The notes below the pieces were generated by a model. The model had not been told where the DNA came from. It was given only the letters and a program-made list of their open reading frames with translations, and did no database searches. A stretch of DNA of 64,000 nucleotides from positions 25,868 to 89,867 of the forward strand of contig JAGLOJ010000082.1 in the NCBI GenBank assembly GCA_023139045.1, given 5' to 3'. This document shows positions 1 to 64,000 of this stretch, piece after piece. Source of the DNA: Candidatus Sabulitectum sp. (lineage in GTDB: Bacteria; Fermentibacterota; Fermentibacteria; Fermentibacterales; JCC-6). Both the position numbers and the translations under genes were made by a program. How positions within the stretch are numbered: position 1 is the stretch's first letter; each line of letters opens with the position of its first letter.

Positions 1-1
1 C

Positions 2-952
2 ACTTCCGAGGGAAGTCTTCTGGGGTCTGTCAGAGAGAAGAAATACTCCGGCAGCCTTCTCAGCTCAACAACAGTGGATCTTGAAAGTCTTGCTTTGCAG
101 GCTGTTGTTCTCGTCGTTCAGCGAAGTCTCAATGAAATATTTCCTTATGAGTTTACATTTACAGTTACTGACGGTCCGGTATTCAGCTTCCCCATGGGTA
201 CAGACAATGGCATAGATAAAGGGATGGTGTTCTCAGTTGTTGCCTTGTCACAGGGTGTTCCACGTTCTTCAGAGGAGTATCGCCAGTTGAGCAGCCATGG
301 CATCCTTCAGATTACAAGTTCCAGCGAGAATTCCGGTGAAGGCAGGCTGATTGCCGGCAATCTGGTAGAGGGTGCCAGGGTAACGGCAGTGGAAAATTCC
401 ACTCCGGGTCTTCTTTCTCTTTCATATGCGGTGCTGCCTACCGAGGTAGTTCCAGGTGATAACCTCAGCGGTGAAGAGGCCGAAACCTCCAGGCTTGTCA
501 ACCAGGCTGAGTTCACCGGGGGAACATGCAAGTGGGGATTCTCTCTCTCCGGTACTCTTTTCTCGGGAATAATGCCAAGAATGTCATCCATTGGCATCAG
601 AGGCGAAATGGGAACAAGGCTTCCTCTTTCATCACCTTCTCTTGCGTTGAGGGCAGGCATCGGGTTTGAAGCCTGCTACCTCACCCAGAACACAAGAGCA
701 GACTCTATTTCGGCGTCAGCCAACACTGCCACTATTGCAGGAACGGCAAGTGTAAATCTTGAGTGGCTGTTCAGCAGCAGATTCGGCATTCATGCCGGCT
801 GCGTGGGCAGATTGGGATCATCGGCAGACAGTTGGAATGTAACTGACTGGCGAGGTTACACCAGAGATGCTCTTCCCGGAGAGCTCTACTATGCAGAGAT
901 CAAACAGTCAACTGTCAGCTTCTCTGCCGGACTCACGTACATGATTTATTAA
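2..952 (+). CDS. hypothetical protein, 5'-truncated by window edge
   Basis: Frame stays open from base 2 through the called start at 74 to the stop at 952; C-terminus looks like an outer-membrane/beta-rich domain. Confidence 0.6.
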   Translation, partial: TSEGSLLGSVREKKYSGSLLSSTTVDLESLALQAVVLVVQRSLNEIFPYEFTFTVTDGPVFSFPMGTDNGIDKGMVFSVVALSQGVPRSSEEYRQLSSHGILQITSSSENSGEGRLIAGNLVEGARVTAVENSTPGLLSLSYAVLPTEVVPGDNLSGEEAETSRLVNQAEFTGGTCKWGFSLSGTLFSGIMPRMSSIGIRGEMGTRLPLSSPSLALRAGIGFEACYLTQNTRADSISASANTATIAGTASVNLEWLFSSRFGIHAGCVGRLGSSADSWNVTDWRGYTRDALPGELYYAEIKQSTVSFSAGLTYMIY

Positions 953-998
953 ATCAGGATTGCAACTCTACAGAGCAGAGACTCCGATTTTGAGAGAG

Positions 999-1031
999 CA
1001 GCCCCCGCCTTTCGGCAGGGGCTGGTATGTT
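999..1031. repeat. 33-bp hairpin element, copy 1
   Basis: cagcccccgcctttcggcaggggctggtatgtt, identical to 6699-6731; stem CAGCCCCCGCC/GGCAGGGGCTG with a TTTC loop; lies between convergent genes. Confidence 0.7.
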
Positions 1032-1069
1032 ATACCTGTGATTATTCAGTGATTGCTGCTTTTTTGCGG

Positions 1070-4000
1070 TTACCTCACAATCACCTTTGCAGTAAAGGTT
1101 GCAGTGTCATCGGACTCTACCATAATCAGGTAGACTCCTGTGGGAACAGTGTTCCCTGAAGAAGAACATCTGTTCCACAGAATTTCACCAGTGGAGGATG
1201 TGCTGCGCCAGATGTTTCTTCCCGAGAGATCGAATACACTCACAGAGATGGGTGAACCGGATTCAACGGCAGCAATCCGATAGCCGCCTGAAGTACTTCT
1301 TTGAATCTCAATCAAAGCTGAGTTTCCTTCAGGTGAAGAGCCAAACACTTCAATCTCGGTTGCTCCGGCAACATTGTAAACACGAACATACCTTGCCCTG
1401 CCGGAGTTAACGGTGCAGAAACTTCTTCCATCAACTGCAAGCTCATAGCGGGGAGAGGCGGCAAGCGGCAGATCAGCCCCTGTTACTACGAGATCGTCAA
1501 CCTGGAATACATCACCCAGATCAATCTCAACACAGTTAGAAGAACCGGATGGGATGTAAACTGCGTCATACTCTCCATCGGTAAGTATTCTGCAGTTGTT
1601 TCTCTGCCCCGACTCAATAAGGGGGGGCGAACTTGTACCTGATGCGATTACAGCATGTGAACGCGAGTTCGGTACCGCAGCGGAATGCATAATCTCACTC
1701 ACCGGACATCCCCTCGCGATGTTGTCGGATGCAAGTAATTGAAGTTTAATCCAGTCAGTTAACTCCGATTCGTTCACCCCGTCCCACGCACTTATCCGGT
1801 AAGCGACAACAGGGAAGAGGGATATCAGCTGAATAACATCGGTGTAGTTCCCAACTCCGGCACTGACGGTGCCAACCAGCTCAACGGGGCGGGGTGGTAT
1901 CATGCGGTAGATTCTGTAGCTGATAACATCAGCCGGTGGGATTGGACTTGGAGTGTAGGAAGGATCGTTTACAGATAGAGTCCACTCCAGGTCAACAGTG
2001 AAAAAAGAACCAGCCAGTTCACCAGAACCTACAAAATCAGTGGGATATGCCGGTGCAATTGTATCTGTCGGGAAGTACCCGGTGTTCATCGCATCATGCT
2101 GAAACTGCGGCCATGGGAGGTAGGTGAATGCAGAGTTGTCGGCCATTTCGTAACAGTGAATAACACTGTTGTTCTGTTCGCCGAAGAGAATCTCAAGTCT
2201 GCCATCCCCGTCAATATCTCCCAGTGCAGGTTGTCCCGAAAGGGCATTGACAGTGGATACCGTAACCGGGAAACCACTTGCATGACTACCGTCATGGTTG
2301 ATTACATGCAGTTTGCCGTCTTTGCCTGCAATTATCAGTTCAAGCATACCATCCAAATCAATGTCACCTATACTGATGCCATCGTCAGTCCATGTACCCA
2401 GATTAACCGGGAAACCACTGAGGCTGTTACCTGTGGGCCCATCCCAGCAGTAGAGCATTCCTCCCTGACTGGAAACAACGATGTCATTGAACCCGTCTTG
2501 ATTAATATCAGCTATTGAGGCACCTGCATGGACACCTCCGCTTATAGCTTTGGGGTACTGAATGATTCCAGTGGAACCGTCCAGCACCTTGATTGAGTTA
2601 CTTCCCTGAGTAGCTCCCACAACGATTTCCATAGCTGCATCCGTGTCAAGATTTCCTGCAACCAGGGCACCGAAGATTACCGTTCCATCCAAGTCAGTAC
2701 TCCATTGCGGTTCTCCATCAGAGGCATTTAAGCAGTATAGCGTGCAAAAACTATCTGTTTGGTATTTGTGCCAGTTAGTCACAGCCAGAACTTCAAGGTC
2801 GCCTATACCGTCTGCATCGCATAGAGTTGCGGTTGCGGAAACAGATTCATCATTACCCCAGTTAGTTGACCAGAAACTGTCGCCATTATTATACCTGCCA
2901 AAGAAAGTCAGTGGAAAAGGAATAAATGGATCAAGAAGTGTCTCGCGCCCCATAACAAATTCGTTGTTGCCATCTCCATTAAAGTCTCCAGCTACAGGAG
3001 AGCTTAGTGCGAAAAATCCCGCATATTCTCCTGGGAAGATTGCTGACCATGGACTGATATCAGAGCCTGTGTATGTAAATCCGTTGCATCCGGTAGGATT
3101 TACAGCGATTATCTCAGGATTAGAGGATTCATTGCCTGTGAGATTGACTACAGCGGGAGATGCCCAAACCACTGGATCACCTGCACTCCAATTCCCGGAA
3201 ACAGGCCATCCAGACATTGAGCTGCCGTCATCATCAAGCACATCAACCCATCCGTCTGCACTTTGAATGATAACATCAAGATCACCATCAAGATCAATAT
3301 CAGCCAACTTGGGTGACCCCAATACCTGATCGTGAACTGGAGCAGACCATTCGAGTTCAGTTTCAAAATTGAGACTGAGGTTATGATGAGTGTCATGGGA
3401 AGGCCCCGGTACAGTTCCTGCGCCTTCTGGATCCATAAGATCCAACCCATCAGTATCGGATGCACTAACAGAAAGAATATAGGAGCCATCAACTTCAACT
3501 GCTGGTAAGGTAACTTCTCCGATCCAGGTATCATTTGGAACAACAGAACTGCTCCATTCACCATTACCTACAGAGAGAGGGCCGAGAATTGCTGAGATTG
3601 AGCTCGTTGTCATTGATTCCGAGAATGATAGAATTACCTGCAATTCTGCTCCGGCATCAACCTGTTCATTGACAGTAGTATCGAGATCCGCAGAAAGATC
3701 GTTGGGTATCCACTCGGCGTGGTAGAAAATCTGATCAGTAACGGCATCCAATATGGCTACTTTGCGGAGGGCGGGGGAGAAGTTGTGGAGTTCGCAGGGG
3801 ATACTGACGTCAAAGGTAACTTCTGGGTTGGGAGGAAGATCGTTTACATGGGCATAGCAGGTAACATCAATACTGTATGAACCGTCCGGGTACTCGGCAA
3901 GAACAGGATTGATAGTTGTTTCATTGAGATATGCATAGTTTTTGTTGGTTCGCCAGGAGTTTTCTTCAATGTTGTCGATTCCAAGGTTTTCCCAGCCTTG

Positions 4001-4975
4001 TGCATCTCCGCAGTTGGTGAGGCACATTAAGGGAGCTCTATTCCCCCCAAACATATCCCACATTCGATGTCTAAAGTAGAACATTCCAGCTTCTTCATCA
4101 TCATAACTAAGCGTGCAATCAAAATTGACTACATAATTCTGTGAGAGAATATTCGGTCCCGATACCTCATCTCTTACTAATTCCCAAAAAACTCGTTCAG
4201 GATTACAGTTGGTAGAATCTTCTGGAACAGAACCCATGCCAACTCCCTGAAGAGTAACTCCAAAGAAAAGATCGACATTTCCGTCAATGAAATTACTTGG
4301 TTTACTAAGTGCTTCAACTTCAGAAATACTCCATCCATCCCAGTTGCTGGAGAGGTTTTCCGGTAGAATGAGGAACTTGTATGCCGTAGGATATTCCTCA
4401 GGATTGAACTGCCAGTAATCAGAACCTTCCGGTTCTTCGACTTCTCCCGATGGAACTGAGCCAAAATAATCCAAGGGATTAGCCAGACCAATACCAATAT
4501 CCCAAACTTCTCCCCAGGCAAAATGAAGGTGATTCGGTCCAATTAAGTCGGGATCCATTACTTGTATTAAATCACCTTTGCTTATTTCCTCACCGAGATA
4601 CCAGACTTTGCCGTCGGGATTGGCTTGATCAAGGGATTCAAGATGACCGTATATCCATCCATTGTCAGAAGACATTGTTGGGGCTATTACAATATCCCAA
4701 CCATCACTTGTTGGTATTTTGCGTCTTACGAAACCATCTTCCACACATCTGACATAATCACCGTTAACAGCTTCTGTGTTTTCGTCAATGTCAATTCCCC
4801 TGTGGTAGTCTCCCCATCCATTTGTAAACTCACCATAACTGGACATAAGAGTTTTTGCTTGTTTCATAGCTGTTGTATCACTGCCTACAGGCCATGGGAT
4901 CATTGAAGGAGAATTTGCTTGAGACAGGGAGGCAGAAAGAAGTAGAAGCACAATGAGTATTGAAAAATATTTCAT
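1070..4975 (-). CDS. secreted M23-family peptidase-like protein with FG-GAP/VCBS repeats and T9SS-type C-terminal sorting domain
   Basis: Signal peptide; M23 motifs YHRGID, GHL, NHLHF; repeated D.[DN].DG.xE/D[IV] FG-GAP motifs; C-terminus VSVFDLSGRNIWR...GNTVPTGVYLIMVES..TAKVIVR. Confidence 0.8.
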   Translation of the reverse strand: MKYFSILIVLLLLSASLSQANSPSMIPWPVGSDTTAMKQAKTLMSSYGEFTNGWGDYHRGIDIDENTEAVNGDYVRCVEDGFVRRKIPTSDGWDIVIAPTMSSDNGWIYGHLESLDQANPDGKVWYLGEEISKGDLIQVMDPDLIGPNHLHFAWGEVWDIGIGLANPLDYFGSVPSGEVEEPEGSDYWQFNPEEYPTAYKFLILPENLSSNWDGWSISEVEALSKPSNFIDGNVDLFFGVTLQGVGMGSVPEDSTNCNPERVFWELVRDEVSGPNILSQNYVVNFDCTLSYDDEEAGMFYFRHRMWDMFGGNRAPLMCLTNCGDAQGWENLGIDNIEENSWRTNKNYAYLNETTINPVLAEYPDGSYSIDVTCYAHVNDLPPNPEVTFDVSIPCELHNFSPALRKVAILDAVTDQIFYHAEWIPNDLSADLDTTVNEQVDAGAELQVILSFSESMTTSSISAILGPLSVGNGEWSSSVVPNDTWIGEVTLPAVEVDGSYILSVSASDTDGLDLMDPEGAGTVPGPSHDTHHNLSLNFETELEWSAPVHDQVLGSPKLADIDLDGDLDVIIQSADGWVDVLDDDGSSMSGWPVSGNWSAGDPVVWASPAVVNLTGNESSNPEIIAVNPTGCNGFTYTGSDISPWSAIFPGEYAGFFALSSPVAGDFNGDGNNEFVMGRETLLDPFIPFPLTFFGRYNNGDSFWSTNWGNDESVSATATLCDADGIGDLEVLAVTNWHKYQTDSFCTLYCLNASDGEPQWSTDLDGTVIFGALVAGNLDTDAAMEIVVGATQGSNSIKVLDGSTGIIQYPKAISGGVHAGASIADINQDGFNDIVVSSQGGMLYCWDGPTGNSLSGFPVNLGTWTDDGISIGDIDLDGMLELIIAGKDGKLHVINHDGSHASGFPVTVSTVNALSGQPALGDIDGDGRLEILFGEQNNSVIHCYEMADNSAFTYLPWPQFQHDAMNTGYFPTDTIAPAYPTDFVGSGELAGSFFTVDLEWTLSVNDPSYTPSPIPPADVISYRIYRMIPPRPVELVGTVSAGVGNYTDVIQLISLFPVVAYRISAWDGVNESELTDWIKLQLLASDNIARGCPVSEIMHSAAVPNSRSHAVIASGTSSPPLIESGQRNNCRILTDGEYDAVYIPSGSSNCVEIDLGDVFQVDDLVVTGADLPLAASPRYELAVDGRSFCTVNSGRARYVRVYNVAGATEIEVFGSSPEGNSALIEIQRSTSGGYRIAAVESGSPISVSVFDLSGRNIWRSTSSTGEILWNRCSSSGNTVPTGVYLIMVESDDTATFTAKVIVR

Positions 4976-4977
4976 GA

Positions 4978-6453
4978 CTATCTTCTTCCTGCAATGCTCA
5001 TTACTATAAATGAATTGCTCTTAATGCATCCTCCAACACCATACGAATTGGGACTGACAAGGATGAAACTTCCATTTGGTGAGACTTCTGCTGAAATGAG
5101 TCCGGTTACTCTTTCTTGACTTATTGTTTCAGAGAAGATTTCAGAATCACTGACATATACTCTTAATTCCAAATAGGATTCAGAGTCTCTCATTTCCCTT
5201 AATGTAGCAAGAGCGGTCACTATTCTTGAATTTGAACAGGAGACGAGTGTCTTGTCATTTGTACTTTCTCTTCTAGCCGTTTCTGGGTATACATATTCTG
5301 AACCACTATTCAAGTTTATTACTCTAGCTTTCGTCAATCCCCCTACACAAAAGAAGTTGCCATCAGGGCTGAAGGAGCAGTGTAATGTAGTCACATCCGT
5401 CCCAGTGTGTTCTGTTAGTAGAGTATTTTCACCTTCATAGCAGTTTACGACAGCACTGTAAGCCCCAGGGGCAAGTACCATGCAGGAGGCATATTGTCCG
5501 TCAGATGAGATTGGTGGTTTTCTCATGTATTCAAAATATCCGTCAAAAGGAATTCTTCTTAGAAATTGTCCATTTCTATCCATGATTTCTACAAAACTTG
5601 TGCCTGTGGATGGAGCCCCTTGCTTAAAAAATGCAAGTACATTTCCATCTGCACTAATCGTGCCACTATAAGCACCTATATCCTCAAAGGGAATTTCAAT
5701 GAAAGAGCCGTCAGGATATAAAAGACGTGCATAGTATTGATAATCAGACCTTCCAAATTCACCATTTAGTCCAGAAACATAGACACCAATGCTGGCATCC
5801 CTGGAAAGCGACATGCCGTTTTCCGCGATAGCAATGTTGCCGATTCTGCATCCATACGGGTTCATTATGTAGCCAGAATCGGTGAAACCAAAATCTGTTG
5901 ATAGAACAGGTCGGGCAACATCTTCAGGCGCATAAACTCCCTCTGGATCAACTATGAGATGCTCTCGCCAGTAGTACTCCCCCGGAAATATCTCATCAGC
6001 ATTGATGTGAAGAGGACTTCCTGCAGGGTTGAAGAAAGTATGAGTATTTTGAGCGATTGCCGCTCTGACTCTTCTGTCCAGCCAGTAGCGGTCTTCCCAG
6101 GGAATGGTTTCATCTTTGAGTGTTTCCTCAAGCCATGCCATGGGGTAAGCACCAGCTATAGAAGCTTCAAGTTCTTCGATTGTTACTGCTCTGAAGAGTT
6201 CTGTTACTTCAAAATCTTCATATTCGGTGAGGGGTGTTGTTGGAACACCTGAATCGGGGATGTATTTTTCTTCCCAGGCCTGTTCAGCAATAGAGTGCAT
6301 TCTGTCAATAAGCCCTGCACTGTATGCAGAGGATGCAAGCAGGAGCAGGATACCTGCCTGAAGTGTTCTGATACTTACTTTTTCCTTGACTCGGTTTCGC
6401 ATTCCATTCCTCCCTTTGTTATGCTGTCGGGAAAACTCGCTCCAGAATATCAA
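4978..6453 (-). CDS. exported protein with WD40/TolB-like repeats, hypothetical
   Basis: 491-aa ORF with repeats such as SADGNVLAFF, SSDGQYASCMV, SPDGNFFCVGG, SPNGSFILVS. Confidence 0.6.
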   Translation of the reverse strand: MIFWSEFSRQHNKGRNGMRNRVKEKVSIRTLQAGILLLLASSAYSAGLIDRMHSIAEQAWEEKYIPDSGVPTTPLTEYEDFEVTELFRAVTIEELEASIAGAYPMAWLEETLKDETIPWEDRYWLDRRVRAAIAQNTHTFFNPAGSPLHINADEIFPGEYYWREHLIVDPEGVYAPEDVARPVLSTDFGFTDSGYIMNPYGCRIGNIAIAENGMSLSRDASIGVYVSGLNGEFGRSDYQYYARLLYPDGSFIEIPFEDIGAYSGTISADGNVLAFFKQGAPSTGTSFVEIMDRNGQFLRRIPFDGYFEYMRKPPISSDGQYASCMVLAPGAYSAVVNCYEGENTLLTEHTGTDVTTLHCSFSPDGNFFCVGGLTKARVINLNSGSEYVYPETARRESTNDKTLVSCSNSRIVTALATLREMRDSESYLELRVYVSDSEIFSETISQERVTGLISAEVSPNGSFILVSPNSYGVGGCIKSNSFIVMSIAGRR

Positions 6454-6698
6454 CCTGATATCAGATCACTTCCAGTCACAGAAACTCTTTCATTTTGCTC
6501 CTTTCCTGTAGTATTGCCCTTTAACTGAGATAAGACCAGTGCGGTTTGGCGAGTTGTTGTGATTTTACCGTGAGCATCAGCGAGTATAGGGGGGGGGCAA
6601 TGGAAAATGTCAACAGCAATTCAATCAGTCTCGTTCTGCTGAAGTTCATTTTCTTCGATTTCAAATGATAGGCAGTCTTGATACGGGGTTAAAGCAAC

Positions 6699-6745
6699 CA
6701 GCCCCCGCCTTTCGGCAGGGGCTGGTATGTTTTTTTGTGATACTG
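6699..6745. terminator. hairpin element copy 2 followed by T-run
   Basis: 6699-6731 identical to 999-1031, followed by a T-run on the + strand; sits between two minus-strand genes. Confidence 0.5.
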
Positions 6746-6769
6746 CTTTATGCTTCTGTAACGACAGGA

Positions 6770-7468
6770 TTATTCTTCGATATGCTTCCAGGGTCCGTTT
6801 GCCATTCCGCGTTCCCAGATGATTTCCATGATAGACCAGGTTGAAACTGCAAATATCAAACCTGCTATCATTCCCGCGAATTTGGTTCCTATCAGGGCTC
6901 CGGCTACGATTGCACCACCTGAAATTGCCGCCATGACCAGCAGGAGAAGTGTTGAAGCAAAGGAAGTTGCACCCCATTTGTGGATGAAGCGGATCCTTGT
7001 CAGGTGAGTTCCCCAGGCCAGGAGCGGATATCCGATAAAGCCCAGAATAGGAATTGGAATACCGGGTATCAGGAAGACCATTATCAGCCAGGCGACAGTA
7101 GTGAGCAGATAAATCCAGACTGCGTTTCTGGCATGAGATCTATACCAGCCCAGATGCTCTGCTATCTCTCCCAGCGATGTCCAGATGAACACTCCGCCAA
7201 CTACTCCCAGGAATAATTTGTGAGTAAGCTCTTTAAGGAAAAAGGCGACGGCCAGAGATCCTGCAGCCAGCGCGGCCAGGACGATAAAAGAGATCAGGGG
7301 AAAACTGCTGAAGCGCTCTTTGCAGCTGGTAAAGAACCTCGCTCCAAGGAACTGGATCAAAAGAAATACCGCCACTGCGTAAAAAGAAAACAACAATGCT
7401 GATGTAGCATTTGGTTCCTGTACCGGCTGGGCGTTGACTGCCAGTGCCAGTATGTTAAATAATTCCAT
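6770..7468 (-). CDS. multi-pass membrane protein, hypothetical
   Basis: 232-aa ORF with multiple hydrophobic segments. Confidence 0.65.
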   Translation of the reverse strand: MELFNILALAVNAQPVQEPNATSALLFSFYAVAVFLLIQFLGARFFTSCKERFSSFPLISFIVLAALAAGSLAVAFFLKELTHKLFLGVVGGVFIWTSLGEIAEHLGWYRSHARNAVWIYLLTTVAWLIMVFLIPGIPIPILGFIGYPLLAWGTHLTRIRFIHKWGATSFASTLLLLVMAAISGGAIVAGALIGTKFAGMIAGLIFAVSTWSIMEIIWERGMANGPWKHIEE

Positions 7469-7541
7469 TAATGCCGCCTTTCCAGATGTCGGAAACTAAG
7501 TAAATTTTGACGGTAGTCAACCCTGTGGGAATGAGGGTACA

Positions 7542-11524
<3,983 letters not shown>

Positions 11525-11627
11525 GTGCCTCAGAACGCTTGACATGGAGTATTGTCTCTCGTGGAAAATGGAAAATGCAGCGGGAGACAGCCCAGGCTGT
11601 TGAGAATACCTGTTTGCGTGATTCGTC

Positions 11628-13235
11628 TTACTCCATTTCCTGCTGAAGCGCTTGTGTGTGCAGGATGATCCGATCCTCTAAGTTATAGGACAGTGAGATC
11701 TTGAGAGCTTCCATTCTTGCATGTACTGAAATACTCGATCCAGGCGGTGAAGCCTCTGCTGCCTGCTCAAAAAGAGTGAGTGCAAGAATGCAATTACCCA
11801 TGTTGTATGCCTTTGCTGCTCTGCTGTAAAGATAGCTTCCCTCAGTAACTTCAGGTATCGGCCAGATCATTCCGGGTACCATAAGAATGATTGCCGTAAG
11901 AATTGCAGCAAGCGCCATTTTCCAGTCAGTGGTTTTCAGCCTTTGGAATAGGAAACTCAATCCGGAAGATGAAATTGCAAGAGTGACGGATACAGCTGGA
12001 AGCCAGTACCTCTCTGAATGCACAAAGCCAAGAGAAGCTGCCAGAGCGACAAGAACAGGTAGCGCAAGAATTCTGTTTCTTCTGCTGAAAACAAGAAATG
12101 GAATCACTCCGGCTGCAATAAATGCTACGAGAATATACCTTGGAAGGAGCAGATGTTTTAAAGATTTATCGTTTTTAATGTCTCTTGTCAGATCAAAGTA
12201 TGTATCATAGGGCCTGTATCCAAAGAATCCTCCCAATTTTACTCCCAGCAGTTTGAATTCCCCCGCAGGGTTGCTCAATATCCAGCTTGTTGCTTTTTGC
12301 ATCCAGAAAGTATTTGCTTCCGAAGGGGTTTTTGCTCCGTTTTCGGCGGCAACTCTTGCTGCCACCTGGTGGATATCTTCTGCCGGGTTTTCGATAAGGT
12401 CATATTCAGCTATTGGAGGTCCGTAACCGGAAGCTCCATCAGAATGTCCCAGAACCAGATTCAGACCTGTTGATGATGCGAATGGGGTGAATTCACCCCC
12501 CTGTGATGAGTGGTATATACACAGAATAAAGAGTGGAAGAAGAAGACCTGACAACATGAATGCAGAAGAAGTGTACTGTTTCCTTTTGATTGACCCGATA
12601 AGAGAGAAGAGCCCCAGAAGAATGAAGGGGGGACGAAGTCCTGTGATCAGACCCGACACAAAACCCCGGGCAAAGGAATTTGTTTTTGAATCCTTCCGGT
12701 TCATTTCCTGAAGGGCCCAGGCAGGTATCAGAAGTGACAGAAGAGCCAGAGGTAGAAGAGTCATTTCATAGAAAGCTGCCGGGGCATAGAACAGCCATGT
12801 GACAGCACCGATGCAGGCAAGAAATTTAGAAGCTTCAGATCTGAGCGAGATTGCGTAAACAAAGAATGCAGAAGTAATGCCCATTGCTGTTTGCAGAATG
12901 AATACAAGAGTGTTGCTGATACCGAGAGCATAGAGAGGAGCCAGCAGCAGAATATAGAGCGGACTTGCATAGGAAAATGCATTATCTGTAGCGGCTCCGC
13001 TGAAGAGGGATCTGGCGCACTGCTCAAATCTGGCAGCCGCAAGGGTTGGAAAGTAAGTAAGTGCAGTTTCAGAAGATGAAGAAATGAAGGAAACAAGATG
13101 AGGAATTCTGGTAACCAAACCTGCTGTCAGGATAATACTCAGCCATAGAATATTACTGCTGATGAAAGCTCCGGATAACCGTTTCTCCATTTTCTCAATT
13201 CTTTTCTCTCGGAATACAAAACAGCGCCGCATCAA
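11628..13235 (-). CDS. membrane glycosyltransferase-like protein (GT39/PMT-like)
   Basis: 535 aa polytopic membrane protein with soluble C-terminal tail. Confidence 0.5.
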   Translation of the reverse strand: MMRRCFVFREKRIEKMEKRLSGAFISSNILWLSIILTAGLVTRIPHLVSFISSSSETALTYFPTLAAARFEQCARSLFSGAATDNAFSYASPLYILLLAPLYALGISNTLVFILQTAMGITSAFFVYAISLRSEASKFLACIGAVTWLFYAPAAFYEMTLLPLALLSLLIPAWALQEMNRKDSKTNSFARGFVSGLITGLRPPFILLGLFSLIGSIKRKQYTSSAFMLSGLLLPLFILCIYHSSQGGEFTPFASSTGLNLVLGHSDGASGYGPPIAEYDLIENPAEDIHQVAARVAAENGAKTPSEANTFWMQKATSWILSNPAGEFKLLGVKLGGFFGYRPYDTYFDLTRDIKNDKSLKHLLLPRYILVAFIAAGVIPFLVFSRRNRILALPVLVALAASLGFVHSERYWLPAVSVTLAISSSGLSFLFQRLKTTDWKMALAAILTAIILMVPGMIWPIPEVTEGSYLYSRAAKAYNMGNCILALTLFEQAAEASPPGSSISVHARMEALKISLSYNLEDRIILHTQALQQEME

Positions 13236-13260
13236 GTGATACGGCGCTGTCCAGTCTCTC

Positions 13261-14349
13261 TTAGTTCTTTGCCTTGAAGTCGTTCATGAAGTCAACAAGG
13301 GCAGAAACTGATTCGTAGGAAACTGCATTGTATGTGGAAGCACGGCATCCGCCAACAGAGCGGTGCCCCTTGAGACCGAGGAGGTCTTTTTCTGCGCCTT
13401 CAAGGATGAACTTCTTCTCGAGTTCTTCCGTGGGAAGACGGAAGGTGACATTCATGAAGCTTCTGCTGGCAACATCCTGTACATGGGGCACATAATAGCC
13501 GTTGCTGTTGTCCATGGTTCCGTAAAGAAGATCTGCTTTTTTCTTGTTGATTGCAGAGATGCCCTCAAGGCCACCTTTCTCAAGTATCCACTCCATTACA
13601 AGGCCGACAATGAATACCGGAAGGCTCGGAGGGGTGTTGAACAGACTGTCCTTGGTAATGTGTGTTCTGTAGTTGACCATTGTGGGTATGTCTTCTCTTG
13701 CCTGGTCTGCAAAGCTCTTCTTTATGATGACTGCAACAGTTCCCGAAGGGCCGATGTTCTTCTGGGCACCTGCGTAGATCATGCTGAATTTGCTGAAATC
13801 CATCGGGTGGGAGAGGAAATCACTGGACATGTCGCAGATATGAGGTACGTCGCCAGTTTCGGGGAAACTCCACATCTCGGTACCGTAAATAGTGTTGTTG
13901 CTGGTGGTATGAACATAAGCAGCGCCCGGGGTCAGATTGAATTCTTTGGGTATGTAGGAGAAGAGCTTGTCTTCGCTTGAGGCGGCAACATTTACTTTTC
14001 CGAAGTACCTGGCTTCCTTGATGGCTTTTTTTGACCAGACGCCTGTGTTCACATAGTCAGCTGTCATACCCTCTTTGAGGAAGTTGAAAGGAATGTGAAA
14101 GAACTGGGAACTGGCACCGCCGCCTACGAACAGAACGGCATATTCATCGGGATTGAGCCCCATGATTTTAAGCATGTTGCTCTGAGCGCTCTTGAACATT
14201 TTATCAAAAGGTTTGGAACGGTGGGATATCTCCATGACCGACATACCCTGTCCGTCAAACTCGAGAACTCCCATTTCTGCTGCTTTTTTTACCACTTCGT
14301 AGGGAAGTGCTGCGGGTCCTGCAAAGAAGTTATGTACCCTGCGAGCCAT
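13261..14349 (-). CDS. serC: phosphoserine aminotransferase SerC
   Basis: MARRVHNFFAGPAALPYEV..., PLP-Lys region YAGAQKNIGPSG, C-terminal GHRSVGGCRASTYNAV; the ATG at 14349 preceded by GGAGG-like RBS is a better start than 14445. Confidence 0.95.
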   Translation of the reverse strand: MARRVHNFFAGPAALPYEVVKKAAEMGVLEFDGQGMSVMEISHRSKPFDKMFKSAQSNMLKIMGLNPDEYAVLFVGGGASSQFFHIPFNFLKEGMTADYVNTGVWSKKAIKEARYFGKVNVAASSEDKLFSYIPKEFNLTPGAAYVHTTSNNTIYGTEMWSFPETGDVPHICDMSSDFLSHPMDFSKFSMIYAGAQKNIGPSGTVAVIIKKSFADQAREDIPTMVNYRTHITKDSLFNTPPSLPVFIVGLVMEWILEKGGLEGISAINKKKADLLYGTMDNSNGYYVPHVQDVASRSFMNVTFRLPTEELEKKFILEGAEKDLLGLKGHRSVGGCRASTYNAVSYESVSALVDFMNDFKAKN

Positions 14350-14468
14350 TACTGCCTCCATTTGAATAAAGACCTTTGTGGATGAACCTGCCCGTGGGAT
14401 ACCCATGGGCAACGAATACCGGAACCATACTGAAAGAAGTACCATTTCTGCAATAGCTGAATCGTCGG

Positions 14469-15554
14469 TTACTGCTGGCCTGCTCTTCTGAAAAGCCAGA
14501 TACCCAGAATGATGAAAACAACTTCAGGGAGGGCTGCTGCAAGAATGGGTTCCAGGGCACCCTTATGCCCCAATGTCTGTCCGAACCGGGCCAGTGAGAA
14601 AAAGATGAATCCCAGAAGTATAGCCAGACCGATGCTGGTTGATTTGCCGCTTCTGGGGTTGCTGGTGGCAAGGGGAGCACCAACCAGTACCATTATCAGT
14701 GTGGCAAAGGGGAAGAAAAGAGTAAGCCAGAATTCCACAAGATCTCCAGTTGGATTTCCTCCTGCACTCCTCACCCTTCCAATGTGATTCCAGAGCTGGA
14801 AGATGTTCATCTCCGCTGCACTTTTCCTTCTGCTTCCAAAGTCTTCCGGTGTATCTGTAATCTCAGGAAGAGGCAGAGTATCATGAAGTGTGAAGGACAT
14901 CTCACCGGAGGGTGAGAATCTTCTTTCCTCGGCAGATATTCCAGTCCAGACGGAATCTATGTAAGTCAGTCTTTGAGCATCTACTCTTCTTGTAACCCTG
15001 AGGCTGTCATCGAACCACTCTACAACCGCTCTTGAAATGCTCGCGCGCCGACCGTCAAAAAGCCCGATCTCTACTATTGCCCCATCCAGTGTTCTGTGTG
15101 CAAAATCGTTACGCATGAAATAGTTAATGGGATCTCTGCCATCGATTTCCACCCTTTTAACTTGTGTCTGCAGGTAATTGGCATCCGCCATTACGAAGTC
15201 TCCCACGGCCAGTGTGAACACGCTGATTGTGAATCCCACAAAGATAAGGGGCAGAAAAATCCTGGGTATTGAAACTCCTGAAGCACGTATTGCGGTTAAT
15301 TCGTTGTTTTTGGCCATTCCGGCCACGAGGAGCAGAGAACATATCAAAACGGCAATCGGTGTAACGAGAACTATGATGTAGGGAAGCCCGTAGAAATAGT
15401 ATCGCAGAAAGGTCATTACAGTAACATTTTTGTCTACCCACCTGCTGAAGTGGTCAAAGGCGTTTACAGTGATGAAGACCACAGTGAACGAAAGAACAGC
15501 CATGAAAATCATCCTGATAAAGTGTCCGGCAAGATATCTGTCCAGCAATTTCAC
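14469..15554 (-). CDS. lptG: LptG-like permease (YjgP/YjgQ family)
   Basis: Family-typical N-terminus MKLLDRYLAGHFIRMIF and C-terminal TM block; paired with a second family member. Confidence 0.8.
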   Translation of the reverse strand: MKLLDRYLAGHFIRMIFMAVLSFTVVFITVNAFDHFSRWVDKNVTVMTFLRYYFYGLPYIIVLVTPIAVLICSLLLVAGMAKNNELTAIRASGVSIPRIFLPLIFVGFTISVFTLAVGDFVMADANYLQTQVKRVEIDGRDPINYFMRNDFAHRTLDGAIVEIGLFDGRRASISRAVVEWFDDSLRVTRRVDAQRLTYIDSVWTGISAEERRFSPSGEMSFTLHDTLPLPEITDTPEDFGSRRKSAAEMNIFQLWNHIGRVRSAGGNPTGDLVEFWLTLFFPFATLIMVLVGAPLATSNPRSGKSTSIGLAILLGFIFFSLARFGQTLGHKGALEPILAAALPEVVFIILGIWLFRRAGQQ

Positions 15555-16891
15555 CTGCGAAGTCCTTTTCTTCTGAATTTCTGCATGAGCTTCTTGAAGT
15601 CAGGCAGTGGAACAGGATGCCCCTCACGCATGCTTCTGTAAGAGAGGTACACCCCCAGGATGCCCAGCAGAATGTTCGGAGACCACATTGCAGCCCAGGC
15701 TGCTACTCTACCTCTGTCTGCAAGCTGTTCACCGGCAATGAGAAAGAAGTAATAAACAAGGATGAAAACCAGGCTCATTGATACTGCCAGCCCGGTATTG
15801 GAATTCTTTGAAGAAAGACCCAGAGGAACCCCGAGAAGAACGAAAACAATACATGCGAAGGGGATTGAGTATTTCTTGTGAATTTCCACATTGTACTTGC
15901 CGATGTTCTTCTGAAGATTGTTTACCTGTTCGTTGAGCAGGATCAGGTCAGTGGATGTTCCTGTGAGCCAGGTCATCGTGTTTCTGATTCTTCTCGTACT
16001 GTCTCCAAGAGCAACTGGATTGTCTTCACTGTAAACAGAAGCGATGAATGATTCTGCCGTGGCTGATATACTGTCAATGAGAAGAATTCGCCGTGCACCG
16101 AGACTGTCAACGAAGATCCCCATCTGTTCTGCAGACATCTCCCTGTCACCTCTGCTGTCTCTGTCATGTCTTACAAGCTCTTCGGAGCGTGCAATATCAA
16201 TAATGTAGGTGCTGAACGATGCGTATCTGTAGCCGTTTTCCCGATCCTTCTCATGCATCTGACCATCTTCCAGTGTCAACCTGAGATGGTTGCCGCCAAC
16301 AGGTTCCATAGTACCTTCCATTGCGGTAATAGTTCGGGCGGGGGCTCCGGGAGTACTTGCGTGAATGATCACGCCAATCAGCTTGCCTGTAAGGTCGTCT
16401 TTTTCCTGAACAAAAATTCTGTAGTTCTCAATCCCGTCTACAAACATTCCCGGTTCAATCCTGGCTGTGGGTTTCATTGTTCCGATATCCAGCAGGAGGT
16501 TTCGTGCAATATGGTTCGCTTCGGGAAGAACACTGTTGTTAAATACCACAAGAATTCCTGCTATGAGCAGTGCCACCATTACAAGAGGAAACATTATGTT
16601 ATAGATGCTGGCGCCACTGGCTTTCATGGCTGTAATTTCAAGATCTCCAGACATTCTGCCAATGGCGATAAGAATGCCGGCTAGAACTCCCATGGGAATA
16701 ACAACTGCAATCATTGAGGGGAGAAGAAGCAGGAATATCTCTGCAACAATGCGCATTGGAACGCCCTTGCTGACTATGAGGTCAAGCAGATCCAGCAGTT
16801 TGTCCAGAAGCATTATGAATGTGAACAGACAGAGGGAGAGCAGGAATGGGGGGAAGAACTCTTTTAGAACGTATACTTGCAACTTTTTCAT
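15551..16891 (-). CDS. lptF: LptF-like permease (YjgP/YjgQ family)
   Basis: MKKLQVYVLKEFFPPFLLSLCLFTFIMLLDKLLDLLDLIVSKGV; overlaps the LptG-like ORF by 4 nt. Confidence 0.8.
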   Translation of the reverse strand: MKKLQVYVLKEFFPPFLLSLCLFTFIMLLDKLLDLLDLIVSKGVPMRIVAEIFLLLLPSMIAVVIPMGVLAGILIAIGRMSGDLEITAMKASGASIYNIMFPLVMVALLIAGILVVFNNSVLPEANHIARNLLLDIGTMKPTARIEPGMFVDGIENYRIFVQEKDDLTGKLIGVIIHASTPGAPARTITAMEGTMEPVGGNHLRLTLEDGQMHEKDRENGYRYASFSTYIIDIARSEELVRHDRDSRGDREMSAEQMGIFVDSLGARRILLIDSISATAESFIASVYSEDNPVALGDSTRRIRNTMTWLTGTSTDLILLNEQVNNLQKNIGKYNVEIHKKYSIPFACIVFVLLGVPLGLSSKNSNTGLAVSMSLVFILVYYFFLIAGEQLADRGRVAAWAAMWSPNILLGILGVYLSYRSMREGHPVPLPDFKKLMQKFRRKGLRR

Positions 16892-17013
16892 TGAATTCCC
16901 ATGATAGACGCTTGCGTTACAGGTGGCGGACGATGAATTATAGCAATGTCGGGCTTCCCTGTCATGGTTCCGGGAACATGGTACCTTTGGATGGATAGTA
17001 CATACGAGGTGAA

Positions 17014-20000
17014 ATGAAAAGACTTTTAACTATAGCACTATTGCTTTTAATTGCCCCACACGCTGATGCTGTGGGTGGGTTGCGCAGTTTTTCACTGATT
17101 GATGAGCATCCCGGTTACTGGTATCAGAACTCACTGCCCTGGCTTGTAAGCCTTCCCTCCACTCAGGTTGAGGTATGGTCCAGCCTGATGGGCAATGGTA
17201 TCAGTTACAGGCTTATGTACAGAGGGTATCCTCTGGCCACGTCAAGAACATGGTCACTCTCCGGTGTGCGATCTCGACTGATCGGCTGGAGTACATGGAA
17301 AGAATGGACCGAGGCAAATGCCCGGAATGGTATTCGCAACAGCGGTACGCGTGGCCATCTTGTTCCGACCATTTACCTGCCCTTGAACATGCCGGGAGTT
17401 ATTGGTGATGCTATTGGAACAGGCGGCCAGCTCGATATTTCAGGGCATCAGACGATCTCTCTTTCAGGGATCAGCCATATCTATCCCAACAGAGTTAACG
17501 TTGAGGGGTCCAGCACATCGCTCTTTCCGGATCTGAAGATGGAACAGGATCTCCGCATTCGCCTTGACGGAACAATTGGTGAAAAAATACACGTTGCAGT
17601 TGACCATGACAGCCAGAGGCAGATCGGTTCGGACTACAGTGTAAGTCTCAGCTATGATGGGGATGATGATGAGATAATTCAGTCAATTGAACTGGGTGAT
17701 GTAAATTTGTCCATCACAGGTCCGGAATTCATCAGCTACTCCATTCCTCATCAGGGGTTGTTTGGTGCAAAACTGATTGCACAGGCTGGCCCATTTGATG
17801 TTACCGTCATTGCAAGCAAGGAAGGCAGTTCTACAGAGAGTTCTGATTTTGTCGGGCAGGCTTCTCTTGTGAACGATTCGATCCTGGACATACGCCCTGC
17901 GAACAACTACTTTTTCCGGGCTTTTCCCGATACAGTCACTGCGCCGTACATGGACCCAAATCATATTCGTGTATTTATTGATGATGGTATTGCAGCAAAT
18001 AATCTGGAGACTGGTGCCATTGAAGGTAACTGGTTTGTTCCCAGGGGATCAGGCGGATTGCTCACTGGAACAGACGGCTGGTGGGATGAGCTTACACCTG
18101 GTATCGAGAGAGATTTCGTTCTTGTGGACTCAGGCAGAACAATACGGTTCCTCAGTCCGGTGAATGATAACTACGAAATTGCTGTCGCGCTCATAACTAC
18201 AGCTGGTGATACAGTAGGAACAGCTCCCGCAGAAGAATTGTACAATCTGAAAATGATCAAGCAGTCGAATCCACTGCCTGAATCACCTGATAATTACCCC
18301 ACATGGGCATATGAGATGAGGAATTACTACTTCCTGGGTGCCAACAACATCGTCAGGGAAAGTTTCAACTGCGATATTTTTCTGCAGCGGCCCGGTGAGG
18401 ATCCAACCTCTGTCCAGGATGGAATTCCCTTTACTCAGATTCTGGGCCTTGATACCAACGGCGACGGCCTGATGTACGATGAGGATACCACCATGGACTG
18501 GGAAAACGGTTTCATCATTTTTCCACAGAGTAGACCATTTGCCAGTACAGAACTGGATCATCCCAACAACACTGTTTACACGGAAAAAAACCCAGCCATG
18601 AACAAGTCTCTTTACTATATGCGGGTAAGCTACAGAGCTGCTTCCACTACTTATTCCCTTGGCCGCATGGGTATTGTAGAGGGCAGTGAGAAAGTAACGC
18701 TGACAGTAGCCGGGCAGGCAAGAACACTTGTGCGGAATACGGATTACTCGATCATCTATGAGGTGGGGCTTCTTACGCTCATGGGCGAAGCAGCTGATCT
18801 TGCCCAGGACCCTGCTAATACCCTTCGAGTAACTTTCGAGTACATACCGTTTTTCAGTTCTGTGTCTAAAACACTGCTGGGCACCAGAATAGTTTACAAT
18901 ATGGGTACGCATTCCTGGCTTGGTGGAACCATGATGTACGAGAATGCAAGTTCACCGGAGACTCGCCCACGGGTTGGAGAGGGTTCCTTCGGAACTACTG
19001 TGTTTGATGTGGATGTGCATCTGGAAGCAAAACCTGAATTTCTTACTGATGCGGTGAACTTGTTGCCACTGGTATACACTGAAGCCGAAAGTCGTGTGAT
19101 TCTTTCAGGAGAGGTCGCCGTGAGCCTGCCTTCCGGGGAGAGCAAAGCATGGCTGGATGACATGGAGGGATCAGAGTCAACTTTCCCTCTCGGGCAGTCA
19201 AGGTCAGCCTGGTTCTACTCTTCTATGCCCAAGTCGGGATCTCCACTGCTCTTTCCTGTGGGAGAATCCAGGTGGTACAATGCAACCAACAGATGGTCGC
19301 TGAATGACATTATTCCCGGCGAGACCAGCAACGACGCTTTGAAAAAGATCAGTGGTGTTCTTCAATTTGTTTTCTCGCCTGATGAGAGTAATCCCATTGA
19401 CTCATGGGGAGGATTTCAGAGATGTATCGAGCGCTACGGAACTGATTTTTCTCAAAAAACACATCTGTCACTTTATGTAAGAGCTACCGGTTGTGCGGTG
19501 AATGCAAATCTTTACATTGATCTCGGTGAGAGGATAGATGAAGACACCTACTGGCTTGAAAGGGTGGGAGATGATCTGATCAGACAAGCCAATGGCGTAC
19601 TCGATACAGAAGATGTGAATTCGGATGGCATAAGGTCAACAACAGAGGATACAGGGCTTGACACACTCCCTTCCATTGATGAAGCGGGATACAGTTCTTC
19701 AAATCTTGACCCCAACCAGGATAATTACAGGTACAACTCAAACGATCCGCTCCAAACCAGATTCAATGCTATCAACAACTGTGAGAACAATGGAAGACTT
19801 GATACTGAGGATCTGAACAGGAACGGTGTTCTGGACACATTGAATACTTTCTTCAGGATACGGATTCCACTTGATGATCCGGAGTACATAATTTCCACCA
19901 GTTCCACCGGATGGATGCTGGTACAGATTCCTCTTGATGATTCTTTGCTTGTCAGCACACCTTTGATCTCAGATGGAGATCCGACCTGGGAGAAGATTAC

Positions 20001-22638
20001 CTATACACGCATATGGGTAGACGGATTCACCGAGCAGGACACCCTGGAATTTTTTGACGTCGGGCTTGTGGGCAACAGGTGGAAACCCAACAGAATCAGT
20101 ATACTGGGGCAGATTGCTATTCCTCTTCAGCCTGGCGAGAGTTTTACTGTCTCCGTGGTCAACAATCGTCAGAATCAGGATTACATAGAAAATCCGCCCC
20201 CCGGGATTGATCCGGGCGATGACCAGAACGGAGAGCCCAAGCTTGAGCAGTCCATCAGTCTTGACTGTTCAGAAATGGCTGAAGGACATGAGGGTGTCGC
20301 CAGACAGACTTTCTACTCGATAGAGAACTACACGCAGTACAGGTCTCTGAGTTTTCCCTTTCGCGGCTCGTCACAGGGAGGAGAACTGTTCTTTCAGATG
20401 GGAAGAGACAGTTTGAACTACTATGAAGTTACAGCCGATATTCAGTCCGGCTGGCAGGTTGTGGAGATTGACCTTCAGGATCTTGTAGACCTCAAAACTT
20501 TGAAGGATCTGACAGAGGAGAATGAGTTCCGTTCAGGTAATCTGGCCGTCGTTGGTAATCCATCTCTCTCTGAAGTGATGATGCTGGGTCTTGGAGTGAG
20601 AAGCACTGATCAATCGCCTCTGACATCCCAGGTGTGGGTTGATGATATAACTGTGAAGGGTCATTATCTGGAGCCCGGCAATGCACACAGGATATCAGGT
20701 GATGTCAATTTTGCAGATCTGCTCTCAATATCCGGGGATTACAGAATGATTGATGATGACTTTCACGGTCTGGGTAAGACCAGCGGAACGGGAACCACAG
20801 TTACCAGATACAGTGCCTCGTCTACTCTGAATCTGGACAGGTTTACTCCACCCGTATGGAACTGGTCGCTTCCGGCAACTTATGCCTGGAACAGGAATTT
20901 TTCTGAGCCAAGATATGCCATAAACAGCGATATAAGGTTGGAGGGCGACGAAACCTGGGAGTACCGTACCGAGTCCAATAAGTGGGACACATCCATTCAA
21001 TTGAGAAGAAATGGCCGATCAGACGATTTCTTCGGCCGTTACTTCCTTGACCCGATTCATATCAGACACGCCATGGGCAATGGCTGGGGCAGAACACCCA
21101 CCACTCGTGATTCCATCGAGAACGAGAATGTAACATTCACATATGATCTCCGCCTGGGAAGAATGAGTCTGTTCAGGATGCCGATACTCGAGGACATCAG
21201 ACTCCGACCCACCAGATTCGGCTTTGGAGTGGGTTGGACGCGCAGTAGAAATGTGATGTATGACATTGCAAATCAGGATACAGTTCTTACCAGAGAGAAC
21301 GCGGAACGAAGGCTCAATACAGATGGTAACATCGCATTCAATCTGTGGAAGGGGCTGACCACATCCTACAGCCTTTCTGTCGGGCGGGATATGTTTTACC
21401 CCTGGGACGAACCCTGCACAGGTATAAACGTTGGAAGAGAAGTCTCCCGTAACCAGAATGCCGGCGTGAGTCAGGAGATAAACTTCTGGAATTATCTTAA
21501 ACCCAGAGTCAGCTGGGATGCCAGGTATGGAATGGCAAGGCTCAGCCCGCATACTGCCACAGGTTCTGATACTCTCAGTCGACCCGACGTGGGCAGTGAT
21601 GTTACGGCCAGACTTAATCTCAGGCTGGGGCTGGCTCATACGATAAGATCGATCGCAAGGTTGAGGGACGAACGGCTCGATGAGGAAGCATTGCCAGGCA
21701 GCCCGAGATGGTTTTTAAGTAAAATGGAGAGATGGGCGGACAAAATTACCGATCCCAACATAGTATTCAGCAGATCCAGAAGCAGTGATTACAATGATGT
21801 ACCGTTCACGCCGTCTGCTGCTTACCAGTTCGGCTTTGAGCCTGATATGGACGGACTTGATCCCTACAACAAAACAACTTCAAATTCCATGCAGATCTCC
21901 GGTGGGTACAGGCCAACCAATACAATGTCTGTAAGGGTTGAGTACAGTGATTCTGAAAACAAAAGCTTTTATTCGGGTTTCTGGAACAGAACAGACAACA
22001 CAACATGGCCTGCCGTCACCGTTTCGTGGAGCGGTCTGGAAAGATATGAACCTCTTGCTTTTCTCAGAAGTGGATCTGTCAGCAGTGGTTACAGAATGGA
22101 AACCAGTATATCATCCAGGATAGAAAATGACAGTTTGACCCCGGTGAGTAAAACAGAAACCTCAAGATGGAGTCCGCTGCTAAGCTTCACCGGTTCATTT
22201 GATAACAAGGTTCAGATAACAATCTCAGACAACATGTCTACTACTGAAACAAGAAACTACACAGGATCTTCTGCTGTCGTTCGTTCTGGAAACAACTCGG
22301 CACAGTTCAAACTTTCCTATAGTTTCAGCGCACCCGGAGGGGTAGCAATACCCATTCCTCTTCTGAATCGATTGAGGTTATCATTCCAGAGTGACCTGAC
22401 AACATCACTTTCCATTACGAGATCAACCGGTATAAGCGAAGTCACGGGCGGACAGGCAGGTGAGACTCAAGTTCAATCCGACAAGACGGAATGGAGAATT
22501 GAACCATCTGCTTCTTATGATTTTGGAACTGTTACAGCCTCAATGACTGCTATTTACGGTTGGAAGAAAGACAAAGTTAACAATCAGTATGACCAGAAAG
22601 ATGTGGGTCTTAATTTCTCAGTAACCATCAATTTCTGA
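17014..22638 (+). CDS. sprA: SprA/Sov-like outer-membrane protein (T9SS translocon)
   Basis: 1874 aa, signal peptide, N-terminal SprA-like segment (IGEKIHVAVDHDSQRQIGSDYSVSLSY..IELGDVNLSITGPEFISYSIPHQGLFGAKLIAQAGPFDVTVIASKEGSS) and a long beta-strand-rich C-terminus. Confidence 0.75.
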   Translation: MKRLLTIALLLLIAPHADAVGGLRSFSLIDEHPGYWYQNSLPWLVSLPSTQVEVWSSLMGNGISYRLMYRGYPLATSRTWSLSGVRSRLIGWSTWKEWTEANARNGIRNSGTRGHLVPTIYLPLNMPGVIGDAIGTGGQLDISGHQTISLSGISHIYPNRVNVEGSSTSLFPDLKMEQDLRIRLDGTIGEKIHVAVDHDSQRQIGSDYSVSLSYDGDDDEIIQSIELGDVNLSITGPEFISYSIPHQGLFGAKLIAQAGPFDVTVIASKEGSSTESSDFVGQASLVNDSILDIRPANNYFFRAFPDTVTAPYMDPNHIRVFIDDGIAANNLETGAIEGNWFVPRGSGGLLTGTDGWWDELTPGIERDFVLVDSGRTIRFLSPVNDNYEIAVALITTAGDTVGTAPAEELYNLKMIKQSNPLPESPDNYPTWAYEMRNYYFLGANNIVRESFNCDIFLQRPGEDPTSVQDGIPFTQILGLDTNGDGLMYDEDTTMDWENGFIIFPQSRPFASTELDHPNNTVYTEKNPAMNKSLYYMRVSYRAASTTYSLGRMGIVEGSEKVTLTVAGQARTLVRNTDYSIIYEVGLLTLMGEAADLAQDPANTLRVTFEYIPFFSSVSKTLLGTRIVYNMGTHSWLGGTMMYENASSPETRPRVGEGSFGTTVFDVDVHLEAKPEFLTDAVNLLPLVYTEAESRVILSGEVAVSLPSGESKAWLDDMEGSESTFPLGQSRSAWFYSSMPKSGSPLLFPVGESRWYNATNRWSLNDIIPGETSNDALKKISGVLQFVFSPDESNPIDSWGGFQRCIERYGTDFSQKTHLSLYVRATGCAVNANLYIDLGERIDEDTYWLERVGDDLIRQANGVLDTEDVNSDGIRSTTEDTGLDTLPSIDEAGYSSSNLDPNQDNYRYNSNDPLQTRFNAINNCENNGRLDTEDLNRNGVLDTLNTFFRIRIPLDDPEYIISTSSTGWMLVQIPLDDSLLVSTPLISDGDPTWEKITYTRIWVDGFTEQDTLEFFDVGLVGNRWKPNRISILGQIAIPLQPGESFTVSVVNNRQNQDYIENPPPGIDPGDDQNGEPKLEQSISLDCSEMAEGHEGVARQTFYSIENYTQYRSLSFPFRGSSQGGELFFQMGRDSLNYYEVTADIQSGWQVVEIDLQDLVDLKTLKDLTEENEFRSGNLAVVGNPSLSEVMMLGLGVRSTDQSPLTSQVWVDDITVKGHYLEPGNAHRISGDVNFADLLSISGDYRMIDDDFHGLGKTSGTGTTVTRYSASSTLNLDRFTPPVWNWSLPATYAWNRNFSEPRYAINSDIRLEGDETWEYRTESNKWDTSIQLRRNGRSDDFFGRYFLDPIHIRHAMGNGWGRTPTTRDSIENENVTFTYDLRLGRMSLFRMPILEDIRLRPTRFGFGVGWTRSRNVMYDIANQDTVLTRENAERRLNTDGNIAFNLWKGLTTSYSLSVGRDMFYPWDEPCTGINVGREVSRNQNAGVSQEINFWNYLKPRVSWDARYGMARLSPHTATGSDTLSRPDVGSDVTARLNLRLGLAHTIRSIARLRDERLDEEALPGSPRWFLSKMERWADKITDPNIVFSRSRSSDYNDVPFTPSAAYQFGFEPDMDGLDPYNKTTSNSMQISGGYRPTNTMSVRVEYSDSENKSFYSGFWNRTDNTTWPAVTVSWSGLERYEPLAFLRSGSVSSGYRMETSISSRIENDSLTPVSKTETSRWSPLLSFTGSFDNKVQITISDNMSTTETRNYTGSSAVVRSGNNSAQFKLSYSFSAPGGVAIPIPLLNRLRLSFQSDLTTSLSITRSTGISEVTGGQAGETQVQSDKTEWRIEPSASYDFGTVTASMTAIYGWKKDKVNNQYDQKDVGLNFSVTINF

Positions 22639-22726
22639 ATCCTGCTCTTGACATTCGGGCTTTATCACTAAAAGATATACATTCGTGTGCTCGTATTCGA
22701 CGATTTAAGGCAAGGAAGAGGTTTGA

Positions 22727-24475
22727 ATGAAACTGGGTCAGATGTTGTTGAAAGCAGGGCTTCTTGATCGGGAGCAGCTTGCGGATGCTCTTGAACATCA
22801 GAAAAATGAGGGTGGCAGGCTGGGTTATAACCTGGTAAAGATGGATCTTATATCTGAAGAAAAGTTGAATGATTATCTTGCAAGGCAGAACCGTATTGAA
22901 GCTGTTAACATTGACGGCATTGATATTCCCCAGGACGTACTGAATCTGGTCTCTGCGAAACTTGCATTGCGTTATGAAGTTGTTCCTGTCGAGAAAGAAG
23001 GCCGGAAGCTTGTTCTTGCCATGGCAGATCCACAGAATCTTTTCACCATTGACGACCTGAGGTTTTCTCTTGGCATGGAGATTGAACCTCATATATGTGC
23101 ATCTTCAATGATTCAGAGAGCTTTACACAAATTCTACGGTGCAACAGACGCGATTGTTCCAGTTGAAGATGTTGAAAAAGAGAAGGAAAAGGAAGAGGAA
23201 CTGAAGTCTTCGGGCGATGAACTCATCGTGGGTGATGACGCCTTTTTCTCGCTGATTGAGGAAGACGAAGAGGAAGAAGAGGATGAGGTTCTTTCAATAG
23301 ACCTCTCTGATTCTCCCGTGGTAAAACTGGTAAACAGCGTTATTGCAGATGCGGTCAAACGGGGTGCCAGTGATATTCACTTTGAGCCCTTTGAGAAATT
23401 TATTAGAATCAGGTACAGAATAGATGGCGTTCTGCATGAGATTATGAGACCCAGCAGAAAATACAGACAGGCAATGGTCAGTCGACTGAAAATTCTCGGT
23501 TGTATGAACATCGCAGAGCACAATATTCCTCAGGATGGAAGAACAAAAGTAAGAGTCGGGGACAGATTTGTTGATATGCGCCTTTCAACGCTGCCAACTC
23601 TTTTCGGAGAGAAGGTTGAGGTTCGTCTTCTTGACCGCTCAAAGGTTCAGTTGAACCTTGATGTTCTGGGGTTTGAGGAGGAGACTCTCTACCAGTTCAG
23701 AAGGGGCATCAAGCGTCCCTATGGTATTGTTCTGGTTACAGGCCCCAGTGGCAGCGGTAAAACAACAACACTTTATTCAGCTCTTACAGAGTTGAATGAT
23801 ATTGGAGTTAACATCATGACTGCCGAGAATCCGGTTGAGTTCAACCTTAAGGGCATCAATCAGGTTCAGATGAATGCCGATGTCGGGCTTACATTTGCCA
23901 AAGCCCTTCGAGCATATCTCAGGCAGGATCCTGACATAATAATGGTTGGAGAGATCAGAGATCAGGAAACCAGTGAGATTGCTATTCGCGCTGCTCTCAC
24001 CGGTCACCTTGTTTTGTCAACGGCACACACCAATGATGCCCCGAGTACGATCAACAGACTTGTTGATATGGGAACAGAGCCGTACATGCTCAGTACCTCA
24101 CTGGTATGCATCTGCAGTCAAAGACTGATAAGGAAAGTATGTAACAACTGCAAAACTCCAGTGATGGTTCCCCGGGAAGCCATGATTGAGGCAGGTATCG
24201 AGCCGGAGAGATTCAAGGGAATCACCTTTTACGAGGGTACCGGTTGTTCCAGGTGCAACCAGACCGGCTACAGCGGTCGAACGGGAATTTACGAAGTTAT
24301 GCAGATAGATGATGAGATGCGTACTCTTATTGAGGGTGACGCCAACAGTGTTGATCTTGAAAAGGCAGCACTGAAAAAGGGTATGATTAACCTGAGAGAA
24401 GCTGCTCTTCGAAAGCTGGAACGGGGTTTGACCACTTTTGATGAAGTAATCAGGGAGACTGTTTCGAATGTATAA
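22727..24475 (+). CDS. pilB: type IV pilus assembly ATPase PilB (copy 1)
   Basis: MshEN-like N-terminus; Walker A GPSGSGKTTTLYSAL; Walker B IIMVGEIRDQET; CNNC...CSRC zinc site. Confidence 0.92.
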   Translation: MKLGQMLLKAGLLDREQLADALEHQKNEGGRLGYNLVKMDLISEEKLNDYLARQNRIEAVNIDGIDIPQDVLNLVSAKLALRYEVVPVEKEGRKLVLAMADPQNLFTIDDLRFSLGMEIEPHICASSMIQRALHKFYGATDAIVPVEDVEKEKEKEEELKSSGDELIVGDDAFFSLIEEDEEEEEDEVLSIDLSDSPVVKLVNSVIADAVKRGASDIHFEPFEKFIRIRYRIDGVLHEIMRPSRKYRQAMVSRLKILGCMNIAEHNIPQDGRTKVRVGDRFVDMRLSTLPTLFGEKVEVRLLDRSKVQLNLDVLGFEEETLYQFRRGIKRPYGIVLVTGPSGSGKTTTLYSALTELNDIGVNIMTAENPVEFNLKGINQVQMNADVGLTFAKALRAYLRQDPDIIMVGEIRDQETSEIAIRAALTGHLVLSTAHTNDAPSTINRLVDMGTEPYMLSTSLVCICSQRLIRKVCNNCKTPVMVPREAMIEAGIEPERFKGITFYEGTGCSRCNQTGYSGRTGIYEVMQIDDEMRTLIEGDANSVDLEKAALKKGMINLREAALRKLERGLTTFDEVIRETVSNV

Positions 24476-26258
24476 CCGCTTGGCTATGGTGCTGTTACAG
24501 TCAGGTCTTGTCGAACAGGAGGATGTCAACAGGATCGCCGGCGAGTGGGGTCCGGGTGAAACGACTCTTGCAGAGGCTCTTGTTCTCGGTGGGCAGGTAA
24601 CAGAGGAACTGATCACTGAATTTCTTGCAGAGATCTACGGCATCGACCCGATTTACCTCAACGAAACGGGGCTCGACTCCAGGAATGCCGGAATGCTCAA
24701 TGAATCGTTTGCCAGAGAGAACCTTGTTGTTCCGGTGAAAGTTGAGGAAAAAGCACTGTTCGCCGCCATGGCAGATCCTGCAAATCTTTATGTGATAGAT
24801 GAGATCAAGTTCGCTACCGGCATGGAGGTTGTGATTTATGCTTCTGCCCCATCAGCTGTAAGAAGGGCACTTGACGATATTTACGGACAGATTGATGCTC
24901 TGGTCACTGTTGATGAAACTCTTGATGACTATGATGAGGCTGAGGATTTTCTTGAGGAGGTCTCCAGTCTTGAGGGCGATGAATCCGACGAGGATTTCGA
25001 TTTAGAGGATGATCTGGGTGGAGAGTCTGATGCACCGGTAATAAAATTCGTTGATGGAATGATAGCAAGGGCAGTGCGCACAGAGGTTTCCGATATTCAC
25101 ATTGAGCCTTACGAGAAACATCTCAGGATCAGATTCAGGCGTGACGGCATCTGTTCCGAGATGTACAGGATTAATCCCAAGATGCAGAATCCTATTCTCT
25201 CCAGGCTCAAGATCATGTCCGGTATGAATATTGCAGATCGCAGACGCACCCAGGACGGTAGAATTAAGGCCAGGGTGGATGGCCGGATAATCGATTTCCG
25301 TGTAAACTCTGTTCCTGCAATTGATGGTGAAAAGATTGTGCTTCGTATTCTCGACAGGGGAAACCTGCAGCTTGATCTCAGAGAACTCGGGTTTCCCGAG
25401 GACGCCTTGAAAACCTTTCTGGCCGGGGTTAACTCCCCCTTTGGCATTGTTCTTGTCACAGGACCTACAGGCAGCGGCAAAACCACGACGCTGTACTCAG
25501 CCCTGAGTTCTCTCAACACTCCTGCGGTTAATATTCATACTGCCGAAGATCCGGTGGAGTACAACATTGATGGTCTTGTTCAAACGCAGATTGATTTCTC
25601 GATGGGTTACGATTTTGCTGCTGCTTTAAAGGCGATATTAAGACAAGATCCCAATATTATAATGGTGGGTGAGATTAGAGATTATGAGACCGCTTCAATA
25701 GCGATTAAGGCGGCCTTGACAGGGCAGCTGGTTTTCTCCACAATACATACAAATGATGCTCCTGGCACGATCAACAGGCTTGTTGATATTGGAATCAAGC
25801 CTTTCCTTGTTTCCAGCGCCATACGAACTATAATGGCTCAAAGGCTTGTAAAGACAATTTGCAAGAGGTGCAGTGAGCCGTATACATGGTCTGATGCTGA
25901 GATCAGGGAGGTTGGCATCGATCCTGCAGAGATGTCTGGAATAAAGACCAGGCGAGGTGCCGGGTGCAGCAGGTGCGGCGATTCGGGGACTAAAGGCAGA
26001 ATGGGTATCTACGAAGTGCTTTCGCTGAACAGAGAACTGAAGCAGGCTGTGATAAACCGTGTTTCATCAACAGAGTTGAGATTGCTTGCAGTAAAGAATG
26101 GAATGCGTACATTGAGGATGGATGCTGTGACAAAATTCAAAAACGGTTTGATCACACTTGAGGAAGTTGCAAGAGTGACCGCTGATGATGAGGATGATGT
26201 GAAGATTGCCGCTATGAATTGCAAATTGGAGAGACAGATAAATTCTATTTCGTCGTAG
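24468..26258 (+). CDS. pilB: type IV pilus assembly ATPase PilB (copy 2)
   Basis: Walker A GPTGSGKTTTLYSAL; Walker B IIMVGEIRDYET; CKRC...CSRC; overlaps copy 1 by 8 nt. Confidence 0.92.
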   Translation: MYNRLAMVLLQSGLVEQEDVNRIAGEWGPGETTLAEALVLGGQVTEELITEFLAEIYGIDPIYLNETGLDSRNAGMLNESFARENLVVPVKVEEKALFAAMADPANLYVIDEIKFATGMEVVIYASAPSAVRRALDDIYGQIDALVTVDETLDDYDEAEDFLEEVSSLEGDESDEDFDLEDDLGGESDAPVIKFVDGMIARAVRTEVSDIHIEPYEKHLRIRFRRDGICSEMYRINPKMQNPILSRLKIMSGMNIADRRRTQDGRIKARVDGRIIDFRVNSVPAIDGEKIVLRILDRGNLQLDLRELGFPEDALKTFLAGVNSPFGIVLVTGPTGSGKTTTLYSALSSLNTPAVNIHTAEDPVEYNIDGLVQTQIDFSMGYDFAAALKAILRQDPNIIMVGEIRDYETASIAIKAALTGQLVFSTIHTNDAPGTINRLVDIGIKPFLVSSAIRTIMAQRLVKTICKRCSEPYTWSDAEIREVGIDPAEMSGIKTRRGAGCSRCGDSGTKGRMGIYEVLSLNRELKQAVINRVSSTELRLLAVKNGMRTLRMDAVTKFKNGLITLEEVARVTADDEDDVKIAAMNCKLERQINSISS

Positions 26259-26293
26259 TTATTCCGGGGCGCAGCCCCACAAAGGAGGGTAGT

Positions 26294-27364
26294 ATGAACA
26301 TTAAAACGCTCCTGAAGGAAATGATGGAGAGAAGAGCCACAGATCTTCATCTTACCGTCGGTGCTCCCCCAACCATCAGGATTGATGGGGATCTTACAAG
26401 AATGGAGTATGATCCTCTGACCCCGAACGAGACCCAGTCACTTGTCTACAGTCTTCTGAAAGACGATCAGAAGAAGCGTTTCGAGCTGGACAAGGAACTG
26501 GATTTTGCATTTGGTATCAAGGGCCTTTCAAGGTTCCGGGCCAATGTATTTACACAGCGGGGATGCGTCGCCTGCGCCATCAGAGTTATTCCATACGAAA
26601 TTATGGGTTTTGATGAGCTGGGGCTTCCCGATGTTATCGCTACCCTTGCAGACAAGAGGCAGGGGTTGATTCTGGTTACAGGCCCAACGGGGTGCGGAAA
26701 GTCCACTACACTGGCTTCGATTATCAGAAAAGTGAACGGCAGCCGTCGTTGTCATATTATTACAATTGAGGATCCAATTGAGTATGTGCATCACCACGAT
26801 AAGGGTATTGTGAATCAGCGGGAAATCGGCAGTGACACCCAGACATTCGGAATGGCTCTAAAATATCTTCTTCGCCAGGATCCTGATGTTGCCCTGATCG
26901 GTGAGATGCGTGATCAGGAAACCATGGGAGTAGCACTGAATATTGCTGAAACAGGTCACCTTACACTGGCCACCCTGCACACCAATTCAACCTATGAATC
27001 AATCAACAGGATTGTTGATACATTTCCTGCGGCAAGTCAGGCACAGGTACGCAGTCAGCTTTCGTTTGTTTTGCTGGGGGTGCTTACCCAGCAGCTCATA
27101 CCCCGTCAAAGGGGTGTTGGACGGGCTCTTGCAGCAGAAGTGCTTATATGTACGCCTGCAGTGAAAGCTTGCATCAGAGATGATAAGCTCCATCAGATTT
27201 ACGGTATGATGCAGGCCGGGCACAAGTTTGGAATGCAGACTATGAATCAGTCTCTTTACAAGCTATACTACAACAGAGATATCTCAAAGGAATCTGCTCT
27301 GGAGCGATCTGTGAATCCCATTGAACTTGAGCAGATGATGGTGACAGGAAGAGATATTTTATAA
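26294..27364 (+). CDS. pilT: type IV pilus twitching ATPase PilT
   Basis: MNIKTLLKEMMERRATDLHLTVGAPPTIRIDG; GPTGCGKSTTLASII; ALIGEMRDQET; ATG at 26294 preceded by AAAGGAGGG. Confidence 0.93.
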   Translation: MNIKTLLKEMMERRATDLHLTVGAPPTIRIDGDLTRMEYDPLTPNETQSLVYSLLKDDQKKRFELDKELDFAFGIKGLSRFRANVFTQRGCVACAIRVIPYEIMGFDELGLPDVIATLADKRQGLILVTGPTGCGKSTTLASIIRKVNGSRRCHIITIEDPIEYVHHHDKGIVNQREIGSDTQTFGMALKYLLRQDPDVALIGEMRDQETMGVALNIAETGHLTLATLHTNSTYESINRIVDTFPAASQAQVRSQLSFVLLGVLTQQLIPRQRGVGRALAAEVLICTPAVKACIRDDKLHQIYGMMQAGHKFGMQTMNQSLYKLYYNRDISKESALERSVNPIELEQMMVTGRDIL

Positions 27365-27374
27365 GGGGGGATCT

Positions 27375-28580
27375 ATGGGCGAATTTCAATGGACGGGAAC
27401 AAACCGGCAAGGGCGGACCTTGAATGGAACCATGGAGGCAAAGTCCCGTGGTGAGGTTAAGGAACTCCTGGAATCCCGGGGGGTTGCGGTTACCAATATC
27501 AAGGGTGGCTTTGATATGTCGACCTTTGGAGTTATCGGCTCCGGAGTCAAAGGCAAGGAGCTTGCCACATTTACCAGGCAGTTCAGCGTTATGATTAATG
27601 CCGGTCTTCCCCTGGTGGGTTGTCTGCAGATCCTTGGACGGCAGCAGGAGAACAAGGTTTTCAAGAACATGATTATTGAGGTTACAAATGATGTGGAAAA
27701 GGGAGGCACCCTGGCTGAATCCCTTGGCAAGCACAAAAAAGTGTTCAGTGAGCTTTTTGTGAACATGGTTGCTGCCGGTGAGCAGGGTGGTATTCTTGAT
27801 ACCATTCTTGCCCGACTTGCCGACTATCTTGAAGATGCGGCATCTCTCCAATCCAAGATCAAGAGTGCCATGATGTATCCGCTTGTGGTATTTTGTGTTG
27901 TTATTGTGGCAACACTGGCTATGCTTCTTTTCGTCATCCCGATTTTCCAGAAGATGTTTGATGATATGGGTGGTGAGCTTCCGCAAATGACCCAGGTCGT
28001 TGTAGACATGTCTGAATTTGTACAGCATTATATCGTATTCATATTGCTTGGTATGGGTACTATTATTTTTGCATACAACGCTTACTACAAGACGAAAAGC
28101 GGTGAGAGGGTGATTGATACAATTAAGTTGTCGCTTCCTGTTTTTGGACCGATCAACAGAAAAATGTCAATTGCAAGGTTTACAAGAACCCTTGGAACAT
28201 TGACAGCATCCGGTGTTGCCATTCTTGACGGACTGAACATCACAGCTAAAACTGCAGGCAACAGAGTTATCAGCGATGCTATCATGAAAGCCAGAGTGAG
28301 TATCTCGGGTGGAGAGAACATTGCCGGCCCCCTGGAAGCATCAGGCGTGTTTCCAACCATGGTTACTCAGATGATTGCCGTGGGTGAGGAAACAGGCGGG
28401 TTGGACGAGATGCTTGTAAAAGTGGCAGACTTCTATGATGAAGAGGTTAATGTTCTGGTGGATGGTATGGCCTCAACAATCGAGCCCCTCATGATTGTGT
28501 TCATGGGTGGATTCGTGGGTTTCCTGGTTATTGCCATGTACCTGCCCATATTCGATATGATCCAGCAGGTCGGTGGTTAA
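27375..28580 (+). CDS. pilC: type IV pilus inner-membrane platform protein PilC
   Basis: Two T2SSF domains, FTRQFSVMINAGLPLVGCL, VAAGEQGG, IAVGEETGGLDEML. Confidence 0.93.
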   Translation: MGEFQWTGTNRQGRTLNGTMEAKSRGEVKELLESRGVAVTNIKGGFDMSTFGVIGSGVKGKELATFTRQFSVMINAGLPLVGCLQILGRQQENKVFKNMIIEVTNDVEKGGTLAESLGKHKKVFSELFVNMVAAGEQGGILDTILARLADYLEDAASLQSKIKSAMMYPLVVFCVVIVATLAMLLFVIPIFQKMFDDMGGELPQMTQVVVDMSEFVQHYIVFILLGMGTIIFAYNAYYKTKSGERVIDTIKLSLPVFGPINRKMSIARFTRTLGTLTASGVAILDGLNITAKTAGNRVISDAIMKARVSISGGENIAGPLEASGVFPTMVTQMIAVGEETGGLDEMLVKVADFYDEEVNVLVDGMASTIEPLMIVFMGGFVGFLVIAMYLPIFDMIQQVGG

Positions 28581-30201
28581 TACGAACCAATACATGGTTA
28601 TCAGTGGAAGGCGCCGTACCTGGCTTCAGGTGGGGCGCCTTTCCGTTCTGGGAATTCTTACCCTCTCTGGAATCTTCGCAATGAATCAGGGCGATCTGAC
28701 CGTTGTGTATATTGTTGTGGCTGCCACAGCGCTTCTTACTGCGCTGATTACAGCAATGATTATGAAGCGGAATCCCGGAAGCAGTAAACCCTACTGGTTC
28801 CTGCTTTTTGTTGATTCACTTCTTCTTAGTACAATAATTTATGTCAGCGGTGGAGTAGACGGACCATTCACTCCGTTTCTTGTTGTGCATGTTCTTGCCT
28901 ACGGTTTCTATCTGGGTGTCTCAGGCGGGCTCTCTGCTGCTGCTGCCAATGTTCTTCTGGCAACCGGTTTCTCCATCATTGCCCTCAATGTACCGGGACC
29001 CAAGACAACCCTCAGCCCCCTTCTGGCAACACTGATTCAGACCGGGCAGCTGAAGCTTTCAACAACCTACATCGCCCTGAGAATTTTTATCAACGGTCTT
29101 CTGCTTGTTGCCTCTGGAATCGCGTCCGGGATGCTTGCTCAATCAATCTACACAGAGAGCGGCCATCTTCAGAGGGTGCTGAGTAATCTGGCCGAACTCA
29201 GAGCAAGAAGCAGGCACATACTTGACAGTCTCCATGATGGCGTTGTAGTTGTGGATTCCAGGGGAGATCTTATCAGTATTAATCCGGCAGCAACAGGGCT
29301 TCTGGGAACAGATAAACCCATGCATAAATCACCGCTTGGCGAAATAGTAAGAAGCTTTCTGAAAGACAGAGATTTCCCACCGGGAATTGATATAGTGGTT
29401 GAAGAGAAAGTCATCGAATGCAGACTGAGCCATTACGGAAACACAGATGGAGCAATTATCATTCTCACAGATACAACTGAACTTCGCAACTACCAGGCTG
29501 CACTTGAGGAGCGTGACAAACTGTCTCTAATCGGCAGGCTCAGTGCCACCATGGCTCATGAGATAAGAAACCCCCTTGCTTCAATGAGTGGTGCTGCCCA
29601 GATTCTGGCCACTGGTAAACTTGACGGAGAAAAAGCAGAGAGAATGGCTTCACTGATCGAGAAGCAATCCGGGCGCGTATCAGAGCTTATCGAGGGCTAT
29701 CTTTCTCTTTCCCGGAGTACCTCAGACTTCCCATTCACGAGAATTGACATAAATGAAGTAGTAATGGACAGTGTTGAAAGCGCCATGCATGGTTTTGCCG
29801 GAGGAGTTTCACTGGAGGTTTGCAGGGCAGATGATAACCCTGTGGTATCAGGGAACAAAGTAAGACTGAGCCAGGTTCTGCTTAACCTGATGAGAAATTC
29901 CGTTGAAGCCCTCAGCAATGTATCAGAGCCTGTGATATCAATTGAAACCTCCCTTGAAAACAACGGCAAATTTGTGTGTATTACAGTTAAAGATAACGGT
30001 CCTGGAATACCTGAGGATTTCGTACAGAAAATATGGAAGCCATTCAAAACATCAAGAGAAGAGGGAACCGGGCTGGGGCTGTATGTTGTCAGGAAGATTA
30101 TAAGTGAGCACAGCGGCACTGTTGAAGCAGAGAGCACAGTCGGCAGTGGAGCCCTGTTCAGAATAAAGCTTCCCGTGGCAGGAGAGGATATTAATGGATA
30201 A
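28573..30201 (+). CDS. pilS: sensor histidine kinase PilS-like
   Basis: N-terminal TM region, PAS-like segment, H-box MAHEIRNPLASMSGAAQIL, HATPase N/G boxes. Confidence 0.88.
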   Translation: MVNTNQYMVISGRRRTWLQVGRLSVLGILTLSGIFAMNQGDLTVVYIVVAATALLTALITAMIMKRNPGSSKPYWFLLFVDSLLLSTIIYVSGGVDGPFTPFLVVHVLAYGFYLGVSGGLSAAAANVLLATGFSIIALNVPGPKTTLSPLLATLIQTGQLKLSTTYIALRIFINGLLLVASGIASGMLAQSIYTESGHLQRVLSNLAELRARSRHILDSLHDGVVVVDSRGDLISINPAATGLLGTDKPMHKSPLGEIVRSFLKDRDFPPGIDIVVEEKVIECRLSHYGNTDGAIIILTDTTELRNYQAALEERDKLSLIGRLSATMAHEIRNPLASMSGAAQILATGKLDGEKAERMASLIEKQSGRVSELIEGYLSLSRSTSDFPFTRIDINEVVMDSVESAMHGFAGGVSLEVCRADDNPVVSGNKVRLSQVLLNLMRNSVEALSNVSEPVISIETSLENNGKFVCITVKDNGPGIPEDFVQKIWKPFKTSREEGTGLGLYVVRKIISEHSGTVEAESTVGSGALFRIKLPVAGEDING

Positions 30202-31579
30202 GAAGAAGCTTTCAATACTGCTTGTGGATGATGAAGAGTCCATGGTTGAATGGCTTAGTATTCTGCTGGAGCAGGATGGTTACAAAGTGAACAGCTTTTC
30301 TCACCCGGAAGCGGCACTCAAGTGGAGCGAGCAGAATCAGGTTCATGTGCTGATCTCAGACATAAAGATGCCTGCAATGAGTGGGTTGGAGCTTTTTGCA
30401 AAGGTGAGAGAGATCCATCCCCATATGGCTGGAATCTTCATGACTGCCTTTTCCAGTGTGGATACAGCAGTAAAAGCTGTAAGACAGGGTGCTTCCGACT
30501 ACCTTCTAAAACCATTCAAGACCGGGCAGATGCTGGCTGCAATTGAAAAAGCGGTGCGTGAGAAGAAAATCACAGCCGAGAACAGGGCACTTAAACAGAA
30601 ACTCAGCAAAGAGTACAACTTCCAGGGAATTATCGGGCGTTCACAGCCGATCATCAAGCTTCTTGAAATGGTCAGGAAGGTTGCAGATCAGCCCAGCACT
30701 GTTCTCATATCAGGTGAGAGTGGTACCGGTAAGGAACTCATCGCAAAGGCAATCCACAACAACAGTATCAGAAGAGATGATCCCTTCATTGGAATCAACT
30801 GCGGCAGCCTTTCTCCGAACCTTCTGGAGAGCGAACTGTTCGGCCACAGGAAAGGCTCTTTCACCGGCGCATACAGAGACAAAGAAGGGTTGATGATTGC
30901 ATCAGGCAGAGGTACACTCTTTCTGGATGAGATCGGTGAGTTGAACAAAGATCTCCAGGTGAAACTTCTCAGGGCAATCCAGGAGAGGCAGGTACGTCCT
31001 GTTGGAGATACAGCAACCAGACCTTTCAGAGGCAGGCTGATCTGTGCGTCCAACAGAGACCTCGAGGAAATGGTTCAGGAAGGCACTTTTCGTAATGATC
31101 TGTTCTACAGGCTCAATGTTCTTCCACTGCATGTGCCTCCACTCCGTGAGCGCAGAGAGGATATCCCGCTGCTTGTAAAGCACTTCCTCGAGAATGGAAA
31201 CTATCCGGGCAAAGAGTTTTCAGTGGAATCTCTGGAAGTTTTTACTGAATACAACTGGCCGGGTAATGTAAGAGAGCTGCAGAACATCGTTGAAAGAGTC
31301 TGCGTTTTGTCCAGTACCAGCACAGTGCAGGTCGCTGAACTTCCCGGCTGCCTGATGAATAAGGCCGAAAAAGGTATTTCTTCAGTCTACTCTGCCGGGA
31401 TAGCAGCGCCAGGGCAGGAACCGGTACTTCCCACCCTTTCTGAGATTGAAAAAGCATGGACATACTACATTCTTGAAAAAAAGGCCGGTGGAGAGAAAAG
31501 AGCCGCTTCAAAAATTCTCGGCATCAATGAGGCAACTCTTCACCGCCGTTTGCAGAGATACAAAACAGAGGATGAGTGA
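30194..31579 (+). CDS. pilR: sigma54-dependent response regulator PilR-like
   Basis: Receiver domain, AAA+ with GESGTGKELIAKAIH and ESELFGHRKGSFTGAY (GAFTGA-type loop), C-terminal Fis-like HTH. Confidence 0.92.
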   Translation: MDKKKLSILLVDDEESMVEWLSILLEQDGYKVNSFSHPEAALKWSEQNQVHVLISDIKMPAMSGLELFAKVREIHPHMAGIFMTAFSSVDTAVKAVRQGASDYLLKPFKTGQMLAAIEKAVREKKITAENRALKQKLSKEYNFQGIIGRSQPIIKLLEMVRKVADQPSTVLISGESGTGKELIAKAIHNNSIRRDDPFIGINCGSLSPNLLESELFGHRKGSFTGAYRDKEGLMIASGRGTLFLDEIGELNKDLQVKLLRAIQERQVRPVGDTATRPFRGRLICASNRDLEEMVQEGTFRNDLFYRLNVLPLHVPPLRERREDIPLLVKHFLENGNYPGKEFSVESLEVFTEYNWPGNVRELQNIVERVCVLSSTSTVQVAELPGCLMNKAEKGISSVYSAGIAAPGQEPVLPTLSEIEKAWTYYILEKKAGGEKRAASKILGINEATLHRRLQRYKTEDE

Positions 31580-31671
31580 TGACGTCTTGCAGAATGCCAC
31601 ACAATCATCTTTTCTCATGCAGCAGAGCTGGATTAGCTGTAACATTGCCAGATAATGATTGAAAAGTATTC

Positions 31672-31687
31672 TGGCATATATTATGCT
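31672..31687 (+). promoter_or_regulatory. sigma54 (-24/-12) promoter upstream of pilin
   Basis: TGGCATATATTATGCT: GG and GC dinucleotides in exact register with consensus TGGCACGNNNNTTGCW, 50 nt before pilin ATG, next to a PilR-like activator gene. Confidence 0.75.
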
Positions 31688-31737
31688 TCACTATGGAACA
31701 TGGATACTCAACCCCATTCTCTTGAAAGGAGAGAACG

Positions 31738-32115
31738 ATGAAAAAAGGTTTCACCCTTATTGAGCTGATGATCGTTGTGGTGATTATCGGCATCCTGGCG
31801 GCAATCGCCATACCAAAGTTTACGGATGTTGCCGATAGCGCCAAAAGAAACGCCTGTCGTGCCAACATGCGTTCACTGGCCACCCAGGAAATGATGTGGA
31901 TGGCTGACCACCAGACTCAGTACACCGCCTCTCTTACCGCCCTCGGATTCCCCGGCCTTAGCTGCCCCAGCGGTGGTGCTACTGGCGCTGACTACACTAT
32001 TTCCTCTGCCAATACCACTGCTGGAGAGATCTCTTACATAATTACCTGTCCGACAGAACCTTCATCGCATGGTAATATTAACAACGGTATGGCTTCATGG
32101 ACTGATTCCAACTAG
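31738..32115 (+). CDS. pilA: type IV pilin (major pilin candidate)
   Basis: MKKG^FTLIELMIVVVIIGILAAIAIPKF prepilin signal; RBS GAAAGGAGAG. Confidence 0.93.
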   Translation: MKKGFTLIELMIVVVIIGILAAIAIPKFTDVADSAKRNACRANMRSLATQEMMWMADHQTQYTASLTALGFPGLSCPSGGATGADYTISSANTTAGEISYIITCPTEPSSHGNINNGMASWTDSN

Positions 32116-32140
32116 TTTCCGGGAACCATGGTATGATGGA

Positions 32141-32175
32141 AGCGAGCCCTTGCGGGCTCGCTTCTTGTTTGGTTC
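32141..32175 (+). terminator. Rho-independent terminator after pilin
   Basis: AGCGAGCCC TTGC GGGCTCGCT followed by a T-rich tract. Confidence 0.75.
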
Positions 32176-32355
32176 TTTTCAGCTTTCCGCTGTAAAGCAA
32201 AAAATGCAAATGCGTATTGCAATGAAAATAGAGTTGATTATCTTCGCTGTGTTGTTTGATTTCCCTGCGGCTTTGCAGGAATACAGGATAGCTTCGCAAT
32301 GTCACAACATTCAATATGTAAAATAACACTGCCAATGAAGGGAGTTGAAAATTTC

Positions 32356-33810
32356 ATGGCGAACACACTGCTTGTAAACCCCCCATATTCCGTCAGTGAA
32401 CGTTACGGAAACGACATGAAAAAGTTCGGTGCGGTCAGTGAACCTCTCGGGCTTGCATACCTCGCAGCTGGTCTTGAAGAGCAGGGTTTTAAAGTAGAGA
32501 TTATTGATGCTCCGGCACAGGGAATCACTTGCAAAGGTATAGTCGAAGATCACATCAGTAAAGAGACAAATCTTATTGGAATAACATTCCTTACGCCGAT
32601 GTTCGACGCAGTGAAAAAATTAGCGAATAAAATAAAGGAATCCAACCCCGGTGTTAAGATAATCGTAGGGGGTCCTCATCCATCTGCATTGCCGGAAAGA
32701 ACGCTTGAGGAAATTGCATCAATAGATTTTGTCTGCATAGGCGAGGGAGAGAGAACGATAGTAGAGGTTGCCGAATACATGGCAGGAAAAAAAGAAATAG
32801 AAAATATTAAAGGGCTGGCTTACAGACACAGCAATGATATAAGGGTAAATGCAGCCAGACCAATCGAAAAAACGCTCGACTCTTTGCCTGTTCCCGCAAG
32901 GCATCTTCTTCCCATGAAACAGTATAACCTTACAGCTTCAAGAACCAGGGGTTCCGGGTTCTGTCCAACCATAATACTGGCAAGGGGCTGCCCTTTCAAT
33001 TGCCAATTTTGTTCTCATCCCTTTGGAAGAACGTTTCGTCATCATTCCGTAAAACGAATAATTAAAGAAATAAACGAACTCGTTGACAGGTATGACATAA
33101 AACAGGTTAATTTCGAAGCGGATACTTTAACAATCGATAAAAATTTCGTTCTTGAACTATGCCGTGCAATGATCGATCAGAGAATCGATATCTCCTGGAC
33201 ATGTGAAAGCAGAATGGATACAATCGACGAAGAAATGTTGCGAATCATGAAAGAAGCCGGCTGCTGGCAAATAAGTTACGGTGTAGAATCCGGTTCTCAG
33301 AGACTGTTGGATAGCATAATTAAAGGCGTAACAAAGGAAGCAATTATCGAGGCTTTCAGAATTACAAAAAAGGTTGGAATATCGATAAGAGGCTTTTTTA
33401 TGCTTGGATTGCCGACAGAAACAAAATATGAAAGCCTGCAGACGATTCATTTTGCAAACAAACTGAATCCCTTATGGGCTCAATTCACTGTTACAATTCC
33501 ATACCCGGGAACTCCAATGTTCGAACAACTTGATAAAGAGGGGCAAATACGGCATTACGATTGGACTGATTACAACACATGGGGTGGCTGGGCAGATAAA
33601 AAGCTGCCATATATTTCCGCCGGCAGGACAGAGGAAGAGATAAAGAAACTTCAGAAAAAAGCAATGAGAATGTTTTATATGCGGCCAAAGGCTTTCTTTG
33701 AACTGATTAGATCAATATCATCATACCAGGACGCAAGAAAACTGGTTAACGGGTTTATTGTTCTGATAAAGACAATTTTAGTAAAACCCGGAAAGATTAA
33801 ACAGGGGTAA
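32356..33810 (+). CDS. B12-binding-domain radical SAM protein
   Basis: N-terminal LLVNPPYS..., VGGPHPSALPE; radical SAM CPFNCQFC; start chosen at MANTLLVNPP with upstream GGAG. Confidence 0.88.
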   Translation: MANTLLVNPPYSVSERYGNDMKKFGAVSEPLGLAYLAAGLEEQGFKVEIIDAPAQGITCKGIVEDHISKETNLIGITFLTPMFDAVKKLANKIKESNPGVKIIVGGPHPSALPERTLEEIASIDFVCIGEGERTIVEVAEYMAGKKEIENIKGLAYRHSNDIRVNAARPIEKTLDSLPVPARHLLPMKQYNLTASRTRGSGFCPTIILARGCPFNCQFCSHPFGRTFRHHSVKRIIKEINELVDRYDIKQVNFEADTLTIDKNFVLELCRAMIDQRIDISWTCESRMDTIDEEMLRIMKEAGCWQISYGVESGSQRLLDSIIKGVTKEAIIEAFRITKKVGISIRGFFMLGLPTETKYESLQTIHFANKLNPLWAQFTVTIPYPGTPMFEQLDKEGQIRHYDWTDYNTWGGWADKKLPYISAGRTEEEIKKLQKKAMRMFYMRPKAFFELIRSISSYQDARKLVNGFIVLIKTILVKPGKIKQG

Positions 33811-33811
33811 C

Positions 33812-35689
33812 TCAATTACCGTCAGGATTGTACCGGCAGATTACAAACTCCTGAATAATGTGAACCGGTTCAAGAATCATACCGGTTCCAATATGGTCTA
33901 GAAGAACAACGTCATTTTCGAGTTCAAAAGGCAATGGATCATTCCTGTAAAAAGTAACATAGTCTACACCGAGATCATCAAGAATAGATATTTCATCTTC
34001 AAGAGAATTGTCCAGAAATAAATGCAGAGCCTGCGGATGATGCCAGGCAACAATCACCTTGTTGTCGGAGAAGTATCTTTTCTCCTGATGAAGAGAGAGA
34101 ATCGTAGAATTTTCAGGTATCACTTCATTCATCCAGAGATGTGTAATTACTTCCGGCGATTGAAAATGCAGACCGACAAAGTTGTACCTCCCGGAGTCCC
34201 ATTTTCCAGTAATAAAAGAATGGGAAACATGATATCTAAGCCTTGCTGGAAAATTCGCACTTGATGAGGCTGCAATAACAAATCCCGGTATAATTATGGA
34301 AGCTATCAGGATTGGAGTACAGAATAAAATCGGACGCTTTACAAGATTACCTATAAAATAAGCTCCGAGAATACCGATAAAAGGATAAATCTGGATGGTA
34401 TACTTGGCACCCCACCAGGGTGGCCAGTACAGGAGTATTGCAAAGACTGAAAAAATCAGAACAGGTAAAGACAGCCAGGCCAGAATGGATTTTTTGAAAA
34501 CTGCAATAAGTGTTCCAGCAAGGAATAAAAGAAAGGCTCCTTCAATAATGGCAAAGAATATTGCTATGTTCGTTGGAACGGGCAGAATAGCGAAAGACGA
34601 AGCAGCGCCGTCTCTGTCATTTCCTCTGATAATTTCTTCGGGGTGCGGCGGCGAGCTGTATTCATCGAACAGAAGAGATTTAACCGGAAAAACAGGGTAT
34701 GTCGGACTGCCCGTTACTGCCATAGTGCGGATACCGAACAAAACAGGCACAGCAGCAAGAGCTATTACAGAGAAAGACAGGGTACGGAAAGAAAATCTAC
34801 GTCTGGAATAGAAATAGTAGAATGCATAAAGCACAAACGGTATAAGAAACAAAGCTGAAGTCAGTTTTGATGTGAAAGCAAGCCCCAGGGCAAAGAACGG
34901 TGTGTAGTCGAAGTTCTCATGTTTTCTCAATAGTCCTCTTGCAATTGAGGTGAAAGCGATAGTAACAAAAAGCATACAGGTAATATCAGTTTTTGCATAC
35001 GATGCAACAATTGTCAAAATAGAAATGTGGGTAATCAGGATAGCTGTAACAAAGAACATTTTTTTCTTTACACCAAGCATATTGAAGCCGATAATGATGG
35101 ATGCGATCAGCATTGAAAACTGGAAAACCTGTAAAACCGATAACTGATCCAGCCTGTCGGAAGAAAGAGCAGCAGGAAAGACGCTGATAAGTTCCGCCAT
35201 GAATGGAAAGCCTGCAAATTCAGTTTCGTCAAGCCAGTGAATACTGCCTGATGACAACCAGAGATCAGGCCTTACTGCATATATCACCTGCGGGTCATCG
35301 AATTGCATATTCGGTATCGATGCGAACATCAAACTTGACAAAATAATAAGAATCCATAGTAATCCGAAAACAATCTGAACAGTACCCGGTTTGCGTTGCA
35401 GCAGTGGGCTCTCACGAATGGAATGAACCAGAACCAGCAGTCCGTAAACAGCTCCGGGAACAAGAAGAACAGATACAAAAGTTCTGGTCATTACTCCGAA
35501 TAAGGACAGTATTAAAGCTGCTATTGAATAAGACAGCATTCCGGGAACGATTGCAGGCATTGATCGGAAATGACTTTGCATGAAAGACAGCTTTGTAACA
35601 GGAACTCCCGTACCGTAGAAGGCCAGCCAGGCAACAGCTACCCGGAGTATAGTGTACAAAAACGGCCCGGAACCCAACCAGTCTGTCAC
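33812..35689 (-). CDS. polytopic membrane protein, glycosyltransferase-like
   Basis: 625 aa with many TM segments and a soluble C-terminus. Confidence 0.5.
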   Translation of the reverse strand: MTDWLGSGPFLYTILRVAVAWLAFYGTGVPVTKLSFMQSHFRSMPAIVPGMLSYSIAALILSLFGVMTRTFVSVLLVPGAVYGLLVLVHSIRESPLLQRKPGTVQIVFGLLWILIILSSLMFASIPNMQFDDPQVIYAVRPDLWLSSGSIHWLDETEFAGFPFMAELISVFPAALSSDRLDQLSVLQVFQFSMLIASIIIGFNMLGVKKKMFFVTAILITHISILTIVASYAKTDITCMLFVTIAFTSIARGLLRKHENFDYTPFFALGLAFTSKLTSALFLIPFVLYAFYYFYSRRRFSFRTLSFSVIALAAVPVLFGIRTMAVTGSPTYPVFPVKSLLFDEYSSPPHPEEIIRGNDRDGAASSFAILPVPTNIAIFFAIIEGAFLLFLAGTLIAVFKKSILAWLSLPVLIFSVFAILLYWPPWWGAKYTIQIYPFIGILGAYFIGNLVKRPILFCTPILIASIIIPGFVIAASSSANFPARLRYHVSHSFITGKWDSGRYNFVGLHFQSPEVITHLWMNEVIPENSTILSLHQEKRYFSDNKVIVAWHHPQALHLFLDNSLEDEISILDDLGVDYVTFYRNDPLPFELENDVVLLDHIGTGMILEPVHIIQEFVICRYNPDGN

Positions 35690-35692
35690 GGG

Positions 35693-36634
35693 TCACCTCC
35701 AGTCGTTGTTTTTATCAAATGAAATGTCAAAATCGACGCAATTCACATCTATAATATATGCCCCGAGAACTGAATCCGGAGCGTTAAGCGAATAAGATCT
35801 ATCATTTGTGTCCCAGGCTGAAAGCCAGGAAACGGGTTCTTCAGTGTACACAGTTAGTTTCTGCCAGCATGATAAAGTCGGCTGGAGATCGTAACCTGCA
35901 ATAGATTCACCATTCAGGTTATAAAGATCCAGTGCACAGAGGGAATCAACGGGAAGTGCTGATACCAGTTTTACGATACAGCTGCCTTCTCCGATCACAT
36001 ACGAAACAGTATTTTCTTGAATAAAATCTTGCAGAGTGAGTTTTATCGAAGCAATTGAACCTGAATCAATACTGATGGAGTAGTTCAGAGAAGCACTTGA
36101 GCGGTCTCTGACAGATACATTGTAGGAGCCTGAATCAAGCCAGACGTTGATGGCTTCCCCTGGGAAAATAACATCCGGTAAAAGAACCTCGCCTGGAAAG
36201 CCCGATGAATCAGAGACGGAGATGGATACCAGTTGTATTTGGGAGGAGTTAGTTATGGAAAGCCTGTTCGGGCCGTAAACTTTGTTTATGAGTCTGCCGT
36301 ACTCTCTTCGCATTCTATCAAATTCTATGGTTGCTGAATCGACTGCCGCAAAGGATACCTCTCTGTAAGATAAATCAGAGGAGGTCAGTCCGATTATCGC
36401 AGGATAGAGCATTCCTGGTATGGCCAGCCATATTGAACTGTCTTCCGGCAATGGAGAATCAAGCAGGTTTGGTGAAATTTGCATTTCACCGGGCATAACA
36501 CTGTATACCGCAACCAGATCTCCGGAATCAGCGGCATTGTGTATCTCAATCAGCGAAACAGAGCCAGGCTGCAAGGAAAAGAAGTTGAAGAAAGAAAGAA
36601 GCACGGCCAGTATCGGTATCAGTGTCAGTACCAT
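35693..36634 (-). CDS. exported hypothetical protein with a possible divergent copy of the 39.7-44.0 kb module
   Basis: N-terminal TM; LSITNSSQIQLVSISVSDSSGFPGEVLLPDVIFPGEAINVWLDSGSYNVSVRDRSSASLNYSISIDSG. Confidence 0.5.
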   Translation of the reverse strand: MVLTLIPILAVLLSFFNFFSLQPGSVSLIEIHNAADSGDLVAVYSVMPGEMQISPNLLDSPLPEDSSIWLAIPGMLYPAIIGLTSSDLSYREVSFAAVDSATIEFDRMRREYGRLINKVYGPNRLSITNSSQIQLVSISVSDSSGFPGEVLLPDVIFPGEAINVWLDSGSYNVSVRDRSSASLNYSISIDSGSIASIKLTLQDFIQENTVSYVIGEGSCIVKLVSALPVDSLCALDLYNLNGESIAGYDLQPTLSCWQKLTVYTEEPVSWLSAWDTNDRSYSLNAPDSVLGAYIIDVNCVDFDISFDKNNDWR

Positions 36635-36836
36635 GACCCTCCCAATATTTGATCCGAATTTCGAGTTAGATATGGCCGGTAAAACATAACACTTAAGGCT
36701 GGTACCCTGCCAAGCAATGGTCGTCGTACTCTGCCTGCGCTCCTGAGCTCCGGCGGCAATTACACAGCGGTGCTATGCGTATTATGCACCAGTGCTGTCA
36801 GGCTGTGTGATTTAAGAGATATTTTCTCAGGCATAC

Positions 36837-37661
36837 TTACTGAACATCCTCCTGGTAATACCAGCAGCCATCAATCTCTTTGATTGTACAAGTGGAACTG
36901 GCAAAATTCTGATGGAATAATTGAAGCAGTTGATACTTGAACGGGAAAAAGTTGACATGCAGACTAAAGGTGTACCGATATGGTCTTTCCTTTGGCACAA
37001 CTACAATCAGTCGCTTCCCGGCGACCCTTTTGAGTTCCTTCACAGCCCTGGATACATCACGGATGTGTTCAAGGGTATGAGTGCAGGTTACCGTGTCGAA
37101 TTCACCGTCTCCAAAAGGAAGATTCTCGATGCTCGCCTTCCTGAAATCGATTTGAGGCAGGTTGTTTACTGTTTTCGGGTCGATAAGTATGTCGCATGCG
37201 GTGACACTGCACTTTTTACTCAGTCGTTTCGCCAGTACGCCTTTACCGCATCCAACATCGAGGAGAGATTCTCCTGAAATATTTGTATCAATTTCCCGGA
37301 TCATCGATCTGCCCAGATCTGTATCGTTTTCCTGAATTTGAACTGAGCCTGTCTGTGAATAGATATCTGAAATAGACTCATCTGATATTGAAGCAACTTG
37401 CTCTTTAAAATTGAAGAAATAGTGAGCTTTACTGCCAAATGCAACTTTGAACGGCAGCCACATGAAAAATTTGCTATCCCGCAGTATTGGTGGTAAACAC
37501 TCATCCAGTGCAAACTTGATTATTCTTTCCATTGAATTGTTCAAATTCATATCATGTTCCTTAAAGCTGTACCTGAGTTCAGGATGATAGTTCACATCAA
37601 TTCTCGCAAGGCCGGTTTCAGTTACAGGAAGCACGATACTTACCACCTGACTTTCAGTCAA
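36837..37661 (-). CDS. class I SAM-dependent methyltransferase
   Basis: LLDVGCGKGVLAKRL motif I; FDTVTCTHTLEHIRD. Confidence 0.82.
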   Translation of the reverse strand: MTESQVVSIVLPVTETGLARIDVNYHPELRYSFKEHDMNLNNSMERIIKFALDECLPPILRDSKFFMWLPFKVAFGSKAHYFFNFKEQVASISDESISDIYSQTGSVQIQENDTDLGRSMIREIDTNISGESLLDVGCGKGVLAKRLSKKCSVTACDILIDPKTVNNLPQIDFRKASIENLPFGDGEFDTVTCTHTLEHIRDVSRAVKELKRVAGKRLIVVVPKERPYRYTFSLHVNFFPFKYQLLQLFHQNFASSTCTIKEIDGCWYYQEDVQ

Positions 37662-37852
37662 CCTCCTGGAATCTTTGTCTGAACCCTCGGCTGGAAGATA
37701 TCGTGGAAAAATGGCTTTGCAATCAACATGATTATGAGATCACACTCTCAGTGGAAGCAATCTGGAGTTTACGGTGCTATATTTCCTGCTAAGCTGAAAT
37801 TTGAATATGGGAGCAAAGGAAATAATTCCTGACAGGCCTGGGGGAATTACCA

Positions 37853-38827
37853 GTGAAGTTTTCTGAGTTGTTGAAGAAGGAAAAGCTGAATAAAGTTTTC
37901 AATTTTGTATTGACTAACAGCTATGTCAGTGCATTTCTTCTTTTTCTTGTTCTGGCTGCAGTATCGTTGTTTGCGTACAGAACTCTCTCCGGTTTAACAC
38001 AATCCGACTTATCCGGTTTGTCGGTTGCGTCTGTTGTTATCTCTTTTCTGCTTATCTGTATGGCATATCTGAACAGATTTCTCTTCTGGACAATTCTCAC
38101 ATCATCTTTCAGGTTGAAGGCGCCTTTTCTTCTTGCATCCCGTGCTTTCTTTTACTCGCTTCTGGGGCGGTATATTCCGGGAAAAGCAGGGTTGTTTCTT
38201 TTTCGCATCAGAGCTTATGAAGGTGGTTCCCGTAAAAAGGTTGGTGCTGCTCTGATCACCGAGTACATTGCCACTCTTTTAGCAGCATGTATTCTGATAA
38301 TTACCGGTACAATGTTTATTCCAGTTACAGATGCTTTCCTGACCAGATGGGTTCCAATTGGATTGCTTGTTCTTTTTCTTATACTTCTTCACCCTGTAGT
38401 GCTGAAAAAAACCATTAATTCTCTTTTCAGGCTTACAGGGAAGAAACCTCTTGATATCTTTCCTTCAACGAAAACTCTTCTTGCAGTGACCTCCGGCTAT
38501 ATTCTTACAGGCTTGCTCCACGGCCTTGCCCTGTTTCTGCTTCTGAGAGTATTTTCACCTGTGGGATTCGAATTGTATCCCATTGTGACAGGTGCATATT
38601 ACATGGCTGTGCTTCTGGGAGTGTTCGCCTTTTTTGCTCCCGGCGGGCTTGGAGTCAGAGAGGGATTTCTTTTCCTGATTCTCTCCTTTGTTGCTGATTC
38701 TCAGTCGGTTGTTCTGTCGGCAGCAATTATGAGACTGCTTACCTTGTGCAGTGAGATGATACTGGCAGGAGCTTCCGGCCTTTCTTATAAACTGTCTGGA
38801 CGAAGAGGAACTGCTTATGAAACATGA
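37853..38827 (+). CDS. UPF0104 / lysylphosphatidylglycerol synthase TM-region-like membrane protein
   Basis: GRYIPGKAGLFLFRIRAYE and FFAPGGLGVREGFLFLIL motifs, multi-TM. Confidence 0.7.
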   Translation: MKFSELLKKEKLNKVFNFVLTNSYVSAFLLFLVLAAVSLFAYRTLSGLTQSDLSGLSVASVVISFLLICMAYLNRFLFWTILTSSFRLKAPFLLASRAFFYSLLGRYIPGKAGLFLFRIRAYEGGSRKKVGAALITEYIATLLAACILIITGTMFIPVTDAFLTRWVPIGLLVLFLILLHPVVLKKTINSLFRLTGKKPLDIFPSTKTLLAVTSGYILTGLLHGLALFLLLRVFSPVGFELYPIVTGAYYMAVLLGVFAFFAPGGLGVREGFLFLILSFVADSQSVVLSAAIMRLLTLCSEMILAGASGLSYKLSGRRGTAYET

Positions 38828-39659
38828 ACCGTGGGAACTGGTAAAGAAGGTGCAGAGAATACTGCAGCAGGCGGGTCAGGAGTGCGTTTGCGATGCCGGG
38901 ATGATGGGGGAGTTGACTAAGATCACAGATGAGCTGGAGTACGCTCTCAGTGGGAATGAGCCCACCGCAGGGGAGGTGCTGCGTATACTGGGCCATGAGC
39001 TGAAGTCGCCGATTGCTGCCATTGTGAGCCTTCTTCATGCTGTTGAGATTGGTTATGTGAAGAACCCTGAGAATTCCATGAGAATGATCGGCAGGGCCAG
39101 GAAGAGGGCAGAGGAGCTGCTGCCCCTAGTTACTGATATTATGGTACTGGGGAATCTTACAGGTGCGGATGCTTCTCATCTGGATGAGAGGGTTAGCATG
39201 CTGGCAATCTGCCGTAGCGTACACGAGCTTATGGAATTGATGTTTAAGGAGAAAGGAATCAGTTTTGAGTTTTCTTATCCTGAAGATGAGCCGTTTCTTG
39301 CCGTACGCGGGAGAGAGACTTTTCTCCGTCGTGTTATTCAGAATCTCTGTGTGAATGCTTTCAAGTACAATCGAGCCGGAGGGTGTATTTATCTGCGGGT
39401 ATTTGCTGAAGACTCCACTGTGGTTGTAGAGGTTGAAGATACAGGTATGGGCATACCAGCCGAGGATCTGCCACACGTATTTGCATTCCTTTTCAGGGGA
39501 AGTCAGGCCAAACGGAATCCTGATGGCGGGCTCGGGCTGGGTCTTTCAATGGTTAAACAGATAGTTGAGGTGCATGGTGGAACCATTACTGCCGAAAGTG
39601 AAGAGGGAAAGGGAACGATCATGACCGTCCGTCTTCCCATTTGCACCAGTTGTGAGTGA
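38817..39659 (+). CDS. soluble sensor histidine kinase
   Basis: H-box LGHELKSPIAAIVSLLHAVE, N-box QNLCVNAFKYN, G-boxes EDTGMGI and GGLGLGLSMVKQIVEVHGG; no TM segment. Confidence 0.85.
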   Translation: MKHEPWELVKKVQRILQQAGQECVCDAGMMGELTKITDELEYALSGNEPTAGEVLRILGHELKSPIAAIVSLLHAVEIGYVKNPENSMRMIGRARKRAEELLPLVTDIMVLGNLTGADASHLDERVSMLAICRSVHELMELMFKEKGISFEFSYPEDEPFLAVRGRETFLRRVIQNLCVNAFKYNRAGGCIYLRVFAEDSTVVVEVEDTGMGIPAEDLPHVFAFLFRGSQAKRNPDGGLGLGLSMVKQIVEVHGGTITAESEEGKGTIMTVRLPICTSCE

Positions 39660-39691
39660 TTGAGTGAGCGAACTGCTCACCTGGATCAGCT

Positions 39692-40375
39692 TCAACCGCC
39701 GCCTGAGTCAATGTCGCTTAAGCTGACATTCCAGGTATAGGCACGACCGTTGCCTGCAACAACGACGCTCCATCTGGTGTAGGTGTCTCCATCCTCATCC
39801 TCGATGTAAATATCGTAAGTGTCAGGCTGGACATAGGCGGTGTATGTGTCTCCCGGGTAAAGGATCTCTCCATCAAGATGATTATCGCCCCAGTCATCGC
39901 CGTCTGAGGGCGATATCCAGATTCCGTTAACATCCCAGTTATTCAGATTGTTGGTGATGGTTACAGGGCATTGACCTGCATTTTGAAGGTTTGCTGCTGA
40001 TGACGATACATCATCCATGTCATCGAGAGTGACTCTCCAGCTGAAGCCATCTGATCCAATGCGGATATCATGCAGTGTGTAGGTGTCTCCATCCTCGTCG
40101 GTTACCTGCAGGTCATAAACACCGGGCTGAACCATAACCTCTGCCGTTTTTTCAGGCACCAGAACATCTGTGCCGGGAAGATGGTTGGAGCCCCATACAT
40201 TGTCTGTACCTCTGCTTATGTACACGCAATGGATGTCGTAATTCTCCAGTCCGTTGGTTACTGCAAGGGGAACTTTTTCCAGGCAGCCGGTTGCAGGGAG
40301 AATAATCACTGCAGCGAGTATGCAGAGAAGAGCTTTGCTGTTCAAGAGTATAACCCCCTTTTTATCGTAATACAA
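39692..40375 (-). CDS. lipoprotein with two ~85-aa 'DEDGDTYT' modules
   Basis: Signal peptide ..ILPATGC; modules VPLAVTNGLENYDI..WGSNHL..YDLQVTDEDGDTYTL and CPVTITNNLNNWDV..WGDNHL..YDIYIEDEDGDTYTRW. Confidence 0.75.
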   Translation of the reverse strand: MYYDKKGVILLNSKALLCILAAVIILPATGCLEKVPLAVTNGLENYDIHCVYISRGTDNVWGSNHLPGTDVLVPEKTAEVMVQPGVYDLQVTDEDGDTYTLHDIRIGSDGFSWRVTLDDMDDVSSSAANLQNAGQCPVTITNNLNNWDVNGIWISPSDGDDWGDNHLDGEILYPGDTYTAYVQPDTYDIYIEDEDGDTYTRWSVVVAGNGRAYTWNVSLSDIDSGGG

Positions 40376-40414
40376 TCAAGGCTGTTTCTTTATTCCGTAT
40401 CTATCTCTATCCGG

Positions 40415-40783
40415 TCAATCAATATCTGCGGGAACCACTTCCCAGAGCAAATCATCCTCTTCCACTTCTCTGTCCCATATTGTGTATGTGCTTCCGTCCT
40501 CGTCCACCACCTGCACGTCATATGTATCCGGAAGAACTGTTATTTCATGGGATTCTCCGGGTAGAAGCACTTTCCATTCAGGCATAGAATTGATACCCCA
40601 TTCATCCTCAGAACTGCTGCTGACATATATGTGTTCTATGTTTTTGTTTTCCAGATCGTTGATGATGATGATTTTTGCAGGGTCAAAGCAACCCGCAGTT
40701 AGAATAAGCAGAAGCAGTGCCGCGACGAGATACGACTTACCCATGGGTTTCCTTTCTTTTTGCTCAAAAAACAGGAGACACAT
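40415..40783 (-). CDS. lipoprotein with one DEDGDTYT-type module
   Basis: Lipobox LTAGC; IIIINDLENKNIEHIYVSSSSEDEWGINSM..LLPGES..YDVQVVDEDGSTYTIWD. Confidence 0.75.
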   Translation of the reverse strand: MCLLFFEQKERKPMGKSYLVAALLLLILTAGCFDPAKIIIINDLENKNIEHIYVSSSSEDEWGINSMPEWKVLLPGESHEITVLPDTYDVQVVDEDGSTYTIWDREVEEDDLLWEVVPADID

Positions 40784-40821
40784 GATGCCCCCTGTTTCTG
40801 TGAGCTAAAGCGTTCAAATTC

Positions 40822-41772
40822 TTAATCCATATCGGCGAGGTCAACTTCCCAGTAGAAGCCATCCTCATCTACATCAATACCCCTGAGGGTGTAGGTGTCA
40901 CCATCTTCGTCTTCGACCTTGAAGTCGTAGGTATCATCCGCAGGAACGTAGAATGTGAATTCCTCACCGGCTGAAATAAGCTCGGAACCCAGGCGATCTT
41001 CGCCCCAGGGCCCGTCGCTGGCGCTACTGTAGACATACCAGATTGTCCAGTCTCCAAGTCCATTGTAGATGGTGATGGCGGCATCTCCATCGGAACCTGC
41101 CATCACAAATGAATTGTCCATATCGGAAAGGTCAACTTCCCATACGAAGCCGTCCTCGCCTACCCAGACATCCCAGAGCAGGTATTCGTCATCATCTTCA
41201 TCAATGCATTTAAAGTCGTAGTAGTCGCCGGACGTTACTTCAAATGATACAGACTCGCCCGGCTCGAGAACCTCGGAACCGAAGCGATCCTCGCCCCACT
41301 CATCGCTTTCGGAGAGGCTGCAGTATCCGTTCCAGAGGGTCCAGCTAGCAAGACAGTTCTCGATGGTTACGGTTGCTTTTTCTGCATCAGACTGCAAGTC
41401 GCCGTCTTCGAGGGTAACTGCCCATTCGTATCCGTCTTCACCGATTTCAACTTCCCAGAGGGTGTAGGAATCATCATCTTCATCAATGATCATGATATCA
41501 TAGATACCTTCTTCATCGAGAATGATGGTGATTTCGTCGCCGGATTCAAGTTTTCTGTCTATACGATCTTCACCCCGGGGACCGTCTGAAAGATCAACAT
41601 AGATTTCCTCAATATCCCAGCCGTCAAGTTCGTTAATGATGACAACTTCGATCTCGACTTCTGCAACCTCAACCGGCTCATCCGTGTCAGCCACAGGTGC
41701 TTCACCGTCACCACACGCAAAAAACAGCACCGGAAAAACCGCAAGTGCCATAAGCAGATGTAATTTTTTCAT
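40822..41772 (-). CDS. lipoprotein with three DEDGDTYT-type modules
   Basis: Signal peptide ..LFFACGDG; three modules each ending W[EA]V[DT]LxDxD. Confidence 0.78.
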   Translation of the reverse strand: MKKLHLLMALAVFPVLFFACGDGEAPVADTDEPVEVAEVEIEVVIINELDGWDIEEIYVDLSDGPRGEDRIDRKLESGDEITIILDEEGIYDIMIIDEDDDSYTLWEVEIGEDGYEWAVTLEDGDLQSDAEKATVTIENCLASWTLWNGYCSLSESDEWGEDRFGSEVLEPGESVSFEVTSGDYYDFKCIDEDDDEYLLWDVWVGEDGFVWEVDLSDMDNSFVMAGSDGDAAITIYNGLGDWTIWYVYSSASDGPWGEDRLGSELISAGEEFTFYVPADDTYDFKVEDEDGDTYTLRGIDVDEDGFYWEVDLADMD

Positions 41773-41902
41773 TATCCCTCCCTTGGTATTTGAACGTCTT
41801 TCTCACCGAACAGAAGACAATAAGAGAACACGAAGGCCGAGTAAAGACTGCTGGAAACGGAGATCGCTGTACGATCCCCGTTCCCTGCTCTCGGTCGCGT
41901 TT

Positions 41903-42244
41903 CTAGTGGCAAATATCGGCAAACTCAATGCGCCAGTTGTATCCATCGGAGCCGATCTCGACTTCCCAGAGTATGTATTCATCTCCGTCTTCGTCAACTG
42001 CCATAATGTCGTAATTACCGGGAGAGACCTTTAATGTTATCTCATCTCCAGGTTTAAGTATTTCGTGGATGAGATTGTTGCTCCAGTCTTCATCGACTGA
42101 AGGATCGATGTAGATCTCTTCGATGTCCCAGGCGCCAAGGTCGTTAGTAATCTTTACAGGAACATTGCCACCGCAGCCCGATATCAGAGTTGCGATAAGT
42201 GCTACCGTAAGCAGAGCCGTAACCTTCTTCATTATTTCCTCCAT
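41903..42244 (-). CDS. lipoprotein with one DEDGDTYT-type module
   Basis: Lipobox LISGC; VKITNDLGAWDIEEIYIDPSVDEDWSNNLI..LKPGDEITLKVSPGNYDIMAVDEDGDEYILWEVEIGSDGYNWRIEF. Confidence 0.78.
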   Translation of the reverse strand: MEEIMKKVTALLTVALIATLISGCGGNVPVKITNDLGAWDIEEIYIDPSVDEDWSNNLIHEILKPGDEITLKVSPGNYDIMAVDEDGDEYILWEVEIGSDGYNWRIEFADICH

Positions 42245-42329
42245 TTGAAAAAAACAGAATCAACCACTGAACCGGCACAGGTAACATTAACACGTAGAAT
42301 AAGGCAGAGACAGATACAGGTAAACCCCG

Positions 42330-43286
42330 TTACGGGATGAATCGATCAAGATCGTTCATTGTGATATCCCAGCCGCTGACCTCTTCTGAGATGGTCACTC
42401 CCAATCTGGTGTATGTGTCATTGTCTTCATCCACCACTCTGATGTCATAAGTGCCGGGGTCCAGCAGCAGTGAGTACTGTTCCTTAGGCTCGATTCCAGA
42501 AGCAATCAGATGATTCCTGCTCCAGTTGGTGTCTGTAGAATTTCTGTGATAAACACCTGTGATAATCCAGTCATCAAGGGCATTGCAGAGAACCAGTCTG
42601 CTGCTGCCGGTACCCGACTCTTCAAGAGGAGTCATAATGTAATCTCTTGTAATTTCCCAGCCGTAGTTTAACCGGTTATGGGTAATCGCAGTTGTTGCGC
42701 AGGTGTACTTGTTCCTCAGGTTGTCCTCTGCAGTGAGGAGGTAAAAACCCGGGTTGACCCGAACGTTCAGTGTTCTGCCGGGCCAGAGAATGAAGGCTCC
42801 AAGTCTGTCTGGACTGCTCTCCGGGTTTTCTTCTTCAGCTGCAACATTGAGCCAGTAAACATCTTTTTCCCGAAGGGCGTTTGTGATTCTGATAGTGCCT
42901 GTTCCTGAACCGGCCCAGTATTCTCCACCTGATTCAACAGTTTCTTCAAACACTGCACGGTTTGCCATGGATAATTCGATTTGCAGGGTCTCTGTAGAGT
43001 CGGTGATTGTCAATCCGGAATTGTAAATGCCGCCATCCAGGTCGATTGCTTCGATTGTTGAACTGCCGCGGGGAATGGTGATCTGGATGGCTTCACCAGG
43101 CCTGAGCTGATGTTCAAGATGGTTTATGGTATCGCTTGCGAGATAGATTTCGCTCAATGTTATATCCGGCAAGCCGTTTATAACTCTGAGCGATGTTTCT
43201 TTCTGTATATCAGGCTTGTAGAGCAGTGCAAGCATCACTGCTGCAATAGTGCAGGAAAGTAGAATAATGTACTTAGTTCGGCTCAT
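42330..43286 (-). CDS. membrane-anchored protein with three modules (two degenerate)
   Basis: N-terminal TM; TSLRVINGLPDITLSEIYLAS; GTIRITNALREKDVYWLNV; SRLVLCNALDDWIITGVYHRNSTDTNWSRNHL..YDIRVVDEDNDTYTRLGV. Confidence 0.72.
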   Translation of the reverse strand: MSRTKYIILLSCTIAAVMLALLYKPDIQKETSLRVINGLPDITLSEIYLASDTINHLEHQLRPGEAIQITIPRGSSTIEAIDLDGGIYNSGLTITDSTETLQIELSMANRAVFEETVESGGEYWAGSGTGTIRITNALREKDVYWLNVAAEEENPESSPDRLGAFILWPGRTLNVRVNPGFYLLTAEDNLRNKYTCATTAITHNRLNYGWEITRDYIMTPLEESGTGSSRLVLCNALDDWIITGVYHRNSTDTNWSRNHLIASGIEPKEQYSLLLDPGTYDIRVVDEDNDTYTRLGVTISEEVSGWDITMNDLDRFIP

Positions 43287-44049
43287 CGAGATCCAGAACT
43301 GTTACTTGCCAGAGCACCCCATGATCATCCAGTTCCACCTGCCACAGGGTATATGTGTTCCCGTCGGAATCCACCAGTCGGATGTCGTAAACACCTTCAC
43401 CCAGCAGGATCTTCATTTCCGCACCACTGGTGAGAATGCTCGATCCCAGCCTGTCATTGCCCCATGAATCACTCTCGCTGGAAGAGCAGTACACATTCCA
43501 TATGGAAAGGTGCTCAAGATTGTTTCGGAGTGCGAATTCGCAGTTTCCGGTACCTGTTGAAATGCTGGCAGGTGATGGTGTTATGAATGAATCTGGACCG
43601 ACATCTGGAGTTCCCTCCATAATTTCACTGAGAAATTCATTCAGAGTTGGTACAAGATTCAGCTTCCACCGCTGGTTTTCCCTGACAAATTGATAAGATA
43701 CGATCCGGTTGCCCTGACCGGAAAGCAGATATGCTTTTTCATTTCTGAATTCAATGGAAATCACAGTTTCTGAGAATGCAAGCAGATCAGTATCTGAAAC
43801 AAGCGAGGCAAGCAGTTCTTCTCCCCGGTTGTCAAAGGGAACTCCAACCTCAGTGTAAATCCCGGCAATTTCATTAAGAAGCTGATTGGTGTTGTCTGAA
43901 AGACATCTGGAAAGGCCATGCCAGTTTTCCTCGGTGGCGTTTTCCATAAGGGCATTATAGCTTTCAACCACTTCCTTCTGATCACTGCTCCAACCGATGC
44001 ATGCAACTGTCAGCAAGAAAAGAGCAGAAATCACAAGTTCTTTTTTCAA
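43273..44049 (-). CDS. lipoprotein: unknown N-terminal domain plus one C-terminal DEDGDTYT-type module
   Basis: Lipobox LTVAC; C-terminal CEFALRNNLEHLSIWNVYCSSSESDSWGNDRLGSSIL..YDIRLVDSDGNTYTLWQVEL. Confidence 0.75.
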   Translation of the reverse strand: MKKELVISALFLLTVACIGWSSDQKEVVESYNALMENATEENWHGLSRCLSDNTNQLLNEIAGIYTEVGVPFDNRGEELLASLVSDTDLLAFSETVISIEFRNEKAYLLSGQGNRIVSYQFVRENQRWKLNLVPTLNEFLSEIMEGTPDVGPDSFITPSPASISTGTGNCEFALRNNLEHLSIWNVYCSSSESDSWGNDRLGSSILTSGAEMKILLGEGVYDIRLVDSDGNTYTLWQVELDDHGVLWQVTVLDLDEPN

Positions 44050-44180
44050 AGCAAACTCCTCTCCTTGTTTGTTTCTTTCAGGACTCTACCCGTTTGAAGT
44101 CAGCGGGTCAACATCCACCTGTTGATTTTTTCCCTTATCGGTTATTATCGGTGATAATAAATGAGTAACCGGAGGAGTTT

Positions 44181-45041
44181 ATGGAGAGTGTTTCGTTTCC
44201 CCGAATGGTAGAGCTTGATACAGTTACAGGTCTTCCACCGAGGAAGATACTGGATCATGATCTGCCAGTGCTTCTAAGGTCTATGGGTACAGCCAGCCTG
44301 CCTATGTGTTCCATAATGATAGACATTGATCATTTTAAGAAATTCAATGACAAATACGGTCATGACACTGGTGATCTGGTTCTGCGCCATGTTTCATCTC
44401 TTATTAGGAAAGCGGTAAGGTTTCGCGGGGAAGCATACAGGTACGGCGGGGAAGAAATTACCGTACTGATGCTTAACACTAATGGAGTTGAGGGGCTGGC
44501 CACAGCAGAGAGAATTCGCCTTGTTGTGGAAAATTCAGAGGTAATGGCAACGGTAGATAGACAGGAAGAGCCACTTTCTGTTCGGATATCTCTTGGAGTG
44601 GCATCAACTGACACGGTTGACGGTTCAGCACTTCTTGTTTCTTCCGATCGGGCTTTGTACAATGCAAAATCCAATGGCAGGAATCAGGCAATTCTCTTCA
44701 GAAGCGACAGGAAGCAGGCAGTTACCACCACCATTATTGACGTTCACTTCCCATCCAGGTCTGCAATTATCGGCGGCAACTACATACTCCTGAAAAAGTG
44801 GTTCAGTTACAGCAATCCCACCGAAATTGAGGCCAGAGAGATCAAGGACCCCAACACAGACAGCAGTGAATTTGCCGAAGGTCCCCTACCCCCTTACGGT
44901 CTGGTTGAGGCAGAAATACGAGGCAGGGTGAGTGCAATTGAGCGTCGCGGGAACCACACGCACTTTAAATTCGAGGTTAAGAGCTACATCATCGATCTTA
45001 TGTTCAAGTATATTCAGGACACTCTCAATGCCCACCATTAG
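44181..45041 (+). CDS. diguanylate cyclase (GGDEF domain, GGEEI signature)
   Basis: DTVTGLPPRKIL, IDIDHFKKFNDKYGHDTGD, YRYGGEEI; additional uncharacterised C-terminal ~105 aa. Confidence 0.88.
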   Translation: MESVSFPRMVELDTVTGLPPRKILDHDLPVLLRSMGTASLPMCSIMIDIDHFKKFNDKYGHDTGDLVLRHVSSLIRKAVRFRGEAYRYGGEEITVLMLNTNGVEGLATAERIRLVVENSEVMATVDRQEEPLSVRISLGVASTDTVDGSALLVSSDRALYNAKSNGRNQAILFRSDRKQAVTTTIIDVHFPSRSAIIGGNYILLKKWFSYSNPTEIEAREIKDPNTDSSEFAEGPLPPYGLVEAEIRGRVSAIERRGNHTHFKFEVKSYIIDLMFKYIQDTLNAHH

Positions 45042-46482
45042 GTGCCGTTCTCTCTGGACGGGAACGGGTTCCTGTCTTTCCCATGTTGCTGTTCATATTG
45101 ATGATTGCGGAATGATAACAACCATTGAGAAATGCCATTCAGCCGTTTTTGATTACAATTTTGCAATGCCTTCGTTTGTGGATGCTCATGTTCATTGTAC
45201 ATGGATGGTTGCGAAGGAAGCGTCGCTTGATCTTTCCCGGGTCAGGTCTTCTGACGAGTTTCTTTCTCTTGTTCACTCGGCAGTTGTTTGCGCCGGGCAC
45301 CGGATTGTTCGAGGCGAGTCTTTTGATGAAAGCGACTGGACAAATTCAGATTTACCGACTCTGTCGCAGCTTGATTCTGTTACAGGCAATGTTCCGGTCT
45401 TTCTTAGACGTGTGTGCGGTCATGCTGCTCTGGTCAATTCAGCAATGCTTCGTCTGATGGTGATGGTGATGGATCCGGACATGTCCGGTGTTAACAAATC
45501 AACCGGTGTTTTGAAAGAGTGGCCGGTATTGAACTTTGAAAAGATGTTTCCCCTGCCGGACGAGGTTCTGGTTGATGCCGCTTCCAGGGTTCAATCAATG
45601 ATATACAGCAAGGGAGTTACTGCAGTACGCACCTTTGAGTCTGTACATAACACAGAATCAGTTCAGGATCTTTATCCGGGGCTCGATGTATCGGTAACAG
45701 TTATTGTAGATAATTTTGAGGAGCTTCCTGCATTGGATTTTCCTTTGAAAGTGGTTAAACTCTTCCTGGATGGCGCTTTCGGTGCAGGGAATGCCGCTCT
45801 TCTGCATCCGTATGCTGATGGCTCGGTGGGAGATTTACATTACACTGATGAAGAGCTGCTTGCCTTGTTTGTTCGTTGTGGTAAAACAGGGCATTCTGTT
45901 GCAGCTCACGCTATTGGCGGAGAAGCTCTCCGGCAGCTCGACCGAGTTTCCAATGAGGCTTTCAGACTTCTTGGCAACGGGTTTAACGTACGGATTGAAC
46001 ATGCAGAGGATCTTTTGAGCGCCTGGCCTGGAACATGGAATCCAGAGTACCACATTTTCAGTATGCAGCCCAATTTTGTGGAGAGATGGCAGCGGCCCGA
46101 AGGAATGTATGACAGGATTCTTCCTCTGGAGCAGTCTTTTCTGCTCAATCCATTCAGAACCGTGCTTGATGCGGGTTTTCGACTTGGTTTCGGAAGCGAC
46201 TGCATGCCTCTTGATCCTCTTTATGGGCTCAGAGGAGCGGTTCAGCACAGGAACAGCAGCGAATCTCTCTCCATGGAAGAAGCACTTTATGCGTATACTC
46301 TTGATGCCGCTTTCATCTCGGGACTTAGCCAGCTGGCTATCCCCCTTGGCAGAGGTAGAACTGCTGATATGGTTTTTCTCTCAGGTACTCCTTTTGAGGG
46401 GCTTGAAGGTATTACGGTTGAAGCTACAATGAAAAATGGCAATATTGTCTTTGAGAATAATGTATCTGTGGAGGGAATTTGA
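45028..46482 (+). CDS. amidohydrolase family protein (YtcJ-like)
   Basis: PSFVDAHVHCTWM metal motif, VAAHAIGG, FGSDCMPLDPLYGL, late TADMVFL; start at 45028 fits better than 44932. Confidence 0.82.
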   Translation: MPTIRCRSLWTGTGSCLSHVAVHIDDCGMITTIEKCHSAVFDYNFAMPSFVDAHVHCTWMVAKEASLDLSRVRSSDEFLSLVHSAVVCAGHRIVRGESFDESDWTNSDLPTLSQLDSVTGNVPVFLRRVCGHAALVNSAMLRLMVMVMDPDMSGVNKSTGVLKEWPVLNFEKMFPLPDEVLVDAASRVQSMIYSKGVTAVRTFESVHNTESVQDLYPGLDVSVTVIVDNFEELPALDFPLKVVKLFLDGAFGAGNAALLHPYADGSVGDLHYTDEELLALFVRCGKTGHSVAAHAIGGEALRQLDRVSNEAFRLLGNGFNVRIEHAEDLLSAWPGTWNPEYHIFSMQPNFVERWQRPEGMYDRILPLEQSFLLNPFRTVLDAGFRLGFGSDCMPLDPLYGLRGAVQHRNSSESLSMEEALYAYTLDAAFISGLSQLAIPLGRGRTADMVFLSGTPFEGLEGITVEATMKNGNIVFENNVSVEGI

Positions 46483-47363
46483 TGTGCACCATGGACTGGA
46501 CTGACCCATTTGCAGTTGTGAAAGTATTAATAGAAAATGCCCTTATTGAGGACGAAGCGCTTGATGATGCAGCTTCCTGGGCTATCGGGGAGTTCGGTGA
46601 TGTACCGGTGACATGCCATGTAAACCCAAGAGAAAACATTGTGGTGGCTGGTATTGATCTGGCCGCTGTTGTGTTTTCCATGCTGCCTGGAGGAGTTCGA
46701 GTTGAGAGGTTTGTTGAAGAAGGTCAGAGCATTCGTGCGGGAGAGAGGATGGCCAGCATTCATGGCCCTGCTGCTGCTGTTTTGCGCGGGGAAAGGGTCT
46801 TCCTGAATATTCTTGGCCGATTGTGCGGGATTGCTTCCACAACTCATGAATTTGTCAGTGCTTGCACCGGTACCGATGTGGAGATACTTGACACAAGAAA
46901 GACTACGCCGGGAATGAGAGCTCTTGAGAAGTATGCAGTTCGGATGGGGGGTGGAGTAAACCACCGGTTCTCACTGGCCGAGATGGCAATGCTCAAGGAT
47001 AATCACCTGGCGGCGATTGGCGGCGTGGGAAATCTTCTTCCCGTAATTGGCAAATTACGTGATCTCGGTGTTCCCATTGAAGTAGAGGTTGATTCTCTGG
47101 AGCAGCTTAGAGTCGTTGTTCCTCTTTTGCCCGATCGAATACTGCTTGACAACATGTCTGCAGATCAGCTCCGTTGCGCTGTTTCATTTTCGGAATGTTC
47201 AGATATTTACCTGGAAGCTTCCGGTGGAATTACACTGGAAACAGTAAGAGCAGTTGCTGAAACTGGAGTGAATGGTATTTCAGTAGGCATGCTCACTCAT
47301 TCTATGAAATCGTCTGATATTGGTCTTGACTGGTATTACGATTTCCCAAAGGAGCCTGTATGA
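46479..47363 (+). CDS. nadC: nicotinate-nucleotide pyrophosphorylase (carboxylating) NadC
   Basis: GERVFLNILGRLCGIASTT, DTRKTTPGMRALEKYAVRMGGGVNHR, LKDNH, EASGGI. Confidence 0.95.
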   Translation: MMCTMDWTDPFAVVKVLIENALIEDEALDDAASWAIGEFGDVPVTCHVNPRENIVVAGIDLAAVVFSMLPGGVRVERFVEEGQSIRAGERMASIHGPAAAVLRGERVFLNILGRLCGIASTTHEFVSACTGTDVEILDTRKTTPGMRALEKYAVRMGGGVNHRFSLAEMAMLKDNHLAAIGGVGNLLPVIGKLRDLGVPIEVEVDSLEQLRVVVPLLPDRILLDNMSADQLRCAVSFSECSDIYLEASGGITLETVRAVAETGVNGISVGMLTHSMKSSDIGLDWYYDFPKEPV

Positions 47364-48127
47364 GAAGGCTTGCTATTGATGTTGGAAACACGAAAACAGC
47401 AATTGCTCTTTTTGAGCAGAAAAATCTTCTGGGGCAGTGGAGGATCAGAACTCAGCGGTGGACTGCCGATGAACTCAGAATACTCACCGGAGCTTTGCTT
47501 GCGAGTGAAGGTTTTTCTGCGCCTGATGATATGGCATTTGCCTGTGTGGTTCCCCAGGTGCGCCATACTGTGATCAACATGTGTGAGAAATGGTTGGATC
47601 TTACACCTGTAAATGTATCCTGTTCCACTGCGGGAATTGAACTTGGTTACAGGTATCCCCATGAAATAGGCCCCGACAGGCTTGCCAACGCAGTTGCGGC
47701 TGTTATGTGCGGCAGGTTGCCTGCCATTGTGGCGGATTTCGGCACGGCTACCACTTTCGATGTGATTGACAGCCAGGGCAGGTATCAGGGAGGTGCAATC
47801 AGCCCGGGAGTGGGTACATCAGCCGGTGAGCTGTTCAAGAAAGCCGAGAGATTGAACCCCATAGATCTCGTATTCCCGGAGTGCGTTGTAGGAAGAACTA
47901 CCGCCGACGCAATCAGATCAGGTGTTCTTTTCGGTGCAGTTGGTGCTGCGGATCACATTATTGACCTTATTTCCTCCGAACTCGACTCTGCTCCGGAACT
48001 CTGGGCCACCGGAGGGTGGGGGAAAGCCCTTGGCAGTAAGTGCAGACACAATTTTAGAATTTGTCCCGAACTCACTTTGCTTGGCATTAACGAGATTGGG
48101 CATAAAAACAGAGAGGAGGTCAACTGA
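47360..48127 (+). CDS. coaX: type III pantothenate kinase CoaX
   Basis: LAIDVGNTKTAIALFE, GPDRLANAVAA, VADFGTATTFDVI, GGAISPGV. Confidence 0.94.
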   Translation: MRRLAIDVGNTKTAIALFEQKNLLGQWRIRTQRWTADELRILTGALLASEGFSAPDDMAFACVVPQVRHTVINMCEKWLDLTPVNVSCSTAGIELGYRYPHEIGPDRLANAVAAVMCGRLPAIVADFGTATTFDVIDSQGRYQGGAISPGVGTSAGELFKKAERLNPIDLVFPECVVGRTTADAIRSGVLFGAVGAADHIIDLISSELDSAPELWATGGWGKALGSKCRHNFRICPELTLLGINEIGHKNREEVN

Positions 48128-48675
48128 TGGCGGAGATTCTTCTGGGTGTAACCGGTGGAGCTGCAGCGTTCAAAGCGGTGAGTCTCGCCTCTCTCCTGAG
48201 AAAATCAGGACATACGGTAAACAGTATTCTTACCGGGGCGGCTACTGAATTTATCACTCGAACTCAGCTTTCTGCTGTATCCGGAATGCCATGTTTTACT
48301 GATTTATTTTCTTCCCGACCAACTGATTTCATTCCACACATTGCCCTTACCGACAATGTGGATCTGCTCATTGTAGCCCCGGCTACAGCTCACTTCATAG
48401 CGAGGGCGGCTCATGGTCTTGCTGACGATCTGCTCACTTCTGCTTTTCTTGCCTGTGCTGCACCGGTACTGATAGCTCCGGCAATGAATACACGAATGTG
48501 GAATAATCCTGCAGTTCAGGCCAATGTTGAGATACTTTTATCCAGAGGAATCAGGTTTGCCGGACCCGTTTCAGGCAAACTTGCCTGTGGAACCACCGGT
48601 GATGGGCGAATGATGGAGCCTGTGGATATTGCCGGGCTCTGCAGCGGAATTCTGAAGAGCGGGGGTTTCTTGTGA
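48127..48675 (+). CDS. coaC: phosphopantothenoylcysteine decarboxylase domain protein (CoaC, not fused to CoaB)
   Basis: Flavoprotein fold GVTGGAAAFKA, APAMNTRMW, SGKLACGTTGDGRM; only 182 aa. Confidence 0.85.
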   Translation: MAEILLGVTGGAAAFKAVSLASLLRKSGHTVNSILTGAATEFITRTQLSAVSGMPCFTDLFSSRPTDFIPHIALTDNVDLLIVAPATAHFIARAAHGLADDLLTSAFLACAAPVLIAPAMNTRMWNNPAVQANVEILLSRGIRFAGPVSGKLACGTTGDGRMMEPVDIAGLCSGILKSGGFL

Positions 48676-49685
48676 AGCCTGTTCCAACCCTGGCGTGGCG
48701 TGGTGACCACCTGCTGTTACTGGATCAGAGACTCCTTCCGGCTGAAGAGGTCTATCTTGAGTGCCGGTCAACGCAGGAGCTTGCAGCAGCAATAAAGACA
48801 CTTGCAGTGAGAGGGGCTCCAGCCATTGGTATAGCCGCAGCTTACGGTGCTGTTATTGCCGCAATGGAAACCCCGGAATCGATTGGTTTCCTTGACGATT
48901 GTGGTGGTTTGCTTGACGTACTGGCCTCTACAAGACCCACTGCTGTAAATCTGTTCCACTGCCTGGATATTCAGAGGAAAATTCTTTTTTCATCACATTC
49001 AAAGGCGATAGCTGTAGACCGACTTTTAAGCAGTGCACATCTGCTTTTCAAGGAAGACCTGGAGGCAAGCAGGGCCATGGGTCGGTTTGGCGCTGATCTG
49101 CTTCCTGACGCGTGTACTGTGCTTACCCACTGCAACGCAGGCGGCCTGGCAACCGCCGGTCTGGGCACGGCACTCTCTGTTATCTACGAAGCGCATTCCA
49201 GGGGGATTCTCTCCGGAGTCTATGCTGATGAGACAAGACCGCTTCTGCAGGGGGCAAGACTTACTTCCTGGGAATTGCAGAAAGCAGGGATTCCAGTGAG
49301 GGTTCTGCCGGATTCCGCCGCAGCTTCTCTACTTCAGAGCGGGGCTGTTGATGTGGTGATAACAGGTGCCGACAGAGTGGCAATGAACGGTGATTCAGCA
49401 AACAAGATAGGAACTTATTCCATTGCGCTGGCGGCTTTTGAAGCTGGAGTTCCATTTTACATTGTGGCTCCGGTTTCCACATTTGATCCCAAGTCACCGG
49501 ATGGAAGCCATATAGAGATTGAGGAAAGAGGAAGGGAAGAACTGGCAGTTATGGGAGGCAGGAAGATTCTTCCAGATGGGGTTAAGGTTTATAATCCAGC
49601 ATTTGATGTTACCCCCGTGAGGTTTATTACTTCCATTATCTGTGAGCGGGGAGTAGTTTCAGCCCCGAACGAAATTGAATGGTGA
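48672..49685 (+). CDS. mtnA: methylthioribose-1-phosphate isomerase (MtnA / eIF2B-like family)
   Basis: VRGAPAIGIAAAYG, THCNAGGLATAGLGTALSV, ADETRPLLQGARLT, ITGADRVAMNGDSANKIGTY, NPAFDVTP. Confidence 0.92.
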   Translation: MKPVPTLAWRGDHLLLLDQRLLPAEEVYLECRSTQELAAAIKTLAVRGAPAIGIAAAYGAVIAAMETPESIGFLDDCGGLLDVLASTRPTAVNLFHCLDIQRKILFSSHSKAIAVDRLLSSAHLLFKEDLEASRAMGRFGADLLPDACTVLTHCNAGGLATAGLGTALSVIYEAHSRGILSGVYADETRPLLQGARLTSWELQKAGIPVRVLPDSAAASLLQSGAVDVVITGADRVAMNGDSANKIGTYSIALAAFEAGVPFYIVAPVSTFDPKSPDGSHIEIEERGREELAVMGGRKILPDGVKVYNPAFDVTPVRFITSIICERGVVSAPNEIEW

Positions 49686-49687
49686 GG

Positions 49688-49716
49688 TTGACACTGATAG
49701 AAGCATGCAATACTAT
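49688..49716 (+). promoter_or_regulatory. sigma70-like promoter upstream of dnaK
   Basis: TTGACA - 17 nt - TACTAT, about 100 nt before the dnaK ATG. Confidence 0.5.
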
Positions 49717-49814
49717 TTCAGCAATAGATTTGACGGCCTGAGTGCTCTGATAGATTTGTAATTGGGGTGCTGGTATGGGTATTTTGCAGACCAGGTTTTT
49801 ATTGGAGGGTGGAT

Positions 49815-51683
49815 ATGGGAAGAACCATAGGAATCGACCTCGGAACAACAAACTCCTGCATCGCCTTCAGCGATGGCGGGCATCCCACTGTTATTCAATC
49901 CAAGAGTGGTTCGCGGGTAATGCCATCAGTTGTGGCATTCTCAGCTAAAGGAGAGAGGCTTGTAGGGCTTGTGGCAAGAAGACAGGCCATAACAAACCCA
50001 AAAAATACAGTGAACAGCATCAAACGGCTTATGGGGCGACGCTACGCTGAGGTTGCCAGCCATATCGACGATGTTTCATACGAAATTGTAGAGAACAGCA
50101 ACGGTGATGTTGCAGTACGAATTATGGATCGTGTTTACACACCACCGGAGATCTCTGCAATTATTCTGCAGCAGCTCAAGCTCACCGCAGAGGAATTCCT
50201 TGGTGAGGAGGTAACTGACGCGGTAATTACCGTTCCAGCTTACTTCAATGAGGTTCAGCGCCAGGCCACCAAGGCCGCCGGTAAGATTGCCGGTTTTAAC
50301 GTAAGAAGAGTTCTTAATGAACCAACTGCCGCAGCACTTGCATTTCTTGAACCCGAGAGCAGAAAGAAACTGGTTGTTTATGACTTCGGAGGGGGAACAT
50401 TCGATGTAAGCGTTCTCCAGGTTATTAACGGAGTTTTTGAAGTGAAGGCTACCCTCGGAGACACCAGTCTTGGTGGTGATGATCTTGATACAAAACTTGT
50501 TGAATGGATAATGAGTGAATTCAAATCAGAAACGGGTATAGATCTCACCAGAGACAATATTGCCCCCCAGAGGGTCAGAGAGGCTGCTGAACGAGCAAAG
50601 TGTGAGCTATCCATGACTCAGGAGACCGACATCAATCTGCCGTTCATTGCCACGGGAGAATCCGGTCCGGTTCATCTGGAGATAACAATCACCAGAAAGC
50701 TGTTTGAAGAACTCGCCGGTGATTTGATCAGAAAGACCATTCCACTCTGCAGGGATGCAGTTGAAGATGCTGGGATGAGGATTGAAGATCTTGACCATGT
50801 TGTTCTTGTAGGCGGATCCACCCGAATTCCACTGGTTCAGAAACTGGTGGAAGAGTTCTTTGGTAGAAAACCGGCCCAGTCGGTGAACCCCGATGAAGTG
50901 GTTGCTCTGGGTGCTGCTATTGAAAGTTCGGTTCTTACAGGTCAGCGGAAAGATCTTGTTCTTATTGATGTAACCCCGTTGACCCTTGGCGTGGAAACTC
51001 TTGGTGGTGTCCTGGCCCCGATTATTCGACGGAATAGCCCCATTCCAATCAGAAACAGTAGAATATTTACAACTGCAAGCGATAATCAATCTGTTGTTGG
51101 AGTGCATGTGGCCCAGGGTGAGAGGGAAATCATCGACGGAAACCGGAGTCTCGGTACTTTCGAGTTGCGTGGAATCACTTCAGCCAAGCGCGGAGAACCT
51201 CGTATTGAGGTTGTGTTTGAAATAGACGCCAGTGGAATTCTCAGTGTTTCAGCGAGGGATACAGCCACAGGGCAGGAGCAGCGCATCAAGGTTAATCCCA
51301 GCGGAGGCTTAAGCGGATCCGATATTGAAAGGCTTTGCAGAGAAGCCTCAGCCAACGCAGATGCAGACAAGATCAGGATGAAGTTTGTGAGCCTCAGGAA
51401 CGAGGCTGATGAAGTTATCTACCGGGTTTCCCGGTCACTCAAGATCGCCCGTGAGGAATTGGATAAGGAATCATGGGAAAAGCTGGAAACCGAGATGAAG
51501 AAGCTTAAGACTTTGCGTGACGGTGAAGATTCTCTTGCTCTGGAAAAAGCAATCGGCGAGGTGCGCCAGCTTAACAGTTCTGTTTCCAGGCTGGTTGAAG
51601 TATTTGAATCAGACGAAGAGAATGCCACATCAGAATTCCTTGATTCGATCTCAAAAGTTGAAGATGTGGATAAGTTACCGTAA
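49815..51683 (+). CDS. dnaK: molecular chaperone DnaK
   Basis: MGRTIGIDLGTTNSCIA, VYDFGGGTFDVSVL, VLVGGSTRIPLVQ; ATG at 49815. Confidence 0.98.
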   Translation: MGRTIGIDLGTTNSCIAFSDGGHPTVIQSKSGSRVMPSVVAFSAKGERLVGLVARRQAITNPKNTVNSIKRLMGRRYAEVASHIDDVSYEIVENSNGDVAVRIMDRVYTPPEISAIILQQLKLTAEEFLGEEVTDAVITVPAYFNEVQRQATKAAGKIAGFNVRRVLNEPTAAALAFLEPESRKKLVVYDFGGGTFDVSVLQVINGVFEVKATLGDTSLGGDDLDTKLVEWIMSEFKSETGIDLTRDNIAPQRVREAAERAKCELSMTQETDINLPFIATGESGPVHLEITITRKLFEELAGDLIRKTIPLCRDAVEDAGMRIEDLDHVVLVGGSTRIPLVQKLVEEFFGRKPAQSVNPDEVVALGAAIESSVLTGQRKDLVLIDVTPLTLGVETLGGVLAPIIRRNSPIPIRNSRIFTTASDNQSVVGVHVAQGEREIIDGNRSLGTFELRGITSAKRGEPRIEVVFEIDASGILSVSARDTATGQEQRIKVNPSGGLSGSDIERLCREASANADADKIRMKFVSLRNEADEVIYRVSRSLKIAREELDKESWEKLETEMKKLKTLRDGEDSLALEKAIGEVRQLNSSVSRLVEVFESDEENATSEFLDSISKVEDVDKLP

Positions 51684-51753
51684 TAAGTGTTTCTTACCGT
51701 GAGAGATAGCACAGTTTTGTTTTTATGGGCTTCCGGTTGTTATATTTTGCGCT

Positions 51754-52839
51754 ATGAATCCATATGAAGTATTAGGCGTGGATCGAAGCGCGTCCGCCGA
51801 GGATATTAAAAAGGCCTATCGCACAGCTGCGATGAAGAATCATCCGGATCGTAACCCCGGAGATCACCAGGCAGAAGAGCGCTTCAAAAAGGTTGCAAGG
51901 GCTTATGAGGTACTCAGCGACCCTTCCAGAAGGGAAGCTTACGACCGTTATGGAACTACCGAAGATCCTGGTCCTTCTTCTGGAATGGGCGGGATGCATG
52001 ACATCTTCAGTGGTTTCGGGCTGGATGATGCCCTGCGGGCATTCATGGAGAATTTTGGTTTTTCTTCAGGAGGTTCCGGTCCCAGAGTAATTCACGGAGA
52101 AGATGTTACAGTAAGAGTCAATCTTGATCTGGAGGAGGCTGCACTTGGCGGTCGTCGGGAAATAGAGGTTGAGAGAAATGTTTCCTGCAGCGAATGCGCA
52201 GGAAGTGGTGCAGATAAAGCATCCGGCACAGAGAGTTGCAGACAGTGTAACGGCATGGGAAAGGTTTCTTCTATCAGGAATACCCTGCTTGGAAGTTTCC
52301 GAACGGTAAGCCAATGCCATGTGTGCGGGGGCAGGGGAACCATTCCCAGGAAGCTGTGCTCCAACTGCCGGGGCAGAGGGTACGAAAAAAAGAAATCCAC
52401 CATTTCTGTGGATCTTCCAGCGGGTCTTTCCAGGGGGCATTACATCAGGCTCAGAGGCCAGGGGCATCATCCCGGCCAGAGTGGAGTTCCCGGAGATCTC
52501 AAGCTTTTCATCAACAGCATTGACTATGGTCCGTTCGAACGCGAAGAGGACAATCTCGTTTATCCGCTGACAATTTCATATCCCCAGGCAGTTCTCGGGG
52601 GAGAATTCACCATACCGTTACCGGATGGTGATTCCCTGAAGATCAAGGTTGACACTGGAACCAGGGCCGGTACAAGATTTAAACAGAAGCACCATGGAAT
52701 GGGCAGACTGAACAGACGGGGCAGAGGTGATCTGCTGGTGGAGATTGATATTCACGTACCCGGAAAAGTGAAACGAAGCGAGAAGGAGCTTCTTAAGGAA
52801 CTTGAGGAATCCTCTTCATTCAAAGTCAAGAAAAATTAG
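51754..52839 (+). CDS. dnaJ: molecular chaperone DnaJ
   Basis: J domain with HPD, G/F-rich region, four CxxCxGxG-type repeats. Confidence 0.97.
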
Positions 52840-52841
52840 TA

Positions 52842-55157
52842 ATGCACCAATCACTGTATCGACTGGAATTTCACAGAATTCTTGAAATTGTCCAGAATTA
52901 TGCCGGCAGCAACGCTGGAAAAGAGCTTGTCTCCAACCTGCTGCCGGCAACCGACAGAGCAAGCGCACGGATTCTTGAAGATGAAACCCTCCATGCTTCT
53001 CAGCTAATCAGTGTTGGAATTGAACCTCCGGTTTCTAACTTGCAGGGTATCATCGAAGCGATGGAGTTTCTTGGTCGCGGAGCTATTGCTCTTGAGCCGA
53101 TTTACCTCAGAAGCGCCGGTGAGGCACTCTGCGACATGAAAGTTTTTTCAGAGAAAGCAACAAATTCTTCAGATTCAGTAGCAGGCATTCTTGATCTTCC
53201 AATCTCCGGGATTCCCCTGCTTGATAATCTTTCAAGAATGCTGATTCGTATTACAACAGCAGATGGAGAGCTTGCTTCAGATGCATCTCCTGAACTGAAG
53301 CGGTTATCCAGAAGAATACAATCTCTCCGTTCCTCACTCGCAGCAAGGCTGTCAACCATCTCATCCAGACTGGCGGGAATTGGAGTTCTCAGGGATTCTC
53401 CACCCTCAATAAGATCAGGAAGATATGTTCTTCCTGTTACCGCCGGAAAAAGAGGATCCGTGAAGGGTCTGATCCATGACAGGTCGGAAAGCGGAGCCAC
53501 ATTTTATATAGAACCAGCGGAACTTGTGGAAGCTGGGAATGAACTGCAGGAGGCCCTCCTTGACCTTCAGCAGGAGCGCAGACGGATTCTTCGGGAAGCC
53601 ACCATGGCTCTCAGAGAGCAGATTGAAGAGATTGAGAATGGAATTTCAATCTTGAGCGGTCTTGATTTTGTCTTTGCCCGGGCGCGATATCACATCCGGG
53701 AAGACACAGTATTTCCTGAAGAAGGGCAGTTGGACCTCAGGGATCTGGCACACCCCCTTCTTCCACGGGATACCGTGGTAAAAAGCAGAGTAAGACTTGC
53801 GGAAGGCTGGCGTGTTCTTGTAATCAGCGGGCCCAATGCCGGCGGCAAGAGTGTGCTTTTAAAGGCTCTGTCACTGGCTTCTGTTTGCAGCAGAAGCGGC
53901 CTTGGGGCTCATGCCGGCGATGCGTCATTCATGCCGTTTTTCAGTAAAGTCATGGTTTCCATGGGAGATAACCAGTCAATTGCCATGCACCTGAGTACAT
54001 ATTCTGCAAGGCTCTCCGAGCAGAGAGACATATTGTGGAGCGGCGACTCCGAGACTCTGGCCATTATAGATGAACCGGCAGCAGGAACCGATCCGGTTAC
54101 AGGTGCAGCTCTCGCTGCTGTTTTTCTTGAGGAACTGGCGGATTCCGGGGTCAGGGCCATTGTCAGTACTCATATGGGACAACTGAAGCTGCTGGCCAGA
54201 GAAAAACAGGGGTTTCACAACGCGTCCATGTCCTTCAATCCGGAGACCCTTACACCCGGCTTCAAATTCATCGCAGATATTCCGGGGGCATCCTGCACCC
54301 TGGAAGCCGCAGCAATCGCTGGTTTCCCGGAAGAAATGCTCAAAAAAGCATCCGATCTTGCAGGAGACTCATTCAGTCTTGACAGCCTTGTGGTAAGTCT
54401 CAGAGATCTGGAAGAGACACGCCAGAAGGAGCTTCATCGTCTTACCGAGGACAGAAAGCATGCCAGGAAGAGCAGAAAGTTCCTGGAAAAGCAGTTGAAA
54501 GAGACCAGAGATAATCTTGAAAAGAAGATAGATGCAGTTGATGAAGAAAAGATCAGGGCTCTAAAAAACATTCAATCAAAAGCGGATTCTCTCATGGTTT
54601 CCATTGCAAATTCTCCATCAGCCGGCGCGAGGCGGGATGCCAGGAGGAAACTCAGCGAAATGGCTGCCAGAGAAACACCGGCAGACAAATCCGGGAAGCA
54701 CAAAACATCCACCAGTGAAACGATTCCCACTATTCAGCCCGGTGATCATGTTCAGATTGAGGGATGGTCTGTTTCCGGTATTGTTGAGAAGGCAGGTCGA
54801 TCCAGCGTCATGGTTAGAATTGGTTCAATTCTTGTTAAAAAGAAATTGACCCAGTTGACCAAACTCGCTCCACCGGAAGAAAAACAGGTTGCTTCATCCG
54901 AGTACAAAGCGATCGAGGAGAATCCGGAAGCTGTTCTTCTGGGAATGACGGTTGACGAAGCCATTGCCGAGCTTGATATAAAGCTTGATAATTGTACTGC
55001 AATTGGTCTGAAAAGAATAAGGGTTGTACACGGAAAAGGACGATTGATGCAGGGAGTAACCGAGTGGCTCAGGCGTGATAAAAGGCTGAAAAGTGTGTCC
55101 ATTGCTTCGCCGGAAGAGGGCGGTACCGGAGCGTCCATCATAATACTTAAGGGGTAG
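52842..55157 (+). CDS. mutS2: MutS2-family endonuclease/ATPase
   Basis: Walker A GPNAGGKSVLLKAL, IIDEPAAGTDP, C-terminal Smr domain (DNCTAIGLKRIRVVHGKGRLMQGV). Confidence 0.95.
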   Translation: MHQSLYRLEFHRILEIVQNYAGSNAGKELVSNLLPATDRASARILEDETLHASQLISVGIEPPVSNLQGIIEAMEFLGRGAIALEPIYLRSAGEALCDMKVFSEKATNSSDSVAGILDLPISGIPLLDNLSRMLIRITTADGELASDASPELKRLSRRIQSLRSSLAARLSTISSRLAGIGVLRDSPPSIRSGRYVLPVTAGKRGSVKGLIHDRSESGATFYIEPAELVEAGNELQEALLDLQQERRRILREATMALREQIEEIENGISILSGLDFVFARARYHIREDTVFPEEGQLDLRDLAHPLLPRDTVVKSRVRLAEGWRVLVISGPNAGGKSVLLKALSLASVCSRSGLGAHAGDASFMPFFSKVMVSMGDNQSIAMHLSTYSARLSEQRDILWSGDSETLAIIDEPAAGTDPVTGAALAAVFLEELADSGVRAIVSTHMGQLKLLAREKQGFHNASMSFNPETLTPGFKFIADIPGASCTLEAAAIAGFPEEMLKKASDLAGDSFSLDSLVVSLRDLEETRQKELHRLTEDRKHARKSRKFLEKQLKETRDNLEKKIDAVDEEKIRALKNIQSKADSLMVSIANSPSAGARRDARRKLSEMAARETPADKSGKHKTSTSETIPTIQPGDHVQIEGWSVSGIVEKAGRSSVMVRIGSILVKKKLTQLTKLAPPEEKQVASSEYKAIEENPEAVLLGMTVDEAIAELDIKLDNCTAIGLKRIRVVHGKGRLMQGVTEWLRRDKRLKSVSIASPEEGGTGASIIILKG

Positions 55158-55163
55158 TTAACC

Positions 55164-56867
55164 GTGGCATTCAATCCCATTGATGTAGAGATGGTAAAGG
55201 ATTCCACGGACATAATCTCAACAATTCAGCGGTATGTGGAACTGAAGAGGTCAGGCAGTTCCTGGAAAGGGCTATGCCCGTTTCACAGAGAGAAAACTCC
55301 CAGCTTCTTCGTTTTTCCAGGCAGGAGTACATGGAAGTGCTTCGGGTGCGGAGAAGGTGGCGATGTAATCAGTTTTCTGATGAAGCACAGGAATCTAACA
55401 TTTCTGGAAGTTGTAGAGGATCTGGCTGAAGAAAGCGGTATTGCAATTGAAAGAACCGGAAGCAGGGCAGTCTCTGCGGGTACTTCCACCGGGCTGTTCG
55501 AAATAGTCACCGAGGCTCAGGAATTTTACAGGAATTGCTTTCGTGAGCCTGCTGGAAAAAAGGCACGGGAATACCTGCGACAGAGATTAATCGATGAGGA
55601 TGTTCTTGAAATCGGTATCGGATATGCACCAGGTGAAAATTCTCTTCTGGCACATCTCCGCAGCCGTAACTACTCAGTTTCCGTTATGAGTGAGGCGGGG
55701 CTTGTTATCACCGACAGAGGTGACCCGTATGACCGATTCAGAAAGCGGCTGACATTCCCTATTCGTGACAGAAGAGGAAGAGTTGTTTCCTTCGGTGCCC
55801 GGGGTTTTGGTGATGCAGTACCGAAGTATTTAAACGGGCCTGAGACGTCAATATACAGAAAAGGAACCTTTCTTTACGGCTACAGTACAGCGCAGAAAGG
55901 TGCCCGTGATACGGGTAAGGTTATTCTTGTGGAGGGATACTTTGACCATGCAAGACTGATTTCCATCGGCCTCACTGGAACTGTTGCAACAAGTGGAACT
56001 GCCCTCACTGAAAAACAGGCCAGAAACTTGAAGGGCATGTCCGACAATATATACATCTGCTACGATGGCGACTCTGCTGGCAGAAAGGCAGCAGTCAAAG
56101 CCGCTGAAACCCTTCTTGCGCAGGGAACATACCCGCTAATTGTCAGATTGCCGGGAGGTATGGATCCGGACGATTTCATCAGGGATAAGGGAAAGGAAGC
56201 TTTTGAACAGCTTATTGTCTCGGCTCTTGACCCTGTATCATTCTGCATCTCGCTTCTTGGGGGGAAAATACCGGAGGGACCTGGCAGAATTCAGGTAGCC
56301 AGACGACTTCTTGAAGTCGTCGCATCTTCTTCCAATCCATTGGTGGAGGAGGATCTTCAAAGGAAAGTTGAGAGATTCACCGGGTACTCGAGAACTGCAC
56401 TGGCAAAGTCGGGAGACGCAATCAGAGATTCAAAAATGCCTTCTGTACACAGGGGTAGAAGATCAAAGGGTGAGATAGGAAGCGGCGACAGAGGTATTCT
56501 GAGAGCAATTACCGCAGGTGGCCTTCTGGACAGAGAACTGATTAAATTTCTCAAAGACGAGGATATGACATCGGAGCGGGCTGTGACAATTCTAAAGGCC
56601 TTCAGGAAACAGATAGACCAGGGTTATTCAACTCTGATTTTCGGAGAGCTTTCCGAAGAAATTGCCAGTGATTGTGCTGATATAGTGGGTATTCTGGAAT
56701 CTGTTACATCCGGGGAGATCAGCACGTTAAAAACGGATATTGAAAGAAAGAGGAGGGAGATCCCCAGGCGCAGAGAGCTGCGCAGAGGGCTTGCCGGTGC
56801 TGGCTCTGAGGAGAAGGCAATAACTCTTGAAGAGCTTGCAGACGGTGGTGCGATCCATGAACGGTAG
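55164..56867 (+). CDS. dnaG: DNA primase DnaG
   Basis: CPFHREKTPSFFVFPGRSTWKCFGCGEGGDVISF zinc finger, TOPRIM VEGYFD...GTALTEKQ...YDGDSAG. Confidence 0.97.
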   Translation: MAFNPIDVEMVKDSTDIISTIQRYVELKRSGSSWKGLCPFHREKTPSFFVFPGRSTWKCFGCGEGGDVISFLMKHRNLTFLEVVEDLAEESGIAIERTGSRAVSAGTSTGLFEIVTEAQEFYRNCFREPAGKKAREYLRQRLIDEDVLEIGIGYAPGENSLLAHLRSRNYSVSVMSEAGLVITDRGDPYDRFRKRLTFPIRDRRGRVVSFGARGFGDAVPKYLNGPETSIYRKGTFLYGYSTAQKGARDTGKVILVEGYFDHARLISIGLTGTVATSGTALTEKQARNLKGMSDNIYICYDGDSAGRKAAVKAAETLLAQGTYPLIVRLPGGMDPDDFIRDKGKEAFEQLIVSALDPVSFCISLLGGKIPEGPGRIQVARRLLEVVASSSNPLVEEDLQRKVERFTGYSRTALAKSGDAIRDSKMPSVHRGRRSKGEIGSGDRGILRAITAGGLLDRELIKFLKDEDMTSERAVTILKAFRKQIDQGYSTLIFGELSEEIASDCADIVGILESVTSGEISTLKTDIERKRREIPRRRELRRGLAGAGSEEKAITLEELADGGAIHER

Positions 56868-57837
56868 AAAACCCGTATTCTCTGATACAAGGAAAAGTTT
56901 TCGATCGGTGGTTAATTCAGCAGAGGTTTCAAATAAAGAGAGAAGAAGTCAGCTTGCAGGAATTATCAACGGAACAAGGCAGAAGCTTCTGAACCTGCTG
57001 AATCTGCCTGAAGATCTAACGGGCAGGGGTGACTGGACTCTGGTGCAGAAGATAATCCATGGAGAACTTCCAAAGGTTGAGAATCCTGATGTCAAGGCTG
57101 AAGCTGACAAGTGTATTGACCTGCTTATGGATGCTGAAGCAGAACTGGTAGAGGGTAACCTCCGCCTTGTTCTTATGGTTGTAAGGCGATATGCCCGGGG
57201 TGCTACCGGTGCCCTGGAGGAAATGGATTTTGTCCAGGAGGGGTGTGAAGGGTTACTTGATGCAGTGAGGAGATTTGACTTTTCCGGTAATGGAGGGTTT
57301 CTTACATATGCACTGATCCGGATTAGAAAGAGAGTGATTCTAGCCATGGAGCGGCAGCACAGACTGGTGAGAATACCTTCACATGTGATCAGGAAAGGTA
57401 GATACCTCAAGGAGGTAATAGATGATTTTACCTCAGACAAGGGCAGATACCCCGCGCCTCATGAAATTGAGATTGAGACCGGTGGAGATATGGACTGGTC
57501 TATTCTGTTAAGTCTTTCAGAAACTGTCGATCCCATCCACAGCCCTGTGGGGGAAACTGGACTTTCTCTGGAAGAGCAGATTGCATCAAGCTGCATGAAA
57601 CCGGGATCAATTCCGCTTAACGAACTGGTGGAAGATGCTTTAAAAAGGCTGGACAAGAGAGCCAAGTTTGTTCTTGTCATGCGTTACGGCTTGCTGGATG
57701 GAGATATTCACAGACTTGCAGACATTGCAGAGGTTCTGGGGCTTTCAGTAGAAAGGACTCGACAGATTGAAAAAGCTTCCATTAAGGTACTTCGCGAAAA
57801 TTTCGGTGACTTTGATATTTCTGACTGGTTGCAGTAA
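56857..57837 (+). CDS. sigma-70 family RNA polymerase sigma factor (divergent region 2)
   Basis: Region 2 ELVEGNLRLVLMVVRRYARG..DFVQEGCEGLLDAVRRFDF; region 4 LADIAEVLGLSVERTRQIEKASIKVLRE; downstream of dnaG. Confidence 0.88.
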   Translation: MNGRKPVFSDTRKSFRSVVNSAEVSNKERRSQLAGIINGTRQKLLNLLNLPEDLTGRGDWTLVQKIIHGELPKVENPDVKAEADKCIDLLMDAEAELVEGNLRLVLMVVRRYARGATGALEEMDFVQEGCEGLLDAVRRFDFSGNGGFLTYALIRIRKRVILAMERQHRLVRIPSHVIRKGRYLKEVIDDFTSDKGRYPAPHEIEIETGGDMDWSILLSLSETVDPIHSPVGETGLSLEEQIASSCMKPGSIPLNELVEDALKRLDKRAKFVLVMRYGLLDGDIHRLADIAEVLGLSVERTRQIEKASIKVLRENFGDFDISDWLQ

Positions 57838-58615
57838 GGAAAACAGTGCAGCACAAGCGGTTCAGAGTGAATCACTGGAATCGGATACTGCTGTTATTGT
57901 TTTCGGTCCGTCGCTCACGGAGATGTTTTACATTTCCGGAACCTGGGACAGGCTGGCCGGGGTTGACAGGTTTTCAATATGGCCTTCTCAGGCTTCCGAG
58001 TTAGCAGTGATTGGAGATTTTCTTGCCCCATCCCTGGAAATGATAACAGCTCTGGGCGCTACTTCAATACATGTTGTGGGAAGAAACCAGTCATTGCTCG
58101 ATCTGGCAGAAAGGCTTGATATTCCATGTTATCAGTATTCTTTTGATAGACTTGATGATGTTTATGAATCCTGCAACAGAATTGAGAACCTCTATCAGGA
58201 AGCGGATTTCACCGGTTTCAGAGATGAAATCGAGGTAACCCTGGATTCCCTGTCTGTTCTTTTTTCATACGACCCACCTGAGGTCATGATCGTTGTGTAT
58301 CTGAAGGGTGACGGCGCTATCAGTCTTGCGGGAATGGATACCTTCTACTTTGATATTCTGCAGGGTATGGGTTGTGCTCTAGCGGCCCCGGAGGCAGGCA
58401 GCTATCCTGCGGTGTCTGTAGAGGGGATTCTGGCAATTGCCCCTGACCGGGTGATAATTCTTGACCCGTACAACACAGGTGAGACTGCCCTTGATGCATG
58501 GAGAAGCAACGGGCTTGATGACTCAAATGTAACAGTTCTGTCAGGTGATCATGTTCTTATTCCGGGAGCACGGTTACAGGAACTCATTATCGGAATCGCA
58601 CAGTGTCTGAACTGA
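57767..58615 (+). CDS. substrate-binding lipoprotein of B12/iron-siderophore ABC importer (BtuF/FecB-like)
   Basis: TTG start with AAAGGA 9 nt upstream; MKKLPLRYFAKISVTLIFLTGC lipobox; FGPSLTEMFYISGTWDRLAGV. Confidence 0.82.
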   Translation: MKKLPLRYFAKISVTLIFLTGCSKENSAAQAVQSESLESDTAVIVFGPSLTEMFYISGTWDRLAGVDRFSIWPSQASELAVIGDFLAPSLEMITALGATSIHVVGRNQSLLDLAERLDIPCYQYSFDRLDDVYESCNRIENLYQEADFTGFRDEIEVTLDSLSVLFSYDPPEVMIVVYLKGDGAISLAGMDTFYFDILQGMGCALAAPEAGSYPAVSVEGILAIAPDRVIILDPYNTGETALDAWRSNGLDDSNVTVLSGDHVLIPGARLQELIIGIAQCLN

Positions 58616-59391
58616 TTTTCCAGGATTTTGGAGTGGGTTATTCTCCCGGCAGTGTGGCCGTTTCCGGTGTATCAATGAGGATTACAGGTGGAAGTGTAAC
58701 AGCAGTTATCGGACCCAATGGAAGCGGAAAGAGCACACTCCTTAAAGGCATTTTGTCTTTCCCGGGAGTTCACACCAGAGGATCGGTCACCCTTGATTCT
58801 CTTGATATTCACTCAATGAACAGAAGCGAGAGAGCCGGCAGAATTGCATATCTTCCGCAGTCTCCGCCTGTTCCAGCGGGTCTGACGGCAATTGAAACTG
58901 TACTTCTGGGGCGATTTCCCCACAGAAGTGCATGGTCTCGTGACTCTCTGGAGGATGTTAAAATAGCCCTTGACGCTTTAGAGATGGTTGGTGCAACCCA
59001 CCTTGCGGATAAATTTACAGATGAGATATCAGGAGGTGAAAACAGGCTGGTCAACCTTGCGGCAGTGCTTTCCCAGAAAACAGAAGTGATACTTCTTGAT
59101 GAACCAGGATCATCTCTGGATTACGGGCATGCAGTTCAATTGTGGAAACTTCTCGCCGATCTGGCTGAACGGGGAATGATCATTCTGGCCACAACCCACA
59201 GGATCGAAATGTCCGGCAACGCTTTTGACAAGGTTCTGCTTCTTTCTGAAGGCAAGTCACTGGCTTTCGGGGAACCGGAAGATGTATTCCTTTCAGGTGA
59301 TCTTCTTTCAAGAGTGTACAAAACACCCATGGAGGTCAGGCGGAGTTCGCCAGATGGAAGCTGGATTGTGTTTCCGGGGGTGTCTGTATGA
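58603..59391 (+). CDS. ABC transporter ATP-binding protein (BtuD/FecE-like)
   Basis: GPNGSGKSTLLKGIL, SGGENRLVNLAAVL, ILLDEPGSSLDYGH; GTG start. Confidence 0.9.
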   Translation: MSELIFQDFGVGYSPGSVAVSGVSMRITGGSVTAVIGPNGSGKSTLLKGILSFPGVHTRGSVTLDSLDIHSMNRSERAGRIAYLPQSPPVPAGLTAIETVLLGRFPHRSAWSRDSLEDVKIALDALEMVGATHLADKFTDEISGGENRLVNLAAVLSQKTEVILLDEPGSSLDYGHAVQLWKLLADLAERGMIILATTHRIEMSGNAFDKVLLLSEGKSLAFGEPEDVFLSGDLLSRVYKTPMEVRRSSPDGSWIVFPGVSV

Positions 59392-60320
59392 AACGAACTC
59401 TGGCAATTCTCATTCTTCTGGCATGTACGGGAATTGTCGTTTCTCTTGCCACCGGGCCGTTAGGTTGGAATGCTCCCGGTCAGGTGATTATGTACCTCAG
59501 GCTTCCAAGGATTCTTCTTGCAATCACCGCCGGTGCCAGTCTTGCTGTCTCAGGCTGTGTGCTGCAGGCTGTACTGAGGAATCCACTTGCCACACCGTAC
59601 ACACTGGGGATCAGTGCAGGTGCCGGCGTTACTGCCGGTTTTATCATACTTTCAGGTATTTCTCTGCCAATATTTCTTGTCTATCTTTCCGGTACTGCCG
59701 GGGCACTGGCAGCCTCAACCCTGACATGGTTTCTGGCCGGTCGCGGCCAGCGAGACCACTCTGGCCTGATCCTGGCCGGTGTAACAGTGAACCTCCTGGG
59801 GGCTTCCGTTCTTCTTCTAATTGAGTACATGAGCCCGGCATCCCGTCTGGTGGAGATCATCAGATGGATGATGGGTGACCTTGCTGTTTCCGGTTACCGC
59901 AGAGTTCTTTTCCTTCTTCCGTTCCTGGTTGCCGGGATGGTTCCGGCACTGCTGAAAACAGGCACATTGAACCAGTTCCTAACAGGCACCGAAATGGCTG
60001 AATCCAGGGGAGTAAACACAGTCAGGGAAAGGTTCCTTCTGCTGATTGCAGCAGCAGTTCTTGCCGGGGGTGCTGTAGGAGCGGTGGGCCCGATTGGTTT
60101 CGTAGGGCTTATAGTGCCACACACAATGAGACGACTGGCAGGGGGAGACTACAGAAGGCTTCTTCCTCTTTCTGCTCTTGGCGGGGCTGTTCTTATGCTC
60201 TGGGCGGATATCTTCTCAAGAGTGGTTATTTCCCCTGCGGAACTCCCGATCGGCGTTATTCTCTCCCTCCTGGGCGGCCCGTTCTTTCTCTATCTGCTTA
60301 TAAAGAAACCCCGCCTGTAG
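59388..60320 (+). CDS. FecCD/BtuC-family ABC transporter permease
   Basis: LRLPRILLAITAGASLAVSGCVLQAVLRNPLATPYTLGISAGA, GFVGLIVPHTMRRLAGGDYRRLLPLSALGGA. Confidence 0.92.
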   Translation: MKRTLAILILLACTGIVVSLATGPLGWNAPGQVIMYLRLPRILLAITAGASLAVSGCVLQAVLRNPLATPYTLGISAGAGVTAGFIILSGISLPIFLVYLSGTAGALAASTLTWFLAGRGQRDHSGLILAGVTVNLLGASVLLLIEYMSPASRLVEIIRWMMGDLAVSGYRRVLFLLPFLVAGMVPALLKTGTLNQFLTGTEMAESRGVNTVRERFLLLIAAAVLAGGAVGAVGPIGFVGLIVPHTMRRLAGGDYRRLLPLSALGGAVLMLWADIFSRVVISPAELPIGVILSLLGGPFFLYLLIKKPRL

Positions 60321-60557
60321 GAACAGTGTTCCCTGAAGAAGTACTCTGGGAGAAGAAGACCGGAACAGATACTGGAGACACGAACAAAGACCCAGTCGGT
60401 ACAATGCTTCTTTTGAGAGGTGCAGAAATATTCGTGTAATCTGAAAATCGGTGTAAACCATACACCAACCCTATTGACTCGGGTTATTGAATGGAATAGC
60501 TTACATAAAATGCAGAAGGCAAATTCGCCTATGCTGTAAAAAAGCAGGGAATGAGCA

Positions 60558-61382
60558 GTGCTGACAAAGTATCGTAATCTTCTGGTTCAGAAAAGATACA
60601 GTGAGAATACCCAAAAGGTTTATCTTAACTACTTTGCAGATTTTGTCAGGAATTTTGGTGCTTCCAATTTGGAAAAGCTATCTGTGGATGAGATTAACGG
60701 ATATATTCTTGATCTTGTAGAAAAAAGAGGTATTTCTGGCAGTCAGCAAAATCAGAGGATTAATGCTATCAAGTTTTACTATGAAAAGATTCTGGGTAGA
60801 GAAAAGCAATACTATGAGCTTCATCGCCCCAGAAAAGAGCATAAGCTACCAAAGGTTCTCAGCAAAAATGAAATTAAAAGAATATTCGATTCATGCAACA
60901 ACATAAAGCACCGTTGCATACTGATGCTGATTTACTCAGCCGGTTTAAGACGTAGTGAGCTTATCAATATGAAAGTAGATGATATTCATTCCGAGCGAAT
61001 GCTTATCAGCATTAGAGCAGCTAAAGGTAATAAAGACAGGATATCATTGCTATCAGAGAACATGCTCAATTCTCTAAGGAGCTACTACAAAGAGTACAGA
61101 CCCAGGGAACATCTATTTGAAGGCTTACACGGTGGAAAGTATTCCGCATCCAGCGTTGCCAATATCTTGAAAAATGCCGCTCTTAAGGCAGGTATAAAGA
61201 AAAGAGTAACACCACATATGCTCCGACACAGCTTTGCGACACATCTACTTGAACAGGGGACTGATTTGAGATATATTCAGGAACTTCTCGGGCATAGCAG
61301 TACAAAAACCACGGAGATTTACACACATGTTTCCCGACAGGCGATAAATAAGATCAGGAATCCAATTGATGAGATGTTTTGA
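60558..61382 (+). CDS. tyrosine recombinase/integrase at head of the cassette array
   Basis: Catalytic set: SAGLRRSELINM (R), AAKGNKDR (K), HMLRHSFATHLL (HxxR), LLGHSS (H), IYTHVSRQAINKIRNPIDEMF (Y). Confidence 0.93.
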   Translation: MLTKYRNLLVQKRYSENTQKVYLNYFADFVRNFGASNLEKLSVDEINGYILDLVEKRGISGSQQNQRINAIKFYYEKILGREKQYYELHRPRKEHKLPKVLSKNEIKRIFDSCNNIKHRCILMLIYSAGLRRSELINMKVDDIHSERMLISIRAAKGNKDRISLLSENMLNSLRSYYKEYRPREHLFEGLHGGKYSASSVANILKNAALKAGIKKRVTPHMLRHSFATHLLEQGTDLRYIQELLGHSSTKTTEIYTHVSRQAINKIRNPIDEMF

Positions 61383-61467
61383 AAGGAATCCCACGTAATG
61401 AAAATGTATACTCAATTGTTCTTAGCCCTCGATTCTGGCAGAGTAACAACAATAAGTATATCCTTAC

Positions 61468-61474
61468 GTTGGGC
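61468..61474 (+). other. attI-like/first cassette core site GTTGGGC
   Basis: Matches GTTRRRY; reverse complement (GCCCAAC) is the R'' core of the first attC-like site; complementarity extends to GTTGGGCGTA / TACGCCCAAC. Confidence 0.7.
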
Positions 61475-61533
61475 GTAATTTGGAATAAGAGACATTACAG
61501 AGATGAACTTTAAACAAAAAAAAAGGAAATAAA

Positions 61534-61998
61534 ATGAAAACAAAAATTGACACAAAGAAAGCATTTTTATGGGGAAGCGTTCTGATTATTATACAGATGA
61601 TAATTGGAAATGTTTTTTATATGAATCCTTTTGTTGCCAATATCTATAAACAATTTGAAGGACATCATTCACTAAAAACATTTGAATTTATTGGTGGATT
61701 TGGAAATTGGATATTTTTAACAATGGTATTTGGAATATTCCTTATGATTGTGTGGATATTTTTATACAGACTTTTTTATTCAAGTTTGCCGGGTAATGGG
61801 TGGATTAAAGGATTGTATTTTGGAATTATCATCGGATTTATTAAATCAGTTCCAGAAGCCTTCAATCAATGGATGCTAATAAATTATCCGACACCTTTGA
61901 TTTTAGTTCAATTATTTAACACTTTCGTAAGTTTAGTAATTTTTGGTGCATTATTAGGATTTTTCTTTTCAAAATTTAAAGTAATAACAAATGAATAA
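61534..61998 (+). CDS. cassette 1 ORF a: small multi-TM membrane protein, hypothetical
   Basis: 154 aa, about four hydrophobic segments; AAGGAAAT RBS; AT-rich. Confidence 0.75.
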   Translation: MKTKIDTKKAFLWGSVLIIIQMIIGNVFYMNPFVANIYKQFEGHHSLKTFEFIGGFGNWIFLTMVFGIFLMIVWIFLYRLFYSSLPGNGWIKGLYFGIIIGFIKSVPEAFNQWMLINYPTPLILVQLFNTFVSLVIFGALLGFFFSKFKVITNE

Positions 61999-62449
61999 TA
62001 CAAACATCGAAAATATTGCATATTGCGGACTATATTGTGCTGATTGTCCAAACCGCAAAGGGATAATTGCCGATTTAGCACGAGATTTAAGAAAAGAATT
62101 GAGAATATATCGTTTTGACAAAACAGCAGAATTATTGTCTTCATATTCATTTTTTAAAACATTTGAAAAGTATCCTGATTGCTATGAAGTTTTAGGAGCG
62201 ATGGTGAAATTGAGATGTGGAAAAAGTTGCAGAAATGGTGGTGGAAATCCAAATTGTAAAATTAAAAGATGCGTTCAAAAAAAACAAATTATTGGCTGTT
62301 GGGAATGCGATGAATTTGAGACTTGTGATAAACTTAAATTTTTAGAAGTAAATCACGGAAAAGCTCACATTAAAAACTTGAAAATAATAAAAAAGAAAGG
62401 TGTTGATGAATTTATTATTGGAAAGAAACATTGGTATGCAACGAAATGA
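61991..62449 (+). CDS. cassette 1 ORF b: DUF3795-like Cys-rich protein
   Basis: YCGLYCADCPNRKG...CGKSCRNGGGNPNCKIKRCVQKKQIIGCWECDEFETCDKLKFL; overlaps ORF a by 8 nt. Confidence 0.75.
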   Translation: MNNTNIENIAYCGLYCADCPNRKGIIADLARDLRKELRIYRFDKTAELLSSYSFFKTFEKYPDCYEVLGAMVKLRCGKSCRNGGGNPNCKIKRCVQKKQIIGCWECDEFETCDKLKFLEVNHGKAHIKNLKIIKKKGVDEFIIGKKHWYATK

Positions 62450-62467
62450 AAATGAATAAAAAACTAC

Positions 62468-62597
62468 GCCCAACACACAATATAGCCAATAAGGGTTTCA
62501 GATGTATGCGAAGGTTTGTAGCCCGCTTCAACTTTTCGAATAACCTGATAGGAAATCGCCCGCAATCCCTTACTGGCCATATTGTCAACCGTTGTGC
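62468..62597 (+). repeat. attC-like site 1
   Basis: GCCCAAC...GTTGTGC; arms ACAATATAGCCAATAAGGG and CCCTTACTGGCCATATTGT form a long stem; central motif TTGTAGCCCGCTTCA...CCCGCAATC shared with site 2. Confidence 0.85.
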
Positions 62598-62724
62598 TTC
62601 ATGCGAGATTGACCGATAAAAATAATGTTGTAGGTAATTTAGAGTTCACCTAATACAAGATAACCAGTGATTATTTTTCATAAGTAATTGAAATAATTAT
62701 AAGGACAACAAGGATTTATTTAAA

Positions 62725-63183
62725 ATGGATAATAGTAAGCGAATAACAAATTGGATAAATAATGTATTAACGGAATTATCATATCTTGATAATAATAAAG
62801 GTATTGAGATATTGAACCAATGCGGGAAAGATTGTTGCAAGTCATCTGAACTGTATCAAGGTGCAATAAGTGTTAGAGAAAAATATAGAAATGAAAAAGA
62901 TGATGATAAACTGTTTAGTGAATTTAAATCTAAATTTTACAATTCTGAGAGGTTAACGAAAAAAGGGAAAATCATAACCTTAGTATTTGAAGAATGCACA
63001 TGCCCAATGGTGAAAAGTGGTGTGGATAATTTATTTCTATGCAACTGCACTATTGGATATTCTAAAAAGATTTTTGAGACTTTATTTGAAAAAAAAGTAA
63101 TAGTTCATTTAGAAAAATCAATTTTGAGAGGCAATTCTGTTTGTGAACAACATATTAAGATTTTGAGGAGAAACAAATTATAG
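62725..63183 (+). CDS. cassette 2 ORF a: Cys-rich hypothetical protein
   Basis: 152 aa; CGKDCC, ECTCPMVKSG, LCNCTIGYSKKIFETLF, SILRGNSVCEQHIKI. Confidence 0.7.
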   Translation: MDNSKRITNWINNVLTELSYLDNNKGIEILNQCGKDCCKSSELYQGAISVREKYRNEKDDDKLFSEFKSKFYNSERLTKKGKIITLVFEECTCPMVKSGVDNLFLCNCTIGYSKKIFETLFEKKVIVHLEKSILRGNSVCEQHIKILRRNKL

Positions 63184-63491
63184 GAATTATTTTAGGCATT
63201 ATTGCGGGAATTATTGATGTGATGCCAATGATAATTCAAAAGTTAACTTGGGATGCTAATATTTCGGCTTTTATAATGTGGGTTGTTGTTGGATTTCTAA
63301 TTACTACTGTTGATTTAAAGATAAAACCAATTTTGAAAGGTATTTTGATAGCATTTTTAGTTTTGCTACCTTCTGCAATTTTGATTGGTTGGAAAGAACC
63401 CGTTTCATTAATACCGATTACGATAATGACTTTGATTTTAAGTTCGTTGCTTGGATTTTTTATTAATAAATATACGGAAAAACAAAAATGA
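63177..63491 (+). CDS. cassette 2 ORF b: small membrane protein, probably starting at a non-canonical ATT
   Basis: Frame extends upstream of the called start at 63219 to give (M)IGIILGIIAGIIDVMPMIIQKLTW..; GAGGAG RBS 6 nt before ATT at 63177. Confidence 0.55.
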   Translation: MIGIILGIIAGIIDVMPMIIQKLTWDANISAFIMWVVVGFLITTVDLKIKPILKGILIAFLVLLPSAILIGWKEPVSLIPITIMTLILSSLLGFFINKYTEKQK

Positions 63492-63841
63492 GTTCATTTA
63501 TTGAAATATGCATTTATGAAGTCAAACCTGAAAAGATTGATGAGTTTGAAATCTTATTGAAAGATATATCAGAACATCATAAATCGTTTGATGGTGTAAT
63601 TGATGTAAAATATATGAAACGAACTCACAGACAAAAAGATTTTAATTCTGTAAAAAATGGCGAACCTGCAATTAGATTGACAAGAAAACAGAAATCTGTG
63701 AAGTATGTTTTATTTTGGGAACTTGAAAATGAATTAATTCATGGAAAGGCAACAAAATCAGGGCTTGAAAAATTTTACAAAAGATTTAACAGATGTTTAG
63801 CAACTATGCCAAAAATAATACTTGGAGATAGACTAATATGA
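63488..63841 (+). CDS. cassette 2 ORF c: ABM-like / dimeric alpha-beta barrel protein
   Basis: FIEICIYEVKPEKIDEFEILLKDISEHHKSFDGVIDVKYMKRTH.. Confidence 0.6.
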   Translation: MSSFIEICIYEVKPEKIDEFEILLKDISEHHKSFDGVIDVKYMKRTHRQKDFNSVKNGEPAIRLTRKQKSVKYVLFWELENELIHGKATKSGLEKFYKRFNRCLATMPKIILGDRLI

Positions 63842-63853
63842 GAAAGCACGAAA

Positions 63854-63984
63854 GCACAACAATGTATAAAAATAATAGCCGGTTCAGTCGTATATTCAGG
63901 GGTTGTAGCCCGCTTCAGCTTTCTTGTAACTTGACAGGAATGAAGCCCGCAATCGGCTACTATTCTTATACAAACCGTTAGTGC
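63854..63984 (+). repeat. attC-like site 2
   Basis: GCACAAC...GTTAGTGC; arms TGTATAAAAATAATAGCCG and CGGCTACTATTCTTATACA form a long stem; shares TTGTAGCCCGCTTCA...GCCCGCAATC with site 1. Confidence 0.85.
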
Positions 63985-64000
63985 GCCAAGCTCAGCTTGG

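Follow-up and report, generated by a model that had tools for sequence, protein, structure and literature searches.

What does a bacterium do with six consecutive exported proteins built from eleven copies of one ~85-amino-acid module, and does such an array reflect continuing duplication or an old and settled part of the genome? The locus that raises this question lies at 39692-44049 on the minus strand of the window, by which we mean the whole 64,000-nucleotide stretch of DNA analyzed here, from the genome of a Sabulitectum-type member of Candidatus Fermentibacterota (formerly Hyd24-12). Among its relatives only Sabulitectum silens has been described, a strict anaerobe of marine sediment with a proposed metabolism based on the fermentation of amino acids and sugars (PMC5763382). 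The six genes, p1 to p6, hold 1, 3, 1, 3, 1 and 2 modules, and both these counts and the ORF coordinates match the initial annotation of this DNA exactly.

All features of the array lie on the minus strand. The first gene, p1 (43273-44049), encodes an N-terminal helical/beta domain followed by one module (43285-43536, residues 172-255); the N-terminal part probably adopts an NTF2-like fold, with a model of moderate confidence whose topology fits that assignment and which matched NTF2-like entries, all at E > 1e-3. The three modules of p2 (42330-43286) comprise p2a (42960-43190) and p2b (42633-42896), both strongly divergent yet kept across genomes, and p2c (42345-42596). They are followed by the single module of p3 (41903-42244, module 41909-42157), the three modules of p4 (40822-41772, modules 41398-41649, 41116-41373 and 40825-41076), which is the most acidic of the six proteins (29% Asp+Glu), the single module of p5 (40415-40783, module 40418-40675), and the two modules of p6 (39692-40375, modules 40013-40267 and 39707-39964). 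Because the end of p1 overlaps the start of p2 by 14 bases and the remaining intergenic gaps are short (~40 to 130 bases), the array looks like a single transcription unit. Promoter- and terminator-like sites occur no more often than in shuffled sequences, and none stands out.

Upstream of p1, a 131-base gap (44050-44180) leads to a divergently transcribed gene for a GGDEF protein (44181-45041, plus strand) that marks the site at which module genes are conserved across the phylum; the gene order around this gap is conserved over much of the phylum, and the gap is a possible control region common to both genes. Elsewhere in the window, an exported-looking protein (35693-36634, minus strand) contains a diverged and very weak copy of the module, clearest at 36065-36244, and adjoins a PMT-like glycosyltransferase, a pairing also present in four other loci (L059, L060, L061 and L071).

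Export signals are present as initially proposed, with lipoboxes in five of the six window proteins (p1 LTVAC, p3 LISGC, p4 LFFAC, p5 LTAGC, p6 PATGC) and, after a hydrophobic N-terminus, in most orthologues of the array proteins. The exception is p2, whose hydrophobic N-terminus has no recognizable lipobox and appears to be an uncleaved membrane anchor. Since Asp is absent at the +2 position of all five lipoboxes, the predicted lipoproteins would be located in the outer membrane.

To assess homology among the modules, we scored them with a profile derived only from other genomes, using 1,200 shuffled proteins as control. Ten of the eleven window modules scored 33.6-113 bits, far above the shuffles (best 16.6, next 6.1), in agreement with the earlier view that the repeats are homologous. 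The remaining module, p2a, is marginal by itself at 16.7 bits, and we accept it as a module because it is conserved in orthologues, being found at the same place in 8/8 of those seen. A second profile, built solely from Pseudomonadota and Spirochaetota modules, recovered nine of the eleven at 31-57 bits (shuffles up to 8.6), with no significant match for p2a or p2b. In 35 distant modules found by profile search, the consensus residues are widely kept (Asn in 31/31 having a residue there, Trp in 34/35, D55 in 28/35 and Tyr in 25/30), and the window modules retain this Asn, Trp and Asp together with the hairpin Asp and Tyr, except in p2a, p2b and at a few other sites. We regard the common origin of the modules as shown.

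The domain itself has no name in the public family libraries used for genome annotation. Scans of the window proteins, 121 aligned modules and Pseudomonadota relatives against Pfam-A and NCBIfam gave no match at curated cut-offs, and the module had no match in a PHROG family scan, among PADLOC models of anti-phage defence (at E 0.1), or in PDB sequence searches (below E 1e-3), consistent with the original remark that no function was known for such stretches. Sub-threshold Pfam, NCBIfam, PHROG and PADLOC matches were set aside as chance. A literature search found no paper on the domain.

Within Fermentibacterota the module is found in 24/24 genomes of at least 90% completeness and at most 5% contamination, and in 40/42 genomes overall. 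The window's own genome has 15 module matches. It carries a separate two-module protein on another contig (C10, L009:7276-7893) and further single modules on three more (L010, L025 and L026 on C137, C46 and C62, the last one weak). Similar two-module proteins recur in many Fermentibacterota loci, among them L085, L086, L089, L103 and L116, which suggests that the phylum has a second conserved site.

The initial annotation had also mentioned loosely similar stretches in uncharacterized proteins of other bacteria, and such relatives exist in Pseudomonadota (37/399 sampled genomes, about 9%) and Spirochaetota (18/247, about 7%), with 2/274 genomes in Marinobacter's class, Marinobacter itself counted; every one of these outgroup draws includes the genome on which it was centered. 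Annotated as "hypothetical protein", the relatives are assigned to this domain by profile search (E down to 1e-27), share the N-W-G-D-L-G-YD-DG pattern and are mostly small, single-domain and exported. They differ from the array proteins in usually having one or two modules behind a plain signal peptide, often as one copy per genome, and many of them contain two paired Cys residues but not the complete DxDGD loop. As the Pseudomonadota relatives mostly carry plain signal peptides, the domain as such does not entail a lipid anchor. In many Pseudomonadota modules (L182-L201) the Cys pair, perhaps a disulfide, flanks the central hairpin and replaces the acidic loop. Module genes also occur as neighboring pairs in Halopseudomonas and Marinobacter (L118, L123, L125, L128); the Marinobacter genome searched has four modules, and Pseudomonas neustonica has one. 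In one Pseudomonadota protein (L199:1186-2259) two copies of another repeat, with no Pfam match, precede the module.

We then asked how old and how stable the array is. The 1-3-1-3-1-2 layout is identical in seven genomes of one genus-level group, namely the window genome and those of loci L059, L061, L062, L064, L065 and L066. In a module tree, the modules cluster by position rather than by genome. Support is strong for p1, p2a, p2b, p2c, p5 and p4c, and the remaining positions are placed less firmly, since the alignment has only 86 columns. Ratios of dN/dS are roughly 0.1-0.3 for every array gene—rough values, as several pairs approach or exceed saturation in dS—and point to purifying selection on all of them. 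Between genera, the module counts differ, with a 1-3 pair in Fermentibacter, a single protein of two or three modules in Aegiribacteria, and a 1-3-2-1-2 arrangement in UBA6080. The genomic site is shared, with a GGDEF-amidohydrolase-NadC-pantothenate kinase block adjoining the module genes of Sabulitectum, Aegiribacteria and Fermentibacter in most loci that reach far enough.

From the shared layout, the orthology of positions and the differing counts between genera, we conclude that expansion of the array preceded the diversification of the genus and that little has changed in it afterwards. Recent events in the genus-level group are limited to the additional gene px of L058 and L063, the p4a of L065, and L060's loss of p3; px (L058:4264-5004 and L063:1714-2478) lies inside the array and apparently derives from the second module of p4. 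The initial annotation had read the variation in copy number as ongoing duplication and divergence, and had taken p2a and p2b to be degenerate modules that attest to it. Both ideas are contradicted by the conserved layout in six other genomes, the grouping of modules by position and the signs of purifying selection. Moreover, p2a and p2b take the same divergent form in every species seen, with dN/dS of about 0.2-0.3, which argues that they are specialized rather than decaying.

The reading that we favor, and to which we assign a probability of roughly 0.5, takes the array for an ancient group of cell-envelope lipoproteins, operon-like and inherited vertically, in which a single unnamed ~85-residue beta-sandwich domain is the building block, with the modules probably serving as binding or scaffold units and their positions specialized. 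The predicted lipidated proteins would sit in the outer membrane, where their acidic modules may serve in binding or as scaffolds, with positions adapted to different partners, most likely polymers or proteins of the envelope. We favor such an envelope-bound role on the basis of the export signals, the acidic composition, the repeat architecture and a single fusion: in a spirochaete protein (L177:2993-4246) the module is joined to an NlpC/P60 cell-wall hydrolase (Pfam E 1.4e-18). This fusion fits a role in envelope binding, although it is one case and lies outside Fermentibacterota.

A competing explanation concerns the D-x-D-G-D-x-Y hairpin of each module, which the initial annotation regarded as a Ca2+-binding loop: the proteins could be Ca2+-dependent surface adhesins in which each hairpin binds Ca2+ and stiffens an acidic adhesive fiber. 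Several observations are in keeping with this idea. The three Asp residues are kept in 9/9 orthologues of p2c and p3 and almost without exception in p4a-c and p6a. With calculated pI values of 4.0-4.4 the proteins are strongly acidic, the motif forms a tight hairpin between two long strands, and a divergent GGDEF gene stands next door across the phylum. However, p1, p5, p2a and p2b as a rule lack the full three-Asp set (p5 has lost the DxDxD loop, and most p1 orthologues have Asn for the third Asp), p6b is mixed, and only 5/33 distant modules from profile searches have the full set, even with one draw center, first found by pattern, counted among them. The Gly that follows the third Asp in a canonical DxDxDG loop is also missing, with Thr in its place, and no EF-hand-like loop of three Asp plus Gly was found family-wide. 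We gave no weight to the apparent conservation in our first outgroup set, whose loci had been chosen by their DEDGD pattern, so that all pattern-picked relatives keep the loop by which they were found and overstate its conservation.

What is constant more widely in the hairpin is its first Asp, together with the Gly and Tyr; in Fermentibacterota modules the first Asp is kept in 141/143 and the Tyr in 138/143, and both are common elsewhere. The simplest reading is that the hairpin is structural and that some positions may have been adapted to metal binding, with p2c, p3, p4 and p6a as candidates; the loop is not a feature of the family, and we consider Ca2+-dependent adhesins unlikely. More doubtful still is a broader idea, in which the modules would constitute a phylum-defining envelope system whose position-specialized lipoproteins jointly form a layer at the outer membrane or cell surface and bind Ca2+ only at the three-Asp positions.

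Fold comparisons leave room for several functions. Using the alignment of 121 modules as input, AlphaFold—a check suggested at the outset—modeled the last module of p6 as a six-stranded beta sandwich with high confidence (pLDDT 94.1, pTM 0.85), in which D-E-D-G-D-T-Y is the tight hairpin joining the two longest strands. Neither this model, searched against the PDB and against viral models, nor that of p1, searched against the PDB, had a match below E 1e-3, and for want of a PDB match at that level we claim only a beta sandwich. The best PDB fold match was a sandwich of similar size, chain Y of the Kuenenia hydrazine dehydrogenase complex (6hif_Y; E 3.4e-3, TM 0.49/0.53), which we take to be a small assembly-type factor of that complex and which recurred among the fold matches of the p1 model. 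The array proteins could, by analogy, work in the periplasm as assembly or accessory factors, binding envelope enzyme complexes and organizing them. Yet the 6hif_Y match lies above 1e-3 at 16% identity with no sequence match, any kinship being tentative, and other sandwiches fit equally well or better by TM-score: an NMR structure of Eubacterium rectale YP_002937094.1 (2mca) is of similar size and has the best TM-score of the top matches (0.65/0.60; 14% identity, E 4e-3), while transthyretin-like and VHL beta domains match part of the topology (TM about 0.5-0.57) without significance or a family profile match. With no neighboring redox complex among the genes scanned, we regard assembly factors as quite improbable; the sandwich is a generic fold with which many roles could be compatible.

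Least probable is a rapidly changing paralogue array, for instance of immunity proteins or antigenic-variation lipoproteins, which the tandem paralogy, the extra gene px of L058 and L063 and the p3 lost from L060 might suggest, but which conflicts with the layout fixed in seven genomes, orthology by position and purifying selection, and with the lack of any PADLOC match or of any module relative in viral contigs or phage records, only two plasmid records (none with one query, two with another) holding any relative of the wider family.

The reading of the array as old envelope lipoproteins thus remains the one we prefer. Family libraries have had no entry for this exported domain, which is universal in one little-studied anaerobic phylum and occurs here and there in two large ones; defining it would give a name to many "hypothetical proteins". 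The fixed array provides a clean case of old paralogues specialized by position, and the envelope function, if true, would inform how Fermentibacterota build their cell surface.
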